From: Fulvitalea axinellae
GTDB taxonomy: Bacteria; Bacteroidota; Bacteroidia; Cytophagales; Cyclobacteriaceae
Direction of reading: 5' to 3'
Assembly (NCBI RefSeq): GCF_036492835.1
Contig: NZ_AP025320.1
Coordinates: 162,743 to 226,742, forward strand
DNA: 64,000 nt
The position numbers were made by a program, and so were the translations under genes. Of this stretch, positions 1 to 64,000 are shown piece after piece; position 1 is the first letter of the stretch; the number at the start of each line of letters is the position of its first letter. The notes under the pieces were generated by a model that was given only the letters and a program-made list of their open reading frames with translations, searched no databases and was not told the DNA's origin.

Positions 1-391
1 ACTTAGGGTATGCTACGGGAAAAGTACAAAAACAGCAAAAAGCATAGCGAAACGCCCCAAAAACTTACTTATGGATAAGTGGGCGTATATCATCGCAGTG
101 AAATCCTAGCCAATATAAGTGAAATGTGTCCTTGCTCCAAGCCTCTGGCCAAAGAATCAGGTCCCGCTTATCAACGATTTTTACGGCAGAAACACGAATA
201 TTTCCGGTCGGCGCTAATCACAAACAAGCTTGGCTACAGATTCGTTTACAAAGTTGAATTACCCGCATAAATTCTGTACTTTGATTAGGGCAATATTCTG
301 GTCCTGAGAGGGTTTTAACTTGGTGGATTAGATATCGGTTGCCCTTATAAATACGGGGTGGGAAGTGGCGATACATATAATTTGAAGGATT
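1..391. other. Intergenic, no gene recognised
   Basis: No convincing gene was seen. A 63-codon open frame at 79-270 (+) has no recognisable domain and was not called. Just before 392 the sequence becomes A/T-rich with an AGGA-like stretch about 6 bases from the NfeD-like start, so a promoter for the NfeD/flotillin genes probably lies in the last 100 bases. Confidence 0.4.
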
Positions 392-955
392 ATGAACGAT
401 TTTAACCTATGGTGGGAAGCTTTGCCTTTGCTGGCCAAAGGCTATTGGAGCCTTGCCTTACCCGCAACGGTAGTTTTTTTGGTAATGATGGCACTCACCC
501 TTATGGGGAGTGACGCTGATATAGACGCCGACGACCCCACAGACAGCGACGGAAGCATTATCTCGGTTAAGACGATAGTGGGATTCTTCACATTCTTCTC
601 CTGGACCGGCATAGCGACACTTAACTCCGGAGCGGCTTCTTGGCTCTCCTTGGTCTACGCCCTTATAGCCGGTATTTTGGTGGTTATAGCGTTGGTATGG
701 CTTATGTCCCTGATTCCCAAACTAAGCGCCGACGGCACTACCAGACTAGGGGAAGCCTTGCTAAAAAGCGGGGAAGTATATTTAACTATACCGCCCATGA
801 GAACAGGGCTGGGCAAAGTACAAGTAGCCGTCAACGGAGGCTTAAGGGAGCTGGAAGCCATGACAGACGAATCCGGATCATTGGGCACTGGCACTCAGGT
901 AGTGGTAATAGAAGTACTGGACGGAGGTACGCTTCTGGTTTCCAGGTTAGAGTAA
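392..955 (+). CDS. NfeD-like membrane protein (flotillin partner)
   Basis: A 187-residue protein with a hydrophobic segment at about 18-38, an acidic loop (GSDADIDADD), two more hydrophobic segments at about 60-110, and a soluble C-terminal part of about 75 residues (GLGKVQVAVNGG, ending TLLVSRLE). This resembles the small OB-fold domain of NfeD/YqiJ proteins. NfeD-type proteins are commonly encoded beside flotillins and are thought to act with them in membrane organisation; the flotillin gene starts about 400 bases downstream on the same strand, which supports the call. It lacks the ClpP-like protease domain of long NfeD proteins. The membrane layout and domain are seen in the sequence; the partnership is inferred from the neighbour. 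Confidence 0.72.
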   Translation: MNDFNLWWEALPLLAKGYWSLALPATVVFLVMMALTLMGSDADIDADDPTDSDGSIISVKTIVGFFTFFSWTGIATLNSGAASWLSLVYALIAGILVVIALVWLMSLIPKLSADGTTRLGEALLKSGEVYLTIPPMRTGLGKVQVAVNGGLRELEAMTDESGSLGTGTQVVVIEVLDGGTLLVSRLE

Positions 956-1358
956 TTGGGGTATTTAATATGAGGTATTAAGTCTTAGGTTCTGTCTCAA
1001 TGTAGTTGCTTAAGGTATATGGTGGGTTTCTATAAGGGGAATCCGATAAACCATAAAGTTGGCAAGACTCAAAACCAAACTGGTGCGAGCGGAACGCTCG
1101 TACCCAAAAGTGTTGTAGCCTCTAGCTACACACTTCAGTTTGACAAGCCAGATCAACACAATTGTACCTAATACTTCATACCAGATACCTAATTCCAAAA
1201 AAGAACACACAATTCACTTTTATATATGGGTAGAGGCTCAAGACTGAGGCTTGACGCAACTGGCGTTTACGCGATAGTTTCATCAAAATTCGGTCTTGGG
1301 CTGATACACTTAGGAGTCAATCCAGATCATGTAGTTTTTTCATTTAACCAACAAACCA
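956..1358. other. Intergenic with a hairpin-rich, REP-like patch
   Basis: The gap between the NfeD-like and flotillin genes is unusually long for a functional pair. It holds two adjacent small hairpins at about 1084-1130: GAGCG-GAA-CGCTC and TGTAGC-CTCTA-GCTACA. The flanks (about 1010-1180) look like a mobile or dispersed repeat rather than coding sequence; a 66-codon frame on the minus strand there has no recognisable domain. No second copy was found in this window, so the repeat nature is an inference. Confidence 0.35.
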
Positions 1359-2939
1359 ATGGGATCAAGTTTATTGGCCGTTATCGTCGGCGGGGTCGTC
1401 TTTCTGATGATCATCCTTATTTCCTTGTTCAAGCGTTACAAACGCTGTCCATCAGACAAAATTCTGGTGGTTTACGGTAAAGTGGGGGGCGGAACGGCCC
1501 GTTGTATCCATGGCGGAGCGGCCTTTGTATGGCCGATTATCCAAGACTTCGCTTTCTTGGACCTCAAGCCCGTCTCTATCGAAGTGAACCTTACCAACGC
1601 CCTGAGTAAGCAGAACATTAGGGTGGACGTTCCGTCGAGGTTTACGGTGGGCGTATCCACCGAGCCGGTGATTATGACCAACGCCGCCGAGCGTCTTTTG
1701 GGCCTGTCTATGGAGCAAACCCATGATTTGGCCAAAGACATTATTTTCGGTCAGTTACGTTTGGTGGTGGCCACTATGGATATTGAGGAGATCAATAGCA
1801 ACCGCGACAAGTTTCTCTCAAACGTGGCCACGAACGTGGAAGCCGAGCTCAAGAAAATCGGTTTGCGACTGATCAACGTGAACGTGACCGATATCAAGGA
1901 CGAGTCCGGCTATATCGAGGCCTTGGGCAAAGAGGCGGCCGCCAAAGCCGTAAACGACGCCCGTAGAAGAGTGGCCGAACAAACCCGTGACGGATCCATC
2001 GGCGAGGCCATTGCCGTAAAAGAACAGCGAGTCCGCGTATCGGAAACCGAGGCCGAAGCCAAAGTGGGCGAGGCCGAGGCTATGCGTACCCAGCGTATCA
2101 AGATGTCTGAGGCGGAAGCCAAAGCCAAAATCGGTGAAGCCGAAGCGGATTCCCAAGCCAAAATCGGTGAGGCCGAGGCTTTGAGGTCACAGCGTATCCA
2201 AGTATCGGAAGCCGATGCCCGTGCTGTGGAAGGCGAGAACCAAGCGAAGATCGATATTGCCGATTCGGAGTCGGTGCGTCGTGAGAGAGCTGCCGAGGCC
2301 TTGAGAAAAGCCGTCGCCGCCGAGAAAGTTGGCGAAGCCAAATCTTTGGAAGAAGCGTACCACGCCCAAAAGGAATCGGAAGAGGCGAGAGCCAAGCGCG
2401 ACAAGGCCCGCCAAATGGCCGACGTGGTGGTGCCGGCCCAGATATCCAAAGACAAGACGGAGATAGACGCCGAAGCGGAAGCCGAGAAGATCAGAAGGCA
2501 CGCCAAAGGCGAAGCCGACGCCATATTTTTCAAGCGTCAGGCCGAGGCCAAAGGTCTTTACGAAATCCTCTCGAAGCAGGCCGAAGGTTTGGACCAGATC
2601 GTCAAGGCCGCAGGCGACGATCCGCGTGACGCCGCCATGCTCCTTATCGCCGACAAGCTTCCTGAGTTGGTGAAACTCCAGACCGAAGCCATCAAGAATA
2701 TCAAGATCGACAAAGTGACCGTCTGGGACGGAGGCAACGGCAACGGAACGCCGGAGTTTATTTCGGGCTTGTATAAGTCAGTGCCGCCATTGCAGGATAT
2801 GTTCAATATGGCCGGAATGCAGTTGCCTGATTTCCTGAAAGGCAAAGACCTGAAGAAACCTGTGGAAGTTCAAGAAACGGAAGCCCTAAACGGTGTTGAC
2901 GTTATAGATGAACCTAAAAACGGATCGTCGGAGAATTAA
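1359..2939 (+). CDS. Flotillin family protein
   Basis: A 526-residue SPFH/flotillin protein of the YqiK type. It begins with one N-terminal membrane helix (about 4-23), followed by an SPFH domain (about 28-210, including VDVPSRFTVGVSTEPVIM and the run around GQLRLVVATMDIEEINSNRD). A long Ala/Glu/Lys-rich coiled coil follows (about 215-420) with repeated GEAEA elements typical of flotillins. The tail is Pro/Gly-rich and probably disordered. Flotillins assemble into membrane scaffolds that organise microdomains. The ATG at 1359 was chosen because it directly precedes the membrane helix. A hairpin terminator follows the stop. Family assignment is firm; the specific role in this organism is unknown. 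Confidence 0.93.
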   Translation: MGSSLLAVIVGGVVFLMIILISLFKRYKRCPSDKILVVYGKVGGGTARCIHGGAAFVWPIIQDFAFLDLKPVSIEVNLTNALSKQNIRVDVPSRFTVGVSTEPVIMTNAAERLLGLSMEQTHDLAKDIIFGQLRLVVATMDIEEINSNRDKFLSNVATNVEAELKKIGLRLINVNVTDIKDESGYIEALGKEAAAKAVNDARRRVAEQTRDGSIGEAIAVKEQRVRVSETEAEAKVGEAEAMRTQRIKMSEAEAKAKIGEAEADSQAKIGEAEALRSQRIQVSEADARAVEGENQAKIDIADSESVRRERAAEALRKAVAAEKVGEAKSLEEAYHAQKESEEARAKRDKARQMADVVVPAQISKDKTEIDAEAEAEKIRRHAKGEADAIFFKRQAEAKGLYEILSKQAEGLDQIVKAAGDDPRDAAMLLIADKLPELVKLQTEAIKNIKIDKVTVWDGGNGNGTPEFISGLYKSVPPLQDMFNMAGMQLPDFLKGKDLKKPVEVQETEALNGVDVIDEPKNGSSEN

Positions 2940-2984
2940 TATCCCCAGTCGATATTTGTTAAAGTTTTTTCCAAACTATACTGT

Positions 2985-3014
2985 AAAGCCTGGCCACATA
3001 CGCCGGGCTTTTTC
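2985..3014 (+). terminator. Rho-independent terminator after flotillin gene
   Basis: Inverted repeat AAAGCCTGGC / GCCGGGCTTT with a short loop, ending in a T-run, about 45 bases after the flotillin stop codon. Confidence 0.75.
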
Positions 3015-3186
3015 TATACGGCCAAAAAGGTAAACCAAGCTATCCTTACCCGTTCCGACATTATCATAAGACCTAAAATATAAAGCCGAATCGATTTGTT
3101 TAAAAAAAAACATTTAAGTGTTAATGTGCAGTAAATCAAATGAATATGATTCTGTTAAAATCATTTTGAATACGAAAAATCAAAAT

Positions 3187-3200
3187 ATGCTTTAAAGCAT
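3187..3200. promoter_or_regulatory. Perfect 14-bp palindrome, possible operator
   Basis: ATGCTTTAAAGCAT is fully self-complementary and sits in the promoter region of the Spy-like gene at 3257. Regulatory function is inferred only from symmetry and position. Confidence 0.25.
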
Positions 3201-3256
3201 TAAACCATATTTAAGATTTGGAATCTAACAAACCGATACCAACTAGGAATAAGACT

Positions 3257-3748
3257 ATGAAAAGATTTATCGGACTTTTTGTTTTTGTGTTTTGTCTGTC
3301 GATGGTAGCCGACCATGTAGCCCTGGCCCAAGGCAGGGGAAGGGGCGGACGTGGACGCGGTGGCCGGGGAGGCCAAGAGAGAGTTCAGAGAACCCCGGAA
3401 GACAGAGCCAAAGCACACGTTAAGCGCCTCGACAAAGGATTAGAGTTGACCAAAGAGCAAGAGGACAAAGCATATCACATCACCTTGGTTTTCAACAAGG
3501 AGATGGAATCGATGAAGGACCAGCGTGAGAGCTTGAGCCGTGAGGAGATGAGAACTAAGATGACGGCGGCCCGCAAGACTATGGACAGCGACCTTCAGAA
3601 GATCTTGACAGATGAGCAAAAGAAGAAATATGCGGAGATAAAGCAAACTATGGCCGATAGACGTAAGGAGAGAAGAGACGCTGTTTCGGAAAAACGTAAA
3701 AAAAGAAGAGCTTCAGGTGAAAATAGCCGTCCGGAGTCGATAGATTAA
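3257..3748 (+). CDS. Spy/LTXXQ-like small periplasmic protein
   Basis: A 163-residue secreted protein with a signal peptide (about 1-24, MKRFIGLFVFVFCLSMVADH...ALAQ). A Gly/Arg-rich stretch (GRGRGGRGRGGRGG) follows, then a charged helical region with the pattern LDKGLELTKEQEDKAYHI and LQKILTDEQKKKYAEIK. Two such helical motifs with an L-T-x-E/D-Q core are typical of small Bacteroidota proteins of the DUF4890/Spy-like type, which are thought to be periplasmic chaperones or stress proteins. The ATG at 3257 was preferred to an upstream in-frame ATG at 3218 because the signal peptide starts there. It ends in a very basic tail. It appears monocistronic, closed by a strong bidirectional terminator. 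Confidence 0.75.
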   Translation: MKRFIGLFVFVFCLSMVADHVALAQGRGRGGRGRGGRGGQERVQRTPEDRAKAHVKRLDKGLELTKEQEDKAYHITLVFNKEMESMKDQRESLSREEMRTKMTAARKTMDSDLQKILTDEQKKKYAEIKQTMADRRKERRDAVSEKRKKRRASGENSRPESID

Positions 3749-3890
3749 TGAGTATTATGCCACACCGAAAAAATAGAGCGTAACAGGCCCAGGAACTAAA
3801 TAGATCAGCCAGTAGGAATAAGATAAACCTTCTCTTCCTAATGGTTCCACCCATGGAAATTACACTTGTCTGGAGACTGTTACGCTCAAA

Positions 3891-3938
3891 CAAAAGAAAG
3901 CCATTGGACTAATAATCAGTCCAATGGCTTTCTTTTGT
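3891..3938. terminator. Bidirectional terminator with 20-bp perfect stem
   Basis: CAAAAGAAAGCCATTGGACT is repeated inverted after a 7-8 base loop, giving a perfect stem of about 20 bp flanked by A-run and T-run. It lies between the converging Spy-like (+) and GH20 (-) genes and can stop transcription from both sides. Confidence 0.88.
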
Positions 3939-3995
3939 TTTGGAAGAATATGAGACCATTGGGCCACCATATTCCGTTATGTTTATCTTGCGCTG

Positions 3996-6050
3996 TTACA
4001 GCGAAGATCCTTTAAGTCTTTTAGGCAACTTGGAAGTGCGCTGAACCAATTTTTCGATACTTTGCTGGATAATCAGCTCAGTGTCTTCGCCCGGTTTTTT
4101 GCCTTTTTCCAAAGTTTTTTCGGCTTCTTTCTTCCAAGCTTTTTTCGGTCTGGCTTTGATTGTTAGCGCCTCTGTGCCCAATTGGGCTAAAGAGCGGAGA
4201 TTTTCCGAATGGGGCACCAATTTCTTGAGATAAGGAGCCTTAGCGGTCAAGGCTACAAAATTCTCATGGTTATTCTCCCATTTGCTCAGGTATGCCAACA
4301 ATTGCTTTTTAGTCTCTTTATTCGGACTCTGGATATAGTCTTCTGTCAACATCTTGAAGGCCAGCGCATCCGGAGCGTCCACCGTACAGGCGTCGGCGAA
4401 GAGGGTGAAAGGAGAGTAACTTTCGTACTCCGTACCGCCCTTATTTCTTGTATAGCCTTTCAAAGGCTCTGACACGTTAGCCAATACCTCAAGTGCGGAA
4501 ATATCCTGATTGTTGGCGATATTCCTTAAGATCACTTGGCGGTTGCGGATATGCGTAAGGCCGAGTTCCTCCAGTCTGAAGCTTACTTGTTCCAAACGAC
4601 GATACATATCGCGGGCGTCCTTATACTTGGCCGGTGACCAAAGGCGTTCGGCAATGGCTATAGTACGAGGCCAGATTCTCGAATCGATTGTCGTTGGAGT
4701 TACGAGTTCGGACCACATTGTGGCTTCTCCACCCACAATGTTTTTGGTTTGCTCCGGCGTAAGTCCGTGTCCTTCCGGCAATGGCTCGGTAGCGTAGTGG
4801 TGGCTGGCCGGTTTCAGAACATCGATATAAAAACCGTTTGAAAGCAAGGTCATATAACCGCCTTTGGCCGCGTTGTGCAATGACTCAAGTCCTCTCCAAG
4901 ACTGGATAACGGCGGTTTTGGGCAAGGCAGGCTGAAGGATTTCGTCCCAGCCCATCATCTTCTTGTCGAGTTTTTCGAGGATTGTCAACAGCCTTTTGTT
5001 GAAATGCGTCTGCAAAGCGTGGTTGTCTTTGAGATTGTTCGATTTCATAAAGGCCTGAATCTTCTCGTTGGCGTCCCAGTGCTTGCCTTCGTTCTCGTCG
5101 CCGCCAATGTGGAAATAGGCGTCAGGGAACAGCGGAGCGATTTCGCTAAATACCTCTTCCAAGATCTCGTAAGTGCGCTCGTTGGTAGGGTCAAGTGTCG
5201 GGTCGAAGATGCCGGCGTAGCGCTGGATCGTGTAGGTTGTGTCATTACTGCCGATTTCCGGGTAAGTGATCAACCAAGCGGTAGCGTGGCCGGGCACGTC
5301 AAATTCGGGAACGACACGAATACCGCGCTCGTCGGCGTATTCAATCACTTCCTTAATTTCTTTCTGGGTGTAGAACATTCCGTCAGAAGCTTGCAAGTGC
5401 AGTTTCGGATGGCTTTTTGTCTCTACCCGGAATCCTTGGTCGTCGGTGAGGTGCCAGTGCATCACGTTCATCTTTACAGCAGCCATACCGTCGAGGTTTC
5501 TTTTGATTACGTCAAGTGGCTGGTAGTGACGGGCGACATCGATCATCAGGCCGCGCCAAGGGAAGCGAGGCTCGTCCTCGATGCGCATAGCCGGGAAAAA
5601 GTAGCCTTTGTCGTCGGTTTCCAAGAGCTGGAGCAAGGTTTCCAAACCGTGCATGGCGCCGAGATCGGTTTCGGCATCCAGACGAATTTTGCCGGAGGCG
5701 ATATCTAGCGTATAGCTTTCGTTTTCGCCCAAAACCACTTTGCCCGGTCTGTTTACGTTGATGATAAGCTCGGCCTCTGGGCTATTGTCGCCAGCATCGA
5801 GGAAGCCTTGGCGGAAGAACATTCCCGAACGACCGTCGAGCCTGCGCAAGAAGCGTGTGGCGTTAGGGTAAATACGCTGGTCGGGGTTGCCGGTAAAGGC
5901 TACGGTAAAATCCGGAGCGATATCGAAGCGCCCCGTGGCCGGCACCATTTTCTTGGGGACGGGCATCAGATTGAGCGTTTCGGCTTTTTGCGCTTGCGCG
6001 GAAAAAATGACTGACGCTAGTGCGATCATGGCCAAAAACAATTTTTTCAT
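3996..6050 (-). CDS. GH20 beta-N-acetylhexosaminidase
   Basis: A 684-residue secreted enzyme that removes terminal beta-linked GlcNAc or GalNAc. A signal peptide (1-20, ending SAQA) is followed by the GH20 N-terminal domain (about 25-160) and the catalytic TIM barrel (about 162-500). Visible signatures are HWHLTDDQGFR (198-208), EFDVPGHATAW (249-259) and the catalytic Asp-Glu pair D318-E319 in HIGGDENEGKHW. The C-terminal region of about 180 residues is helical and very basic at the end (KKAWKKEAEKTLEKGKK), beyond the usual core. Substrate-assisted hydrolysis is the known family mechanism. It is the last gene of the minus-strand glycan cluster. The released amino sugars could feed the NagB/transporter pair at 48-51 kb; that link is inferred. 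Confidence 0.95.
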   Translation of the reverse strand: MKKLFLAMIALASVIFSAQAQKAETLNLMPVPKKMVPATGRFDIAPDFTVAFTGNPDQRIYPNATRFLRRLDGRSGMFFRQGFLDAGDNSPEAELIINVNRPGKVVLGENESYTLDIASGKIRLDAETDLGAMHGLETLLQLLETDDKGYFFPAMRIEDEPRFPWRGLMIDVARHYQPLDVIKRNLDGMAAVKMNVMHWHLTDDQGFRVETKSHPKLHLQASDGMFYTQKEIKEVIEYADERGIRVVPEFDVPGHATAWLITYPEIGSNDTTYTIQRYAGIFDPTLDPTNERTYEILEEVFSEIAPLFPDAYFHIGGDENEGKHWDANEKIQAFMKSNNLKDNHALQTHFNKRLLTILEKLDKKMMGWDEILQPALPKTAVIQSWRGLESLHNAAKGGYMTLLSNGFYIDVLKPASHHYATEPLPEGHGLTPEQTKNIVGGEATMWSELVTPTTIDSRIWPRTIAIAERLWSPAKYKDARDMYRRLEQVSFRLEELGLTHIRNRQVILRNIANNQDISALEVLANVSEPLKGYTRNKGGTEYESYSPFTLFADACTVDAPDALAFKMLTEDYIQSPNKETKKQLLAYLSKWENNHENFVALTAKAPYLKKLVPHSENLRSLAQLGTEALTIKARPKKAWKKEAEKTLEKGKKPGEDTELIIQQSIEKLVQRTSKLPKRLKGSSL

Positions 6051-6218
6051 GGCTTGAGAGATTTGTGACGGATTGTCCGGCCCGTACGGGCTTTTGACTA
6101 TCCGGGTTGAAAATCCTTTACAAACCTGAATATTGCTTTTTTGTAGCTCAAAACCAATGACCGAGGGACGATGGGTGGGCAGATAGGGGGAAATGCCCGC
6201 TTTTGCGTGCGATAGGTT

Positions 6219-8231
6219 CTATTTTTTGTCTCCAGCCAATGCTTTTGGAGGTTTGGGACTTTGGTCCAAAACGCTCCAATCACTCACTTTGCGGAGCGTC
6301 TCCAGACGGTATGCCATATACCAAACCGGAAGCCAGGAAGAATCGACATTGCCGGAGCCGTGGCCGGCTTTTGTCTTGCTCCATGCCCAGTTCGCTTGGT
6401 AAATAGTACTGAACTGCCCGCCTGCGGGAATAATGTCGCCGTTTGCGTCCGGTTTTTTTCCGTCGCTGACCAGTGAGTTTCCTTCGTGCCAGATCGCTTG
6501 GGCGCGTTGTAGCCAAATATCGTTTCCTGTAAGCTTGGCCAGCTCTACCCAATCGCTGACCCACACTAACGCATAGTGGTCAAGGTGATTGTGCGCCGCC
6601 GATACCGAGGTGGCGCCTGTGCTTCGGTAACCGCTTTTGGCCAGGAAACTTTTCTCGGGAAACCTGACATCGTAGTGCCATTGCCAAGACGCCAAATACT
6701 GAGAAAGCCTTTCCGCTTTTTCCAAATAACCTTTGTCTTGGGTGGTTTTGTGCAAAAGCATCGCTGACCGCAACAGCGGGAAAGATGATTCCTTGTCCAC
6801 GCAGTTGGTTCCCAACGCTCCCGCCACCGTGTAGCCATGGTCTTGGAACTGACCGAAATAGAAATCGAAGGCCTTAAGGGCGGCGTCGAGGTATTTTTGC
6901 TTTTCGGTAATATGGAACGCTTTTATCATGCCCGGGATCAGAAACGCTCCGGTAGTGCCGTTTCTGTTAAGGCATTCGCCTTTGTTGTTCCAATATTTGC
7001 CCAAGCGTCCGCTTTCCTCCTGTTGGGAAATCATAAAGTCGCAAATAGCCAAGGCTACGTCCTTGTAATTGGGTTTGTATACACCACATTTTTTCGCAAG
7101 CTCAAAAGCCTCGAAAAACTGGTAGGAGGCGGTGCCGAGGTTACAGGCGTCTTGGGCCTCCCAAGCCCGCCCTCTGGGAAGAAGCTGGTCGTAATGGCAT
7201 CGGAACAGTCCGTTTGGCATGGAGCAGTCGCGGGCCCATATGTCAAGGCTTTCCAGACCCTTTTCCAAAGCGTCTTTGTCTTTTCGGCTGATGTATTCGT
7301 ACAAAAAAGCGTTCGCTAAGGAAATGTTTTGTCCGCAAAAACCGGTTTCGTAGCGCCAATAATATTTGTGTCCCCAACCTTCGGATTTGCTATGCCTTTT
7401 CAAGCCAAGACGAAATCCCTTGAAAGGCCCTTCTTCGCTCCAAGAGTGCGTTTTAATAAAATCGATGCTGAGGTCCCTGATCTTTTCGGCGGACTTTTCG
7501 GGTTTTGTGGGGCGGTAGCCTTTCTTCCAAGCGAAATCCAGAAATTTGGAACTGGCCCCGTGCCCGTTTTCCTTTGGCGCCAATACCACCCAAGCCGATA
7601 ATTTTAGGCTTTGCCCGGATTTGAGGCTTAAGTTGCGGGCGTAAGGACCGGTAAATGAGTTTTTCCCCGAATAACTTCTCGGCGTTTCCTCCTCAGGCCA
7701 GATCAGCCGGTGGTAGGTGTTGTTTTGCTTTGGCATCAAGGAGCAGGAGAAAGGGATCGATTTGTCATTGAAATCGGAGAAAAGCGCGACAGTCCACTTG
7801 TCGTTTTCCGAATACGTGGCGCCGGGCACCGACGTCCGGTTATAGGAGAAGACCCAAGGCAGACCTTTGTCCGTAAAGGTTTTTGGTTCGTTTCCGTCGC
7901 CCCAAGGATTACCGTTGTAGCTGAGGCCGGGAATCATCCCGTAATCGAATTTTCCCGGCGTTTTCACCTCCATAGTGGTGCGGAAGGAGTCGAGATCTTT
8001 GCCGATGTTTGTGACTGTACGTTCCCATAGGAATATCCCTTCCTCTACCTCATTCACTTTATCGATCACCTTCAGCCGGCCGTCTTTTAATGGGGTGAGG
8101 GTAGCGATATGCGAATCGGCAAACTTCAAAGTGCCCGATTCTTCTGAAAAATGGAAGCCTTTGTCTTTCGGCGAACCGCAACCGAAAAAAAGGAAAAAGA
8201 ATATGATCGTAAGGTGGAAATACTGTCTCAT
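6219..8231 (-). CDS. Lipoprotein with (alpha/alpha)-toroid glycosidase-like domain (paralog A)
   Basis: A 670-residue lipoprotein. The ATG at 8231 was preferred to the one 36 bases upstream because it begins a lipoprotein signal (MRQYFHLTII...FFGC). The N-terminal half (about 25-260) is beta-rich; the C-terminal half (about 270-650) is helical, with repeated hairpins such as DACNLGTASYQFFEAFELAKKCG, VDKESSFPLLRSAMLL and YLASWQWHYDV, resembling six-hairpin glycosidases. It aligns over its whole length with the next gene upstream (8602-10650), sharing the VDKESSFP, YLASWQWH and HxHLDHYAL-type blocks, so the two are tandem paralogs. No CAZy family could be assigned from the sequence alone. A role in releasing or trimming a complex glycan at the cell surface or periplasm is inferred from context. 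Confidence 0.6.
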   Translation of the reverse strand: MRQYFHLTIIFFFLFFGCGSPKDKGFHFSEESGTLKFADSHIATLTPLKDGRLKVIDKVNEVEEGIFLWERTVTNIGKDLDSFRTTMEVKTPGKFDYGMIPGLSYNGNPWGDGNEPKTFTDKGLPWVFSYNRTSVPGATYSENDKWTVALFSDFNDKSIPFSCSLMPKQNNTYHRLIWPEEETPRSYSGKNSFTGPYARNLSLKSGQSLKLSAWVVLAPKENGHGASSKFLDFAWKKGYRPTKPEKSAEKIRDLSIDFIKTHSWSEEGPFKGFRLGLKRHSKSEGWGHKYYWRYETGFCGQNISLANAFLYEYISRKDKDALEKGLESLDIWARDCSMPNGLFRCHYDQLLPRGRAWEAQDACNLGTASYQFFEAFELAKKCGVYKPNYKDVALAICDFMISQQEESGRLGKYWNNKGECLNRNGTTGAFLIPGMIKAFHITEKQKYLDAALKAFDFYFGQFQDHGYTVAGALGTNCVDKESSFPLLRSAMLLHKTTQDKGYLEKAERLSQYLASWQWHYDVRFPEKSFLAKSGYRSTGATSVSAAHNHLDHYALVWVSDWVELAKLTGNDIWLQRAQAIWHEGNSLVSDGKKPDANGDIIPAGGQFSTIYQANWAWSKTKAGHGSGNVDSSWLPVWYMAYRLETLRKVSDWSVLDQSPKPPKALAGDKK

Positions 8232-8601
8232 CTGCTCAACCAATGTGGGGGGAATCCCGTGCGCCATTCATACGCAAGATAATGAAAAAAACGCTCTTAG
8301 CCGTTGCGCAAAGCCGAAATGGAGGGAGTCAGGGTGTTTTTGGAAGGGGGCAAATTGTGTTTTTGGTCTTTGGTACGAGATATTGGGTTCGAAGTATGTG
8401 CAGGGGGGTAAAGAACGGTTAATATTTCAGATTACGGTTTCCTGCAGAAAAAATCAGGACAGTTTCCCATCCTGATTTCCAAAAAATGAATAAACCCAAA
8501 ATACTTATCTTATCTCCAAAGCAATATCAGACGCTAATTTGCTTTCAACGGAAGGCAAAATATCCATGCAGTCTATTTACTCTCGACTCTTTACTTTGCA
8601 C
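8232..8601. other. Intergenic between the two paralogs
   Basis: Contains a terminator for the upstream paralog (8447-8479) and two degenerate copies of a TTTACTYTGTAC-like motif at about 8574-8602. The 200 bases upstream of 8231 must hold a promoter if the terminator is efficient; no clear consensus was recognised. Confidence 0.45.
8445..8478 (-). terminator. Terminator after paralog B
   Basis: Inverted repeat AAATCAGGA / TCCTGATTT with a 10-base loop. Read on the minus strand it ends in a run of six Ts. It lies about 120 bases past the stop of the 8602-10650 gene, so that gene and the 6219-8231 gene are probably separate transcription units. Confidence 0.7.
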
Positions 8602-10650
8602 TCATTTAGCTTTCGCTAATTTTTCCTCCTGTTCGGCTTCAAGAACGTTCCAATCATCAAGATAACGGAGCGTTTCCAGTCTGAAGGCGGTTGGCCAAGC
8701 CACGAGCCAATCGTTCATTGATCCGAAAGTGGCGTCGCCCCAGCCCCAGCTGGTGTGGAAGAAGGCCTCGTTTTGGCTACCCGTCGGGCGACGCTTGTCG
8801 TTGAAGATTTTTGATCCGTCCGAAAGCGAGAAAGTTCCGTGGTTCCACGCTGCGATGGCCCGCTCGCGCCAAAGGTCGTTGCCGGTGTATTTCGCCAGCT
8901 TTATCCAGTCGCTTACCCAGTACAGTGCGTAAGGGTCCATATGCTGGTGTTGGGTGGAAACGGATGTTCCGCCGAAGGTGTCGTGTCCGTATTCGGTAAG
9001 CGAGGCCTTCGGGCCGAAATCTACGCTTTGGTGCCACTGCCACGAGGCGAGGTAGTATGAGATGGCCACGGCCTTGTCGAGGTAAGTTTTGTCTTGCGTG
9101 GTTTCGAACAGCAACATGGCAGACCGCAGCATCGGGAAAGAGGATTCCTTGTCTACGCAATCCGAGTCCAGCGCGCCGGCGGTGGTGTAGCCTTTTTCCT
9201 CAAAAGTGGAATAGTAATGCGAAAAGGCTCTTTTCGAAGCTTCGAGATATACCTCTTTGCCTGTTTCTTTGTTGGCAGCCATCATGGCCGGAATCATAAA
9301 GGCGCCGGTGGTGCCTTCCCGGCGGGTACACTTGCCGTTTATGTTCCACGATTTTCCGATTACGCCCCCGGGCTGTTGTTCCTTCACGGCGAAATCCGCG
9401 ATGGCGAGTCCGGCCTTGAGGTATTCGGGCCTGTTTACGCCGCATTTTTTGGCCAAGTGATAGGCTTCGATAAAGTTTCGTCCGGCGGTACCCATATTGC
9501 AGGCGTCGGTTCCGCCACTAGGTCCGTTGCCCCAGAATCTGGCGCTGATAATCTGGCCTTCGTCTTTAGGTACGCAGTATTTAATCCATCCGTCAAGGGA
9601 GGTGATGGCCTTTTTCAGGGAAGTCGAATCGCCGTGTTTCAGGAAGTCGGTGAACAGTGAGTTGGCCAGAGAGATATTCTGCCCGGCCCAACCGGCCTCG
9701 AAGTGGGTGTAGAGAACGTTTGTCCACTCGCCGTTTTCCAAATGGAATTCGTCGGTTTTTCCGTTTTCCGGCCCTTTGTTTTCCCCGTAGGGGCGATATC
9801 TCATACCGATATTGAAGGCCTCAAAGTCTTGGATTTTGTGCCAAAGACCGTTTTTGGCGTAAGCCACGCCGTAATCCCAAACGTGCTGTACGGGGAAAGC
9901 GGCTTTGGTATCGTGGCGATGGATTTTCCAGGCCACGTCCAGCATCTTGTCGATGCTCCTGTGCCCTTTTTTGTTTGGTGCCACTACCAGCCAGGCCGTT
10001 ACCGTAAGCGAACCGTCTTTTTCCAAAGTAAGGTTTTGGCGATAGCCGGACTTCAGTTTGTTTTTGGTGTAATTGGTATACGGCAGTTCCTCTTCGGGCC
10101 AGATTAGCCTGTGGGTAGTCCGTTTCTCCTCCGGAATAAGGGAGCAGGAGAAAGGTTCGAATTCGCCTTTGGCCTCTCCGAATAGGGTTACGGACCAGTT
10201 GCCGGTTTCGGTGTAGGTTGCGCCGGGTACCGCTATTCTGTGGTAGGCGAACGTCCACGGGGTTCCGTTTTTGGAATAGCCTTTCAGCAGGTTGTGTTTT
10301 TCGTGCAGGTTGCCGTTGTAGCTCACCGCCGGAATAAGCTGGAAGCCCGATTTTCCTTTTACCTCAAAGTCCATCGTCAGGCGTACGGAATCCATACGTT
10401 TTCCCGAAATATTGGAAAATGTCCTTTTCCAGAGGAAAACGCCATCTTCTGCCTGCCGGATTTCGTCGGTGGATTCGATTCCCGGCGAGTTGCCGTTCCG
10501 GACATTCCCTATAAGGTCTTTTTGATGGTAAACGGCCCCGTCATTTTCGGAAAAACGGTAGCTGAAACCTTCGTCGCTACCGGAACAGGCAGAGAGGATT
10601 AGGCCTAGCATCAGGGCAAAATTGATTTTGGCGAGATGAATTCTGTTCAT
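8602..10650 (-). CDS. Lipoprotein with (alpha/alpha)-toroid glycosidase-like domain (paralog B)
   Basis: A 682-residue lipoprotein with lipobox LILSAC (Cys22). The N-terminal half is beta-rich (about 30-260) and contains AVPGATYTETGNW and RLIWPEEE, both shared with the downstream paralog. The helical C-terminal half (about 290-670) carries DACNMGTAGRNFIEAYHLAKKCG, VDKESSFPMLRSAMLL, YLASWQWH and a His-rich STQHQHMDPYALYWVSDW block. Conserved acidic residues in the helical domain (for example E of VDKESSFP) are candidate catalytic residues, but the mechanism is unknown. Compared with paralog A it has an insertion near 240-300 (KNGLWHKIQDFEAFNIGMR region). Specific activity is not assigned; it is probably a hydrolase or lyase because it lies among GH2, GH127-like, GH43-like and GH20 genes. 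Confidence 0.6.
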   Translation of the reverse strand: MNRIHLAKINFALMLGLILSACSGSDEGFSYRFSENDGAVYHQKDLIGNVRNGNSPGIESTDEIRQAEDGVFLWKRTFSNISGKRMDSVRLTMDFEVKGKSGFQLIPAVSYNGNLHEKHNLLKGYSKNGTPWTFAYHRIAVPGATYTETGNWSVTLFGEAKGEFEPFSCSLIPEEKRTTHRLIWPEEELPYTNYTKNKLKSGYRQNLTLEKDGSLTVTAWLVVAPNKKGHRSIDKMLDVAWKIHRHDTKAAFPVQHVWDYGVAYAKNGLWHKIQDFEAFNIGMRYRPYGENKGPENGKTDEFHLENGEWTNVLYTHFEAGWAGQNISLANSLFTDFLKHGDSTSLKKAITSLDGWIKYCVPKDEGQIISARFWGNGPSGGTDACNMGTAGRNFIEAYHLAKKCGVNRPEYLKAGLAIADFAVKEQQPGGVIGKSWNINGKCTRREGTTGAFMIPAMMAANKETGKEVYLEASKRAFSHYYSTFEEKGYTTAGALDSDCVDKESSFPMLRSAMLLFETTQDKTYLDKAVAISYYLASWQWHQSVDFGPKASLTEYGHDTFGGTSVSTQHQHMDPYALYWVSDWIKLAKYTGNDLWRERAIAAWNHGTFSLSDGSKIFNDKRRPTGSQNEAFFHTSWGWGDATFGSMNDWLVAWPTAFRLETLRYLDDWNVLEAEQEEKLAKAK

Positions 10651-10848
10651 TTCAGAATGTTTAGGATAATGAAAAAACCGGTGACGCGATCCGGCATAAA
10701 AAATTGCCGAGACTGATCTCGACGAAATGAACCTCTTAATCGTTGGGGTGCTTATTTGGTACAGAGTAAATAGTCTGCTCGGGAATTTTGAGGCGAAAAG
10801 AGAAAGTACTCTTTACCCTTTACTTTGTACAAAACTTTTTACTAACTC

Positions 10849-10893
10849 ACGGCCGGGCGAAAGAAGGTATGGATTCTTTCGCCCTAGGGCCGT
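10849..10893 (-). terminator. Long hairpin downstream of GH43-like gene
   Basis: ACGGCC-GGGCGAAAGAA pairs with TTCTTTCGCCC-TAG-GGCCGT around an 8-9 base loop, a stem of about 17 bp with one bulge. It starts about 17 bases after the GH43-like stop. The T-run after the stem on the minus strand is weak, so it may terminate or stabilise RNA ends. Confidence 0.55.
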
Positions 10894-10909
10894 AAAGGGA
10901 AGAAAATAG

Positions 10910-11881
10910 TTATTTGGATGTTCTTTCCAGAACCTTGTCAAGTACCTCTTCGTCCACTTTGAACACGGTGCCGTGGCGCAGGCCTTTCGGCATCACGATA
11001 TCCGAAGAAATGTCCGTCCAAGTCTTTAAGTCTTTGGACGCTACAGCTCCCATGGCGTGTTGCGTATACTTGTCGAAATAGACTACCCAGCGGTTGTCTT
11101 GCAGTTTGGTGGCCGTTGGCCCTTCCGCCCAGTAGTTTCCGGTAATCGGTTCCGAGGCCTTGGTGTATGGGCCGGTAACTTTGTCGGCGGTGGCTACACG
11201 GATATTTTTCTGCGCTTTCGGCTTTTTGGTTTCGTCTTTCAGGAACATCACGTACTTGCCGTTAACTTTCTGGATAGTTCCGTCGATTACGTTGAAGCCG
11301 TGGTCATACAGCAACGCGGTTTCGCTGAAGGTTTTGAAATCCTTGGTCGTTACGTAGTACATGCGGTGGTTGTACTTGTTGTCGCCGGTTCCTTCGGATT
11401 CGGTAAAGCGCCCTGGAATGGTGGTGGACCAGTAGATCATGTACTGCTTAGACGCCTTGTCATAGTACACCTCGGGCGCCCAGCAGTTCAGGGCTTCCGA
11501 TTCGTGGGTCATCACGGGGACTGTCTTTTGGTTTGACCAATGGATCAGGTCCGGAGAGCTGGCGTATCCTATACTTTGCTCGCCCCAGCTGACGGTCCAA
11601 ACCATATGGAACAGGCCGTCAGGGCCTTTGATGATACACGGGTCGCGCATCAGCTTGTCGCCGCCGGCTGTGGGTTGCAGAAGGGATTTGTCATCGTTGA
11701 TGGCTTTCCACTTCAGTCCGTCACGGCTGTAGGCCATATGCAGGCCGTCGGCCCCGTTGTTTTTGAAGTAGGAGAACATATAGACTTCCCCTTTTTTCTT
11801 CTCGATGTTTTCTTTCGCCGGCTGGCAGGCCGTAGTCATGGCCAAGGCTATCGCCGACAGGCTCCACAATAGTTTTCTCAT
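10910..11881 (-). CDS. GH43-like five-bladed beta-propeller lipoprotein
   Basis: A 323-residue lipoprotein (lipobox MTTAC, Cys19) that matches GH43-type arabinosidase/xylosidase-like proteins. Candidate catalytic residues fall where expected in the family: D80 in MRDPCI (base), D200 in VIDGT (pKa modulator) and E253 in WAEGPTA (acid). The strand motifs GLHMAYSRDGLKW and IGYASSPDLIHW are typical propeller blades. It is likely an exo-acting glycosidase that removes a side chain of the cluster's target glycan; the sugar is not known. It lies 23 bases downstream of the GH127-like gene on the same strand, so the two are probably co-transcribed, and a strong hairpin follows it. The family call is good; the subfamily is open. 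Confidence 0.75.
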   Translation of the reverse strand: MRKLLWSLSAIALAMTTACQPAKENIEKKKGEVYMFSYFKNNGADGLHMAYSRDGLKWKAINDDKSLLQPTAGGDKLMRDPCIIKGPDGLFHMVWTVSWGEQSIGYASSPDLIHWSNQKTVPVMTHESEALNCWAPEVYYDKASKQYMIYWSTTIPGRFTESEGTGDNKYNHRMYYVTTKDFKTFSETALLYDHGFNVIDGTIQKVNGKYVMFLKDETKKPKAQKNIRVATADKVTGPYTKASEPITGNYWAEGPTATKLQDNRWVVYFDKYTQHAMGAVASKDLKTWTDISSDIVMPKGLRHGTVFKVDEEVLDKVLERTSK

Positions 11882-11904
11882 GGTGTTTTACTTAAAAAAT
11901 TACC

Positions 11905-14031
11905 TTATAGTTCCGCTAGATTTTTCTTTTTTGTAGTCTTCTGCTCCGTAGGTGTTTCGGCATCTACCACCGGAAAGGCGCTGATGCGCAAACGGGCGGT
12001 TCCCATCGGAATCAGGGATATTTCTTCGGTTTCGGTATCGGGGCTGACGGGGCTGTCCATCAGCTGGCCTACCAAGCCGTATTGGTCTATTTTCCATTCG
12101 GGAATCCGCTTTCCCTTGGTCTTGATCACGATCGGATTGCTTTCGTGAGTGAAGGGGAAATTGTCTTCGGGCCAAGGCTTTTTTTCCACCAAAAAACTCT
12201 CTTCGGGCGATTCCGGATCTAGGGAGAGGCCGTAATTCCAAGCCGATTCGGGGTGGATTTCCCAAGAAGGCCAGCGTTTCGCATCCACACCTTCTTGCCA
12301 CCTGGAATCTTTCACAGCCGTTTGGGTGCTCTGTAGCCTTACGAATCTTTCTTTGATATCGAGTGAGTAAGTCAGTGGCCCGTAGTTTACGCTGGCGCTG
12401 TTGTGGTTGGCCGTCCAAGTCTTCACTTTCACTTCCATCGGGAGGCTCAGCGTTACGGTGTCGTCGTTTTTCCAGCTTCTGTATATCCGTATATAATTTC
12501 CGGGAGCGGGATTGGCTATTACGGTTTCGCCGTTGATTTTGGCGGTCGCCTGACCGCACCAGCCGGGTATGCGGAGGTAGAGCGGAAAGCAGACTTCCTC
12601 AGGTGTATTTACCCGGACTTGGACCTGTTCTTCGTAGGGATAGTTGGTTTCTTCTGTCAGCGTCACCTGCGTGCCTTCACCTACGGTGGCGGTTACTTCG
12701 CTGGCGCTGTAGAGCGTGGCGGCCAGGCCGTTGTCGGGCGTGGCCATCCAGAGGCGTTCGGTGTAGTAGGGCCATCCGCTGGAATGGTTGTGTTGGCAAC
12801 AGCGCGAGCTGAACGGGTTCATCAGCAGGAAAGTGCCGCGTTTGCTAAGTCCGGGGGCGTGGTTTTCCTTGTCGCTGCGCACTAGGTTTGGAGCCGTGAA
12901 GTAGCGGAGGGATCGCATATCGGGCATAAGCGCGGCCACGAAGCTGTTTAGCGCGACGTTTTCGCAGTGGTCGGCCCAGAATACGTCGCCTGTTAGGCCT
13001 AGTAGGAGTTCGTCGGAGAACATTTGCTCCACTATTCCGCAGGTCTCGGTGGCTTGGCGAGGGTCGTCGTAGCCTTCGCGGGCTATTTCGTCGGCGCCGT
13101 ACATTCCGCCGGGCACTTGTCCGTGGCGTTGCCTTACGTGTTTGAAATTGGCGTAGGTGGCTTCGAGGTGTTTTTTGTTGTGGGAAAGGCTGTAGTACGT
13201 GGCCGGCTCGCGGAATCCTTGCGCTATGTTTACGTTGTGCCAGTTGGGAAGTTTATTGGCCTTTGACCAATCGGCGGTGTTGCGGTGGATTTTGTGCGCC
13301 AGTTCCAAGAGGAATTTATCCCCCGTGCGGTTATACAGCCAGAGGACGCTGTTCATATTGTCGCCTCCCCGCATATGTTGCCAATAGTGGGTCAGGAACT
13401 CGTGGTCGGGAACTGTAAGCTGGTGCTTGAAGTAATTGGTCATCAGCTCGATTACCCTATCGTCTTGTGAATATTCATAATAAGACTGAAGGCAATAGAG
13501 CATTACCATATTTGCCCAATAATCCCGGGTTTTGTCGTCACCAAAGCGGAATTCCGGGCCAAAGTCACCGTTTTTTCTTTGGCTGGCCAATGCCCCTTCG
13601 ATCCAAACTCGGGTTTCCTCAATAATCTTTTTGTCGTTGAGCGTATAGCCGATATTTCCGTATCCCCTTAGCCAATAGGGGAGTTCTTCCCAGCCCCAAC
13701 GGCCGATTCCGTCTTTGGAAAGCCAAGCGTTATCTTCTTTCTGAAGCCAAGCGCTGATGGTGTTCAGGTTGCCCGTCAGGCCGTCTCGCTGGCGTTCGAG
13801 CATGGCTTTGAGCCAGCCGGCGGGGCGGATGCTTCCGACAGGGAGTTTTATAAGCGGATTGGCTTTTAGCGGAGCCCTGTTTCCGTAATAATGAGAGTTG
13901 AGCGAAGAAGTGTCGGGTATGTTTACGACTGTTACTTCATTTCGCACAGGAGCGTTACTTTGTTGGCAAGAAGCCAAGAAAACGACTGGTAAAAGCAGTA
14001 GAAATAAACGGTGTAGGATAGGGGGAGTCAT
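11905..14031 (-). CDS. GH127/DUF1680-like beta-L-arabinofuranosidase family lipoprotein
   Basis: A 708-residue lipoprotein (lipobox VFLASC, Cys22) with an (alpha/alpha)6 barrel (about 55-430) and C-terminal beta domains. Residues known to bind zinc and act in GH127 enzymes are visible: E329-T-C331 and the C411-C412 pair in SRCCQHN, plus a Glu at 315 that may be the acid/base. In the characterised bifidobacterial enzyme the mechanism uses a zinc-bound Cys nucleophile, so this protein is probably active on beta-L-arabinofuranosyl or a related sugar. DUF1680 families (GH127, GH137, GH146 and others) differ in specificity, so the substrate is not fixed. It is followed 23 bases later by the GH43-like gene. 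Confidence 0.8.
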   Translation of the reverse strand: MTPPILHRLFLLLLPVVFLASCQQSNAPVRNEVTVVNIPDTSSLNSHYYGNRAPLKANPLIKLPVGSIRPAGWLKAMLERQRDGLTGNLNTISAWLQKEDNAWLSKDGIGRWGWEELPYWLRGYGNIGYTLNDKKIIEETRVWIEGALASQRKNGDFGPEFRFGDDKTRDYWANMVMLYCLQSYYEYSQDDRVIELMTNYFKHQLTVPDHEFLTHYWQHMRGGDNMNSVLWLYNRTGDKFLLELAHKIHRNTADWSKANKLPNWHNVNIAQGFREPATYYSLSHNKKHLEATYANFKHVRQRHGQVPGGMYGADEIAREGYDDPRQATETCGIVEQMFSDELLLGLTGDVFWADHCENVALNSFVAALMPDMRSLRYFTAPNLVRSDKENHAPGLSKRGTFLLMNPFSSRCCQHNHSSGWPYYTERLWMATPDNGLAATLYSASEVTATVGEGTQVTLTEETNYPYEEQVQVRVNTPEEVCFPLYLRIPGWCGQATAKINGETVIANPAPGNYIRIYRSWKNDDTVTLSLPMEVKVKTWTANHNSASVNYGPLTYSLDIKERFVRLQSTQTAVKDSRWQEGVDAKRWPSWEIHPESAWNYGLSLDPESPEESFLVEKKPWPEDNFPFTHESNPIVIKTKGKRIPEWKIDQYGLVGQLMDSPVSPDTETEEISLIPMGTARLRISAFPVVDAETPTEQKTTKKKNLAEL

Positions 14032-14121
14032 GACAGGGAGCCGGGCCGGTCTGTGTGATTTTTTGAGAACCGGAAAGGGTTAGGGAGAGGCGGTTTTGGT
14101 TATGGGGTTGTATCGAAGTAT

Positions 14122-14158
14122 AAGGAGCGTCCGCAGTTTTCCGAACTACGGACGCCTT
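14122..14158 (-). terminator. Terminator after DUF6786-type gene
   Basis: AAGGAGCGTCCGCAGTT pairs with AACTACGGACGCCTT (two mismatches) around a 5-base loop, 15 bases past the stop of the 14173-15366 gene. The T-run is weak on the minus strand. Confidence 0.6.
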
Positions 14159-14172
14159 GAAAGGAAATTCGT

Positions 14173-15366
14173 TTACAGCGCGTTTTCGATTTCTTCGAGG
14201 CTAGCGCCAAGAAGTTTCTTGCTGATTTTATTGAGTTGCGTTTTGTCTCCTTCGAAATGGAAAGTCATATGCGTGTGCGTAATCGACTCGTTGTTTTTCA
14301 ACTCACGCGCCGACGACGAGGTTTCGAGTTCATAGAAAGGTCCGAGTTGGCTTCCGTCCTCGCTTACCGGCCCGTCGTTGTAAGAATTGATTACGTCGCC
14401 GCCGTATGGGTGTTCTTGGTGTTTCCATTGCGAGTTGACATAGTCTTTTTCGTTGTGAAACGAGAACTTGACAATAGTCAGGATGCCTTTGTCCGCCGAG
14501 TAACTTCCGAGTATCGGTTTGGTGTTGGCTGGCGCTACGCCTATTTTTCCGCGTGATTTACCGTCGCCTTTGAAGTAGGCGATTTTGCCTTTTGTCGTAA
14601 GTCTGTCGGGACTTACGGCACCGAAATAATCGCTGTTTACAATCGGATTTTTGCCCTTAAGCGGCACCACGACATTGGTGCGGTCGGATGGATTGTACAT
14701 TCCAAGAATCCAGATAGAAAGCAGGCCCTTGTCTTTTTTCCAATCGAAACCGCTGACGTTTTTCATCGTGTTTTCGGAACGGTAACCGACAAAAGAAACT
14801 TTGTCGCCGATTTTCACCCGAAGGTTTTTCTCGACTTCCTTTTTCGAATACACTTTGATGTTTCTGCGGATATCGACTTTGAGGTCCGTACCCGAATAGT
14901 TTTGCAGAGCGATAGTTCTGGTGAACTCGGCTTCGTCTTTTTTGGAAAAGGCCACGTCGAACGCTTCGGTGTCCAGTGAAGCCGGGGTGAACCAATCCTC
15001 GAAAACGAAGCGTGTTCCGGGTTTGAAGAATATGGCGTATTGCCCGCCTTCCGGCCCGAGCCAGAAACGGTCTTCGCCACCCAGTGCGTTGATGTGTTTT
15101 TGGATCTCTCCGCTTTCGATAAGTTTGTAATTGAGCCAACCGTAACTATTGCCGGATTCGCCCTCGGCCGAGCTGGTCATTACCCGCCCCTGATAGTCGG
15201 CTACGATGGCCACTCTGGATTTGCCGTCGTCGCTCTTGAGTTCGATTACGTCCTTATGTTTTTTAAGGAAGTTCAGGTCTTTGCCATAATTGTTTTGCGC
15301 AATAGCGGCCAAAGGACCCATCAGGCCCAAAGCCACTATGCCCAATGTAAGAATGCCTTTTCTCAT
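14173..15366 (-). CDS. DUF6786-type secreted protein
   Basis: A 397-residue protein with a clear signal peptide from the ATG at 15366 (MRKGILTLGIVALGLMGPLA...IAQ). An upstream in-frame ATG at 15423 was rejected because it puts 19 extra hydrophobic residues before the signal. The mature protein starts with DLNFLKKHKDVIEL, then VAIVADYQGRVMTSSAEG, WLGPEGGQYAIFF and FYELETSSSARELKNNE, a beta-sandwich-rich pattern. I recall this as the DUF6786 family, found beside glycoside hydrolases in Bacteroidota; no catalytic activity is known to me. The fold hints (WLGPEGGQYA, FYELET) are like those of sugar-mutarotase-type beta-sandwiches, so carbohydrate binding is plausible but inferred. It is flanked by hairpins on both sides. 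Confidence 0.6.
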   Translation of the reverse strand: MRKGILTLGIVALGLMGPLAAIAQNNYGKDLNFLKKHKDVIELKSDDGKSRVAIVADYQGRVMTSSAEGESGNSYGWLNYKLIESGEIQKHINALGGEDRFWLGPEGGQYAIFFKPGTRFVFEDWFTPASLDTEAFDVAFSKKDEAEFTRTIALQNYSGTDLKVDIRRNIKVYSKKEVEKNLRVKIGDKVSFVGYRSENTMKNVSGFDWKKDKGLLSIWILGMYNPSDRTNVVVPLKGKNPIVNSDYFGAVSPDRLTTKGKIAYFKGDGKSRGKIGVAPANTKPILGSYSADKGILTIVKFSFHNEKDYVNSQWKHQEHPYGGDVINSYNDGPVSEDGSQLGPFYELETSSSARELKNNESITHTHMTFHFEGDKTQLNKISKKLLGASLEEIENAL

Positions 15367-15690
15367 AACGTATTTGTTGAAAAAAACGAAAACTATAATT
15401 GTATGAACAAGATAAACCGACATGTGCGTAACTCCAAAGGCTAACGCCTTTTAGCGATATTATTTGATCGGTTATATTTGTCGGACTTCAGCGCTTCCGG
15501 TTTGGGAAGCGGACTGAAATGGATCCGCTTTATGAGCCCTTTCCATATTTCGACAAAATTCTATGTTTCTTGTCCACGAAGTACGTTAGCCAAAAAAGCA
15601 TAAGACAATCGAGCGCAATAGACTCAGAATTATACTCTGTTCACTTTCCCAACTCCACGACTTACTTTTTCGCTTTACTCTGTACTAATT
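15367..15690. other. Intergenic between GH2 and DUF6786-type gene
   Basis: Contains a hairpin at 15487-15517 and a TTTACTCTGTAC-type motif at about 15673-15685 close to the GH2 stop. No gene was recognised. The promoter of the DUF6786-type gene is probably in the 120 bases above 15366. Confidence 0.4.
15487..15517 (-). terminator. Hairpin downstream of GH2 gene
   Basis: TTCAG-C-GCTTCC pairs with GGAAGC-GGA-CTGAA around a short loop, about 175 bases past the GH2 stop. It could be a terminator or an attenuator; no T-run is obvious. Confidence 0.4.
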
Positions 15691-17535
15691 CTAGTTCGTC
15701 AGTTCTTTAGGTGTTTTGGAGAATATCTTTTTTATCCTCTCCATATTTTCAAATTTCGGAGTCCTATCGAAGTTATAGACACCGTTTTGTTCCTGCTCTA
15801 CATCCGTAAGCTGGGTGTAGCAATAACCCCAGATATGGTCGAAGCTCAGGATAACGTCGGTCAGGCCTTCGAGGCGGGTAAAGAATTCCTCTTCGGTTTT
15901 CGGGTCGTTGCCGTAGCCCCACGAGTTGGAAGCGCTGTCCTTTCTTTTCGATTTCGGAACCCATTTTATCCCGCCGTATTCGTCAATGATATATGGCTGG
16001 CCTGCGTACGGAGGCTCTTTGTCGCCGTGGTGTTTGTATACGCCACCGTCGGCCCGAACGCTGAGTTTCTTTCGTAGGCTTTCCGGGTCTTGGTCATACG
16101 GGTGTACGGTCCAGATATCGGTCACAACGTGTCTCCATCCGCTGGCGTCGTTGATAGGGCGGGTAGGGTCCAGGTTGTGCGTCAGGTCAAAAACGTCTAT
16201 CGCAAAGCGGTTGTATTGGCGGGATTCTCCGCTTACCCAAGTCTCGTTGAAAGGCGTCCAGGTGACGATCGAAGGGTGGTTGCGGTCACGGACCACAATT
16301 TCTTCCCATTCGCTGAGGAAGTTTCGGGCGGCCTCGGTGCTATTGTGCGAGAGTCCCCAGTTGGCGGATTCTCCCCACGTAAGGTAACCCAGTTTATCTG
16401 CCCAATAATGGAAGCGTTCCTCGAATACTTTTTGGTGAAGTCTGGCTCCGTTAAATCCTGCGGCCATCGAAAGCTCGATATCACGCTTAAGCGCGTCGTC
16501 GCTTGGAGCTGTCCATACGCCTTTTGGGTAAAAACCTTGGTCCAGAACGAGGCGCTGGTAGTACGGTTTGTTGTTGAGGAATACGCGGTTGCCTTCGATA
16601 TGGATTTTGCGCATTCCGGCGTAGCTGTTCACTTTGTCAAGGACATTGCCTTTTCGGTCGATTACTTCCAATACTATATCGTAAAGGAAAGGGCTTTCCG
16701 GCGACCAACTCTTGGCTTTTCTCAAGCGGATATCGCAGTACGCGGTATTGCTGGCTTGGATTTCCCTTTTTCCTACGAGTCTTTTTCCGTCGAAAACCGA
16801 TACCCGGAACTTGTTGCCTTGCTGAATGCTGCGGAAGCGTGGGCGGAAGATAAAACGGTTGTTGTCGTAGTCCGGAGTGATGTTGCAGTCACGCAGTCCG
16901 GCCGTGTTTACGGCTTCCATCCATACGGTTTGCCAGATGCCCGTGGTACGGGTATAAAAACAGCCTCTGGAACCGAAGCTGGTACACTGCTTACCCACGG
17001 GCTGGTTGCCCGAACGGTTTTCGTCGCGGACATATACCACCACATCGTGCTCTTGTCCGGCTTTTACAAAGCTTGTGATATCGTGCGAAAACGAAGAGGA
17101 TCCGCCCCAGTGTGTTCCCACGGACTTGCCGTCTACAAACACTTCACTTTCGTAATCCACGGCCCCGAAGTTGAGCAGTATACGGCGTCCGTCCCAATTT
17201 GCCGGGATTTTCACTGTTTTGTGATACCACATCGTTTCGATGAAGTCTTTATGGCCTACGCCCGACAACTCACTTTCCGGGCAGAAAGGCACGCGTATTT
17301 TTTTATCGAAGCCGTCGCTTTTTTGGAAGCCCCGGTCTCGTCCCGATTTTCCGAAATCGAAAGCGTAAGTCCAGGTGCCGTTCAGGTTGACCCAATCCGA
17401 ACGCTCAAACTGAGGGCGTGGGTATTCGGGGCGGGGAATCGGCGAGTCCACCTTTTCCGGGTTTTGGGCCTGAAGCCCGATACTCGCTAGCGCAAAAAGG
17501 CCGAGTAGTAGAAAGTCTTTAATCTTGGTTTTCAT
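15691..17535 (-). CDS. GH2 family glycoside hydrolase
   Basis: A 614-residue secreted enzyme; the ATG at 17535 starts the signal peptide (MKTKIKDFLLLGLFALASIG...LQAQ), so the longer frame from 17595 was not used. Domains in order are a jelly-roll sugar-binding domain (about 30-210, YESEVFVDGKSVGTHWGG), an Ig-like domain (about 215-310) and the TIM barrel (about 315-610). The acid/base is E431 in WTPFNETW and the nucleophile is E519 in YIIDEYGG, both typical of GH2. At about 610 residues it is the short form without the C-terminal domains of LacZ. Beta-galactosidase, beta-glucuronidase and beta-mannosidase activities all occur in GH2, and specificity cannot be read here. It is the first gene of the minus-strand glycan cluster. 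Confidence 0.9.
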   Translation of the reverse strand: MKTKIKDFLLLGLFALASIGLQAQNPEKVDSPIPRPEYPRPQFERSDWVNLNGTWTYAFDFGKSGRDRGFQKSDGFDKKIRVPFCPESELSGVGHKDFIETMWYHKTVKIPANWDGRRILLNFGAVDYESEVFVDGKSVGTHWGGSSSFSHDITSFVKAGQEHDVVVYVRDENRSGNQPVGKQCTSFGSRGCFYTRTTGIWQTVWMEAVNTAGLRDCNITPDYDNNRFIFRPRFRSIQQGNKFRVSVFDGKRLVGKREIQASNTAYCDIRLRKAKSWSPESPFLYDIVLEVIDRKGNVLDKVNSYAGMRKIHIEGNRVFLNNKPYYQRLVLDQGFYPKGVWTAPSDDALKRDIELSMAAGFNGARLHQKVFEERFHYWADKLGYLTWGESANWGLSHNSTEAARNFLSEWEEIVVRDRNHPSIVTWTPFNETWVSGESRQYNRFAIDVFDLTHNLDPTRPINDASGWRHVVTDIWTVHPYDQDPESLRKKLSVRADGGVYKHHGDKEPPYAGQPYIIDEYGGIKWVPKSKRKDSASNSWGYGNDPKTEEEFFTRLEGLTDVILSFDHIWGYCYTQLTDVEQEQNGVYNFDRTPKFENMERIKKIFSKTPKELTN

Positions 17536-18003
17536 AGATTTTCGGATTCGACGCGAATGAAAAAACTTGCCGGACGCCCGCCCGTGGACTGACACGGATT
17601 AAATAGGGGAGTCTCGGTCCGGGTATGGCTGTCCGGCAAAATGATACTACAATTTTGGAAAAGCATTCGGATTCAGCCCCATAGCTGTCGAAATGAGGGT
17701 TGTGCTTGTCATTTCCACCCCCTAAAGGTTCTTTCGAAAGAGATGGTTTGACTTGATTTTCGTAATCCGAAATAATGATTGACAGTTTGCTAAAACGATT
17801 GAATTGAAAAAATAAAAGGTTTGCTTCGGTTATTGACCAAACAAGAAGTCTTGGATCAACAAAAAAGCGCCCTCCTTTGAGGGCGCCGTTGAGCATATTG
17901 AATTAAAGTGGTGCGATTAGTTTTAATGCATTTTCAAATGCTGTTTTTCGAATAGGTTAGTTTGTGTGTGTAGATCTAACCGGATGTGATTTTCGTATGA
18001 TTG
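17536..18003. other. Intergenic: GH2 promoter region and repeat-lipoprotein terminator
   Basis: About 470 bases. The part next to 17535 should hold the promoter of the glycan cluster. The part near 17867-17886 is the terminator of the repeat lipoprotein. A 125-codon minus frame across 17519-17896 overlaps the GH2 start, has no domain and was rejected. Confidence 0.5.
17861..17886 (-). terminator. Terminator after repeat lipoprotein
   Basis: Perfect 8-bp GC-rich stem GCGCCCTC / GAGGGCGC with a 4-base loop, followed on the minus strand by six Ts. It lies about 120 bases past the stop of the lipoprotein at 18004-20901. Confidence 0.88.
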
Positions 18004-20331
18004 TTAATTTCCCGTTAACCAGTGCTCGGTTGTGTTTTTTGTATTGTAATAGAATTCCACGGCGTTCTGCTGGCCATCGTATCCGTTGACGATAAGGCTT
18101 CCGCCCGAGCCGTCTTCGTGGGAGATGGAAGAGATTCTTACGCTGACACCTTTGAAGACAAAGTCCTGTTTGTTGAAGAATTTCTCGTAAAGGGCTTTTG
18201 CTCTGGCCGAAGTCACATTAGCGACATCTATAGGCGTTTCCACACTAACCTGAAGTTCGGATTGGTCGCTGGCTCCCGAAAGAAGGAAACCATTACCCTC
18301 TTGGATCGTGATTTTATTGAATACCTTGCTGTCAATCTTACGTCTTTCGTTGAAATCCATAGCCAGCTGGTAAGCGGGGATGTTTTCGTAAAGGTGCGAT
18401 CCTGAAAGCCAGTGCTCCTTACCAGTGGTCGTGTTGATATAGAAAGTGACCTCGTTTTGCTGGCTGTCGTACCCAGTCACAAGCAGGCTACCGCCACTGC
18501 CGTCTTCATGGGCGATTTTCGAGATGTCGACACTGACGTTTTTGAACACGTATGCCTGCTTGTTGAAGAACTTCTCGTAGATAGAGCGGGCTCTTTCGGG
18601 AGAGACGTTTGCGACGTCCACGGGATTTTGGACGCCAATGGTGAGGTCTTCTCCGTTAGAGCCCGACAAGATGTACTGGTTGTTATGCTGGCCTCTAGTC
18701 AGAATATTAAATACCCTTCCGTCGAAGTTTTGCCTATCGTTGAATTTTTGGGCGAGCTGGTACGCCGGGATATCTTGGTTGAGATATGGTCCTGAAAGCC
18801 AGTGTTCTTTACCAGTGGTCGTATTGATATAGAAAGTTACTTCATTCTGCTGGTTGTCGTATCCGGAAACGATCAGGCTACCGCCACTGCCGTCTTCATG
18901 GGCGATTTTCGTGATGTCGACGCTGACGTCTTTGAACACGTATGCCTGCTTGTTGAAGAACTTCTCGTAGATAAAGCGGGCTCTTTCGGGAGAGACGTTT
19001 GCGACGTCCACGGGATTTTGGACGCCAATGGTGAGATCCTCTCCGTTAGAGCCCGACAAGATGTACTGGTTGTTTTGTTGGCCTCTGGCCAAAATATTAA
19101 ATACTCTTCCGTTGAAGTTTTGCCTGTCGTTGAATTTTTGGGCGAGCTGGTACGCCGGAATATCTTGGTTGAGATATGGGCCTGACAGCCAGTGCTCTTT
19201 TCCGGTGGTCGTATTAATATAGAAAGTAACCTCGTTTTGCTGGTTGTCGTATCCAGTAACGAGCAGGCTACCGCCACTGCCATCCTCATGTGCGATTTTC
19301 GTGATATCGACACTAATATCCTTGAATACGTAAGCTTGCTTGTTGAAGAACTTCTCGTAGATAGAGCGGGCTCTTTCCGGAGAGACATTGGCAACATCTG
19401 CGGGACTTTGGATGCCAATGGTGAGATCCTCCCCGTTAGAGCCCGACAGGATGTACTGGTTGTTATGCTGGCCTCTTGTCAGAATATTAAATACCCTTCC
19501 GTCGAAGTTTTGTCTGTCGTTAAACTTTTGGGCGAGCTGGTACGCCGGAATATCTTGGTTGAGATATGGGCCTGACAGCCAATGCGATTTCCCTGTATTG
19601 GTATTGATATAGAAAGTCACCTCGTTTTGCTGGGCATCCGTACCCTTGACAATCAGGCTACCGCCACTACCGTCTTCGTGCGATATTTCGGATATCCTGA
19701 CATTAACGTCCTTGAACGTATAAGCGTCTTTTTTGAAGAACTTGCCGTAAAGGTCTTTGGCCAGTACCGGCGTAACGTTTTCGATGTCGATAGGGGTTTC
19801 CAAAGTCACGGTAATATCCGAGGCGTTCGAGAGTGACAGATTGAATTCATTCTCACCGGACCCGTGGGCAATGACGTTGTACAGGCCTCCATTGATATTT
19901 TCCCTATCGTTGAATTTCTGCGCCAACTGATACGCCGGAATCGTTCCTTCCACCTTAATTTCAAGCCAATGTTGCTTGTCTTCTGCGGTGCTGTAATAAA
20001 AACGGCGGGTTGTTTCGTTGGCATCCACGCCCTCTACTATAAAGCTTGTTCCCGAGCCGTCTTCGTGGGATATTTTCTTCAGCGTAAGCTCGGTGTTCAG
20101 AATTTGGAATTTGGTCTGATATGCGAAAGCGTCGAAAAGTTTTTGGGCACGGGCGTTCTCAAGGCTTACCTGCGAGCTCATGTCCGCCATCACCTGAACA
20201 GGTTCCGCACTGTTATGGCCTTGTTCAAGAAGGAATTTCCCTTCGCTTACGAATTTGATCGACTCATAAAGGCCGTCGTTGATGTTTTCGCGTTTGTTGA
20301 ACTTGCTTATCAAGTCCTGTACACTAAGCTT
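18004..20331 (-). repeat. Six tandem 390-bp coding repeats
   Basis: The 390-base units are visible in both DNA and protein: the sequences around 18640, 19030 and 19420 (AGAGCCCGACAAGATGTACTGG-like segments) recur at exact 390-base spacing. The three central units differ by only a few bases per unit; the outer units are more diverged. Confidence 0.9.
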
Positions 20332-20901
20332 GGTTTGGATAAAACCTCTTCTGGTCAGTTTGATAATGCCGAAAGCGCTCGTACCTTGAGGGAGGTTGTT
20401 GCCAAAAAGTCCGTCCGATTTCACGCCGAACAGCTTCGCGATTTCGATTGCCTCATCAGAACTGTACACGAGCTCGAGCCCTTCTTCGGATTTATGAGGG
20501 ATAATGTTCGTTCCGGAAATATTGAGTCCCACCTCGCTCCAAACAAACCGGACGCTGTCCAAAGTACTTGCCGTTCTTTGCTGTTGGCCGTTAACCTCAC
20601 TTTTATCGATATAAAAAAATTCGTCGGAGAACTTAACTACAGTCTTTTTGTCTTCAGTTGACAAGGTTTTGTCAAAAGTATCCCAAGCACCCACTTTCTC
20701 CTGCCTGTCATAAATCTCGATATCCCAATCCGAGATTTTCCATTCCGACGACATGTAAGAAACGTTGGGAATACTGATGTTTTTCTGCATAGAGGTTTTT
20801 ACCTCATTGAGCAATGTCAGTTCCGCTATCTCCTGGGAGTCGCAAGCTCCGAGTATGGCCCCCGCGGCTAAAAATGGGAGTAAAAGTTTTGTCTTTTTCA
20901 T
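18004..20901 (-). CDS. Lipoprotein with six tandem 130-residue repeats, function unknown
   Basis: A 965-residue lipoprotein (lipobox GAILGAC, Cys20). After an N-terminal region of about 170 residues it consists of six consecutive units at about 191-320, 321-450, 451-580, 581-710, 711-840 and 841-965. Each unit starts IPAYQLAQKFNDRxN, contains a YxKFFxKxAYxFKxxxV element and ends HEDGSGGSLIVxGYDxQQNEVTFYINTxTGKEHWL. Units 3-5 are almost identical in protein and DNA, unit 1 is the most diverged. The exact 390-base period and near-identical codons indicate recent duplication or gene conversion. I do not recognise the domain; it looks like a small alpha/beta fold. It is transcribed divergently from the ECF sigma factor gene, which may regulate it. 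A surface-exposed adhesive or binding role is only a guess. Confidence 0.85.
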   Translation of the reverse strand: MKKTKLLLPFLAAGAILGACDSQEIAELTLLNEVKTSMQKNISIPNVSYMSSEWKISDWDIEIYDRQEKVGAWDTFDKTLSTEDKKTVVKFSDEFFYIDKSEVNGQQQRTASTLDSVRFVWSEVGLNISGTNIIPHKSEEGLELVYSSDEAIEIAKLFGVKSDGLFGNNLPQGTSAFGIIKLTRRGFIQTKLSVQDLISKFNKRENINDGLYESIKFVSEGKFLLEQGHNSAEPVQVMADMSSQVSLENARAQKLFDAFAYQTKFQILNTELTLKKISHEDGSGTSFIVEGVDANETTRRFYYSTAEDKQHWLEIKVEGTIPAYQLAQKFNDRENINGGLYNVIAHGSGENEFNLSLSNASDITVTLETPIDIENVTPVLAKDLYGKFFKKDAYTFKDVNVRISEISHEDGSGGSLIVKGTDAQQNEVTFYINTNTGKSHWLSGPYLNQDIPAYQLAQKFNDRQNFDGRVFNILTRGQHNNQYILSGSNGEDLTIGIQSPADVANVSPERARSIYEKFFNKQAYVFKDISVDITKIAHEDGSGGSLLVTGYDNQQNEVTFYINTTTGKEHWLSGPYLNQDIPAYQLAQKFNDRQNFNGRVFNILARGQQNNQYILSGSNGEDLTIGVQNPVDVANVSPERARFIYEKFFNKQAYVFKDVSVDITKIAHEDGSGGSLIVSGYDNQQNEVTFYINTTTGKEHWLSGPYLNQDIPAYQLAQKFNDRQNFDGRVFNILTRGQHNNQYILSGSNGEDLTIGVQNPVDVANVSPERARSIYEKFFNKQAYVFKNVSVDISKIAHEDGSGGSLLVTGYDSQQNEVTFYINTTTGKEHWLSGSHLYENIPAYQLAMDFNERRKIDSKVFNKITIQEGNGFLLSGASDQSELQVSVETPIDVANVTSARAKALYEKFFNKQDFVFKGVSVRISSISHEDGSGGSLIVNGYDGQQNAVEFYYNTKNTTEHWLTGN

Positions 20902-20961
20902 GTTGAAGATGCTAGTGAAAATTTGTGCCTTTCACCCTACCAAGATGTAACGCCCCCCGAT

Positions 20962-21022
20962 ACGTTGCCTGAAAAAAACGAAATATTTTTTTTTATCTTT
21001 TTTTGTTTTGCCGAGGCAACGT
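20962..21022. promoter_or_regulatory. Inverted repeat in divergent promoter region
   Basis: Perfect 9-base arms ACGTTGCCT (20962-20970) and AGGCAACGT (21014-21022), separated by 43 bases rich in A and T runs. They lie between the divergent repeat lipoprotein and ECF sigma genes. This could be a shared regulator site or a very long-loop RNA hairpin; function is inferred from position. Confidence 0.35.
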
Positions 21023-21140
21023 CTCACTTTTCGAAGCATCTTATAGTGTGGTGAGGTCCGTAAACGTTGGTTTATAGTTATTCTAGCCGGTTTTTTGGAG
21101 CTTCGGGATTGATCGCCGAAGATGACAGTACACGGGATAT

Positions 21141-21713
21141 ATGGAAATCGATGAAATCGTAGAGAAGTGTCTGCAAAACGACTCACGTGCCTATGAGGAA
21201 TTGTTCGAAAAAACGGCCCCATATTTTATGGGGCTTTGCCGGAGGTATATCACATCCTCTGCGGACGCCGAGGACGTATTGCAAGAAGCGTTTATCAAGA
21301 TTTTCCAGAGTTTGTCCAGTTTGAGGGAGGTGAGCCTTTTCCAGGCTTGGGCAAAACGTATTGTGATTAATATGGCGATCGGATTCCTGCGTAAGAAATC
21401 GGTGCTTAACGAATGTGTTGACGCTGATGTAGGCACCATAGAGCTGTCGGAGAGTGAGGTGTCTGAATCTGAAAAAAAACTCAGGACCATGGAAATGAAT
21501 GAAATTGTCCGGCTAATGGACGGTCTGCCGGAAGGGTACAAGACTGTACTTAATCTTTATTCCATCGAGGGGTATTCGCATAAGGAAATAGCGGAGATTC
21601 TGGGAATAAGTGAGGGGGCGTCAAGGTCGCAGTACCATAAGGCCAAGAAGGCTTTCCAAAAGGTCATTTTGTCAAACCAATCTGAATTATACCCGGATGA
21701 AAGACTCGTTTGA
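21141..21713 (+). CDS. ECF-family RNA polymerase sigma factor
   Basis: A 190-residue extracytoplasmic-function sigma factor. Region 2 is at about 10-85 (FEKTAPYFMGLCRRY, SADAEDVLQEAFIKIFQSL) and region 4 at about 120-180 (LPEGYKTVLNLYSIEGYSHKEIAEILGISEGASRSQYHKAK). It directs RNA polymerase to specific promoters, usually under control of a membrane anti-sigma factor. The next gene starts at 21697, inside its last 17 bases, so the two are translationally coupled and the downstream product is the likely partner. It is divergent from the repeat lipoprotein, a possible target. No FecR-type protein or TonB receptor lies beside it, unlike iron-type ECF systems. Confidence 0.93.
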   Translation: MEIDEIVEKCLQNDSRAYEELFEKTAPYFMGLCRRYITSSADAEDVLQEAFIKIFQSLSSLREVSLFQAWAKRIVINMAIGFLRKKSVLNECVDADVGTIELSESEVSESEKKLRTMEMNEIVRLMDGLPEGYKTVLNLYSIEGYSHKEIAEILGISEGASRSQYHKAKKAFQKVILSNQSELYPDERLV

Positions 21714-23067
21714 TGAAATTCTGAGAAAGAAAGCGTCCGGTTTTGAGCAGGAAGTGCCGGAAAAGCTTTGGACCAGCTTGTCGTCGCATATCCCGGCGGC
21801 GCCCGCCACCGTAACGACCGGAGGTGCCGGTGCTGGCGTAAAAAGTATTGTTGTTAAGCAACTATCCACGTCCGTAGCCAAAGTGGTGGTGGCATTGGCC
21901 ACTACGACGGCTACGGTAGGTGGTTATTTGGCCGTCAAGGAAAGCGGCGAATCGACGACTACGGAGGAACCCGAATTAGTGAGCAAGCTGGACTTGTCTT
22001 CTTTGGAAGGTATAGAAAAATTGGGCGAAACCGACCATATTGGCCTACCGGAGATGGTGGCTTCGTATGCCGAGGAACTGAAAAAAGAGAGAAGCGTCGT
22101 TAAACCGGTGAATATCCGTAAAATCGAGCCGAATAAAATAAGCGGTATTAAGAAAACAACCGGACACAGATTAGATATACCCGCGAGAATAACTGCGGGA
22201 AGCGCTTCGAAAATTTCGTCAGAAGACAATCAAAGACCGAAGCCGAAAAAAGATGACGCTTGGCAGAACGGCTTCCTCTCGGACGGTAATGGAGGCGGGA
22301 CAGGTTTTGATGGCAAAGGCAATGATGGTCAGGGTATGTTTGCGGAAATATCTGATTATAAAAAGTTAACCAATTTGGTTCAGCAACCTTTGGCGTTTGA
22401 CAATGTGGCCGATATTCCATCTTACTATATCCGAAAAGCAGATAATACTGATCAGTCTCAGTACGGTGGCGTAGTAATAAGGCGGAAACCCGGATTTTTT
22501 CACGATTGCCAGCTAAGTCTAGCTACAATATACGGTAGGACGAGTGTTTTAAAATCGGAGGATATCGGGGATTTTGATGTTCAGAATATATCAGGTACCC
22601 TTTACGGAGCGAAGCTTGACTTGAGAAAGCCGGTGTCGGGCTATTTCTCGATAATTGGAGGAATTTCTTTTGGGAAGGGGAAATATGCCAGAACCTTTGA
22701 TTTGGGTAGTGGCGATCCTGACCGGATAAACTCCGAGTATATGAGAGTGGGGGTTCCTCTTAGGCTGGCCTTTACAAAGGATATAAAGAGCCGGATTGCA
22801 TTGGGAGCGGAAGTTGGCGCTTCAGCTGGATATGTTTTCGGAAGAAAGGATGTTTACGTAGGAAAATACTTTGAGAGCGGATCTATAGAAGGCGTTTTGG
22901 AAAACGTTTTTGTCCTTGGGGTAAATGCCGGGACATCGGTAACTTATAGGCTGAATGACAGGTGGGGAATAGGTTTACGATTGGACGCCGAGTATTATTC
23001 TATGGAGAAAAATATAAAAGTAATGGAAATAGGGGGAGGATTCGGAGTCAATTGGAATTTAAGATAA
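21697..23067 (+). CDS. Anti-sigma-like membrane protein fused to an outer-membrane beta-barrel domain
   Basis: A 456-residue protein that begins in the last codons of the sigma factor gene. The ATG at 21697 was chosen over a longer frame because MKDSFDEILRKKASGFEQEVPEKLW is typical of the cytoplasmic N-terminus of Bacteroidota anti-sigma-like proteins. One hydrophobic helix follows (about 58-80), then a Pro/Lys/Gly-rich low-complexity linker (about 85-260, including GGGTGFDGKGNDGQG). The last 190 residues (about 267-456) show alternating amphipathic strands (GYFSIIGGISFGKGKY, MRVGVPLRLAF, ALGAEVGASAGYVFG, WGIGLRLDAEYYSM) ending in NWNLR, like an 8-strand OMP_b-brl domain. If both ends insert as predicted, one chain would span inner membrane, periplasm and outer membrane. 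Confidence 0.72.
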   Translation: MKDSFDEILRKKASGFEQEVPEKLWTSLSSHIPAAPATVTTGGAGAGVKSIVVKQLSTSVAKVVVALATTTATVGGYLAVKESGESTTTEEPELVSKLDLSSLEGIEKLGETDHIGLPEMVASYAEELKKERSVVKPVNIRKIEPNKISGIKKTTGHRLDIPARITAGSASKISSEDNQRPKPKKDDAWQNGFLSDGNGGGTGFDGKGNDGQGMFAEISDYKKLTNLVQQPLAFDNVADIPSYYIRKADNTDQSQYGGVVIRRKPGFFHDCQLSLATIYGRTSVLKSEDIGDFDVQNISGTLYGAKLDLRKPVSGYFSIIGGISFGKGKYARTFDLGSGDPDRINSEYMRVGVPLRLAFTKDIKSRIALGAEVGASAGYVFGRKDVYVGKYFESGSIEGVLENVFVLGVNAGTSVTYRLNDRWGIGLRLDAEYYSMEKNIKVMEIGGGFGVNWNLR

Positions 23068-23095
23068 CCCTGTTCCATTGTGGGAAAGAAGTACG

Positions 23096-23119
23096 GAAAG
23101 GCGTCATTAGGCGCCTTTC
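23096..23119. terminator. Convergent terminator
   Basis: GAAAGGCG pairs with CGCCTTTC around an 8-base loop between the converging anti-sigma/barrel gene (+) and the small protein at 23123-23482 (-). Confidence 0.6.
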
Positions 23120-23122
23120 TAG

Positions 23123-23482
23123 TTATCCTGAAGCCGGAACTTCTACCAGCACGGATTCTCCTTCGCTATGGTCACCGCAGGTCCACCGCCATTTTTCCTG
23201 TAATTTCACGCTTCCGTCAGGCATAATGTCCGGTGTCGAGTTACAAACGCCCGTGCGGATCTCGCCATTGTCATTGACGTGTTGGTATCTCATATCCAGT
23301 CGGCCTTGTTTGTCGGTTTTGGCTATGAGGTGGCCTTTCAGGATTCCGCCTCCGGAATATTCGGCCCAAACGAGGTCGCCTTTTTGGGAATACCTGAACA
23401 GCGTTTCTCCGCTTACCTCTCCGTTGTCGGTATTGCTTAACGATCGGAACACTTTGCCGTCAAAATTGATTTCTGTCGCCAT
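23123..23482 (-). CDS. Small conserved protein (often labelled N-acetylglutamate synthase)
   Basis: A 119-residue cytoplasmic protein from the ATG at 23482 (MATEINFDGKVFRSLSN). It contains GEVSGETLFRYSQKGDLVWAEYSGGGILKGHLI, DMRYQHVNDNGEIRTG and KWRWTCGDHSEGESVLVE, a pattern of short beta strands with paired Gly/Ser turns. I recall this small family from many bacteria, where it is often annotated as N-acetylglutamate synthase although it lacks a GNAT or kinase domain, so that label is not trusted. An in-frame ATG at 23530 was rejected because the family usually begins near MxxxINFDGKVF. Function unknown. Confidence 0.7.
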   Translation of the reverse strand: MATEINFDGKVFRSLSNTDNGEVSGETLFRYSQKGDLVWAEYSGGGILKGHLIAKTDKQGRLDMRYQHVNDNGEIRTGVCNSTPDIMPDGSVKLQEKWRWTCGDHSEGESVLVEVPASG

Positions 23483-23756
23483 GTGTATAGAGTTTATGTT
23501 GTTTTGCCAAAGCGAACGCAAAGCGACCACTTTGTTTTTAGGGTTTGTAATATATGGGTTCTGATTTGATTAAATCCTGTAAAAATTATCTTATTAAAAT
23601 AAAATTATGCTTTTTCAATCAAAACCCGTAGATTTTATGTATCAGTTTGACTGGTGATCCGTTACAATCCTTAATAAACGGCGATAGTCGTCGTATGTAT
23701 TACACTACAAATTAGAATGGCCGTTTGTAATAAACGGTGCAATAAGAATAAAAACC

Positions 23757-23948
23757 ATGAAAGAGCCTTCCGGGAGTTTGGGCCTAAGCTCATTACACGC
23801 TATTACGGTCGCGATTTTGACATTTGTCGCTTTTATCGCATTTTTTAACTTGGAAACCGCATTGGCCGCGGGTATTTTGTCCGGTAACCTGTTCTATATT
23901 TTTAGAAGGCACAGCAAAAAGAAAAGGCCTTACCCTATCAAAAAATAA
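23757..23948 (+). CDS. Small putative membrane protein
   Basis: A 63-residue protein with one or two hydrophobic segments (about 15-34 and 36-48: HAITVAILTFVAFIAFF and ALAAGILSGNLFYIF) and a basic tail (RRHSKKKRPYPIKK), consistent with an inner-membrane protein with its C-terminus inside. I do not recognise it. It ends 27 bases before the YidD gene, which runs toward it. The length is short enough that it could be a chance frame, so confidence is low. Confidence 0.4.
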   Translation: MKEPSGSLGLSSLHAITVAILTFVAFIAFFNLETALAAGILSGNLFYIFRRHSKKKRPYPIKK

Positions 23949-23975
23949 AAACCTTATAGTTAATCCGAATGGAGA

Positions 23976-24197
23976 TTACGGCACTGGATCGTGCCCCGAG
24001 CTTCCCCACGGATGGCATCTGGAGATGCGCTTAAGACCTAACCAACCACCTTTGGCCGGGCCGTGTTTCTTGACAGCCTCAATCATATAAGTGGAGCAAG
24101 TAGGCGTATAGCGGCATGCCGGCGGAAACATCGGCGAAATGGCGTATTGGTAAAACCTTACCAAACCGATGAGCATCGAAGAGAATATCTTTCGCAT
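23976..24197 (-). CDS. yidD: Membrane protein insertion efficiency factor YidD
   Basis: A 73-residue protein matching the YidD family, whose members help YidC insert inner-membrane proteins. Family signatures are [23 protein letters not shown] (about 15-37) with conserved Cys residues and [25 protein letters not shown] (about 41-65). Length is normal for the family. In many bacteria yidD sits near rnpA and yidC, but here it is isolated, which is common in Bacteroidota. Confidence 0.95.
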
Positions 24198-24363
24198 AAT
24201 GTTTCGTTGATTAGAGGAAGGCTAATACGGCCAATTTTAGTCGTGTTTACAAATTAGAAAACGAGAAATTCTTAACCATGTTGTGGCCAATGGCGACTGT
24301 GTTGAGAAAGGGAAACGCTTAAAGTTAAAAACGCGCTTTTTCGTCAAGTTTCTATCCTTTTGT

Positions 24364-26814
24364 TCAGCTAACAGTCTCCGAGGTGATATCAGAAAAACTT
24401 TGTTCGAAGGTTTCGTCGTACCTTAGTTTATATTCGTTTTTGAACCGATCGAAGATCCGGCTGGCTTCTCTTTTCTTTCCTTGGCTGGCCAGTATTCTTA
24501 TTTTATTAAAGCAAGCGGGTTCCGAAAGCGGATCGAAGGCCAAAAGGGCTCCGCATATTTTCAATCTGAGATCATCGCTGGCCGAATCTTTCTCCGTAAG
24601 TGGAGCAAGACAAGAGAAAATGCGGTCAAAGGTTTCGGCTTTCCACTCGTCGTACCATTCGTCGCGGATATTTTGCGGAAACGGGCCTGCTGAAATAATT
24701 TCCAATATTCCGGAAATAGTCTCGTCATTCATTGAGTCGGCGGAAAGCAAAAGGTCCAGTTCCTGAAAATCGAATCGTGAAGTTTCGAGATTGCCGATGC
24801 TGTATACATCGCCGTTTTTGTGAAGGGAAGGTCCGCCGTGTTCTTCCAAAGTCACTTTTAGTTTCCGGATATTTACCCTCCTATTATTGTTGGCTTTGCT
24901 TTCGGGCAGTTTGGGCCACAACGTTTCGGAAAGTTTGTCGGAACGGATACCGTTTTGTACAGAGCTGTTTCTGAGAAGCAAAAGGAAGAGACTTTTGAGT
25001 TTTGGTGAAAAATGCCCGCTGATATCTTCGCCTTTAAGGTTTGTGAGCCTGAATTTTCCAAAAATCCGGATATCATGTGTTCCCAGCTCAACTTCACGTG
25101 TCCCGAACACTATATTTTGTTCCGTGATTTTATTTTTGGCGAAAAACTTCTTTTTGATCTTCTTACGTTGGAAGCCCGCCAAAGCTAGAACGGCAATGAT
25201 ATTAAGCCCGATTATCGGGTAGACAAGTGAGATATTGTCCTTCTTTTTATAGACGATTTCGACCTCTTTGCCATTCGCTATTCCTGATATTTCTTTATCT
25301 GTCAGGGCCCTACGCCATACATATAAATCATCCAGGTAACCGTTAAAATAGCTGGAGGAGTCGTTGGTGTTCGTAAATGACGCCCTTTGCCCGATGCGTA
25401 CCATCCCTAAACCGTGGAAAGAATGTTTGTCCTTTCCGATAGCGTCGAGTTCTCCGTTGATAAAAATGGACTGTTGACGTTCTTCCATATCATATCGCCA
25501 TACGATATGGTACCATTTGTCCTGTTCAAAGCGGGTTGAGCTTTTTGTGTCTTGGGAATAAAACCCGAAATGGGGCTTCTTATATTGTAATGACAAGTGC
25601 AGCCCCATCAGGAACCTATTCTGGTCGGTATTCACGATATTTTCGAATGCGTCTTTAAATTCCTTTACTTTTATCCAGAAAGCCACCGTAAACGAACCGT
25701 CGTATATTCCGAGATCTTGCGTATTGGTCAGTTCGATCATGGAGCTTTTGCCGTTGAAGTAACCGACCTGTCCACGTTCAGCATCATCGAGAATATGTAT
25801 ATCTGTAAAGTGCATCTTTCGGCTAAAGTCCTGATAGTTTGGTCTTTCTCCGAATGGGATGGCGACAGCAAGGTCATAGGCCAGCGGGATGGGAGACATT
25901 TGCAGAATAAGGCTGTCGCTGAATTCGTTTGACGCAAAGCTAAGGGTATCGGGCGTAAAGAAGTATCCGCTACGTCGAGGAACCATTTTTACGGAGCCGT
26001 TGTGCCCTACGGGGAAGCTAAAGCGTTTGGGACTAACGCCAGAGAAACTCCCTGTCCAGCTAACCGCAAGCTCTCCGGGAGCCTCGGATTCTATTTCCCC
26101 GCGCATTATGCGTGTGTTATTCAGTTTTTCCCAGTAATATACAAAAGCGGGGATGTAGTTTTTAAAATATAGAAAGTTGGGCGTTTGGCCAATATGTGTC
26201 CACTTATCCAGCATATTGTGATAAACCTCAAGGTGCTTTGAAGGGTCGAATGCTGAATAACGGTTGGGCAAAGGAACCAATTCCCGCGTTACCATGATCC
26301 GGAGAGGTTTTCCGAATGAATTCAAAGAGTTTTTGATTCCGTTTAGGCAAAAAAACGGATCAAACCCTTTGCGGTTACGGGCATATACAAATAACCTTTT
26401 TCCCGATTCGATAAGCGTATTTTTCCGGATGTAGATGTCTGTAGAATCACTGGCAATGTTCCCTTCCAAAGCCTGGTAGGCTGTAGAAGCGAGTAGGCTT
26501 TTGTTTTGGGTTTTAAAGAATAATAGACTGAAAATAGCCTTTGGGTGCCTATTTATAAGCTTTCCGACCCGAACCATCATCTTGTCGGTAGCCTTATCGT
26601 CTAGGCTGTCCAAGACCACCAATGCGAACACATCGGCTGTGCGTACGATGGTATCGAAGTCCTTCCAAGTCTCTTCATCCTCTATCTTTTCGGCGGGCAA
26701 AGGACAAGTGAAATGGATCAGGTAGTCGTAAGCCAAGTTTTTGTCTTGAGCCACGACTGTTGTGGCGAACCTCAGCCCTATAAGAACCAGTAAAAATAAA
26801 ATTCGGTATTTCAT
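24364..26814 (-). CDS. Membrane-tethered one-component regulator: LamG sensor, TM helix, winged-helix/BTAD-like DNA-binding domain
   Basis: An 816-residue protein from the ATG at 26814 (a signal peptide, MKYRILFLLVLIGLRFATTVVAQ; the frame from 26835 adds 7 residues). The N-terminal region (about 25-340) is extracytoplasmic and not recognised. A LamG/concanavalin-A-like domain follows (about 350-505; GYFNGKSSMIEL, DGSFTVAFWIK, WYHIVWRYDM, YFNGYLDDLYVWRRAL). One membrane helix (about 527-548, YPIIGLNIIAVLALAGF) with a basic stop (RKKIKKKFF) leads to a cytoplasmic part: a winged-helix-like region (about 580-680, IRIFGKFRLTN, LSETLWPKLPESKANNNRRVNIRKLK) and a helical BTAD-like tail (about 690-816). 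It likely binds a glycan or wall component outside and DNA inside. It is downstream of the chitinase gene on the same strand. A protein of the same design lies at 42577-45168. Confidence 0.72.
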   Translation of the reverse strand: MKYRILFLLVLIGLRFATTVVAQDKNLAYDYLIHFTCPLPAEKIEDEETWKDFDTIVRTADVFALVVLDSLDDKATDKMMVRVGKLINRHPKAIFSLLFFKTQNKSLLASTAYQALEGNIASDSTDIYIRKNTLIESGKRLFVYARNRKGFDPFFCLNGIKNSLNSFGKPLRIMVTRELVPLPNRYSAFDPSKHLEVYHNMLDKWTHIGQTPNFLYFKNYIPAFVYYWEKLNNTRIMRGEIESEAPGELAVSWTGSFSGVSPKRFSFPVGHNGSVKMVPRRSGYFFTPDTLSFASNEFSDSLILQMSPIPLAYDLAVAIPFGERPNYQDFSRKMHFTDIHILDDAERGQVGYFNGKSSMIELTNTQDLGIYDGSFTVAFWIKVKEFKDAFENIVNTDQNRFLMGLHLSLQYKKPHFGFYSQDTKSSTRFEQDKWYHIVWRYDMEERQQSIFINGELDAIGKDKHSFHGLGMVRIGQRASFTNTNDSSSYFNGYLDDLYVWRRALTDKEISGIANGKEVEIVYKKKDNISLVYPIIGLNIIAVLALAGFQRKKIKKKFFAKNKITEQNIVFGTREVELGTHDIRIFGKFRLTNLKGEDISGHFSPKLKSLFLLLLRNSSVQNGIRSDKLSETLWPKLPESKANNNRRVNIRKLKVTLEEHGGPSLHKNGDVYSIGNLETSRFDFQELDLLLSADSMNDETISGILEIISAGPFPQNIRDEWYDEWKAETFDRIFSCLAPLTEKDSASDDLRLKICGALLAFDPLSEPACFNKIRILASQGKKREASRIFDRFKNEYKLRYDETFEQSFSDITSETVS

Positions 26815-27146
26815 ATTATGCGTCTCCGGTAACATAAAAATAACGCTTTCGGAAGACTTACGGAAGTGTTAGGCATGAGTCTTTGCCCTTCTGGCTTCCA
26901 TAAATCATCAACAACTTGATCAGGTGATATTTTACGAATAGGATCTCTCGACAAATTATATTTCTGAGCGAATATTATCTATGATCGTATTCGCCAAGCT
27001 TTGGATTCTTTTTGATTCAGATTGGCTAAGAATAGCCAAATATAAAAATTGAAAACTATCTGAAGCTGGAGTGATAGAGTTTGGGTTCCGTTTTTATGAG
27101 CCAAAAGCAGGAACTCGGAACCCAAATATATCAGATAGATTCTACG
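26815..27146. other. Intergenic between chitinase and regulator
   Basis: Holds an inverted repeat at 27080-27126 (11-base arms). No gene was recognised in the remainder. The regulator promoter is probably just upstream of 26814. Confidence 0.4.
27080..27126. repeat. Inverted repeat downstream of chitinase gene
   Basis: Arms TTTGGGTTCCG and CGGAACCCAAA are perfect 11-base inverses separated by 25 bases, 20 bases past the chitinase stop. It may be a terminator with a large loop; the loop contains no other clear stem. Confidence 0.5.
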
Positions 27147-28316
27147 TTATTTATCTTGTTTAGGATTTAACTCATCGTAAATAGTATGCAATAGTTGATA
27201 ATCGTCGCTGTCTATAGTTAAGTGCCAGAAAAAGATTGCGCCCAAGCCATTATCCTTGACATATTTGGCTTTGGCTCTTACGGACCGAGGATTGTCATAG
27301 CTCAGGAATACGCTGTCACTTGCTCTGTAAGCGTATGGAGCTTGGGCGTGTTCGTCCCAGAAGTGTTGGAATCCGTTGGCTTCGGTATAATTTTGTTTGA
27401 TATCCGAATACCTAGCCCAGCCTTTGTATACGCCAGAGTTGGGTTGGTGCAAGCCATTATTTTCCGGTAAAGCGCCTTTCCATGCCCGGCCGTAAAAGGC
27501 CGCGCCTACGGCCAATTTACTTTTTGGAGCCCCGTTTTTCTCACAAAATTCCATAGTATTTTCCGCCGAAGGCACCCCCTCGTTTCTCCTTCTGGCATAG
27601 CGTTCTCTGATATTTTTATTTTTGATGTCGCTAAGCGGAACGGCTCCAAGATTGGTGTGGTGGGCCGTATGCGGTGATGAGTTGATGACGAAGTCGTAAG
27701 TCATTACATTCATATAATCTACGTATTTCATCACTTTCTCAAGCTCTATATAATTATAATATCCGGCCCATCCACCAGAGGCAAAACTTAGCTGTGCCCC
27801 GTCTTTGTATTTGTCCAAACTTTCCCGGAGGTCACGCATTAACAAAGTAAAGTTTTGCTTATCCTCTGGGCGCGCATCATTTCCTGCGCCTGCGGATGTC
27901 GGGTATTCCCAATCGATGTCTATACCGTCCAGTTTGTATTTCTTTAAAAAGGAAATAACGCTTTCAACATACTTCTTTCTTTTGGCTGGATCAGCCGCCA
28001 TATCCGAAAACCCTGCCGAACCGCCCCATCCGCCGCAGGCCACCATGATGTTCAGCTCGGGAAATTCCTGTTTGCGTGAAGCCAATGCGATAAGGTCATC
28101 CTCCGTTTTTGGGTTTTGCAAAGCTATTTTTCCGTCTTTTATTACGGTAAATGAGAAAATAATATGACTGAGTTTATCCAAAGGCAAAGATTCCGGAGGA
28201 GTCCCCGGATAGTAATAAGCGATTATAGCTGGACCTTTTTCACTTTTTGGGGCTGTGTCACAAGCCAAGAAGGGTACTGTAAGTAAGATGAAAAATATAA
28301 GTTTTCGGAGGTTCAT
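27147..28316 (-). CDS. GH18 chitinase-like lipoprotein
   Basis: A 389-residue lipoprotein (lipobox VPFLAC, Cys19) with a GH18 TIM barrel. The family signature DGIDIDWEY is at 130-138, with catalytic E137 and the D-x-x-D-x-D-x-E pattern complete, so it should be active. Other expected elements are YYPG near 35, VACGGWGGS (92-100), MTYDFVI and FFWHLTIDSDDY near the C-terminus. It would cleave beta-1,4-linked GlcNAc polymers such as chitin or act on related glycans as an endo-N-acetylglucosaminidase. There is no carbohydrate-binding module. Its products could be handled by the GH20 enzyme and the NagB/transporter pair; that pathway link is inferred. Confidence 0.92.
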   Translation of the reverse strand: MNLRKLIFFILLTVPFLACDTAPKSEKGPAIIAYYYPGTPPESLPLDKLSHIIFSFTVIKDGKIALQNPKTEDDLIALASRKQEFPELNIMVACGGWGGSAGFSDMAADPAKRKKYVESVISFLKKYKLDGIDIDWEYPTSAGAGNDARPEDKQNFTLLMRDLRESLDKYKDGAQLSFASGGWAGYYNYIELEKVMKYVDYMNVMTYDFVINSSPHTAHHTNLGAVPLSDIKNKNIRERYARRRNEGVPSAENTMEFCEKNGAPKSKLAVGAAFYGRAWKGALPENNGLHQPNSGVYKGWARYSDIKQNYTEANGFQHFWDEHAQAPYAYRASDSVFLSYDNPRSVRAKAKYVKDNGLGAIFFWHLTIDSDDYQLLHTIYDELNPKQDK

Positions 28317-28668
28317 ATTGCGTGGATTTATTGGGTTGGCCCATGTTTAGGCTTTTGAAAAAAGTATATACCTAACCCGTAAGGAGATAATCACAAACCT
28401 AATTTAAGGAATGGCTTATTACAAATTTGAACCATATTTTTCCTTTTTTAACGATTCTGTTCTTACATAAAGACATAGCGTATAGGGCTTGCGTTATATT
28501 ATTTTTTGATATATTATTTTAAATATAAAAGTGCGTTACTGTATTGTCATTGTTTTACTTGGTCATTTAGAGATTCAGTGACCTTAAGAATTAAAGAATA
28601 CCGATCAATAAGCAGTCGTCGAACGGTCTGTTTACGCTTTACTCTATACATTGTACTAAACGAAAAAC
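28317..28668. other. Divergent intergenic region
   Basis: Between the chitinase (-) and the methyltransferase (+). Very A/T-rich at 28440-28560 with a TTTACTCTATACATTGTACTAA motif just before 28669, similar to motifs in the glycan cluster. Promoters for both genes probably lie here. Confidence 0.4.
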
Positions 28669-29331
28669 ATGGATATCGAAGGTGAAGACTTTGCCAAATT
28701 AGCGGTTCAGTTACGTTGTCCCGATGAGAATGGAGGACTGAACGTAGCGGACATGATGAGCGAAACGAATTCGGGAATGATTCTAAACACTATTCGCGTA
28801 ATGGGACTGGCCAACGGCGAATCCGTATTGGAATTGGGACACGGGGGCGCTTCCCATTTGGAAAAACTGATGGAAAGAGCGTCTGGCCTAAAATACATGG
28901 GACTAGATATTTCCGATCTGATGGACAAGGTAGCCCGAAAATACAATCATTTGTTTTGCGAAAATGGTATAGCGGACTTTGCGCTGTACAACGGAAATCA
29001 GATTCCTTTTGGGAATAACGCTTTCGATAAAATTTTCACAGTAAATACTCTTTACTTTTGGGAGACTCCGGCGGAGTTAATGGCCGAACTGCATAGAGTA
29101 TTGCGCCCTGGAGGTGAGTGCCTTGTGACATTCGTGGACAAGGGCTTTATGGAAAAACTTCCTTTCGCTGAAAACGGTTTTACGCTTTATGATATCGCTC
29201 GCTTCCGGGATTTGGCGGATATGACCGAGTTTTCGCTTTCTGAAGTACGGACATTTACCGAAGAGATTATCGTAAGTTCCGGCGATTCTGTAGAACGGAG
29301 ATATTCCGTAGCTAGACTATTGAAAGAATAA
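28669..29331 (+). CDS. Class I SAM-dependent methyltransferase
   Basis: A 220-residue Rossmann-fold methyltransferase of the Methyltransf_11/25 type. The SAM-binding motif I is SVLELGHGGASHL (52-64), followed by MGLDIS (about 78-83), the hydrophobic strand FDKIFTVNTLYFW, and ELHRVLRPGGECLVTF (motif III, about 140-155). Substrate is not predictable. It stands alone between the chitinase and the sulfatase, about 150 bases before the latter. Confidence 0.85.
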   Translation: MDIEGEDFAKLAVQLRCPDENGGLNVADMMSETNSGMILNTIRVMGLANGESVLELGHGGASHLEKLMERASGLKYMGLDISDLMDKVARKYNHLFCENGIADFALYNGNQIPFGNNAFDKIFTVNTLYFWETPAELMAELHRVLRPGGECLVTFVDKGFMEKLPFAENGFTLYDIARFRDLADMTEFSLSEVRTFTEEIIVSSGDSVERRYSVARLLKE

Positions 29332-29479
29332 CTCAGACCAATACTGATATCCAAATACGATAATAGATCGTTTGCTTTTCGTCTCATTTATGTTTTTCCG
29401 CACATAATTCCATCCTTAATTTTTACTGCCGTCTAGTTTTGGACTATCAATATTTTTGACTTTTAAAGAGAAGCTGTTT

Positions 29480-30826
29480 ATGATATCCAAAAGGAAAATG
29501 GCCTTGGCACTGGGAGTGGCCTTGGAGTTTTTTGGTATTCGGAATATGCCAGCCTACGGCCAAAGCGAGAAGCAAGATCGGCCGAATATAGTATTATTGA
29601 TGGCGGACGATATGGGCTACGAATGCCTTTCCGCACACGGTGCGCTTGATTACAAGACGCCGAATATAGACCGCATGATGGAAGACGGAATAGAATTTAG
29701 CCACAGCTATTCCCAGCCTCTTTGTACCCCTTCGCGAGTGAAAATCATGACCGGCCGTTACAATTACCGTAATTATAAGGATTTCGGGTATTTGGATGTT
29801 AACGAAAAGACTTTCGGGAACGTAATGAAAGAGGCCGGTTATTCCACCTGTATAGCTGGAAAATGGCAACTCAACGGCTTGAAAACTGGCAGGGAAAATA
29901 CGCTAGATGACAAGCGTCCCCAACATTTCGGTTTTGACGAATATTGCTTGTGGCAATTGACAAAAACCAAGAGACAAGGAGAGCGCTACGCAAGCCCTCT
30001 GATCGAGGAAAACGGAAAGGTTTTGCCCGATACGGACGGACGTTACGGCCCGGATATTTTCTCGGATTATGTGGTCGATTTTATCCGAAGAAAGAAAGAC
30101 AAGCCGTTTTTCGTGTATTATCCTATGGTTTTGGTACATGACCCTTTCGTGCCGACCCCGGACTCGAAGGATTGGGCCGATAAGAACAAACGCTTTAAGG
30201 ACCGGCCGGAATATTTTGCCGATATGATGGCCTATACGGATAAGATCGTAGGTAAGATCAGGACGGCTTTGGAACGTGAAGGAGTGGCTGATAATACCAT
30301 TTTTATATTTACGGCTGATAATGGAACGAGTATCCGCATTAATTCAAGGACCAAAAACGGAAATATTCAGGGAGGTAAAGGGCAAACATTGACAAAGGGC
30401 CATCACGTGCCGATGGTTGCCGTTTGGCCAAAATACAAAGCCAAAGGAAAGCGATATGAAGGTCTGATAGAGTTCAGTGACTTTTTGCCGACCATAGCCG
30501 AAGCCGGAGGCGCCGATATTCCGGAAAATATTGACGGAAAGAGTTTTCTGCCAATATTAAAAGGCAGACGCCACAAAGACAGGGAGACAATCTTTGTCCA
30601 TTATGATCCGATGAAACGGTTGAAAGCGCCACGCAAAACAGGCCGATTCTGCCGAGATTTGGAATACAAGCTCTATCATGACGGGCGTTTTTATTTCCTT
30701 CCGGAAGATCTCCAGGAGCTAAGCCCGCTTGAGGATAAAGATTTGGATAAAAAAGCTAGAAAAGCAAAAGCCAAATTGGCCAAAGAGCTAAATAAAGCCC
30801 CGGCTTGGAGCCCAAGAAAGATATAG
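29480..30826 (+). CDS. S1 family sulfatase (secreted)
   Basis: A 448-residue formylglycine-dependent sulfatase. The ATG at 29480 was preferred to a TTG eight codons upstream; the signal-like N-terminus ends near AYGQ. Metal ligands D43-D44 are in MADDMGYE. The S1 signature C82-T-P-S-R86 supplies the Cys that is converted to formylglycine. TAGKWQ-like IAGKWQLNG and FTADNG (ADNGTS) are also visible. Such enzymes desulfate sulfated glycans or related compounds in the periplasm. They need a maturase, which is not found in this window. Substrate is not assigned. It is transcribed toward the MarC gene. Confidence 0.92.
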   Translation: MISKRKMALALGVALEFFGIRNMPAYGQSEKQDRPNIVLLMADDMGYECLSAHGALDYKTPNIDRMMEDGIEFSHSYSQPLCTPSRVKIMTGRYNYRNYKDFGYLDVNEKTFGNVMKEAGYSTCIAGKWQLNGLKTGRENTLDDKRPQHFGFDEYCLWQLTKTKRQGERYASPLIEENGKVLPDTDGRYGPDIFSDYVVDFIRRKKDKPFFVYYPMVLVHDPFVPTPDSKDWADKNKRFKDRPEYFADMMAYTDKIVGKIRTALEREGVADNTIFIFTADNGTSIRINSRTKNGNIQGGKGQTLTKGHHVPMVAVWPKYKAKGKRYEGLIEFSDFLPTIAEAGGADIPENIDGKSFLPILKGRRHKDRETIFVHYDPMKRLKAPRKTGRFCRDLEYKLYHDGRFYFLPEDLQELSPLEDKDLDKKARKAKAKLAKELNKAPAWSPRKI

Positions 30827-30855
30827 AATATTTAACTGGACCGTCGTTATTCAAT

Positions 30856-30900
30856 AGGGCATGCTTCCGGTTTCCTTCATTGAAATCGGAAGCATGCCCT
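30856..30900. terminator. Bidirectional terminator with 14-bp stem
   Basis: AGGGCATGCTTCCG pairs perfectly with CGGAAGCATGCCCT around a 17-base loop between the sulfatase (+) and MarC (-). Its right arm overlaps the MarC stop codon. Confidence 0.7.
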
Positions 30901-31528
30901 AGTGATGTTGCAGGATTGGAAAAAGTCCGGTTAGCCCCTTCGCTAACATTCCGAAAGCCAAGGCGGTAAGGATAATTCCCATAAGGCGTATCACGACGTT
31001 TATGCCGATTATCCCCAATCTACCGGAAAGGTAATTCGAAAAGTGCAGGAAAAGCCAGATAAGGATAGTGGTTCCCGCACAAACCAAACTAAGAACCAAC
31101 CGCTCCTGCGGGCTGGGAAATTTTGGAAGCCAAACCAATATGGTCGCGATTGTTCCCGGGCCGGCGATCAAGGGTATTGCGACGGGGACTATGGCTATAG
31201 AGTCTTTCTGTTCGGCTTCTTCTTCGTCGGACTTACTATGTGAGATCGAACTGGTTTTGCTTTGTAGCATCGAGAGCCCCATCATCCCGACAATCAGCCC
31301 GCCAGCGGCTTCGAATGAGGGAAGAGTTATGCCGAAGAACTCCAGAATATAATCTCCGCTCCAAATAACGGCCAACATAATAATCAGTATTGCGATACCG
31401 GCCTTGAAGGCTATGGAACGGACATCAGCTTCGTTTTTATAGGCTGTCATTCCCGAAAATATCGCCATGTTTCCCACGGGATTTGTGATGCTCAGTAGAG
31501 CCACGCCAAATGTAATCAGGTCTTCCAT
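30899..31528 (-). CDS. MarC family membrane protein
   Basis: A 209-residue integral membrane protein of the MarC/UPF0056 family with six predicted hydrophobic helices. Typical family features are the N-terminal MEDLITFGVALLSITNPVGNM and the second-half repeat ending with VAIPLIAGPGTIATILVW (the conserved P-L-x-x-G-P-G motif). MarC was once linked to multiple antibiotic resistance, but its transport role is uncertain. The ATG at 31528 was preferred to one 30 bases upstream because MEDLITFG is the usual family start. Confidence 0.9.
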   Translation of the reverse strand: MEDLITFGVALLSITNPVGNMAIFSGMTAYKNEADVRSIAFKAGIAILIIMLAVIWSGDYILEFFGITLPSFEAAGGLIVGMMGLSMLQSKTSSISHSKSDEEEAEQKDSIAIVPVAIPLIAGPGTIATILVWLPKFPSPQERLVLSLVCAGTTILIWLFLHFSNYLSGRLGIIGINVVIRLMGIILTALAFGMLAKGLTGLFPILQHH

Positions 31529-31613
31529 TAGGGTGGGCCAAATCAAAAAACGGCCCAAGCCTCAGTCAGAATAAAGAGAAATATGCCTTTTTCTTTTCGG
31601 AGAAAATCGGAAG

Positions 31614-32444
31614 CTATTTCTTCCCGAAAAACTCAACGACCATTCGCAGAGCCGGTTTGTTCAGATTCTCGCATTTATAAGCGATGCCTATATTACGTGA
31701 CATTCCCGGCCCGTTTACTCGCCGGAGAACAATTCCTTCCTTGTCACGGGCAAAATACTCGGGCAGAAAAGAAATCCCGACGCCGGACAGCACCAAGGCC
31801 AACACTTCGGATTTCATTTTGGCCCTGGCCACGATATCAAAACCCTTGCCCGAAGCCGAAAGAACCGCCATAGTCTGTTGATGAGCCTCGCAAGGCGGAC
31901 ATTCTATGAAAGAATAGCCGTCCAAGTCGCGAATATCCACTTCGGGTTTTGTGGCTAATGGATGATTATCGGGAACGCAGAGTACATAATCTTCTTCCCA
32001 AACGGAGATAAAGATTTCGTCCTCATGTTTATACTCGCGAATCAGTAGGCGCATATCGGATTTGTCTTCCATCCCCACGAGGTTGAGATCTACGTCCGGT
32101 ATGGCTTCGTATATTTTTTTGTAAAAGTCAGCTTTTTCTCTGTCCGGCATGTCGGGCATAATACCAATCGTGAGCGGAAGCCGTTCCCGTTTTCCCTGAA
32201 AAAGGTTTCCGATTTTGTCAAGGTCGGCCAAAAGGCCCAAAGCCTTTGGGTAAAGCATATCCGCCTCCGGCGTAGGATCGGTACCGCGTTTGTGGCGAAG
32301 AAAAAGGGTTTTGCCCACTATATCTTCCAATTGTTTGATGCCGTTGGTGATGGAAGGTTGGGAGACGAAGCACCTTTGCGCGGCGCGCGAAATATTTTTT
32401 TCTTCGTATACGGTCACGAAAAACCTTAAGAGTCTAGGATCCAT
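31614..32444 (-). CDS. LysR-type transcriptional regulator
   Basis: A 276-residue protein. The N-terminal winged helix-turn-helix is at about 1-60 (FVTVYEEKNISRAAQRCFVSQPSITNGIKQLEDIVG) and a periplasmic-binding-protein-like effector domain at about 90-275. It is transcribed divergently from the SDR gene at 32627 with 182 bases between the starts, the classic arrangement in which a LysR protein controls its divergent neighbour. The effector is unknown. Distance and orientation make the SDR gene a likely target. Confidence 0.92.
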   Translation of the reverse strand: MDPRLLRFFVTVYEEKNISRAAQRCFVSQPSITNGIKQLEDIVGKTLFLRHKRGTDPTPEADMLYPKALGLLADLDKIGNLFQGKRERLPLTIGIMPDMPDREKADFYKKIYEAIPDVDLNLVGMEDKSDMRLLIREYKHEDEIFISVWEEDYVLCVPDNHPLATKPEVDIRDLDGYSFIECPPCEAHQQTMAVLSASGKGFDIVARAKMKSEVLALVLSGVGISFLPEYFARDKEGIVLRRVNGPGMSRNIGIAYKCENLNKPALRMVVEFFGKK

Positions 32445-32626
32445 TATCTATAAGTCTGGCTGATGATAAGCATCAATTTTTAATATTTTACTGGCGCTGC
32501 CTATACGCTTACCTTTGTGTTGTCGCTGTTCCGGAATAAGGACCAAAACAAATTACCTTGATTGGAAGACAAAAGGTAAATTTCCGGGTTCAGTATTAGG
32601 CTTGAAGATACTCAATTAACATTATT

Positions 32627-33358
32627 ATGGCTAATAACGAAAAACCATTGGTAATTATCACCGGAGCTAGCTCTGGTATTGGAATGGCAACCGCCAAGTT
32701 GTTTTCGGACAACGGATACCCCCTTCTTTTGTTGGCCAGAAGAAAGGGACATATGGAGGAACTCAACCTTCCCAATACGATTTGCGCTGAAGTGGACGTA
32801 ACCGATGCCGATAGCTTGGTGAAAGCCATCGCTAAAGCGGAGGAGCAATATGGCCCGGCTGACCTGTTGGTAAACAACGCCGGCGTAATGCTTTTGGGAG
32901 AGGTTCACAAACAAGATCCGGCCGAATGGCAAAAGATGTTTGACGTGAACGTAATGGGCTTGCTCAACGGAGTGAAGGCCGTTATCGGCGGAATGGTACA
33001 GCGCAACACCGGTACTATCGTAAACATCAGCTCTATTGCTGGAAAGAAAAGTTTCCCGAACCATGCGGCTTATTGCGGAACCAAGTTCGCTGTGCATGGT
33101 ATGACTGAGTGCATCCGTGAAGAAGTGGCGGACAAAAACGTACGTCTTACCACTGTGGCTCCTGGCGCTGTAGAGACTGAGCTTCTTGGCCATACCACAG
33201 ATAAAGGAATCGTGGAAGGATACGAGGATTGGAAAAAGCAGATTGGCGGAGCCATGCATACCGACGACGTAGCCAGAGCGATCTGGTTCGCTTATAGTCA
33301 GCCACAAAACGTTTGCATCCGCGAGATTGCGATGGCCGCCACCGGGCAAAGCGCATAA
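32627..33358 (+). CDS. Short-chain dehydrogenase/reductase (classical SDR)
   Basis: A 243-residue NAD(P)-dependent oxidoreductase of the classical SDR family. The nucleotide-binding TGASSGIG motif is at 12-19 and NNAG at 83-86. The catalytic triad is S136 with Y149 and K153 (YxxxK in YCGTKF). The R38-R39 (ARRK) after the second strand suggests NADP preference, a family rule rather than a measurement. Its substrate is unknown. It is divergent from the LysR gene and is followed by a strong terminator, so it is probably a single-gene unit controlled by the LysR protein. Confidence 0.92.
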   Translation: MANNEKPLVIITGASSGIGMATAKLFSDNGYPLLLLARRKGHMEELNLPNTICAEVDVTDADSLVKAIAKAEEQYGPADLLVNNAGVMLLGEVHKQDPAEWQKMFDVNVMGLLNGVKAVIGGMVQRNTGTIVNISSIAGKKSFPNHAAYCGTKFAVHGMTECIREEVADKNVRLTTVAPGAVETELLGHTTDKGIVEGYEDWKKQIGGAMHTDDVARAIWFAYSQPQNVCIREIAMAATGQSA

Positions 33359-33757
33359 TCTTAACGGTACAGAGAATATTATCTCGGTTTGAAGATTTGG
33401 CTAAGTTGTTAGCGACTAGTTTTGCTTACGGCCCTTAGTAGTCCCAACGTTTTGATGTTCTTTTCCAAATACTGAAATAAGTTGAGGAATCCCCTTCCTG
33501 ACGTAAAATCGTCGGAAGGGGATTTTGTATATGGTGCAGGGTATTGTTTTGTTTTCTTGCAAATACACAAGAGCAAAATTGCCGATATAAACCACTAGGT
33601 ATTAAAAAGGGCTAAGTTTTGGTTAACGAAAGAGGTTAGTTATAGTCTAGCTAAGGGTATTTTCTGTTTTTGTGTTAAAAAGTGTTCGAGAGGATATTTT
33701 TATGACTAAATTTATTGTTTCAATGTCTTTACGACGTAGATTCTTAATGAATTTGAT
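33359..33757. other. Intergenic with terminator
   Basis: Contains the SDR terminator at 33488-33526. The following A/T-rich 200 bases (33540-33757) should hold the promoter of the small secreted protein at 33758. No gene was recognised. Confidence 0.45.
33488..33526 (+). terminator. Terminator after SDR gene
   Basis: AATCCCCTTCC pairs perfectly with GGAAGGGGATT, with an inner GAC/GTC step and a T-run after it, 130 bases past the SDR stop. Confidence 0.85.
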
Positions 33758-34156
33758 ATGAGAATTTTACTGATAATACTCCTTTTGGAAATCCCGCTCG
33801 TTTTTGGTTCCGCTTCGGAAAGCAGGGCAAACGATAAGGTTTCTTATTCAGCGCACCTTCCGGCAAGTGCTCAGGAAAGAGATAGAATCCAGACTTATCG
33901 TAACGGGGAAATTGAGATACGCGGCAAGAGCGTGGTGTTTATTTACAAAGACAGAATCATCGATGAAGAGGATATTCCAGTACAGCAAAGCGACTATTAT
34001 CCTGTTCGTTTCTATCTTTTGGATATGGGAGAAATTAACGGGATAGATTATGTTTTTCTCGTGGAAGACAGCCATGAGGTAAGGGATTCGTTTCCGGAAG
34101 AGAATGACGCAACCCTAATCAAACTGGTAAAAGAGTACAGGGCGAAAAGTATATAA
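33758..34156 (+). CDS. Small secreted protein of unknown function
   Basis: A 132-residue protein with a signal peptide (about 1-18, MRILLIILLLEIPLVFGSAS). The mature part is rich in charged residues and short strands (GEIEIRGKSVVFIYKDRIIDEED, YYPVRFYLLDMGEINGIDYVFLVEDSHEV). No known domain was recognised. It lies about 40 bases before the cyclase gene on the same strand, so the two may be co-transcribed and the secreted protein could take part in the same signalling pathway; that is an inference. Confidence 0.55.
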   Translation: MRILLIILLLEIPLVFGSASESRANDKVSYSAHLPASAQERDRIQTYRNGEIEIRGKSVVFIYKDRIIDEEDIPVQQSDYYPVRFYLLDMGEINGIDYVFLVEDSHEVRDSFPEENDATLIKLVKEYRAKSI

Positions 34157-34214
34157 TTTTTAAAATGCGGAAAACGCATTTCGGGAAGATTAGGTCGTGT
34201 CCAAAGATAATGTA

Positions 34215-35360
34215 ATGGGAGAGGACAAATGCGAAAGGAATCCAATTCATGAAAAAAGGGGCGAAGTGCCTTATATATATAGGAAGAGGTTCTTCTCATT
34301 ATTGAAAAGTATTGCTGCGGGTATATTTGTCAACTTCCTGTTTGTATCGGTTAAAATCACCTCGTTATATGAAGTAGGATTATTCGAGACCTATAACTTG
34401 GATAGCTGGTGGCTTACGCGATATCTATTTGTATCCGGTGCTTCTATTGGCTTTATTCTTGGAATTTTTATTTGGGCGTCACACTTTTTGGTCCGTAAAA
34501 ACCGGCGTTTAAATAATTTGAGCTATTCGGCCAAAATTCTCATTAATTTGGCGGGCGTTTTGGTTCTTCTGATCCTAATCCGGTTATTAGAGTTTCATTT
34601 TTTCTTTTCGTTTATGCAAGAGTTCGAAGGCCAAGCCTTCTCTTCTGACGAATTGGTCATGATGTTCCGCAGTCATAATTCCCTATGGGCTTATAGCGTC
34701 TATATCATTTATATTCTCGTATTGTCTACCCTTATTGGAATGACCTATCAGCTTAAAGATCTTTTGGGTCCCGAGATGTTTAGGCAAATTACGATGGGAG
34801 AATACAGCACGCCGAAAGAGGAAAAACGGATTTTTATGTTTCTCGATCTGAAAGGATCAACAGCGCATGCCGAACGCTTGGGGCATGTACGCTACAGTAA
34901 TTTGATTAGGGACTGCTTTAATCAAATGACTGATTGTATTGTCGCCCATAAAGCCGAAGTTTATCAGTATGTCGGTGACGAGATAGTATTGACTTGGCCC
35001 TTTGCGAACGGTATTCAGAATTCAAATTGCATAGAAATATTTTCTTCCATTAAAAAGGTCTTTGCCACTAATAAAGAATATTACCAAAACCGTTACGGTT
35101 GTGTACCTGAATTTAAGGGAGGGGTAAGCGGAGGCTTGGTAACAGGGGTTGAAGTTGGTTTGGTAAAAAGGGAACTTGCGTTCCATGGGGATGTGTTGAA
35201 TATCGGATCGCGGCTTGAGGCTCTTTGCAAAGAGCTGGATAAGGAACTGTTGGTTTCTACTGACCTTGTGTGTTTTCTCGGAAAGGACGGTTTTTGTTCT
35301 ATGGGAACATTTGAATTAAAAGGTAAGTCAGTTAGACAAGAAGTCTTCGCTCTGGCATAG
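34215..35360 (+). CDS. Membrane-bound class III adenylate/guanylate cyclase
   Basis: A 381-residue protein (a GTG at 34197 is an alternative start adding six residues). Four hydrophobic segments (about 30-50, 70-92, 106-126 and 157-178) precede a cytoplasmic class III nucleotidyl cyclase domain (about 195-380). The two metal-binding aspartates are D211 in FLDLKGSTAHAERLG and D255 in YVGDEIVLTW, as required for catalysis. GVSGGLVTGVEVG and LNIGSRLEALCKE are other cyclase-domain features. cAMP versus cGMP output cannot be told reliably from these residues alone. Such four-TM cyclases occur in Bacteroidota. It follows the small secreted protein gene on the same strand. Confidence 0.88.
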   Translation: MGEDKCERNPIHEKRGEVPYIYRKRFFSLLKSIAAGIFVNFLFVSVKITSLYEVGLFETYNLDSWWLTRYLFVSGASIGFILGIFIWASHFLVRKNRRLNNLSYSAKILINLAGVLVLLILIRLLEFHFFFSFMQEFEGQAFSSDELVMMFRSHNSLWAYSVYIIYILVLSTLIGMTYQLKDLLGPEMFRQITMGEYSTPKEEKRIFMFLDLKGSTAHAERLGHVRYSNLIRDCFNQMTDCIVAHKAEVYQYVGDEIVLTWPFANGIQNSNCIEIFSSIKKVFATNKEYYQNRYGCVPEFKGGVSGGLVTGVEVGLVKRELAFHGDVLNIGSRLEALCKELDKELLVSTDLVCFLGKDGFCSMGTFELKGKSVRQEVFALA

Positions 35361-35679
35361 ATTCGTATCTTCCATAAGGTGTTGTTGTTGTTGATATTTC
35401 AATAAATAATTGTTTTTAATTTATTGATTGTAATATCCTTTATTTTTAATTATAAGTATTAGTGTTTCATTTTTGTCTTAATTAATTATTTAATTGATAT
35501 TACATATTGCAAAGACAATCTCATTGTAGAATGTTTTTAATACTTACTTGCTTATATTCTTTAATTTCACAGCGCTTTGGTGCAAGTATGCGTCTAGAGA
35601 AAGTGTTTTCTTGATCTTTTTGCGAATGACCGGATTTTCGGTGATTGTATTAAGTCTGTTAAATATTTGGAAAACAGAT
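35361..35679. other. A/T-rich intergenic region upstream of TonB receptor
   Basis: Very A/T-rich sequence with an inverted repeat TCAATAAAT / ATTTATTGA (35399-35427). It should contain the promoter of the TonB receptor operon. An in-frame ATG at 35548 is not the preferred receptor start. Confidence 0.4.
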
Positions 35680-38427
35680 ATGAAGAAGATTTTTCCGATT
35701 TTATTATTCCTGTTAATTCCGATGTTCTCTTTTTCACAAAAAGGGGCATTATTGGATGTGTCTTTTAAGGATGCTCCGATCGAGGATTTTTTCAAGGAAT
35801 TGGAATCTAAAACCCGTTACAAATTTTTCTATTTGCCGGAATGGGTTCAGGGTAAAAAAGTTACCTACAGCAAAAGGAACGTTAGCGTAAAAACTGTGTT
35901 ATCGGACGTGTTAATGCCGATGAGACTTTCTTTTCGTTTTTATAAGGATTATGCCGTGATCGTTGCGCCAGGTCAGGTTATAGGTTATATCCCGAAGCTG
36001 GAAGACTTTGTGGTTGAGGTGGATACTCTGAGCCAGAAAGGCATTGCGCTTGACAAAAGGGCACAAAGAAGAAAGCGCCGAGACTTAGTGACCATAGGAA
36101 AAGTTCCGAAGGATGGGCCAATCAAAAGAAAGGTTAAAGTTTCAGGTTCCGTTTTCGACGATGGAACCCGGGAGTCTTTACCGGGAGCGACAATACAAGT
36201 GCAAGGACTAAAAGTAGCCACGGTTACTGATATAAACGGAACGTTTTCGTTTGATCTTATGCCAGGCAGGTACAGGTTTATCCTGAATATGATGGGATAT
36301 AGCGAGTCGGAACTAACCGTTATCGTTAACAACCAAGGAGAAGCCTCTTTTCCGATGAGACAGGAGACGATGAGCTTGGATGAAGTTGTGGTAACCGGAG
36401 ACCGACCCGAGGAAAATTTAAAGAGCGCAAAAGTTGGTGTAGCGAAAATAAGTTCGAAGACGATTAAAGAATTACCCGTTTTTATGGGTGAGGCTGATAT
36501 CGTTAATGTTGTAATGTCCTTGCCAGGCGTCACCTCGGTAGGTGAGGGTGCGTCGGGAATTAATGTTAGGGGCGGAGAGTCAGACCAAAACCTGATGATG
36601 CAGGATAATGCGTTTATACTGAACCCGTCGCATGTTTTTGGCTTTTTCTCGGTATTTAACCCGGATTTGATTTCGGACGTAACTTTATTCAAAGGAATGA
36701 TTCCGGCACGATATGGCGGCCGTGCCTCATCGGTATTAGATGTAAAGCTATCTGATGGCGAAAAGGCGAAAATGGAAGGAGTAGGCGGGTTGGGATTGAC
36801 TACCGCCAGATTAGCTTTGAAAGGTCCTTTGGTTAAAGATAAACTGTATGTGGTAACGGGTGTAAGGGCTTCGTATTCAGATTATTTGTTGCGATGGTCA
36901 AAAGAGCCTTCGGTGAATGACAGTAAAGCTGGGTTTTATGATTTTAACTTAAAGCTGAATTACGTTATTTCCGATAAAAGTCGTTTGCAATTCGCAGGAT
37001 ATAGAAGTATGGATTATTTTAATCTGGGCGGTACTGCGGATTATGAATGGACAACAGACAGCTGGGGACTAACTTGGAAAAAGATTTTCAATCCTGACCA
37101 TTCTCTGAATTTGTCATACAGTTATAACCGTTATCGTAGTGGAATTATAGATTATGAGGATATTAAAAGCTATAACTACGAAACGGGGATTGATTTCATG
37201 AAATTCAAATCAGCGTTTTTTCTCAATAAAGGAAAACACGAAATAGATTATGGAATAGAGGGAGTCTTATACGATTTTCAGCCATCGACAATTGAATCTG
37301 CCGGAGAGACAGATTTAGTGGCTGCCCGTGAAACATTTAGGCGAAGGTCTGCCGAATTCGGAGCTTATGTCCATGATGAGTTTTCATTGACAGACCAATT
37401 AAGCATCTCTGCGGGCGTACGTTATACCTCATATATGTTTCTTGGTGGACCTCCTGAGATGAGAAATTATGTTGCGGGAGAAACAAAATCCGACGCAAGC
37501 GTAGAGAGCGTCGAACCTATCGATGATTTTAAAATAGATAAAGAATATAACTTTTTAGAACCGAGAATAGCTTTGAACTATCAATTAGGAGCTTATTCTT
37601 CTGTAAAGGTAGGTTATAACAGAATTACGCAGAATATACACCAAGTCTCGAATACCGCAACGCCAACGCCGGTGGCCATTTGGACTCCAAGTGACAGGTA
37701 TATCGCCCCGCAAAAAGCGGATAGTTATACGATGGGGTATTTTAGAAATTTTGCTGAGAATATGTGGGAAACATCGGCGGAAGTTTTCTACAAGCAAATA
37801 GATGACTATCTGGATTATAAGGATTTCGCCGAATTGACGATGAATGATAATTTGGAAACGGAGCTTATCGCTGGTGAGGCCAAAGCCTACGGAATAGAGT
37901 TAATGGTAAAAAAGAATAGGGGCAGGTTGACTGGGCAGGCGAGTTATACGTTCTCGAGGACATTTAAGAAAGCCGATGGAGATTATGCCGAGGAAGTGAT
38001 AAACGATGGGGACTGGTACCCTGCCAATTTCGATAAACCTCACGACTTCAAGTTAATGGTCAATTATAAGAATACTCACCGGTCAAATTTGTCAGTAAGT
38101 TTCACGTACAGTACAGGGCGTCCGGTAAGTTACCCAGTTGGTCGTTATGAAACGTTTAACAAGCAACAGGTTCCGTTGTATGAGAGTAGGAATAAATTCC
38201 GTATCCCTGATTATCATAGATTGGATTTCTCATATACTATTAAGACCAATCATAGGCTTAATAAGAGGTGGGAAGGAAGCTGGACATTTGCGGTTTATAA
38301 TGTTTACGGTAGAAAGAATGCGTTTTCAATCTATTTCAAAGATGAGAATGACGCACCACCTCAGGCGTATAAGCTTAGTGTGTTAGGAACGATATTCCCT
38401 TCCATTACCTATAACTTCAGATTTTAA
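35680..38427 (+). CDS. TonB-dependent receptor with STN and carboxypeptidase-like domains
   Basis: A 915-residue outer-membrane receptor from the ATG at 35680 (signal peptide MKKIFPILLFLLIPMFSFSQ; the longer frame from 35548 was rejected). Order: an STN-like domain (about 22-100, LDVSFKDAPIEDFFKELES), a carboxypeptidase-D-like beta-sandwich (about 145-230, VSGSVFDDGTRESLPGATIQVQ), a plug (about 235-370, DEVVVTGDR and GVTSVGEGASGINVRGGESDQNLMMQDN) and a 22-strand barrel ending at YNFRF. The N-terminal layout is the one used with a partner lipoprotein. The DUF4249 gene starts 19 bases after the stop. It probably imports a peptide, siderophore or other compound in a TonB-driven way; specificity is unknown. 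Confidence 0.92.
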   Translation: MKKIFPILLFLLIPMFSFSQKGALLDVSFKDAPIEDFFKELESKTRYKFFYLPEWVQGKKVTYSKRNVSVKTVLSDVLMPMRLSFRFYKDYAVIVAPGQVIGYIPKLEDFVVEVDTLSQKGIALDKRAQRRKRRDLVTIGKVPKDGPIKRKVKVSGSVFDDGTRESLPGATIQVQGLKVATVTDINGTFSFDLMPGRYRFILNMMGYSESELTVIVNNQGEASFPMRQETMSLDEVVVTGDRPEENLKSAKVGVAKISSKTIKELPVFMGEADIVNVVMSLPGVTSVGEGASGINVRGGESDQNLMMQDNAFILNPSHVFGFFSVFNPDLISDVTLFKGMIPARYGGRASSVLDVKLSDGEKAKMEGVGGLGLTTARLALKGPLVKDKLYVVTGVRASYSDYLLRWSKEPSVNDSKAGFYDFNLKLNYVISDKSRLQFAGYRSMDYFNLGGTADYEWTTDSWGLTWKKIFNPDHSLNLSYSYNRYRSGIIDYEDIKSYNYETGIDFMKFKSAFFLNKGKHEIDYGIEGVLYDFQPSTIESAGETDLVAARETFRRRSAEFGAYVHDEFSLTDQLSISAGVRYTSYMFLGGPPEMRNYVAGETKSDASVESVEPIDDFKIDKEYNFLEPRIALNYQLGAYSSVKVGYNRITQNIHQVSNTATPTPVAIWTPSDRYIAPQKADSYTMGYFRNFAENMWETSAEVFYKQIDDYLDYKDFAELTMNDNLETELIAGEAKAYGIELMVKKNRGRLTGQASYTFSRTFKKADGDYAEEVINDGDWYPANFDKPHDFKLMVNYKNTHRSNLSVSFTYSTGRPVSYPVGRYETFNKQQVPLYESRNKFRIPDYHRLDFSYTIKTNHRLNKRWEGSWTFAVYNVYGRKNAFSIYFKDENDAPPQAYKLSVLGTIFPSITYNFRF

Positions 38428-38446
38428 GGGATCTATTTTTTGAAAA

Positions 38447-39592
38447 ATGCGCTTGATTATGTCTAAAAATATCGGGTTTAGAATAAGTATCCACATTGCG
38501 TTTTTGATGTCAATGATATCTTCTTGCGTTGAGAAATTTGATGTGGATCTAGGAGAGTCGGAACCCCGTCTAGTAGTTAACGGGATTATATCGGATCAGC
38601 CTGGGGAGACGTATGTTTCCTTGTTAAACACACAACCGTATGTAACGGGAGACTACTATGTGCCACCTATTCCTGTAGAGGGTGCCACTGTTCGGGTATT
38701 AGATACTGGAGGGGATGTTGAATTTGAGCTGTTTGATGTAAGTGGCAGAGGTAAATATGTGGGAATTACAGATGAAATAAAGGGTAATTCAGGGGTTGGG
38801 TATGTGTTAGAGGTTATTCTGAAAAATGGGGAGACTTATAGATCAGACTTAGTTACTATTCCAGAAAAAGTACCAACATTAGATAATGTCGATGCTGAAC
38901 TTAAGGAATATAAGGAATATAATGAGCGAATAAGCGATTTTTCTATAGTATACAAGGTCGACTTATTGGTCGATTTCAGTTCGAAAGAAAGGGTGTATTT
39001 GCAGTGGGATGTTGAAGGAACAACAGAAATATACTCATTAGAGAACCCAGATGCACCATATCCAGAAAGTACGCCTATTTGCTATATCAGAAGGGATCCA
39101 TCGGGAGAAAAACAATTTCTTGCAAAGAGCTCGGCAGCTTCCGAAAAATCAGTTCGTATTCCTGCAATTAAAAATATTAGATATAGTTCCGATTTTAGGT
39201 GGGGGTATGGCTTTAAAGTTAAACAATATTCAATAGAGGCAGGTGCCTATGAATATTTGCGAAAAACGAAGTTATTAATGGAATCTTCAGGTTCCCTTTT
39301 TGATCCTTTTCCTTCTAGTATTACAGGTAATATTTATTCTATCGTAGGAGAAGAAAAAAGGCGAACGCTTGGGTATTTTATAGCACGGAAAGGTGGAGCT
39401 GTTAATTATCTTGTCACAAATGCAAATAAATTAGGTAAGAGAATAACAACGAGTTGTGAGGACTTAATAATAGCAAGGGAGATTCAAAAAACAGAAGGAG
39501 GCGGAGGCCCTCCTATCGAAATACCCCCATCTTGTTTTGATTGTCTTAGATTTGATGGAGCTACGACTAAAAGACCTGATTACTGGTACTGA
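38447..39592 (+). CDS. DUF4249 lipoprotein (copy 1)
   Basis: A 381-residue lipoprotein whose signal ends in SMISSC (Cys27). The mature protein starts VEKFDVDLGESEPRLVVNGIISDQPGETYVSL, the hallmark of DUF4249, a family that accompanies TonB-dependent receptors in Bacteroidota and is probably a surface or periplasmic partner. The N-terminal half is beta-sandwich-like (VLDTGGDVEFELFD, YVLEVILKNGETYRSD); the C-terminal part has a conserved YLRKTKLLMESSGSLFDPFP block and ends CFDCLRFDGATTKRPDYWY. It starts 19 bases after the receptor gene, so translational coupling is likely. It is clearly paralogous to 41428-42522. Confidence 0.88.
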   Translation: MRLIMSKNIGFRISIHIAFLMSMISSCVEKFDVDLGESEPRLVVNGIISDQPGETYVSLLNTQPYVTGDYYVPPIPVEGATVRVLDTGGDVEFELFDVSGRGKYVGITDEIKGNSGVGYVLEVILKNGETYRSDLVTIPEKVPTLDNVDAELKEYKEYNERISDFSIVYKVDLLVDFSSKERVYLQWDVEGTTEIYSLENPDAPYPESTPICYIRRDPSGEKQFLAKSSAASEKSVRIPAIKNIRYSSDFRWGYGFKVKQYSIEAGAYEYLRKTKLLMESSGSLFDPFPSSITGNIYSIVGEEKRRTLGYFIARKGGAVNYLVTNANKLGKRITTSCEDLIIAREIQKTEGGGGPPIEIPPSCFDCLRFDGATTKRPDYWY

Positions 39593-39624
39593 CCTTCAAT
39601 TATTTAAAGAGATAAATAAATGAT

Positions 39625-41319
39625 ATGCTAGCTTATATAAGGATATTTGTGTTTTTTTTAGTGTACATTTTGACACTAGGCAATGTCTTAGCCTTTGAAA
39701 GGGTCGAAGTTCTGCTTGATCGGTCTATCATAACGTCTGGAGAATCTCTTCATGGTGATGCATATGTATTAGGTAGTAACCATCAACTTCAATATGGATT
39801 TAATAGTGTCTATGTTGATTTGGTTAATAGGGACGGACAATCAGTATATGGGGGCGTTTTTCCATCAAAAAACGGGTTTTGCCCGTTTTCTATAAAGGTA
39901 AGCCATAAATGGTCTGAAGGAGAATATAACGTAAGAGCTTATACTTTGGGATCAATAAAGCGATTCCCTGATAACTATAGCCAATATGGAATAATAATCA
40001 GAAACGGCTTAAAGACTCCTGACACTCGACCAAAGTTCTTAATGCAATCGTCTGAAATAGATGCTCTGGGTGGTGAAGCGCAAGTTAGATTTGATAAACA
40101 AGTCTATGCAAGGCGAGATCAAGTGGAAGTTGCAATATCACTTAAAAGTTCAGCGGGTAAACCTCTCGATGGAAAATTTACCGTTTCAGTGGTAGAAAGT
40201 GGAATCTTACCAGAGTTCAATAAAGAAAGTCGTGTTCTTAATAATGAACATAAGACTGTGGGTGTTGAGAATAAAAAAGAGAAGAACGGAAATACAATAA
40301 ACGTATCAGGGCTTGCAACTGACCCTAATGGTAAGCCTCTACGACTTTTCTTTATCACCTTTTTTGATCCGATGGGAAAGTTGAAAAATGTCTATGTAAG
40401 AACTAATGAGAATGGGCAGTTTAGCTTAGATTTGCCACCTTTTTACGGGGAGAGGGTATTCTATGCTCATGCGTGGCAAGCCAATACTTTAGTCGAACCA
40501 ATTATACATTTTAATAAGCCGAATCTGGCTCCCCAACCGTTTAAAACCCCTAACATCAGCAGAAAAACTGTTGAGGCCTATGCGTATGATAGCTTTAGAA
40601 GGAATAAGTTTGAAAGAGTCTTTGGGGTAAACGAGGTAGATACCACACATTTTTCCGAGACAAGAATTCTCGAAGTTCCGGACCGGTATTATCGAATGAG
40701 TGATTATGTGAAGCTTTACAATGTACGAGATGTATTCCGAGAAATTATAGCCCCTACAATCGTTAGGAAAAAGAAGAAAAAGCCAATAATCAAAATGTTG
40801 TTGTTGAAGGGTGAAGGCAAGTATATAGTCGAACCAATTTTTATGATTAATGGCGTTCTGACTCTTCGCTCAGAGGATGTATTATCTGTTCCCTTGAAGG
40901 ATTTGAGATCAGTAAGGATCTATAATCAGGCGGAGACCATTAATAAGATAAACGTCTTTTTTGCCCAACGAGGATTTGTTGTATTAGAGACAAAAGAAAA
41001 CTATAGACAGCAGGCAGGACATAATAAAATAGTCATTAAAGGATTCTCAGAGACGGCGAAGGAAGAGTTTCCAAACTATTCAGAAGGAAGTAACGACAAT
41101 GGAAATACCGTTCCGGATTTTAGGCCTGTGTTATATCGTGAATCTGGACTTACATTGAAGAATGGTTCCGCAAAAATTCGTTTTTCTACTTCGGATGATC
41201 TAGGTTATTATACAGTCAAAGTTAGTGGTTTTAACAGTGTTGACGGAAAGTTTTTTGAAGTTAGGAAGAGTTTTAGAATAGAGGATTCGGTCACGGCCGA
41301 AGCAAAAGGTACGCTTTGA
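39625..41319 (+). CDS. Secreted MG2-like multidomain protein
   Basis: A 564-residue protein with a signal peptide (about 1-24, MLAYIRIFVFFLVYILTLGNVLA). The first part (about 25-115) resembles an MG2 macroglobulin-type Ig domain (VLLDRSIITSGESLHGDAYV, VYVDLVNRDGQSVYGG, YNVRAYTLG). A second beta-sandwich (about 135-210) and a carboxypeptidase-like module (about 225-300, ATDPNGKPLRLFFITFFDPMGK) follow. The region at 340-560 is not recognised. Such proteins lie in TonB-receptor/DUF4249 operons and may help dock substrate. It starts 32 bases after the first DUF4249 gene and precedes the second, so the four genes look like one operon. Confidence 0.7.
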   Translation: MLAYIRIFVFFLVYILTLGNVLAFERVEVLLDRSIITSGESLHGDAYVLGSNHQLQYGFNSVYVDLVNRDGQSVYGGVFPSKNGFCPFSIKVSHKWSEGEYNVRAYTLGSIKRFPDNYSQYGIIIRNGLKTPDTRPKFLMQSSEIDALGGEAQVRFDKQVYARRDQVEVAISLKSSAGKPLDGKFTVSVVESGILPEFNKESRVLNNEHKTVGVENKKEKNGNTINVSGLATDPNGKPLRLFFITFFDPMGKLKNVYVRTNENGQFSLDLPPFYGERVFYAHAWQANTLVEPIIHFNKPNLAPQPFKTPNISRKTVEAYAYDSFRRNKFERVFGVNEVDTTHFSETRILEVPDRYYRMSDYVKLYNVRDVFREIIAPTIVRKKKKKPIIKMLLLKGEGKYIVEPIFMINGVLTLRSEDVLSVPLKDLRSVRIYNQAETINKINVFFAQRGFVVLETKENYRQQAGHNKIVIKGFSETAKEEFPNYSEGSNDNGNTVPDFRPVLYRESGLTLKNGSAKIRFSTSDDLGYYTVKVSGFNSVDGKFFEVRKSFRIEDSVTAEAKGTL

Positions 41320-41427
41320 AAAAATAGAGGGTAGAAACGGCTGAAAGGTTAACCATTATAAGCTAATTAATCATTAAGAACGCTAGTCTACTTTTAGGGG
41401 GCTTCTTCTTTTAAAATATGCTGAATT

Positions 41428-42522
41428 ATGGTTAAGAGTATTTGGTTCCGGATAGGCTTGCCTCTTGTTCTATCCTTAGCGTCTTCTTGTATTGAGAAAT
41501 TTGATACAAATTTTGATGAAAGAACTCCACGTGTAGTTATAAATGGAATTATCTCTGATCAGCCAGGAGAAACCTTTGTATCCCTATTTTATACACGTGA
41601 TTATGTGACTGGGTATGCAGAACCTTTTATTTCTATAGATGGAGCAGTGGTTAAAGTACTTGACTCAGGCGGGGACACTGAGTTTGAACTTTTTTATGAA
41701 AAGGACAAATATGTGCCAATTCACGATGGTGATAAAGGTATTGCGGGAGGGAGTTATATTCTTGAAGTTATCTTAGAAAACGGAGACGTATATCAATCAG
41801 AAATTGTTACTATCCCAGAATATCTCCCGAACATAGATAAATTGGAACCTGAGTTGACAAAGCATTTAGAATATAATGAGAGGAATGACAATTTTATAAT
41901 TGTTAATAAAGTTAATTTAAATGTCGACTTTACATCAGGCAAGAGGGGTTATTTACAATGGGAGGTGGAAGGTGTTGTTGAAATTTTATCTCTAAATGAT
42001 CCCAGAGGATTTACGACTGGCCCAACGTGTTATTTGAAACAAGGCATAACGGGAAAGAAACATTTTTTTGCAAAGAATCCTTCGGAACCAATGGTATCAA
42101 AAAAGGTTAGCGCTGTAACCGACATTCCATTTAATTCAGATTTTAGGTGGGGATATGGATTCACTCTGAAACAGTACGCAATAGAACCTGAAGCATATGA
42201 ATACCTTCGAAAAACAAAACTTTTGATGGAATCATCCGGTTCCTTATTTGATCCATTTCCGGCACCAATAGAAGGAAATGTCAGAAAATTAGATGATCCT
42301 GACAAATGGGTTTTGGGTTACATCATAGCCAGAAAGGGCGGAAAAGTTGCGCATTTGGTCACAAATGCAAGCAGGCTGGGAAAATCAATGAAAACTGGAT
42401 GTGAACAGGCTGTTGAGGACATACTTAGTGGGAACGCACCTGATCGTAATATTCCTTCGTATTGTTTTAACTGTTTAGAGATAGAAGGAACCACAACAGA
42501 AAAACCAGATTATTGGTATTAA
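41428..42522 (+). CDS. DUF4249 lipoprotein (copy 2)
   Basis: A 364-residue paralog of the protein at 38447-39592, with lipobox LASSC (Cys21). It shares IEKFDTNFDERTPRVVINGIISDQPGETFVSL, WGYGF-LKQYAIEPEAYEYLRKTKLLMESSGSLFDPFP and a C-terminal CFNCLEIEGTTTEKPDYWY with copy 1. The gap of about 108 bases to the MG2-like gene is longer than the others in the operon, but no terminator was seen. No second TonB receptor gene follows it, so it may serve the same receptor as copy 1 or be the remnant of a duplicated receptor/DUF4249 pair. Confidence 0.88.
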   Translation: MVKSIWFRIGLPLVLSLASSCIEKFDTNFDERTPRVVINGIISDQPGETFVSLFYTRDYVTGYAEPFISIDGAVVKVLDSGGDTEFELFYEKDKYVPIHDGDKGIAGGSYILEVILENGDVYQSEIVTIPEYLPNIDKLEPELTKHLEYNERNDNFIIVNKVNLNVDFTSGKRGYLQWEVEGVVEILSLNDPRGFTTGPTCYLKQGITGKKHFFAKNPSEPMVSKKVSAVTDIPFNSDFRWGYGFTLKQYAIEPEAYEYLRKTKLLMESSGSLFDPFPAPIEGNVRKLDDPDKWVLGYIIARKGGKVAHLVTNASRLGKSMKTGCEQAVEDILSGNAPDRNIPSYCFNCLEIEGTTTEKPDYWY

Positions 42523-42576
42523 TTTCATTATTCTTGAATATACTGATAAAGAATCGATATCTAAATCGGTTATTTC

Positions 42577-45168
42577 CTACGAAACTAAATCTTGATAAGG
42601 AACGGGGTAAGGCTCATTGTAAAGCGTTTCATAACTTGCGTTAAAGCGTTGGTAAACGCTATGCGCCGCGCTGTGGCCTCCTTTACGAACCAGTACGTTC
42701 AATTTTATCCTTAATGCGCTGTCTTCCAAACTATCCAGATTAAAAATAGCATCAGCAATATCAGATAATTTATCCATGTCTTTTTTGAAATCCAGTTTTA
42801 CAGCATAATCGGTGAGCCACCGTATTAGGTCGCTGATAACGAAGTTTTTCGTATCGTTTAGACACTCAAATTTGGCGGAAGGTAGTAAGGGCTGTTTTGA
42901 TAATAATAAAGCCGTTTCGTAGTTCTTTGTATCTTTATTTTTCTGTCGATCAATTTTTTCTTTAATATAAAGCAGTTTTGAAAAATCGCAATTCAGTGAA
43001 TCATCCGTGATAACTATCCACTGATTATTTTTGAACTGAATCTCAACGCCTTCTATTTCTTCCAAGATACTCCGGATACGTTTAATACTTATCGATCGTG
43101 TATTCTTGGCTTTCTTATCGTCGGATTCAGGCCAAATTGTACTTGTCAATTCTGATGACCCTATTCCCTTGCCTTTAGTGTATGGGTACAAAAACATTAA
43201 CAAGAAAATCTGACGAAGTTTAGGTGTCATCTTTTCCGTAATTTCAAAGCCATCCCGATTATACATTTCGAATTTCCCGAAAAGTCGAATCGTATTTCTT
43301 TTTTCGGTTGTAATAGGGACTTGTATCTCTTTGGAATTAGTTTTTTCGGAGATAGTCTCAGCCTGTTCTTCTTTGTTGGTTTTCTGCTGTTGGCTTATCC
43401 CTTTCTTCTTTAAGAATCTAGATATATAAAATCCTGTAACGATCGCTACCAATAAAGCGACTCCTATAATCGTGAGTAGTGCCCATGGTAAACTAGCTTC
43501 GGAAGCTTTAGGATTTTCCTTTATCGTCGTAACTATTGACGGAATTCGTAAAGAATATATTTCGATATTGGAACTTTCGTTTCCGTTTTCACTTCTGGTA
43601 ACGGCCAGAAATTCGTTATTATAAGTATTAAAGAAAAGATCAGCGCTGGAACGAGTATCGATAAAGTTATAAGGAATCCCTTCACTAATTATTTCGAAAT
43701 TAGGTTCATTTACCGAAAATCGATACAATTTTAGTTCGCTATTCTGCTTGAACTGTGGGTAACCTAGAACGTAAAAATACTCATGGTTTTTATCGACCAA
43801 CAATGAATGGGCTGGTACGAAATGTTGCCCAATCTTGTTATCGGGAATTGTCCATAACCGTTTTATAGTCTGTTTTCCCAAGTCAATCTCATAAAGATCG
43901 TATAGATTCTTGGCCCCTAATGCTTGCTTTCCGGATTTATTTCCGATTCCTCCGAATACCAAATATTTCCCATTACCGATATAACCAGATGCGCTAAGGC
44001 TCCTCGGAGAAAGCGTATCTCCGGAGACAGGCACATTGATCCATTTTTTTCTTTCTGAATCAAATCGCAAAAGATCGTTTTTGTATTCGAAATAGCCGTA
44101 TCCGGTAAAGGTATAAAATTGACTACTTGCAGAATCGGGCATCTGCAGATGATGCCAATAGTTAAGCTTTAGCCCAGAGTCGGCGTGCCATTTAGGAAGC
44201 CATTCTTTTTTTTGTTTGGAGAAATGATAGGGCTTTCCGTGGCGCAGGTCATACGCAATCAATGAGTCTTTCCAAATATCAAAATACGCCTGAATATGAT
44301 TCTGTGAAACCGGAAAGTCGTTGGAATACCGCTGTATTGACCATTCTTTTTTATCACTATCAAAATATGAGAGCTTATCCGTTTCGACAACCATTAATCT
44401 ATGGCGTTTGGCGTCAAACGCGATACCTGGAATAGGTTCAGCCTCTCTGCTTCCGATTTTCTCCCAAACTTTGTGATAGGGGCTCAACCATTCCGGAAAT
44501 TCGACAGTAGCCACTTGTTTGCTACCTTTTTCAGGAATTGTGTTGCCGCTTTGAATATTCAAAGGCCAAACAAATTCTTGATCACCCAAATCGGCGGTAA
44601 GACTAAGGTTACGAATCGAAACCCCAGCCACATCTGTAATCGGAGAGTCCGGTATCCGCCCAAAATATATTCTTACTTCTTGTTTGGGAATAAAAGCCAA
44701 ACGCCTTTCTGTGAATTCACGGCCGTTGACGTTAACAGTAATTTTGTGCCGTGAGGCATCGAATGTCATCTCTACCGGAATCCAGTGATTTCTCCGAGTG
44801 TCTTGATTCGATAGCGGAATATTTATATTTGTCTCATTGCCGTCCACAATCAGTTGCAGACTGGATTGCCCTCCGTGTATTGCCGGAATAAACACGAAGT
44901 CATAAGTCTTTTGCTTGTTACCGATTATTCTGGTAATGTATCCAAAGTGACCGTCCCAAAGGCTTAGCTCGAACCTAATACTCATCTCTTCTTCTACATA
45001 AAGAGGCGATTTAGGAAACAGGCTCAGCGATGTCCTTTTTTCCGCAGGATGTTGATAGCCGCGGAAGCGTAAACCTCCGGCGTTCTCCTTTGGACGCTCG
45101 ATGCCTGCCGACATGGCGAAGAACGATATCAAACACAGCAAGATGCTTACACTAAGCTTTTTGAGCAT
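42577..45168 (-). CDS. Membrane-tethered one-component regulator: LamG-like and Kelch-like sensor, TM helix, winged-helix/BTAD-like domain
   Basis: An 863-residue protein from the ATG at 45168 (signal peptide MLKKLSVSILLCLISFFAMSAG; an upstream frame from 45450 was rejected since it overlaps the divergent sulfatase). The extracytoplasmic part has a LamG-like beta-sandwich (about 55-200) and a Kelch-like propeller (about 240-545; LSASGYIGNGKYLVFGGIGNKSG, FYTFTGYGYFEYKNDLLRFDS). One TM helix follows (about 562-582). The cytoplasmic part has a winged-helix-like region (about 626-725; IRLFGKFEMYNRDG, LTSTIWPESDDKKAKNTRSISIKRIRSILEE) and a helical BTAD-like tail. Its cytoplasmic domain matches that of the regulator at 24364-26814 (IR-FGKF and TIWP/TLWP blocks). 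It is divergent from a sulfatase gene, its most likely target. Confidence 0.75.
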   Translation of the reverse strand: MLKKLSVSILLCLISFFAMSAGIERPKENAGGLRFRGYQHPAEKRTSLSLFPKSPLYVEEEMSIRFELSLWDGHFGYITRIIGNKQKTYDFVFIPAIHGGQSSLQLIVDGNETNINIPLSNQDTRRNHWIPVEMTFDASRHKITVNVNGREFTERRLAFIPKQEVRIYFGRIPDSPITDVAGVSIRNLSLTADLGDQEFVWPLNIQSGNTIPEKGSKQVATVEFPEWLSPYHKVWEKIGSREAEPIPGIAFDAKRHRLMVVETDKLSYFDSDKKEWSIQRYSNDFPVSQNHIQAYFDIWKDSLIAYDLRHGKPYHFSKQKKEWLPKWHADSGLKLNYWHHLQMPDSASSQFYTFTGYGYFEYKNDLLRFDSERKKWINVPVSGDTLSPRSLSASGYIGNGKYLVFGGIGNKSGKQALGAKNLYDLYEIDLGKQTIKRLWTIPDNKIGQHFVPAHSLLVDKNHEYFYVLGYPQFKQNSELKLYRFSVNEPNFEIISEGIPYNFIDTRSSADLFFNTYNNEFLAVTRSENGNESSNIEIYSLRIPSIVTTIKENPKASEASLPWALLTIIGVALLVAIVTGFYISRFLKKKGISQQQKTNKEEQAETISEKTNSKEIQVPITTEKRNTIRLFGKFEMYNRDGFEITEKMTPKLRQIFLLMFLYPYTKGKGIGSSELTSTIWPESDDKKAKNTRSISIKRIRSILEEIEGVEIQFKNNQWIVITDDSLNCDFSKLLYIKEKIDRQKNKDTKNYETALLLSKQPLLPSAKFECLNDTKNFVISDLIRWLTDYAVKLDFKKDMDKLSDIADAIFNLDSLEDSALRIKLNVLVRKGGHSAAHSVYQRFNASYETLYNEPYPVPYQDLVS

Positions 45169-45207
45169 AAACGACAATTTTTGAGGACATAGGGTCAAAA
45201 ATGACGA

Positions 45208-45233
45208 ATCATTATGATTTAGAATACAATGAT
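45208..45233. promoter_or_regulatory. Inverted repeat in regulator/sulfatase divergent region
   Basis: ATCATT (45208-45213) and AATGAT (45228-45233) are perfect inverses 14 bases apart in the 178-base gap between the Kelch regulator and sulfatase starts. It may be an operator; the evidence is symmetry and position only. Confidence 0.25.
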
Positions 45234-45276
45234 AATATCTTTTTCGCAAGCCCAAGCCTACTTTTAGAGCGTTTTC

Positions 45277-45299
45277 TGGCTCCAAAAAGAGCCATTTTT
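45277..45299 (+). terminator. Terminator-like hairpin in sulfatase leader
   Basis: TGGCTC and GAGCCA form a 6-bp stem with a 6-base loop followed by a T-run, about 48 bases before the sulfatase start codon. If transcribed it could act as an attenuator. Confidence 0.4.
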
Positions 45300-45346
45300 C
45301 GAGATAACGACAGGAATTGATTTTCGATATTAATATTGGCGGATAA

Positions 45347-46933
45347 ATGTTTCTATTTAAGAGAATTCCAAGACTAACCTGCTTTTTGGTCGCATGCTTT
45401 TTTTCGCAGGTCGCACGTCCCCAAGCCAAAAAAAACGCGCCTAACATCATCCTGATTTTAGCGGACGATATGGGGTATTCGGACCTGTCTTGTTATGGCG
45501 GGGAAATACCTACGCCCAACATAGACAGACTGGCGGAAGAGGGAGTCCAGTACACCAGATTTTATAACGGGGCACGTTGTTGTCCTTCCAGGGCGTCCAT
45601 CCTTACGGGGGTGTATCCCCACCAGGCTGGGATGGGGCTGATGACTTACGGAGGCCCAAAGAAAAACGGCGCTTATGACGGTAGGTTAAATACAAGTTGC
45701 GTAACATTGGCCGAAGCCCTAAAAGTAGCGGGATATTATACTATGTGTTCGGGAAAGTGGCATGTGGGAGACGAGCCCGGACACTGGCCCACCGACCGGG
45801 GATTTGACAATTATTTCGGCTTAGTGAACGGTGCTTCGAACTACTTTAACCTTGAAAAAGCCAAATCGGAAAAGGCGAAAAAGCACACGCTAATGTTGCG
45901 GGACGCCAACCATTATTTCCCGCCCAAGGATGGTTTTTATATGACCGATGCTATTACCGAGAACGCCGTTGAGATGATTAGTAAAAGGAAAGGTTCCGAA
46001 CAGCCTTTTTTTATGTATCTGGCGTATACGGCGCCACACTGGCCTTTGCACGCAAAGCCTGAAGATATAGCCAAGTTCAAGGGGAAATACTCCAAGGGTT
46101 GGGATAAACTACGACAAGAAAGATACGGCCGGATGGTGAAAAAGGGGTTGGTAGATAAAAATTGGAAGCTGCCCGAAAAGCCCTCCAGTATTCCCGATTG
46201 GGAAAGTCTTTCGCCTCGGCAAAAGGCTGAAATGGAATTGAAAATGGAAATCTATGCGGCACAGGTTTATTCTCTTGACAAAGGAATCGGTCAAGTATTG
46301 GACCTTTTGGATAAAAACGGGATGTCAGACAACACGCTCGTTGTTTTTCTTTCTGATAACGGGGCTTGCGCCGAAGGAGGAGTTATGGGCTTCGATAGCT
46401 TTAAGAATGGGGTACCTCCCGGTGGCGAAAATTCGTTTATGAGTTATGGGGAGGCATGGGCTTGGATGGGAAATACACCTTTCCGTCTATACAAGAAGAA
46501 CATTCACGAAGGCGGAATCGCTACTCCGATGCTGGCCAGATGGCCAAAAGGCATTCGGAAGGCAGACCGTATTGAACGGCGATACGTTGGTCATATTGTT
46601 GATTTTATGCCTACTTTTTTGGAATTGGCTGGCGGAAATTATCCTGAAACATACAAAGGACATGACATTATTCCGATGGCTGGAAAGAGCTTATCAAGAA
46701 CCTTCAGGAGAGCGAAGTCTGAAAGAGGAGAGGTGCTGTGCTGGGAGCATTTGGGGAACAAAGGGATACGCTCTGGCAAATGGAAATTAGTGAAAGTGAA
46801 GAAGGGAAAGTGGGAATTCTTTGATATGGATAAGGATGGAACGGAAACAGTAAACTTGATGGACAAATATCCCTCAATCGTTTCTGAACTGAAAGATAAA
46901 TGGACAGTTTGGGCAGAAGAAGTAGGAGTTTAA
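45347..46933 (+). CDS. S1 family arylsulfatase-type sulfatase
   Basis: A 528-residue secreted sulfatase (signal peptide about 1-26, ending VARPQA). Metal ligands D40-D41 are in ILADDMGYSDL, and the signature C78-C-P-S-R82 includes the formylglycine site Cys78. SGKWHVGDEPG and FLSDNGACAEGG are also typical of the arylsulfatase A-like group. Length and motifs match arylsulfatases of subfamilies such as S1_4, but the subfamily was not verified. It probably removes sulfate from a glycan in the periplasm. It is followed 20 bases later by a PmoA-like gene, likely in the same operon, and is divergent from the Kelch regulator that may control both. Confidence 0.93.
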   Translation: MFLFKRIPRLTCFLVACFFSQVARPQAKKNAPNIILILADDMGYSDLSCYGGEIPTPNIDRLAEEGVQYTRFYNGARCCPSRASILTGVYPHQAGMGLMTYGGPKKNGAYDGRLNTSCVTLAEALKVAGYYTMCSGKWHVGDEPGHWPTDRGFDNYFGLVNGASNYFNLEKAKSEKAKKHTLMLRDANHYFPPKDGFYMTDAITENAVEMISKRKGSEQPFFMYLAYTAPHWPLHAKPEDIAKFKGKYSKGWDKLRQERYGRMVKKGLVDKNWKLPEKPSSIPDWESLSPRQKAEMELKMEIYAAQVYSLDKGIGQVLDLLDKNGMSDNTLVVFLSDNGACAEGGVMGFDSFKNGVPPGGENSFMSYGEAWAWMGNTPFRLYKKNIHEGGIATPMLARWPKGIRKADRIERRYVGHIVDFMPTFLELAGGNYPETYKGHDIIPMAGKSLSRTFRRAKSERGEVLCWEHLGNKGIRSGKWKLVKVKKGKWEFFDMDKDGTETVNLMDKYPSIVSELKDKWTVWAEEVGV

Positions 46934-46953
46934 TACAATTAAAAAATATTATC

Positions 46954-47862
46954 ATGAATAAATTAATGTGCCTAATTTTTTTCTTCGCCTTACTAAATAT
47001 TGAAAACGCTTTTACCCAAAAGCTTTCGATTGAGGAAGTAGATGGAGGAATTCGTATCTCGGAAGGTAATGTTCCTGTATTGGTCTATAAAACCCGTGAA
47101 AGTAGCCCAAAGGCTGAAACAGGTCCCTTTGCGTTTTACGTTCATCCGCTGTATGATTTGGATGGAAATATTCTGACAGAAGAATTCCCAAAGGATCATA
47201 TTCACCATAGAGGAGTTTTCTGGGCTTGGCATCAGGTGTTTTTGGGGAATAAAAACCTTGGGGATGATTGGCTGGGGCAGGATATTCGGAAGAGTTCCGT
47301 TAAGTTGAGGTCAAAAGCGAATAAGCGGATGGCTCGCATAGTGTCAGTGGTTAATTGGAAATCGGACAAACTGGAGGACGGACAACCATTTATGCGGGAA
47401 AAGACTACTGTAACGGCTCATGTTGCCGGAAAAGGATATCGTTTTGTGGACTTTGAAATTGAGCTGAGTGCTTTGAGTGACAGTTTGTATTTGGGAGGTG
47501 ATAAAAGCGACAAAGGGTACGGCGGTTTTTCCACCCGAGTCAAAATGCCTGAAGATATTCGGTTCTCTGGAAAACAAGGATTGGTGGAGCCGAAGAGAAC
47601 AGCAGTAGAGGCTGGCGACTGGTTATCGGTCGAGGCCAGTTTTAACGGAAAACCTTCGGGGCTGGCGATTATTAGTCATCAGGACAATCCCGGAAACCCT
47701 CAGCCTTGGATATTGAGAAAGAAAAACAGCATGCAAAATGTAGTGTGGCCAGGTAAAGACAAGGTTTTTATCCCAAAAGGAAAATCGGTGAAGTTGAAAT
47801 ATCGTTTAGTAATTTATGAGGGAGATTTGCCAAGTGAGGTTTTAACCGAAAGGTTCCTGTAA
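46954..47862 (+). CDS. PmoA/DUF6807-family secreted protein
   Basis: A 302-residue protein with a signal peptide (about 1-21, MNKLMCLIFFFALLNIENAFTQ), so the ATG at 46954 was chosen rather than the one at 46900. The HIHHRGVFWAWHQ motif (about 80-92) and the long beta-sandwich that follows are the hallmark of the DUF6807 family, annotated as PmoA because of similarity to a methane oxygenase partner; it is not itself a monooxygenase. The His cluster suggests metal or sugar binding, and the family occurs in Bacteroidota glycan clusters. It starts 20 bases after the sulfatase stop and ends before a convergent terminator. Confidence 0.82.
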   Translation: MNKLMCLIFFFALLNIENAFTQKLSIEEVDGGIRISEGNVPVLVYKTRESSPKAETGPFAFYVHPLYDLDGNILTEEFPKDHIHHRGVFWAWHQVFLGNKNLGDDWLGQDIRKSSVKLRSKANKRMARIVSVVNWKSDKLEDGQPFMREKTTVTAHVAGKGYRFVDFEIELSALSDSLYLGGDKSDKGYGGFSTRVKMPEDIRFSGKQGLVEPKRTAVEAGDWLSVEASFNGKPSGLAIISHQDNPGNPQPWILRKKNSMQNVVWPGKDKVFIPKGKSVKLKYRLVIYEGDLPSEVLTERFL

Positions 47863-47909
47863 AAATTCCGTTTCAATCTGAAAAAATAGGAACACAGGTA
47901 TTAAAAATG

Positions 47910-47942
47910 GAAAAGGCCGCTGACGTTTCAGACGGCCTTTTC
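47910..47942. terminator. Bidirectional terminator between PmoA-like and NagB genes
   Basis: GAAAAGGCCG pairs perfectly with CGGCCTTTTC around a 13-base loop, between the converging PmoA-like (+) and NagB (-) genes. Confidence 0.82.
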
Positions 47943-47956
47943 GAACTGCACCTTAA

Positions 47957-49921
47957 CTAAAAATGATATCTTCTGAAAGCCTCGATCGCTTCGTACTCAG
48001 GAAGTCCGAGCTCGTTGTAAGCTTTCGCTGTGTTGCGGTTTCTTTCTTCAGCTCTTTGCCAGAATTCGCGGTCGTCTTCGCCTTGGAAAACTACGCCGTC
48101 TTTCTGTGACTGGTGGAAGAAAATCGCTTGTCTTTTCTTATAAAGTTCGTCCGGGCTAATCGGCACGGCCATCTCGATTTCGTGGATGTCCCATTCATGC
48201 CAAGCTCCTCTGTAGAGCCATACCCAGCAATCGTTCATGAATTCCTCGCTCTTGATTTGCTCGATCGCTTCGAAAATGGCGTCGAGACAAACCTTGTGAG
48301 TTCCGTGCGGATCGGCCAAGTCGCCGGCGCAGTAGATTTGGTGAGGTTTCACTTCTTTGATCAAATCGGCCACGATCTTAACGTCGGCCGGTCCGATAGG
48401 GTCTTTCTTCACTCGGCCAGTCTCGTAGAACGGAAGGTCGAGGTGGTGGATGTTTTCGTCTTTCAGACCGCAGTAACGCGATGCCGCCTTGGCTTCACCT
48501 CTACGGATAAGTCCTTTGATAAGGCGTACTCTTTCCGTATCGATTTCTTCGCCGGCTTGCGCTTTTGCGTTGAGGTCTTTTCTGATTTGGTCGAAAAGCT
48601 CGGTAGCTCCGCTGTCCGATGAACCTGAAGCTTTGAAGTAATCGCTAACGAAGTCGGCGAAACGCAGAGCGTCGTGGTCGTTTACGGCGATGTTGCCCGA
48701 AGTTTGGTAAGCCACGTGAACTTCGTGTCCTTGTTCTACAAGGCGCTGGAAAGTGCCACCCATAGAGATCACGTCGTCGTCCGGGTGTGGGCTGAATACG
48801 ATTACCCGCTTACGCTCCGGTGTGGCGCGCTCTGGGCGGTTGCTGTCGTCGGCGTTTGGTTTTCCGCCCGGCCAGCCAGTGATAGTACGCTGAAGGGCGT
48901 TGAACATACGGATGTTGATGCTGTACGAAGAACCTTCTTCGGCCAACAAAGTGGACATTCCGTTGTCGTTATAGTCGCGGTCGGTAAGTTTGAGGATTGG
49001 GCGTCCTACGTGCTCGCAGAGCCAAACCACCGCTTTTCTTTTCATATCCTCAGTCCACTCGCAGTCGCCCACAACCCATGGAGTTCTGAATCTCTTGAGT
49101 TCGGCGGAAGCGCTAGGATCGAGTACGAAAGTAGTGTTTTCGTGTTTTTGGAGGAAAGTGGCCGGTACCGAAGAGCTGATTTCTCCCTCTACAGTTTCCT
49201 TAACGATAGGCGATTTTCCTTGTCCCCAAGCCATCAGTACGATGCGCTTGGCCTTCAGGATGGTGCCTACGCCCATAGTGACCGCTTTACGCGGAACGTT
49301 GTCGATTCCGCCAAAGTCTTTAGCCGCGTCCACACGGGTGATGTGGTCGAGGGTGATGAGCCTTGTGCGAGAGTTAACCGCGGAACCCGGCTCGTTGAAA
49401 CCGATGTGTCCCGTACGTCCGATTCCTAGAAGCTGGAAGTCGAGTCCGCCGGCGGCTTCGATTTTGTCTTCGTAACGCAAACCGTAAGCGCGGATTTCCT
49501 CTACAGGCAAAGTGCCGTCAGGAATGTTCACGTTCTCAGGCTTGATGTCAACATGGTTGAACAGGTGGTCATGCATAAAGAACCAGTAGCTTTGCGCTGC
49601 CTCCTTGTCCATCGGATAATACTCGTCAAGGTTGAAGGTGATCACGTTAGCGAAGCTAAGGCCTTCGTTCTTGTGCATACGAACCAGCTCGTCATAGACC
49701 TTTACGGGCGATGATCCCGTGGCCAAACCAAGCACGCAGTTTTCGCCTTTCGCCTGTTTCTCGCGGATCAGGTCAGCGATTTCTTGGGCGATAGCCAGCG
49801 AGCCTTCCGCTGAGTCCTTTACTACTACGGAATGAACCTTTTCGTAGCGTGTTTCCTCAGAAAATCCGCAGTTGCGGAAACTAATGTCCGGAACATTGCG
49901 ATTCGCAACAGAATTATCCAT
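47957..49921 (-). CDS. nagB: Glucosamine-6-phosphate deaminase fused to PIG-L-type domain
   Basis: A 654-residue two-domain protein. The N-terminal part (about 25-310) is NagB: ATGSSPVKVYDEL (67-79), TFNLDEYYP with D99-E100 and GIGRTGHIGFNEPGS with H172, which convert glucosamine-6-phosphate to fructose-6-phosphate and ammonia. The C-terminal part (about 370-654) is a PIG-L/LmbE-like domain starting KRVIVFSPHPDDDVISMGG (H379-P-D-D) and including IYCAGDLADPHGTHKVC; such domains are usually zinc-dependent N-acetylglucosamine deacetylases. This NagB-PIG-L arrangement is known in Bacteroidota. Whether the PIG-L part deacetylates GlcNAc-6-P in place of NagA is not known; no nagA was seen here. It lies about 100 bases downstream of the sugar transporter. 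Confidence 0.94.
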   Translation of the reverse strand: MDNSVANRNVPDISFRNCGFSEETRYEKVHSVVVKDSAEGSLAIAQEIADLIREKQAKGENCVLGLATGSSPVKVYDELVRMHKNEGLSFANVITFNLDEYYPMDKEAAQSYWFFMHDHLFNHVDIKPENVNIPDGTLPVEEIRAYGLRYEDKIEAAGGLDFQLLGIGRTGHIGFNEPGSAVNSRTRLITLDHITRVDAAKDFGGIDNVPRKAVTMGVGTILKAKRIVLMAWGQGKSPIVKETVEGEISSSVPATFLQKHENTTFVLDPSASAELKRFRTPWVVGDCEWTEDMKRKAVVWLCEHVGRPILKLTDRDYNDNGMSTLLAEEGSSYSINIRMFNALQRTITGWPGGKPNADDSNRPERATPERKRVIVFSPHPDDDVISMGGTFQRLVEQGHEVHVAYQTSGNIAVNDHDALRFADFVSDYFKASGSSDSGATELFDQIRKDLNAKAQAGEEIDTERVRLIKGLIRRGEAKAASRYCGLKDENIHHLDLPFYETGRVKKDPIGPADVKIVADLIKEVKPHQIYCAGDLADPHGTHKVCLDAIFEAIEQIKSEEFMNDCWVWLYRGAWHEWDIHEIEMAVPISPDELYKKRQAIFFHQSQKDGVVFQGEDDREFWQRAEERNRNTAKAYNELGLPEYEAIEAFRRYHF

Positions 49922-49973
49922 ATATTAAGACGTTTTTTAGAAAAACAAATTCCCTAGATTGATGATTCCCTTT

Positions 49974-50003
49974 AAAAGTCCGCCCCCCCAGGCGGACTTT
50001 TTA
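49974..50003 (-). terminator. Terminator after sugar transporter gene
   Basis: AAAAGTCCGCC pairs with GGCGGACTTTT around a C-rich loop, 20 bases past the transporter stop. It leaves about 50 bases before the nagB start, so nagB needs read-through or a promoter in that gap. Confidence 0.78.
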
Positions 50004-50021
50004 TGTTTTTTAAGCTAGCTT

Positions 50022-51365
50022 TTAGGCCGCTTCAGTTTCTTCCTTAAGCTCAGGGTGGCTCTTTACTTTATGGCCGAGGATGGCATAGTAGAAGAGGTAT
50101 CCGTAAGCGAGAATAAGTACTCCGTATGACATGTGAACGCCAACGATATCGGCTGCTGCGCCCTGGATCATCGGGAAGATAGCTCCACCGAAGATACCCA
50201 TGATCATGTAGCTTGAAGCCTTGTTTGTCAATGGACCCATTTTGGCGATTCCCAATGGGAAGATAGCGCCCCACATTACAGAGTTGAACAATCCGATAAG
50301 TACGAAAGCGATAACTGTCAAGTCTCCGCTGATACCCATAAGGCCGATGGCCAACAATACCAAAGCAGGACCCGCTGTCCAGATAAGGCCTTGGTGTGTT
50401 TTGATCTTCTGCATGATGAAGATACCGGCAAAACGTCCAACTAAGAGCATTCCCCAATAAGTACCTACCAAGTCAGACTGCTTGATGAATTTCGTAAGGA
50501 AAGTCATATCCTGAGTTTCGGCGAGTTTCACCAAATATTGGGCGATACTAACCTCGGCACCCACGTAGAAGAAAATGGCCAACACGCCCATCCACATATG
50601 CGAGTATTTCAGCGGGCTTTCCTGTTGCTCGTTGCTGTCGTCGCTTGAGCTGATGGAAGCGATTTCAGGCAACTGAACGAACTTGTAGATAACCGCTACA
50701 AAAACGGTGAAAATAATCAGCCCGATGTACGGAGACTGGATAGACTGTACCATAGTGATCAGCTTTTCCTGCGGATCGCTGATGGCGTCAAGTACGTTTT
50801 TGTCGAGAAGCAGACGGCCCAAAGTCATCGGAATAAGTACCGAAGCCAATGAGTTGAAAGTTCCCGCCATGTTGATTCTAGAGTCTGCCGTGCCTGGATC
50901 ACCAAGAGCGGAGATGTAAGGGTTAGCGGCCACTTGAAGTATGGCTACACTAGATCCTACGGTGAAAAGACCCAATAGGAAAAGGTAGAAAGAACTCTGC
51001 ACTTCCGATCCCGCTTGCAACGCCGATTCGGCAACGAGTGAAGCCGTGAAGAATACAGCCAAACCAAGGGCCGTGCCCAAGAGGCCGATAATGAGGGCCA
51101 TCTTGTGTCCCCACTTAGATATGGCCTTGGAACCCAAAGGCGAGCTGACCACAAAGCCTCCGAAGAAGGCGAATGTTACCAACGATCCCTGGAAACTTGA
51201 AAGGTTAAAAACTTTCTCAAGGTACGGTTGAAGGATACCGTTTACGTTAGTGATTCCTCCGAAAAGGAAGAACACGACGATCATGGCGATCAACGGTACT
51301 GTGTAATTCGGTTTTGTTTGCGGCGCATCAAGCACGTTGGTGCCCGCGTTTTCGTTCTTGCTCAT
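50022..51365 (-). CDS. FHS-type sugar MFS transporter (FucP/NagP-like)
   Basis: A 447-residue proton-coupled sugar transporter with 12 predicted membrane helices. The FucP-like family is suggested by FFLFGGITNVNGILQPYLEKVF (about 34-55), LQVAANPYISALGDP (about 143-157) and NSVMWGAIFPLGIAKMGP near 365-382. Family members import fucose, glucose/galactose or N-acetylglucosamine. Its position directly upstream of nagB on the same strand makes N-acetylglucosamine or glucosamine the most likely substrate, which is inference from context. Confidence 0.9.
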   Translation of the reverse strand: MSKNENAGTNVLDAPQTKPNYTVPLIAMIVVFFLFGGITNVNGILQPYLEKVFNLSSFQGSLVTFAFFGGFVVSSPLGSKAISKWGHKMALIIGLLGTALGLAVFFTASLVAESALQAGSEVQSSFYLFLLGLFTVGSSVAILQVAANPYISALGDPGTADSRINMAGTFNSLASVLIPMTLGRLLLDKNVLDAISDPQEKLITMVQSIQSPYIGLIIFTVFVAVIYKFVQLPEIASISSSDDSNEQQESPLKYSHMWMGVLAIFFYVGAEVSIAQYLVKLAETQDMTFLTKFIKQSDLVGTYWGMLLVGRFAGIFIMQKIKTHQGLIWTAGPALVLLAIGLMGISGDLTVIAFVLIGLFNSVMWGAIFPLGIAKMGPLTNKASSYMIMGIFGGAIFPMIQGAAADIVGVHMSYGVLILAYGYLFYYAILGHKVKSHPELKEETEAA

Positions 51366-52034
51366 AGTCCGAAAAAAACTTTTTTGGTGTTTACAAAAAT
51401 TCCCTTTGTTCGAAAATTACCATTTCCCCGCAATTATCCTCGTGTTTCAGGGGATTTCTATTCCCGGTACCGTTTTTTTAAGCCTTAAGAGTCCTTTCCA
51501 GCGATTTTTTAGGCGTTTTTGGCGAGTCGGGACACGACTTGATTTCCAGGTAGTCCGATAACGGATCTATGCCCCTTCCCTAAGTCGGTTAACGTTTCAA
51601 ATGTAATATCTTTTTTGATAAAGGGAAACATCGACACTAATTTATTTATATTAAGTTAATAAAGATCTTTAATTAAATATTTAGAATTATCAATTACGCT
51701 ATAATATTTAATTAAACATAAATAATAATGATTAGCCTCTCTGTTCGCTTTAAATTTTAGTCAAATGACCAAATATGGAATACAATACCAATTTGGCGCA
51801 AAGGGTAAAGGAGAGTTAAGATTGGAAAAGTACCAAAACAAACATGGATACTTTGTATACTCAATATCAGAGAGGAGTCTAGCCATGGTTTTGTTGGCTT
51901 TAACATGGAAAAGTATTTGATTTTTTCCGAAAACTCTCCGAGATCACCGGATTTGGCCGTTTAATTCGGCTCGTCTTGCTATTTTAGCGGAAACCGGAAG
52001 GTTATCGGTATCAAATTTTTAATCTCACACAACT
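51366..52034. other. Long divergent intergenic region
   Basis: About 670 bases between the sugar transporter (-) and the transglutaminase-like gene (+). The middle (51600-51730) is very A/T-rich with ATTTAATTAAA- and AATTAATT-type tracts, suitable for promoters or an operator for a NagC/GntR-type regulator, but none was identified. No gene, RNA or tandem repeat was recognised. Confidence 0.4.
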
Positions 52035-53249
52035 ATGAAGTACAGAGCAGATTTTAGCCGTGTTTTCACGGCGGGTCTTTGCGCGGCGGTATTTTTGGTT
52101 TTCCAAGCTTGCGGACCTAAGAATGTTCCCGACCAGTATCGGGAAAAAGTAGAGGCCTCTCTTAATAAAGCGGGGGAAAACAGGGCTGAGTTGGAAAAAG
52201 CCCTTGAAATGGCTCCGGAAGGACAGAAGGAAGGTTTGGCTTTCCTAATCTCGTATATGCCTGAGAGGGATTTGAAGTCCTTGAGTTCGGATTATCTTTT
52301 GAAAAACCTGAAATGGGCGTACAAAGCCAAAAACGAATTTCCTTGGGCCAAAGCGATTCCGGATTCGGTATTCTATAACGACGTGTTGCCGTACGCTACC
52401 ATGAACGAGCGCCGTGACGATTGGCGTGGCGATTTCTACAAGAAATTCTCGGCGGTGGTCCGTGACTGTAAGGATGTCCGTGCGGCGATCGATTCGGTGA
52501 ACCGTAATATCAAAAATATTGTGGGCGTGAAATACTCTACGGCCCGTCCTAAGCCGGACCAAAGCCCGTACGAGTCTATGGACTGCGGGTTGGCCTCATG
52601 CTCGGGGCTGTCGGTGTTATTGACTGACGCTTTCCGCTCGGTGGGTATTCCTTCACGTATTGCGGGCACTCCACTTTGGACTACCAAAAAAGGTAATCAC
52701 AACTGGAATGAGGTGTACGTAGATGGCAAGTGGCATTTTACCGAATATTACCCAAGCGGTACTTTGGACAGAGCTTGGTTCTTGGGTGATGCCGGTAAGG
52801 CTGATCCTTCAAAGGCGGTCCACTGGATTTACGCCTCTTCGTTCAAGCCGGCGCAGACACATTTCCCGTTGGTGTGGGACGAAGACATCAAGTATGTTCA
52901 CGCTCAAAATGTAACGGACAGATACATTAACCTCTATCACGAAGCCAACAAGGAAAAAGCAGCCAACGCCAACAAAGTAACGGTAGGCGTTGTGATGTTT
53001 AAGACTGCCGGTTGCAGCATGGGCGACGACCGTGTGTCAACTCCGGTATCGGTTTACGAAGGCAAAAAGAAATTGGCCAGCGGAACCACCAGCGGTCCTA
53101 CGGATGATATGAATAACCTGCTCGAATTCAGGTTGAAAAAGAAAACTAAATACACTTTCGAGTATAAAGACGGAAAAGGCTTGTTGGTTCGCCAAGACGT
53201 TGAAGTGGGAGAGAAGGGAAGCCAAGTGCGCTTGTATCTCAATCGCTAA
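52035..53249 (+). CDS. Transglutaminase-like lipoprotein
   Basis: A 404-residue lipoprotein (lipobox VFQAC, Cys26) with a papain-fold transglutaminase core at about 150-240. The candidate nucleophile is C189 in LASCSGLSVLL, with H222 in NHNWNEVYVDGKW. The usual third residue Asp (W-x-x-x-D) is E237 in KWHFTEYY, so the acid may be replaced by Glu. The N-terminal part (about 30-145) is helical and the C-terminal part (about 300-404) is a carboxypeptidase-like beta-sandwich. Such proteins are usually cysteine proteases or amidases acting at the cell surface or in the periplasm, not true transglutaminases. A clear terminator follows. Confidence 0.8.
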   Translation: MKYRADFSRVFTAGLCAAVFLVFQACGPKNVPDQYREKVEASLNKAGENRAELEKALEMAPEGQKEGLAFLISYMPERDLKSLSSDYLLKNLKWAYKAKNEFPWAKAIPDSVFYNDVLPYATMNERRDDWRGDFYKKFSAVVRDCKDVRAAIDSVNRNIKNIVGVKYSTARPKPDQSPYESMDCGLASCSGLSVLLTDAFRSVGIPSRIAGTPLWTTKKGNHNWNEVYVDGKWHFTEYYPSGTLDRAWFLGDAGKADPSKAVHWIYASSFKPAQTHFPLVWDEDIKYVHAQNVTDRYINLYHEANKEKAANANKVTVGVVMFKTAGCSMGDDRVSTPVSVYEGKKKLASGTTSGPTDDMNNLLEFRLKKKTKYTFEYKDGKGLLVRQDVEVGEKGSQVRLYLNR

Positions 53250-53278
53250 GAGCTTTTTGACAAATATAATATAAAGCG

Positions 53279-53302
53279 AAAGGGCGTCATTTGACGCCCT
53301 TT
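53279..53302 (+). terminator. Terminator after transglutaminase-like gene
   Basis: AAAGGGCGTCA pairs with TGACGCCCTTT (loop of 2 bases if fully paired, so probably a 3-4 base loop) and is followed by a T-run, 30 bases past the stop. Confidence 0.85.
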
Positions 53303-53528
53303 CTTTGTTTGCACTTTAGGAATACGCATAACAGATTATTTCATCATGAACCTGGAATAAGATCCCAAATCCAATTTCTGAAATTAAAAGACCCATTTTT
53401 CCGTTTCACGATTTCCTAGGTACATCGGTGTGAGTAGTAAGTTTTTTTGATTCTTCGGTTCAGGTCTAAGTAAGAAATATATTGGCATAAGCCAGAGGGC
53501 TACTTTTGAGCGGTATCTTTTATTTCTA

Positions 53529-54767
53529 TCAGTTGTAACCAAGCATATAACTGATCAGCGATTTGCCTTTGGCCCACATGCTGGTTCCGTATTTTCTGCC
53601 TTCATATTGTTCCCAAACCCATTGCGAACCTTCTTCCAGTTCCCTAACGCTCATGTTTTTAGGTTCGAATACCACATTCGCCCCGTCGTATAATGACCAG
53701 TCGCGGGTCAGGATTCTGTTTTCCCTTTCCAGCTTCGCGTAAGTCCTTGATCCCGGGAAAGGAATCACAATCGTCGGGAAGCAATTGCTGAGTTCCAGGT
53801 CTTTGATATATTCCCAACTGTCTTCGAAAATATCTGTGGTATGTTCATCAAAACCGAAAAGAATGTTCGACTCCACGTCAATTCCGCGGTCTTTAAGCCT
53901 TTTGATATACTGGTTTGTCTTGCTCACGTCAAGAAAACCTTTGCCAACCTTTTTCAAAGCCTCTTTTGAAGGAGTCTCTATGCCTGCCAACATATAGTTG
54001 AGACCGCTTTCGGCGGCGAGGTCCAGAAGTTCCTCGTCTTCGGCTATGGTAAGATCAGCCTCTGTAGACCATTCTATTTTCAGTGGTTTGATCGCTGTCA
54101 GTAACTCTCGGGCATATTCCTTATCGGCGAAGAGGCTGTCGGAGTGGAGCTCGATCCAGTTTGACGGCGCTCTGCGGATTTCATCAACTACGTCTTTAAC
54201 TGGACGGTGCCTGATCTTTCCGGAAAATTCATGAACAAGGCAAAACGCGCATTTGTACTTGCAACCGCGCGAAACGAGTACCGACCATACCCAATTGTAT
54301 TTCGATGCGTCGATTATGTGTTTCGGATAATGGTTCAGCCCTTTGAGGTCCAGCGCTTCCGTTCTTTCGTAAAAAGGCTTAAGCGAATTGTTCTCGGCGT
54401 CTTTGAGTATTTGCTCCCAAATCCCTTCCGATTCCCCAATTATTACCGCGTCGGCGTGTTCTTTGGCCTCGTCTTTCATAAAGGTAGCGTGAAGACCGCC
54501 GAGAATTATGGCTTTGCCTTTTTTGCGGAACTTGTCTGCGATTTCGTAAGCTCGAATAGCGTCGGGAGTCGAGAAAAATATGGCTACGATGTCGGCGTCG
54601 GAGCGGAAGTCGACTTTCATGCCTGAGGTCTCGTCTACCATCTCCAGTTCTACATACGAAGGTGTACAGGCCGCTGTGGAAAATATATTTTGGGATGGGG
54701 ACCCCATGTATTTCTTATAGTCTTTGAAAGGGCTTGGAGCGCACGCTTTTATCAATAAAGCTTTCAT
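53529..54767 (-). CDS. B12-binding radical SAM protein
   Basis: A 412-residue protein from the ATG at 54767 (MKALLIKACAPSPFK; longer frame from 55061 rejected because it overlaps the ABC-ATPase gene). The N-terminal part (about 1-130) resembles a cobalamin-binding Rossmann domain (AIILGGLHATFM, ADAVIIGESEGIWEQIL). The radical SAM core starts with C169-x3-C173-x2-C176 in SRGCKYKCAFC, the 4Fe-4S binding motif, and continues with EADLTIAEDEELLDLAAESGLNYMLAGIETPSKEALKKVGKG. Length and layout match class B radical SAM enzymes, many of which methylate or rearrange unreactive carbons; the substrate is unknown. It is downstream of the ABC-class ATPase gene on the same strand. Confidence 0.88.
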   Translation of the reverse strand: MKALLIKACAPSPFKDYKKYMGSPSQNIFSTAACTPSYVELEMVDETSGMKVDFRSDADIVAIFFSTPDAIRAYEIADKFRKKGKAIILGGLHATFMKDEAKEHADAVIIGESEGIWEQILKDAENNSLKPFYERTEALDLKGLNHYPKHIIDASKYNWVWSVLVSRGCKYKCAFCLVHEFSGKIRHRPVKDVVDEIRRAPSNWIELHSDSLFADKEYARELLTAIKPLKIEWSTEADLTIAEDEELLDLAAESGLNYMLAGIETPSKEALKKVGKGFLDVSKTNQYIKRLKDRGIDVESNILFGFDEHTTDIFEDSWEYIKDLELSNCFPTIVIPFPGSRTYAKLERENRILTRDWSLYDGANVVFEPKNMSVRELEEGSQWVWEQYEGRKYGTSMWAKGKSLISYMLGYN

Positions 54768-54916
54768 AGGACTGGGTTTTAGTGAGAAACGATGATCCCC
54801 GCCGGAATCATATGACAAAGCTAGGGGAATGCGTTTTCGGAAGCTTTGACCCAGATCAAAAAAGGTAGCTGTTTGGATATCTTTTGGGAAAAATGCTAAA
54901 GCTAGTAAGACGAAAA

Positions 54917-54957
54917 AGAACCAATCGGGATGATGAATCGAAACCGATTGGCTCTTT
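54917..54957 (-). terminator. Terminator after ABC-class ATPase gene
   Basis: AACCAATCGG pairs with CCGATTGG around a 15-base loop, with a T-run on the minus strand, about 45 bases past the 54997 stop. It separates this gene from the radical SAM gene. Confidence 0.65.
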
Positions 54958-54996
54958 TGTGATAAATAGAGTTTGCGGAGAATAAATCGGCTCGGA

Positions 54997-56676
54997 TTAC
55001 TGTCTGACAGCGTTTTTCCTCCATCGAACAATAGCCGAAGCGAGCTCATATTTACGGACAATCGCTCGTTGTCCGTTTTGGCCGATGGTCTTGTTAAATC
55101 CTTGGTCTTCGATTTCCTTGATCAGACTCTCGGTGAGCGTCCCGATTTCGGTATTGGATACAGGTTTTCTGGCAAGATTCATCATCAAGTCGCCGATAAG
55201 CGAGGCTTGGCCTTCTTCCACCAATTGCTCCATAGCCCGAATATCTATGGCTTCCCTATTGAGGCTGATCTCGTCAAGTCCTCGGGTTTTCATTTTGGCT
55301 CTCCCGCCCAATTCTTTCCGGAATATTGAGATGTCGATGGCTCGTGGTTTTGTGCCGAATGATTCAGAAATACTTTTCAGATGACTTCCGCCGAGAGAAT
55401 TGGCTAGCTCTTTTGCGCGTTCGCTAACATCCAACACCTTGTATTCGTCGAGCATCAGAACGTGGTCGGCTACGGCGAAATAATCGCCCAGACCGCCGAT
55501 AACGAGCACGGATGAAATGCCGGAATGCTCCCACATAGCCCGGACTCTCTCTATGTAGGCCGTAATTGGTTCTTTCTCTTTGGCGATCAGGCTCTGCACA
55601 ATGTGGTCGCGAACCATAAAGTTTCCTGCCGAAGTGTCTTCGTCGATGAGCAAGGCCTTTGCTCCGCATTCGATGGCTTCGATGATATTGGCGGCTTGGG
55701 AAGTTGATCCGCTGGCATTTTCGGTGGAAAACGCGCTGGTGTCTTTCCCCTGCGGAAGGTTATTGATAAAAGGGGAGATGTCTAGATTTCCGATAAATCG
55801 CCCGTCCTCGGCCCGGACTTTTACGCTGTCTTCGTCCGTAATGCAGAGCTCTCTTCCGTCGCCGGGAATATGGTTATAAACACCTCTTTCAAGTGCGTTG
55901 AGAAGTGTTGATTTTCCGTGAAATCCTCCGCCCGTGATTACGGTGATTCCTTTCGGGAGCCCCATTCCGGTATACGTTTTACCGTCTATTTCCAGCGACG
56001 TTTCCAAAGATTTTGGTGATACGAACGTTTCGCAACCTTCCATCGGCCTGTCGTCTACTGATGAGCGCCGGGCCAGTTTGCTTCCGTTTGCTATAAAAGC
56101 CAGCAGGTTTCTTTCCCTAAGCTCTTGGCGAATTTTGTCGGCGGTTTCGTTTGTGCGTACTGCTTCCAACGCGTGCCGGAATTCCCTGTCGGTTTCTATC
56201 CGTAAAGCGTCAATCATATCCGGAATTTCTTCGCAGAACATTTCGGAGGCTTCTCGCCCTAACACCCGTCGTCCGGCAGCGGGAAGGCCTACATAAAACA
56301 GGAAGCGTAATTGTCCGTCGGTTATTTCCACGGCGCTTCTTCTCAACACTTCCTGCCCGACGCGGTATACTTCCACACGTCCGCTTTTTCCGCTTCCCCG
56401 GCGTTTGCCGGTTTGGGCCACGGCTTTGAGCGCTTTCCTATGGACAAAGTCTGCCAATCCGACTTTTCTGGATTCGTTTTCGTACAGTTCGTCGTCGTAG
56501 CCGAATTCGTATAAATCGAATGTCACGCCGATTAGGGATGGCCCGGCGAAGGGGTCGCCCTGCACGCGGAGTACTTCCAAGTCAAATCCGCCGAAGTCGT
56601 ATCGTCCTTTTATGTCTTGGTACGCTTTGTAGCCGCGTCCGTCTATTCTCCTTAGAATCGATTTCAGTCTGTCCAT
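54997..56676 (-). CDS. ABC-class ATPase (predicted, soluble)
   Basis: A 559-residue cytoplasmic protein matching the PF09818 family, described as predicted ATPases of the ABC class. The Walker A motif is at 249-257 (GGGFHGKST in ITVITGGGFHGKSTLLNAL). A Walker B-like acidic stretch, ALLIDEDTSAGNF, is at about 345-358. It has no membrane helices and no paired transporter subunit, so it is not a conventional transporter. Function of the family is unknown to me. It has a typical family length. Confidence 0.85.
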   Translation of the reverse strand: MDRLKSILRRIDGRGYKAYQDIKGRYDFGGFDLEVLRVQGDPFAGPSLIGVTFDLYEFGYDDELYENESRKVGLADFVHRKALKAVAQTGKRRGSGKSGRVEVYRVGQEVLRRSAVEITDGQLRFLFYVGLPAAGRRVLGREASEMFCEEIPDMIDALRIETDREFRHALEAVRTNETADKIRQELRERNLLAFIANGSKLARRSSVDDRPMEGCETFVSPKSLETSLEIDGKTYTGMGLPKGITVITGGGFHGKSTLLNALERGVYNHIPGDGRELCITDEDSVKVRAEDGRFIGNLDISPFINNLPQGKDTSAFSTENASGSTSQAANIIEAIECGAKALLIDEDTSAGNFMVRDHIVQSLIAKEKEPITAYIERVRAMWEHSGISSVLVIGGLGDYFAVADHVLMLDEYKVLDVSERAKELANSLGGSHLKSISESFGTKPRAIDISIFRKELGGRAKMKTRGLDEISLNREAIDIRAMEQLVEEGQASLIGDLMMNLARKPVSNTEIGTLTESLIKEIEDQGFNKTIGQNGQRAIVRKYELASAIVRWRKNAVRQ

Positions 56677-56852
56677 TTCTATGCTTTATCCCTACTAAAA
56701 AGTTTAGGGTTTTGGTCGTAATCATGATCAAGAGCAAGATCGCACTCTTTTGTAAAAGAATAAAACAGATTATTGGCGCTATACGTATTCATATATATAA
56801 TTTTTCTTATAACTTGTCTTGTCTATAATTAAGATAAAGTGTGGAGATAAAC

Positions 56853-58829
56853 ATGATGAATCGCTTGAGTTGTTTTATTTTTTTGTTGTGTAATCTTTTT
56901 TTTATACTCGGCGAGCCGGTTGGTTCGATGGCTCAAGCGAGTGAAGGCGATAAAGTCAGGGAACTCTTCCGTAGAGTCAACACTCCCGGGGAGGAGCAAC
57001 AAGCCTTATCGGAACTGTTTCAACTTTTGGAAAATACGAAAGACGACGAGATCAAAACACGCGTTTCCATCACGATAGGACAACATATGAACTCGAAGGC
57101 CAAGGTAGATTCGGCGCTACTTTTTGGCTGGAAATCGGTGGAACTGATAGGAAACCGGACAGACACTTTGAGCCTAAAGCGTCTGTCTAGGGCATATAAT
57201 ATTCTTGCGATAGCGAATAATATCAAAGGCCTGTGGGATGAAAGCGTAAAGTGGCATTTCAAATCTTCCGAAACCGCCGTTAAGGTTGGCGATAGCCTGA
57301 TGTATTACATGAGCGCCCACGGAGTTGCGAATATTTATCGTCACCAAGGTAAATACCAAGAGTCGTTGGAGCTGTTCAAGGAGTGCCTTTCCCAAAAAGA
57401 TAATCTCAGGATGCTTTACGCAAGCCATATCAATATGGGGATTATTTACACCGATTTGGAGCGTTATGAAGACGCGAATCGGCATACCGAAAAGGCGTTG
57501 GCTCTCTGTGTGGAATCGGGCGATATCAAAGGTCAAATTATCTGCGGAACAAACCTTGGAATGAACAGCACGTTTCTCGGAAAGCATCGCGAAGCTTTGG
57601 TTCTGTTGGACGACGCCATAACCTTGGCCAAGAATCACGAGTACCAGCGTCTGAAACTGAATGCCCAAATCTATAAATCCAAAACCCTTCAGGCTTTGGG
57701 CTGGAACCTGTCGGCTCATGCCACTCTTATGCAGGTGAGGGAGGGAATGTCGGGCTATAATTACCTGAATATGGAGGAAGAGGTTTTCGCTCGCCTAAAG
57801 GATGTCGCTTTGGCGATGGGCAATTACAAAGCGGCGTACGATTACCTTTCCGAATCAAACCGGGTTTCTGATTCTATCCAAGCCCTTCAGGCGAATAAAA
57901 AGCTCAAGGAATATGAGGTGAAATATGAGACGCTGAAGAAGGAAAAAAAGATAGAGGCCTTAAATGCCGAACAAAGCCGAAAAGAACTTGAGATTAGAAA
58001 ACAGAAAGAGAGCAAGCGACATATGCTGTTTTTTTTCATTATTATTTTGGTGCCGGTGGTGGGGCTGTTGGTTGTTTATTATCAAAAATTAAGAACCCAA
58101 AGTTTACTCGCAAAACAGCAAGAGGAAATCAGTAGGCATGAGATAGCGACTTTGTTGAAAGATCAGGAAATCAAACTCGGGAAAGCTTCAATAGACGGAC
58201 AGATTTCCGAAAGAAAACGCTTGGCCAGGGAACTGCACGATACAATTGGTGGAAACTTGGCTGCGATAAAGATGCGGTGCGCTAGAGAGGCTGACAAAAA
58301 CGGTTTTCCTTCCGAAATAGTGGATCAGATAGATGATACCTATCAAATGGCCCGAACACTTTCCCATTCCCTAATTCCCAAAAACTTAAGCGCGACGGCG
58401 TTTACGTCTCTGCTACGGGAATCGTTGGAGGCGTTTCGGACCGATACGCTTTCGGAGATCGAACTGTCTGCGTATCCAGAAGGCGAGATAAACACGCTGG
58501 AACAGAATCTTCAGGTTGAGATATTTACGATCGTTAGGGAACTTGTAAACAATACATCCAAACACGCCGAAGCCGGTAGGATTGAGCTTAGCCTTACTTT
58601 AGTGGAAAATAGTCTGAATCTTTTGTTCGAGGACGACGGAAAGGGCTTTGATCTTTCAAAATCAAACGAAGGAATCGGTCTCCAAAATATGCGGAAGAGA
58701 GTCGAAAACCTGTCGGGTTCTTTTATGATCGATTCCCATCCCGAGCGTGGAACTTTGGTGAATATCGAGATTCCTTTGTCGAAAGATATTTCAGAAGAAG
58801 AAAATAAAGCCGAGGTAAAGATCGGATAA
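56853..58829 (+). CDS. TPR-containing sensor histidine kinase (NarL-type)
   Basis: A 658-residue membrane kinase. The ATG at 56853 follows GGAG; a GTG at 56841 is less likely. A signal sequence (about 1-28) is followed by a periplasmic TPR-rich region (about 35-340, five or six helix pairs such as SHINMGIIYTDLERYEDANRHTEKAL). Then come a coiled coil, one TM helix (about 390-409) and a HisKA_3 dimerisation/phosphorylation region with H462 in ARELHDTIGGNLAAIK. The HATPase domain is at about 545-640 (VRELVNNTSKHAEAGRIEL, DDGKGFD, GIGLQNMRKRVE). The response regulator gene follows 94 bases downstream, so the two form a two-component system. Signal and targets are unknown. Confidence 0.93.
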   Translation: MMNRLSCFIFLLCNLFFILGEPVGSMAQASEGDKVRELFRRVNTPGEEQQALSELFQLLENTKDDEIKTRVSITIGQHMNSKAKVDSALLFGWKSVELIGNRTDTLSLKRLSRAYNILAIANNIKGLWDESVKWHFKSSETAVKVGDSLMYYMSAHGVANIYRHQGKYQESLELFKECLSQKDNLRMLYASHINMGIIYTDLERYEDANRHTEKALALCVESGDIKGQIICGTNLGMNSTFLGKHREALVLLDDAITLAKNHEYQRLKLNAQIYKSKTLQALGWNLSAHATLMQVREGMSGYNYLNMEEEVFARLKDVALAMGNYKAAYDYLSESNRVSDSIQALQANKKLKEYEVKYETLKKEKKIEALNAEQSRKELEIRKQKESKRHMLFFFIIILVPVVGLLVVYYQKLRTQSLLAKQQEEISRHEIATLLKDQEIKLGKASIDGQISERKRLARELHDTIGGNLAAIKMRCAREADKNGFPSEIVDQIDDTYQMARTLSHSLIPKNLSATAFTSLLRESLEAFRTDTLSEIELSAYPEGEINTLEQNLQVEIFTIVRELVNNTSKHAEAGRIELSLTLVENSLNLLFEDDGKGFDLSKSNEGIGLQNMRKRVENLSGSFMIDSHPERGTLVNIEIPLSKDISEEENKAEVKIG

Positions 58830-58923
58830 GAGCGGAGCCATTTCGGAAAGAATGATAGTAAGGAGAGAATGGTTATTGGCTCCAATAAAAAAATCAAAAT
58901 CGAGGATCAGATAATCCCCAAAT

Positions 58924-59571
58924 ATGATGTCTGAAAAAGTGAAAATAGTGATAGCTGACGATCACAAGATGTTTCTTGACGGGTTGGTTAGCATGTTGGA
59001 AAAAGATTTCGAGATTGAACACACGGCCAAGAACGGGCAAAATGCGCTCAGTTACTTGAGGGCGAACCCGGAAATCAACGTTGACGTGCTGATTTCCGAC
59101 ATTACCATGCCTGAGCTGGACGGTATGGCTTTGAATAAAGTCGTAAAGAAAGAATTTCCGGAGACAAGAACGCTGATGGTAAGCATGCACCGGGATCCGG
59201 ACATGATAAAAGGGCTGATTGAGGACGGAGTGGACGGGTTTGTTCCCAAAAACGCTGAAAAGGCAGAGTTGCTCAGGGCCGTAAAAAGCATTATGGGTGG
59301 TGAGAAGTATTTTTCCAGAGAAGTGCAGGAAGCGTATATGAAGAGCGTCTTCGATGCGCGTAACAGCCCAGAAGTGTCGCTGACCAAACGCGAAGAGGAA
59401 GTTCTGGCTTTGATTGCTCAAGAATATACAACACAGGAAATCGCCGACAAACTGTTTTTGAGCAAACATACAATCGAGAGCTATCGAAAGAATCTAATAG
59501 CCAAACTTGAAGTCAGGAACTTGGCGGGATTAACGAAAGTGGCGATTAAGAGAGGCCTTGTAAAAATGTAA
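58924..59571 (+). CDS. NarL/FixJ-family response regulator
   Basis: A 215-residue DNA-binding response regulator. The receiver domain is at about 4-125, with acidic pocket D12-D13 (IADDHKMF), phosphoacceptor D59 in LISDITMPELDG and K109-type residues after FVPK. The LuxR-type helix-turn-helix is at about 148-210 (LTKREEEVLALIAQEYTTQEIADKLFLSKHTIESYRKNLIAKL). It lies 94 bases after the TPR histidine kinase gene, its cognate sensor. A terminator follows, so the pair is a two-gene operon. Confidence 0.95.
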   Translation: MMSEKVKIVIADDHKMFLDGLVSMLEKDFEIEHTAKNGQNALSYLRANPEINVDVLISDITMPELDGMALNKVVKKEFPETRTLMVSMHRDPDMIKGLIEDGVDGFVPKNAEKAELLRAVKSIMGGEKYFSREVQEAYMKSVFDARNSPEVSLTKREEEVLALIAQEYTTQEIADKLFLSKHTIESYRKNLIAKLEVRNLAGLTKVAIKRGLVKM

Positions 59572-59587
59572 CTCCTTAGGAAATCAG

Positions 59588-59618
59588 GCATACACCCTGA
59601 AAACAGGGGGTGTGCTTT
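59588..59618 (+). terminator. Terminator after response regulator gene
   Basis: GCATACACCCTG pairs with CAGGGGGTGTGC around an AAAA loop and is followed by TTT. Confidence 0.82.
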
Positions 59619-59820
59619 CACTGTTACGGGCCTTTTTCCCGGATGATTTTTTCAGAAATTTCGAAAGATAATTTCAAGGCGGAATATATGGGTTTGTAAG
59701 TATGGATTTGAAATGTTAAAAACATCAAATCATAAATATTTATATGGTTTGTTGTCTTTTCTTCGAGAAAAATTAATACTCTTACAAACTCATGTCTTGA
59801 TATTTTACTATTTACTTTAA

Positions 59821-60246
59821 GTGCTTAATGAAGTAAACAGAATCTTTTGCTGTAGAATTTCATCTCAAAGATATATGGTGTGGGGCTTCATGCTCGTTTT
59901 GTCGGGCATCTATTCGTTGTTTTATTCTTTTGTTGCGTCAATCCCCGATTCCAAAGTCATTTTGGCGAGAATATCGGTATCACATCGTATTGCTGGCGGG
60001 GTAATATTCATGTTTGGTTTTTTGGCCTTTAGTGGTTTGGTATTAGGTGAACCCGAATCAGACAAAACCTATTTTTACATCTTATCCAGCTCTATTAGCC
60101 TTTCTGTTTTAGGTTTTCTTACTTGTCTTTTTCCTCATGGGTTTATGGTCAAAGGGACTCATAGAGCTCATCGCATTTATTTAATCGCAGGAGTTTTTTC
60201 TATATTTTTGGGGGCTCTGACTATTTTTTCGGATTATACCGCCTAA
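59821..60246 (+). CDS. Small membrane protein, unknown function
   Basis: A 141-residue protein with four predicted membrane helices (about 19-39, 50-70, 82-101 and 116-136). It starts with GTG at 59821; an ATG at 59875 (MVWGFMLVLSG) would give a shorter, more hydrophobic form and is possible. No family was recognised. It lies between the two-component system and the TetR gene. Confidence 0.55.
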   Translation: MLNEVNRIFCCRISSQRYMVWGFMLVLSGIYSLFYSFVASIPDSKVILARISVSHRIAGGVIFMFGFLAFSGLVLGEPESDKTYFYILSSSISLSVLGFLTCLFPHGFMVKGTHRAHRIYLIAGVFSIFLGALTIFSDYTA

Positions 60247-60408
60247 GCATTCAATCTCTAGAAAAAATTACCAGAAAATAGCATACTTATGTTTATATCG
60301 ATTTAGCGATAGTGTGTATTGATCTTTTTAAATCAATGGTTGATTGATATTCTCTTAATTATAAGTCCCTATAGAAAACCTTTATTATAAAAATTTGCTT
60401 AGTTTTTA

Positions 60409-60420
60409 ACTATCGATAGT
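60409..60420. promoter_or_regulatory. 12-bp palindrome, candidate TetR operator
   Basis: ACTATCGATAGT is a perfect palindrome 35 bases before the TetR gene start, and a half-site ACTATC follows at 60425-60430. TetR proteins usually repress their own genes by binding such sites; function here is inferred. Confidence 0.4.
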
Positions 60421-60454
60421 AAAACTATCTATATTGTAAGAAAAACACCCAAGC

Positions 60455-61141
60455 ATGCAACATTTGCTTTCAAAGATCAGTATACATGTAAACGAGAGTG
60501 TCCATCTCAAAAATCCCGAATCGAGTGATCTGGGTAAGAAAATATTACGTGGGTCTATCGAGTTGATTGACGAGATGGGATTTGAGAGTTTTACTTTCCG
60601 TAAACTGGCTAAGGCCATTGGGTCTACGGAAGCGTCTGTATACCGATACTTCGAAAGTAAGCATAAACTGTTGCTGTATTTGACCTCATGGTATTGGGGG
60701 TGGATGGAATATCGTTTGGCATTCGGCTTGGCTAATGTTGAATCTCCTGAGGAGAAATTGCTCAGAGCTTTAGATTTACTGACAGAGTCGGCAACTGCTA
60801 CGGATTGTTTTCCTCATATTGACGAATCCAAATTGCACAGAATCGTGGTCGCCGAGTCGGCCAAGGCTTATCTGACCAAGGCAGTGGATCATGAAAATAG
60901 TGAAGGTGCTTTTGCGGGATATAAAAGTTTCGTGAGTAGAGTGAGTGATATCGTTCTTGAAATAAACGTTGGATATAAGTACCCGCATATGCTTGTGTCA
61001 ACAGTAATTGAAGGAGCCCACCACCAACGTTATTTTATGGAACATTTGCCAAGACTTACCGATATGGTGGAAGGCGAAGATTCTGTAAGAATGTTTTATA
61101 GAAAAATGGTCTTTTCGGCTATTCGAAAAGAAGAAAAATAG
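60455..61141 (+). CDS. TetR/AcrR family transcriptional regulator
   Basis: A 228-residue regulator. The N-terminal helix-turn-helix is at about 28-75 (KKILRGSIELIDEMGFESFTFRKLAKAIGSTEASVYRYFESKHKLLLYL). The C-terminal helical part (about 80-228) should bind an effector; it has no recognisable sequence match. A perfect palindrome upstream suggests autoregulation. The next gene starts 30 bases after its stop, so they are probably co-transcribed. Confidence 0.92.
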   Translation: MQHLLSKISIHVNESVHLKNPESSDLGKKILRGSIELIDEMGFESFTFRKLAKAIGSTEASVYRYFESKHKLLLYLTSWYWGWMEYRLAFGLANVESPEEKLLRALDLLTESATATDCFPHIDESKLHRIVVAESAKAYLTKAVDHENSEGAFAGYKSFVSRVSDIVLEINVGYKYPHMLVSTVIEGAHHQRYFMEHLPRLTDMVEGEDSVRMFYRKMVFSAIRKEEK

Positions 61142-61170
61142 AAAGTATAATACAGCCGAATAACGCAGTA

Positions 61171-61515
61171 ATGACAAATCGAAAACCGAAAATAGAGAAG
61201 AGTGATGACCGCCGGATTTACCGGACGGTGATGCCTTTCGTATTCGTTTTGATTTTTATTTCGGCGGCTGTATGCGAGCGTTACAATGATTACCTCTTCG
61301 GTTCCGACAATATCGAACTCAGCCAAAAGTGCGAAAAGGAAAACGCGGAAAAAGACAATAAGAAGGGGAAAGAGAAAGATGAATTTTTATACAGGCAGGG
61401 TCAGGGCGCTTTGACAGACGAGGAAAATCCTTCTAAAAAACAGGCTGGCAAAGATCCGCTTTTTCGCTTGTCCGACCATTTTATGGATATAAGCACCCCG
61501 CCTCCGGAGTGTTGA
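61171..61515 (+). CDS. Small single-pass membrane protein, unknown
   Basis: A 114-residue protein with a short basic N-terminus (MTNRKPKIEKSDDRRIYR), one membrane helix (about 19-37, TVMPFVFVLIFISAAVCERY) and a charged C-terminal part (Lys/Glu-rich, about 50-85) ending with two Pro-rich turns (STPPPEC). The N-terminus is probably inside and the charged tail outside. No domain was recognised. It begins 30 bases after the TetR gene stop and is its probable operon partner. Confidence 0.5.
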   Translation: MTNRKPKIEKSDDRRIYRTVMPFVFVLIFISAAVCERYNDYLFGSDNIELSQKCEKENAEKDNKKGKEKDEFLYRQGQGALTDEENPSKKQAGKDPLFRLSDHFMDISTPPPEC

Positions 61516-61816
61516 TTTTTCAGTATTAGCCTATCTCAAAACTAACCGTATTTCTGTATCCATTCATGGTGCGGATATCCTCTATGTGCTTAATTGTAAG
61601 GGGTATATATCGGTAAAACATTCACCTTGAGACAAACATTCTGCCCTGAAATTCCGTCAGGAGGAGTAAGAGTCATGTCAGTTCAGCGTAAGTATTGGAG
61701 CGCAATAAGGACTTTATGCATTGTAAAGCAGCCTTTGGTTTAGCGGATCAGTTCTGAGTTGAGTTTGGTTATGTTGTTGGTCTCACCACTCGTATAGCGA
61801 GTAAAACATTAAACAA
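61516..61816. other. Intergenic upstream of SulP transporter
   Basis: About 300 bases with no gene recognised. Small stem-loops are present, for example CCTGA/TCAGG at about 61650-61666 and ACTCG-TATAG-CGAGT at 61788-61802, 14 bases before the SulP start. They are too short to call as regulatory elements. Confidence 0.35.
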
Positions 61817-63433
61817 ATGGATTCTCAAGATAAACAAGGTTTCTTTGCTAACCTTCGTTACGATGCACCCTCAAGTATAGTGGTGTTCCTCGTGGCTATG
61901 CCCCTATGTTTGGGTATCGCCTTAGCGTCTGGCGCTCCTTTATTTTCAGGTATTATCGCCGGTATTGTAGGTGGTATAGTAGTAGGGTCGCTTAGTGGCT
62001 CAGCATTGGGTGTTAGTGGTCCTGCGGCGGGTCTTGCCGTAATCATTGTTTCTGCAATCAATGATCTGGGTTCATTCGAGGCGTTATTGCTCGCAGTCGT
62101 ATTCTCAGGTATTATTCAGATTGCGTTGGGATTTCTTAGGGCCGGCGTTATCGGTTATTACTTCCCTACGGCGGTTATTAGAGGCATGCTTTCGGGTATT
62201 GGTGTTTTCATCATCCTCAAGCAAATTCCACACGCTTTCGGTTATGATAGGGATCCGGTGGGAGACTTTAGCTTCCTTCAGGTAGACGGTGAAAATACGA
62301 TCAGCGGAATTCTGAATATGCTGAATTTCATCAGCCCGGGGGCTTTGATTATCGCGGCGATATCTATGGCTATCCTCATTTTATGGGAGAAGCCTTTTAT
62401 TAGTCGTCTTGGCTTCACCAAAATTATTAAAGGACCATTGGTAGCTGTTTTGGCAGGTATCGGTTTGAATGTCTATTTCGCTGATATGCCAGAGTTTGCC
62501 CTTAAGCAAGACCAACTTGTGGCCCTTCCGATAGCTGGTTCGTTTGGTGGTTTTATGGACCTTTTGACGAAACCGGATTTTAGCCAGATAACAAACCCGC
62601 AGATTTATATCGTAGCGCTTACCATAGCTGTGGTAGGTAGTATCGAAACCTTGTTGTCGGTAGAGGCGGCGGATAAACTTGATCCTCAGAAAAGAGTGAC
62701 CCCAACAAACAGAGAGTTGAAAGCTCAAGGTGTTGGTAACTTAATTTCAGGCCTTTTGGGAGGTTTGCCTGTTACGCAGGTTATCGTTCGTAGTTCGGTG
62801 AACGTTCAGACTGGCGGCCGTACCAAAGCTTCTGCGATCATGCACGGTGTATTGCTTTTCGTATGCGCCTTGTCTATTCCTAAATTGCTGAACCTGATTC
62901 CTTTCTCCAGTTTGGCATCTATCCTTATTGTGGTAGGTTTTAAACTCGCCAAGCCGGCCTTGTTTAAGGAAATGTACTCTAGAGGATTCTCCCAATTTGT
63001 GCCTTTTGTAGTGACTATTCTCGGTATCGTATTTATCGATCTGCTGATGGGTATTGCGCTCGGTATGATCGTGGCGATTTTCCATATCCTTTGGAACAAC
63101 TACAAAACTCCTTACTTCTTCGAGGCGAAAGACTATCGTCCGGGTGAGCCTATTCGTATCCGTTTGGCGGAAGACGTAAGCTTCCTGAACAAAGCGGGCG
63201 TACTCCGTACACTGAAGCATATTCCTGACCATTCGACTGTGATTATCGACGCTTCAAATACTCGTAGCGTTCATATCGATGTGTTAGAAATTATCGATGA
63301 TTATAAGGCCAATGCCGAAACAAAAGGCATTGAACTAATCCTTGAAGGCTTTGACAAACTGGGCACTTATGATGATCCGGTTAAGCAAGTCAGTAAAGTC
63401 GTAGGCTCTGACAGTAAAAACAAAGTTGCCTAA
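61817..63433 (+). CDS. SulP family inorganic anion transporter
   Basis: A 538-residue SLC26/SulP-type transporter with 10-14 predicted membrane helices (about 15-435) and a C-terminal STAS-like domain (about 440-535, IIDASNTRSVHIDVLEIIDDYKANAETKGIELIL). Typical sequences are VAMPLCLGIALASGAPLFSGIIAGIVGG at the N-terminus and GVSGPAAGLAV. Members transport sulfate, bicarbonate or other anions; BicA-type SulP proteins import bicarbonate with Na+. The adjacent gene looks like a carbonic anhydrase, which favours bicarbonate over sulfate as substrate; that is an inference from context. Confidence 0.92.
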   Translation: MDSQDKQGFFANLRYDAPSSIVVFLVAMPLCLGIALASGAPLFSGIIAGIVGGIVVGSLSGSALGVSGPAAGLAVIIVSAINDLGSFEALLLAVVFSGIIQIALGFLRAGVIGYYFPTAVIRGMLSGIGVFIILKQIPHAFGYDRDPVGDFSFLQVDGENTISGILNMLNFISPGALIIAAISMAILILWEKPFISRLGFTKIIKGPLVAVLAGIGLNVYFADMPEFALKQDQLVALPIAGSFGGFMDLLTKPDFSQITNPQIYIVALTIAVVGSIETLLSVEAADKLDPQKRVTPTNRELKAQGVGNLISGLLGGLPVTQVIVRSSVNVQTGGRTKASAIMHGVLLFVCALSIPKLLNLIPFSSLASILIVVGFKLAKPALFKEMYSRGFSQFVPFVVTILGIVFIDLLMGIALGMIVAIFHILWNNYKTPYFFEAKDYRPGEPIRIRLAEDVSFLNKAGVLRTLKHIPDHSTVIIDASNTRSVHIDVLEIIDDYKANAETKGIELILEGFDKLGTYDDPVKQVSKVVGSDSKNKVA

Positions 63434-63568
63434 GACATCTTTTCAAAAAACAGTTTGGAAGCTTCCAAAAGACCGAGGTGTAAAATTGGTCTGGGGGCTT
63501 CTACTGACCAGTATTTTGAAGACTATCCTTTTTAACTGAAATTTTTACAACCAAATAAAGAAATTACC

Positions 63569-64000
63569 ATGATTACCAAACAAGATATCCAGGACATTCA
63601 GAAGAAGTGGGGCGAAGCTATCGTGAAAATCGGTACGCTTAAAGAAGACAGAAGCGCCTGTGAAGAGGTAACTTCTGGACTGATCACGTCGCTTTACGCT
63701 TTCGAGGATGGACATATTTTGTTCAAGCCGACAAAAGCCGCCGCTGAGCAGTTCCGTCCAGACCACAAGGCTGCATTGTCGTACTTCATCGGTGGCGACA
63801 GCGACTTTCCGGAAGACGGAGGGTTTGCGCTTCAGCCTTGGACAAAGGTTCGTTTTGAGAACGCTCATATTTTGTTGGACACGAACCGCGCTACGGCAAT
63901 GGGGAACTATTTCTTCACTGGCGAAGACGGATCGGAGACTAAGGTGGAATACACTTTTGGATACAAGAAAAACGATGCTGGCGAACTCAAAATCGAGTTG
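63569..64000 (+). CDS. Putative COG4337/iota-type carbonic anhydrase-like protein (partial, runs off window)
   Basis: The frame from the ATG at 63569 is open to the end of the window (144 codons seen). It contains KKWGEAIVKIG (12-22), GHILFKPTKAAAEQFRPDHKAALSYFIGG (48-76), EDGGFALQPWTKVRFENAHILL and MGNYFFTGEDGS, then VEYTFGYKKNDAGELKIEL at the edge. From memory this matches the COG4337 group, some members of which (cyanobacterial and algal) have been described as metal-free iota carbonic anhydrases in the SnoaL/CaMKII-AD superfamily. These proteins usually carry a HHSS motif just past the point where the window ends. Homologs are often labelled phosphoribosyl-AMP cyclohydrolase, which the fold does not support. 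It follows the SulP gene by 135 bases. Confidence 0.6.
   Translation, partial: MITKQDIQDIQKKWGEAIVKIGTLKEDRSACEEVTSGLITSLYAFEDGHILFKPTKAAAEQFRPDHKAALSYFIGGDSDFPEDGGFALQPWTKVRFENAHILLDTNRATAMGNYFFTGEDGSETKVEYTFGYKKNDAGELKIEL

Follow-up and report, generated by a model that had tools for sequence, protein, structure and literature searches.

A putative SulP–carbonic anhydrase locus of Fulvitalea axinellae with an iota-class enzyme where many relatives carry a beta-class one

Introduction

Fusions of SulP transporters with carbonic anhydrases (CAs) are reportedly the subject of a paper by Felce and Saier. The iota-class CAs of COG4337 are represented by all2909 of Anabaena (7c5v) and Bn86287 of Bigelowiella (7c5x). 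According to the available text of the corresponding report (PMC8132391), COG4337 enzymes hydrate CO2 with no measurable dehydration of bicarbonate, mutations show that Thr106 and Tyr124 are required for activity and that His197 and Ser199 also matter, and signal peptides are predicted for most bacterial members. A further comparison is offered by Zur-regulon clusters with COG0523 genes, in which, as given in the accessible parts of two publications (PMC2770081, PMC6103462), the stand-in is a gamma-class CA or ytiB of B. subtilis. Our literature search returned no report of a SulP gene combined with COG4337 or of an iota-CA replacing a beta-CA; subscription journals were mostly outside that search, so this is weak evidence.

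Here, we analysed a stretch of 64,000 nucleotides from Fulvitalea axinellae (genome G000, contig C7, positions 162743-226742; hereafter, the window), the last base of which is also the last base of the contig (226742). At its end, a CA gene of the iota type follows a SulP gene. The window CA resembles all2909 and Bn86287 (PMC8132391) in sequence over its whole readable length and in three active-site residues (Thr, Tyr, and Phe); however, it has a single domain, leaves no room for a signal peptide, and lies beside a SulP gene. The other related arrangement is the SulP–beta-CA pair. Among 150 listed SulP genes of the family, at least 32 are accompanied by a beta-CA gene at a distance of up to 3 kb; every one of these shares the SulP strand, and in 31 the distance is below 260 bases (at least 31 pairs 54–259 bases apart). 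In addition, genomes G098 and G145 have SulP and beta-CA matches joined within one open frame (747 and 771 aa), which indicates fusions. Unlike the CAs of these pairs and fusions, the window CA belongs to an unrelated, metal-free class. We propose, with a probability of roughly 0.6, that this is a SulP–CA locus in which a metal-free cytosolic iota-CA occupies the position held in many relatives by a zinc beta-CA.

Results and Discussion

The carbonic anhydrase gene at the contig end

The CA gene starts with an ATG at 63569 on the forward strand, and its reading frame remains open to the contig end; therefore, only the first 144 aa (63569..64000) are available, and the assembly lacks the remaining 3' part. 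Since the contig ends ahead of the HHSS position, the HHSS tail of the window CA is unreadable. A pattern search of the whole G000 genome, including the other contigs, for codons of HHSS-x-PY gave 0 matches to this motif.

A phmmer search matched the readable part to the Bigelowiella iota-CA 7c5x with an E value of 3.7e-81 over three matched domains, and to the cyanobacterial iota-CA 7c5v with an E value of 1.9e-29. The NCBIfam model NF047901 ("metal-independent carbonic anhydrase") was matched with 116 bits (E 1.2e-33), which is below its cut-off of 350 bits. Complete relatives with intact ends also miss this cut-off (146.7 bits for G010, 118.4 bits for G812, and 141.1 bits for the Achromatium fusion described below); thus, NF047901 marks a narrower group. 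There was no Pfam match at a limit of E 1, and superantigen-like and other weak matches (E 0.0045 or worse) were dismissed. In the alignment, the active-site residues T55, Y72, and F86 correspond to Thr106, Tyr124, and Phe138 of all2909. The blocks FKPTKAAAEQF, SYFIGG, VRFENAHILL, and MGNYFFT, from which the initial annotation had derived its assignment, are all present. Judged by its sequence, the window CA is of the iota/COG4337 type.

The iota-CA relatives fell mainly into two kinds. Proteins of the first kind have about 150–160 aa, no N-terminal extension, and an HHSS end, while those of the second are longer, mostly with a hydrophobic start, and end with HKSS or HKSA. The exceptions were L010 (Desulfocapsa), which combines a signal-like start with HHSS, and L106, with an HQSS end; a few ORFs were overlong, as the first possible start was used. 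In the window, the open frame holds 11 codons ahead of the ATG (155 vs 144), and a signal peptide therefore has no room. The complete cytosolic Bacteroidota relatives in the alignment end with HHSS-x-P[YF], and the iota-CA of G010, the best relative from the family that is linked to SulP, terminates with HHSSLPY. The window CA is assigned to the kind without an N-terminal extension, which is predicted to be cytosolic.

The SulP transporter and the gap to the carbonic anhydrase gene

The SulP-family anion transporter (61817..63433, forward strand, 538 aa) is complete from the ATG at 61817 to the stop codon at 63433 and matches PF00916 with 187.2 bits (E 5.3e-55; cut-off 23.2 bits). The pairing put forward in the initial annotation, a complete SulP gene with an adjacent iota/COG4337 CA gene on the same strand, was thereby borne out. 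A C-terminal STAS match was not found by a Pfam search to E 1, which returned PF00916 and PF16983 only and left about 100 C-terminal residues outside the matches. The best solved relatives were 6ki1 (E 2.6e-23), which we take to be the cyanobacterial bicarbonate transporter BicA, and 5iof (4.5e-22) and 5da0 (1.1e-21), both presumably SLC26Dg. Although 6ki1 is the closest of them, the window SulP is far from the cut-off of the BicA model NF050096 (127.7 vs 880 bits), and the aligned BicA has other letters in the segment GGLPVTQVIVRSS. The sulfate-permease model (150.5 vs 380 bits) and the DauA model (171.1 vs 614 bits) were missed as well; with all three cut-offs missed, an assignment of the substrate on the basis of family cut-offs was abandoned.

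The SulP and CA genes are separated by 135 bases (63434..63568, forward strand), in which folding predicted a possible hairpin: the segment 63431-63568 gave -31 kcal/mol with a z value of -1.96, equalled by 9 of 200 shuffles. Promoter and terminator calls in the gap were rejected, being no better than those in shuffled sequences, and no terminator was called. In G010, the corresponding gap is 354 bases long. With gaps of these lengths, separate transcription of the two genes is possible.

Frequency of SulP adjacency

SulP genes were found in the flanks of 4 of 93 iota-CA loci, one of which was counted twice (L007 = L100) and six of which had less than 500 bases on one side. The two genes are adjacent in the window, in G010, and in G812, a genome from another family of the class, and lie further apart in G031. 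The latter was not accepted as an adjacent case, with the secreted iota-CA and SulP divergent and a 630-aa gene between them. From the side of the transporter, an iota-CA lies within 3 kb of at least two of the 150 listed SulP genes. Broadly conserved linkage to SulP, which the initial annotation had proposed to look for in related genomes, did not emerge from these loci, and a widespread SulP/iota-CA operon was rejected at an adjacency of 3 in 93. In the family sample, however, 2 of 24 iota-CA loci were adjacent to SulP, compared with about 0.03 expected by chance, and the chance of two or more adjacencies was 0.0003; both are rough estimates that assume 1.5 SulP genes per 5-Mb genome.

In G812 (L183), an ORF of the PPP-tail type described below (5458-5847) is followed by the iota-CA (5965-6450), which terminates with HHSSLPYNPNT, and then by pieces of SulP. 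The SulP sequence in this genome (6575-8158) is split over three reading frames, which reflects either decay or sequencing errors.

A recurrent gene module

Upstream of SulP, the window carries a gene for a TetR-family regulator (60455..61141, forward strand, 228 aa; PF00440, E 6.4e-11) and one for a small protein of 114 aa with PPP in its C-terminal end (61171..61515, forward strand). The latter, which we call the PPP-tail protein, begins with a hydrophobic stretch, is charged in its middle part, and ends with STPPPEC. At the limits used, the PPP-tail proteins of the window, G010, and G812 had no match in Pfam or NCBIfam.

SulP relatives (E 1e-60 or better) were found in 225 of 246 family genomes, and 43 SulP loci were compared, namely those of the window, G010, and G031 together with 40 fetched neighbourhoods. 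At 26 of the 43 loci, a small ORF whose last 14 residues include PPP was located just upstream of SulP; among 196 small ORFs from other loci, which served as controls, 3 had this feature (Fisher 3e-20, relatedness ignored). Two of the three control positives were one ORF counted twice, and overlapping ORFs had been removed from the control set but not from the test set. The members share the hydrophobic N-terminal stretch, the charged middle, and TPPPE-like ends, and vary in the remainder. Within the fetched stretches, a TetR homologue was present in 12 of 40 SulP neighbourhoods, 8 times on the SulP strand. A beta-CA directly followed SulP in 12 of the 40, and the complete order TetR, PPP-tail, SulP, beta-CA was observed in 6. 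The window has the order TetR, PPP-tail, SulP, iota-CA, and G010 has PPP-tail, SulP, iota-CA. In the remaining 28 neighbourhoods, the slot by SulP held neither a beta- nor an iota-CA; since neither class was beside SulP at 28 of the 43 loci compared, the CA is optional. The locus is thus a recurrent module of TetR, a small PPP-tail protein, SulP, and a CA, which is a new observation.

Proposed displacement of the beta-class enzyme

The beta-CAs were split by score into type A, similar to the G000 gene at C1:3940239, and type B. Ten of the 12 SulP-linked beta-CAs were of type B and two of type A; the beta-CA of G016, with one gene between it and SulP, was also of type B. A single beta-CA match was obtained in G000 and likewise in G010; both are of type A and lie far from SulP. 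Thus, the usual SulP-linked type is missing from both genomes.

A phylogenetic tree of the iota-CAs, built by a quick method from a short protein, did not unite the SulP-linked members in one clade, and its well-supported branches force at least two changes. The long branch of G812 joins another long branch, so that its placement is unsure. On the SulP tree, G000 and G010 grouped with the beta-linked G443 (support 82). This grouping allows one gain within the family, and the iota-CA may have been acquired there only once. Taken together, the gene neighbourhoods and trees suggest that, next to SulP, an iota-CA took over from the zinc enzyme and that this probably happened more than once, the recruitment in G812 resting on the long branch. 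Replacement also appears to be a better reading than a conserved operon, given that the slot in the fetched relatives holds a beta-CA or no CA. This suggests that unrelated enzymes are swappable at one bicarbonate-handling locus.

If this is true, the locus represents a clean natural experiment, with a metal-free, unrelated enzyme at the genomic position of a zinc enzyme while the neighbouring transporter stays of one kind. The iota-CAs, for most bacterial members of which export was predicted, would thereby be linked to the handling of bicarbonate in the cytosol of a non-RuBisCO organism, and attention would be drawn to the small uncharacterised PPP-tail protein common to both CA versions. 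The initial annotation had regarded the host as a heterotrophic member of the Bacteroidota, and this agreed with a search of the G000 genome, in which the RuBisCO large subunit was not found (0/1). A broader and rather improbable proposal is that SulP, the PPP-tail membrane protein, and the CA might form one bicarbonate module of Bacteroidota, in which the PPP-tail protein or SulP would accept a beta- or an iota-CA and lineages would swap the class according to zinc supply.

Proposed mechanism and alternative explanations

A CA gene next to SulP points to bicarbonate as the substrate, and so does a BicA structure as the closest solved relative, in spite of the distance from the BicA model. In the proposed mechanism, SulP would move bicarbonate across the inner membrane or swap it for another anion. 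On the inner side, the iota-CA would speed up the conversion between CO2 and bicarbonate without a metal. Bicarbonate could thereby be maintained for carboxylases, or as a counter-ion of SulP, under zinc scarcity as well. For the window locus, we infer co-expression, substrate, activity, and zinc sparing.

The direction of transport may, however, be different. SulP could be an anion exchanger that takes in, for example, sulfate or chloride and releases bicarbonate, with the CA making the counter-ion from metabolic CO2. The available text of PMC8132391 reports hydration only for COG4337 enzymes. Such activity is hard to reconcile with the import of bicarbonate for a CO2 user and favours the making of bicarbonate over the release of CO2, as exchange would demand. 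The large distance of SulP from the BicA model and the GGLPxTQVIVRSS segment, which is conserved in 35 of 43 SulP proteins and unlike the BicA letters, point the same way. Nevertheless, the sequence here reveals no substrate, SulP also falls short of the sulfate-permease and DauA models, and the one-way activity was reported as a matter of kinetics; we consider exchange possible but somewhat doubtful.

An accidental neighbourhood is also conceivable, in which a patchily distributed iota-CA, separately transcribed from its own promoter and serving a different role, landed behind SulP in two related genomes. Such an origin agrees with the rarity of SulP adjacency, with the spacing of the two genes (135 and 354 bases) and the possible hairpin, and with the patchy occurrence, for example, of iota-CAs in 23 of 246 family genomes. 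Against it stand the excess of adjacencies over the rough chance expectation for the family sample, the PPP-tail protein found in 3 of 3 adjacent cases, and the absence from both family genomes of the usual type-B beta-CA, and we regard it as unlikely. It is far less probable still that the window CA is inactive or has another function, being a COG4337 fold without catalysis: the HHSS end is absent from the assembly and the score lies below the NF047901 cut-off, but the active-site Thr, Tyr, and Phe are retained, and complete HHSS relatives and the Achromatium fusion likewise score below that cut-off.

Possible relation to zinc limitation

Under the preferred reading, in which an iota-CA fills the slot of a zinc beta-CA, zinc sparing of carbon supply would become testable. 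Among 46 Bacteroidota loci with a cytosolic iota-CA, 9 had COG0523-like genes within the flanks fetched, whereas none of the 33 loci with a secreted iota-CA and none of the 40 SulP loci did (Fisher 1e-4, with relatedness and unequal flank lengths ignored). The nine linked members all belong to a single 15-row clade (support 89), and the window, G010, and G812 are outside it. No COG0523-like gene was found in 8 kb at the window locus (upstream flank only) or in 12.4 kb around the G010 CA. For the window locus, a zinc-sparing role is therefore an extension from related iota-CAs, which we consider plausible on indirect grounds.

The likeness to the zinc-limitation clusters, as far as the accessible parts of PMC2770081 and PMC6103462 describe them, consists in the idea of a zinc-free stand-in and in related iota-CAs lying near COG0523, DUF1826, FolE, and a Fur-family gene. 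Unlike these, the window locus has no such neighbour, and the stand-in of the described clusters is a gamma-class CA or ytiB. Three loci exemplify neighbourhoods of this type. In L101 (3772-6462), a ZigA-like GTPase gene (549 bits, cut-off 600) and DUF1826 adjoin the iota-CA. L163 (95-3425) comprises a Fur-family gene, two cobW-type GTPase genes, the iota-CA, and GTP cyclohydrolase I, and in L160 a cytosolic iota-CA is likewise located in a zinc-limitation-like cluster.

Occurrence and public labels of iota-class carbonic anhydrases

At E 0.001, iota-CAs were detected in 5 of 59 genomes of relatives, 30 of 390 of the order, 23 of 246 of the family, 12 of 395 of the class, and 14 of 306 of the phylum; these samples overlap, and G000 is counted in each. 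A scan of named genomes gave 19 iota-CA loci, including Bacteroidota, sulfate reducers, and archaeal, planctomycete, proteobacterial, and Chloroflexi records.

The public label of COG4337 proteins had been called misleading, and the plasmid hits bear this out. Among the best 20 of 27 hits, 6 are labelled phosphoribosyl-AMP cyclohydrolase, 13 hypothetical protein, and 1 is unannotated; members of COG4337 are thus wrongly labelled in public records. Phosphoribosyl-AMP cyclohydrolase is the label of the COG4337 genes in the plasmid records L186, L187, and L188. For 4 of the 20 listed plasmid hits, the annotated neighbours were inspected, and SulP was absent among them. A pair of HAMP sensor kinase and response regulator genes adjoins three of these four COG4337 genes (L186, L187, and L189).

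In Candidatus Achromatium palustre, an ORF of 368 aa (L017, 1779-2885) combines a beta-CA with an iota-CA and ends with HHSALPY. Its PF00484 match spans residues 51-195, and its NF047901 match spans residues 215-365. This putative fusion supports a shared task of the two classes. Finally, G165 carries two near-identical iota-CA genes on the same strand, about 1.2 kb apart (L059, 5908-6429 and 7584-8105).
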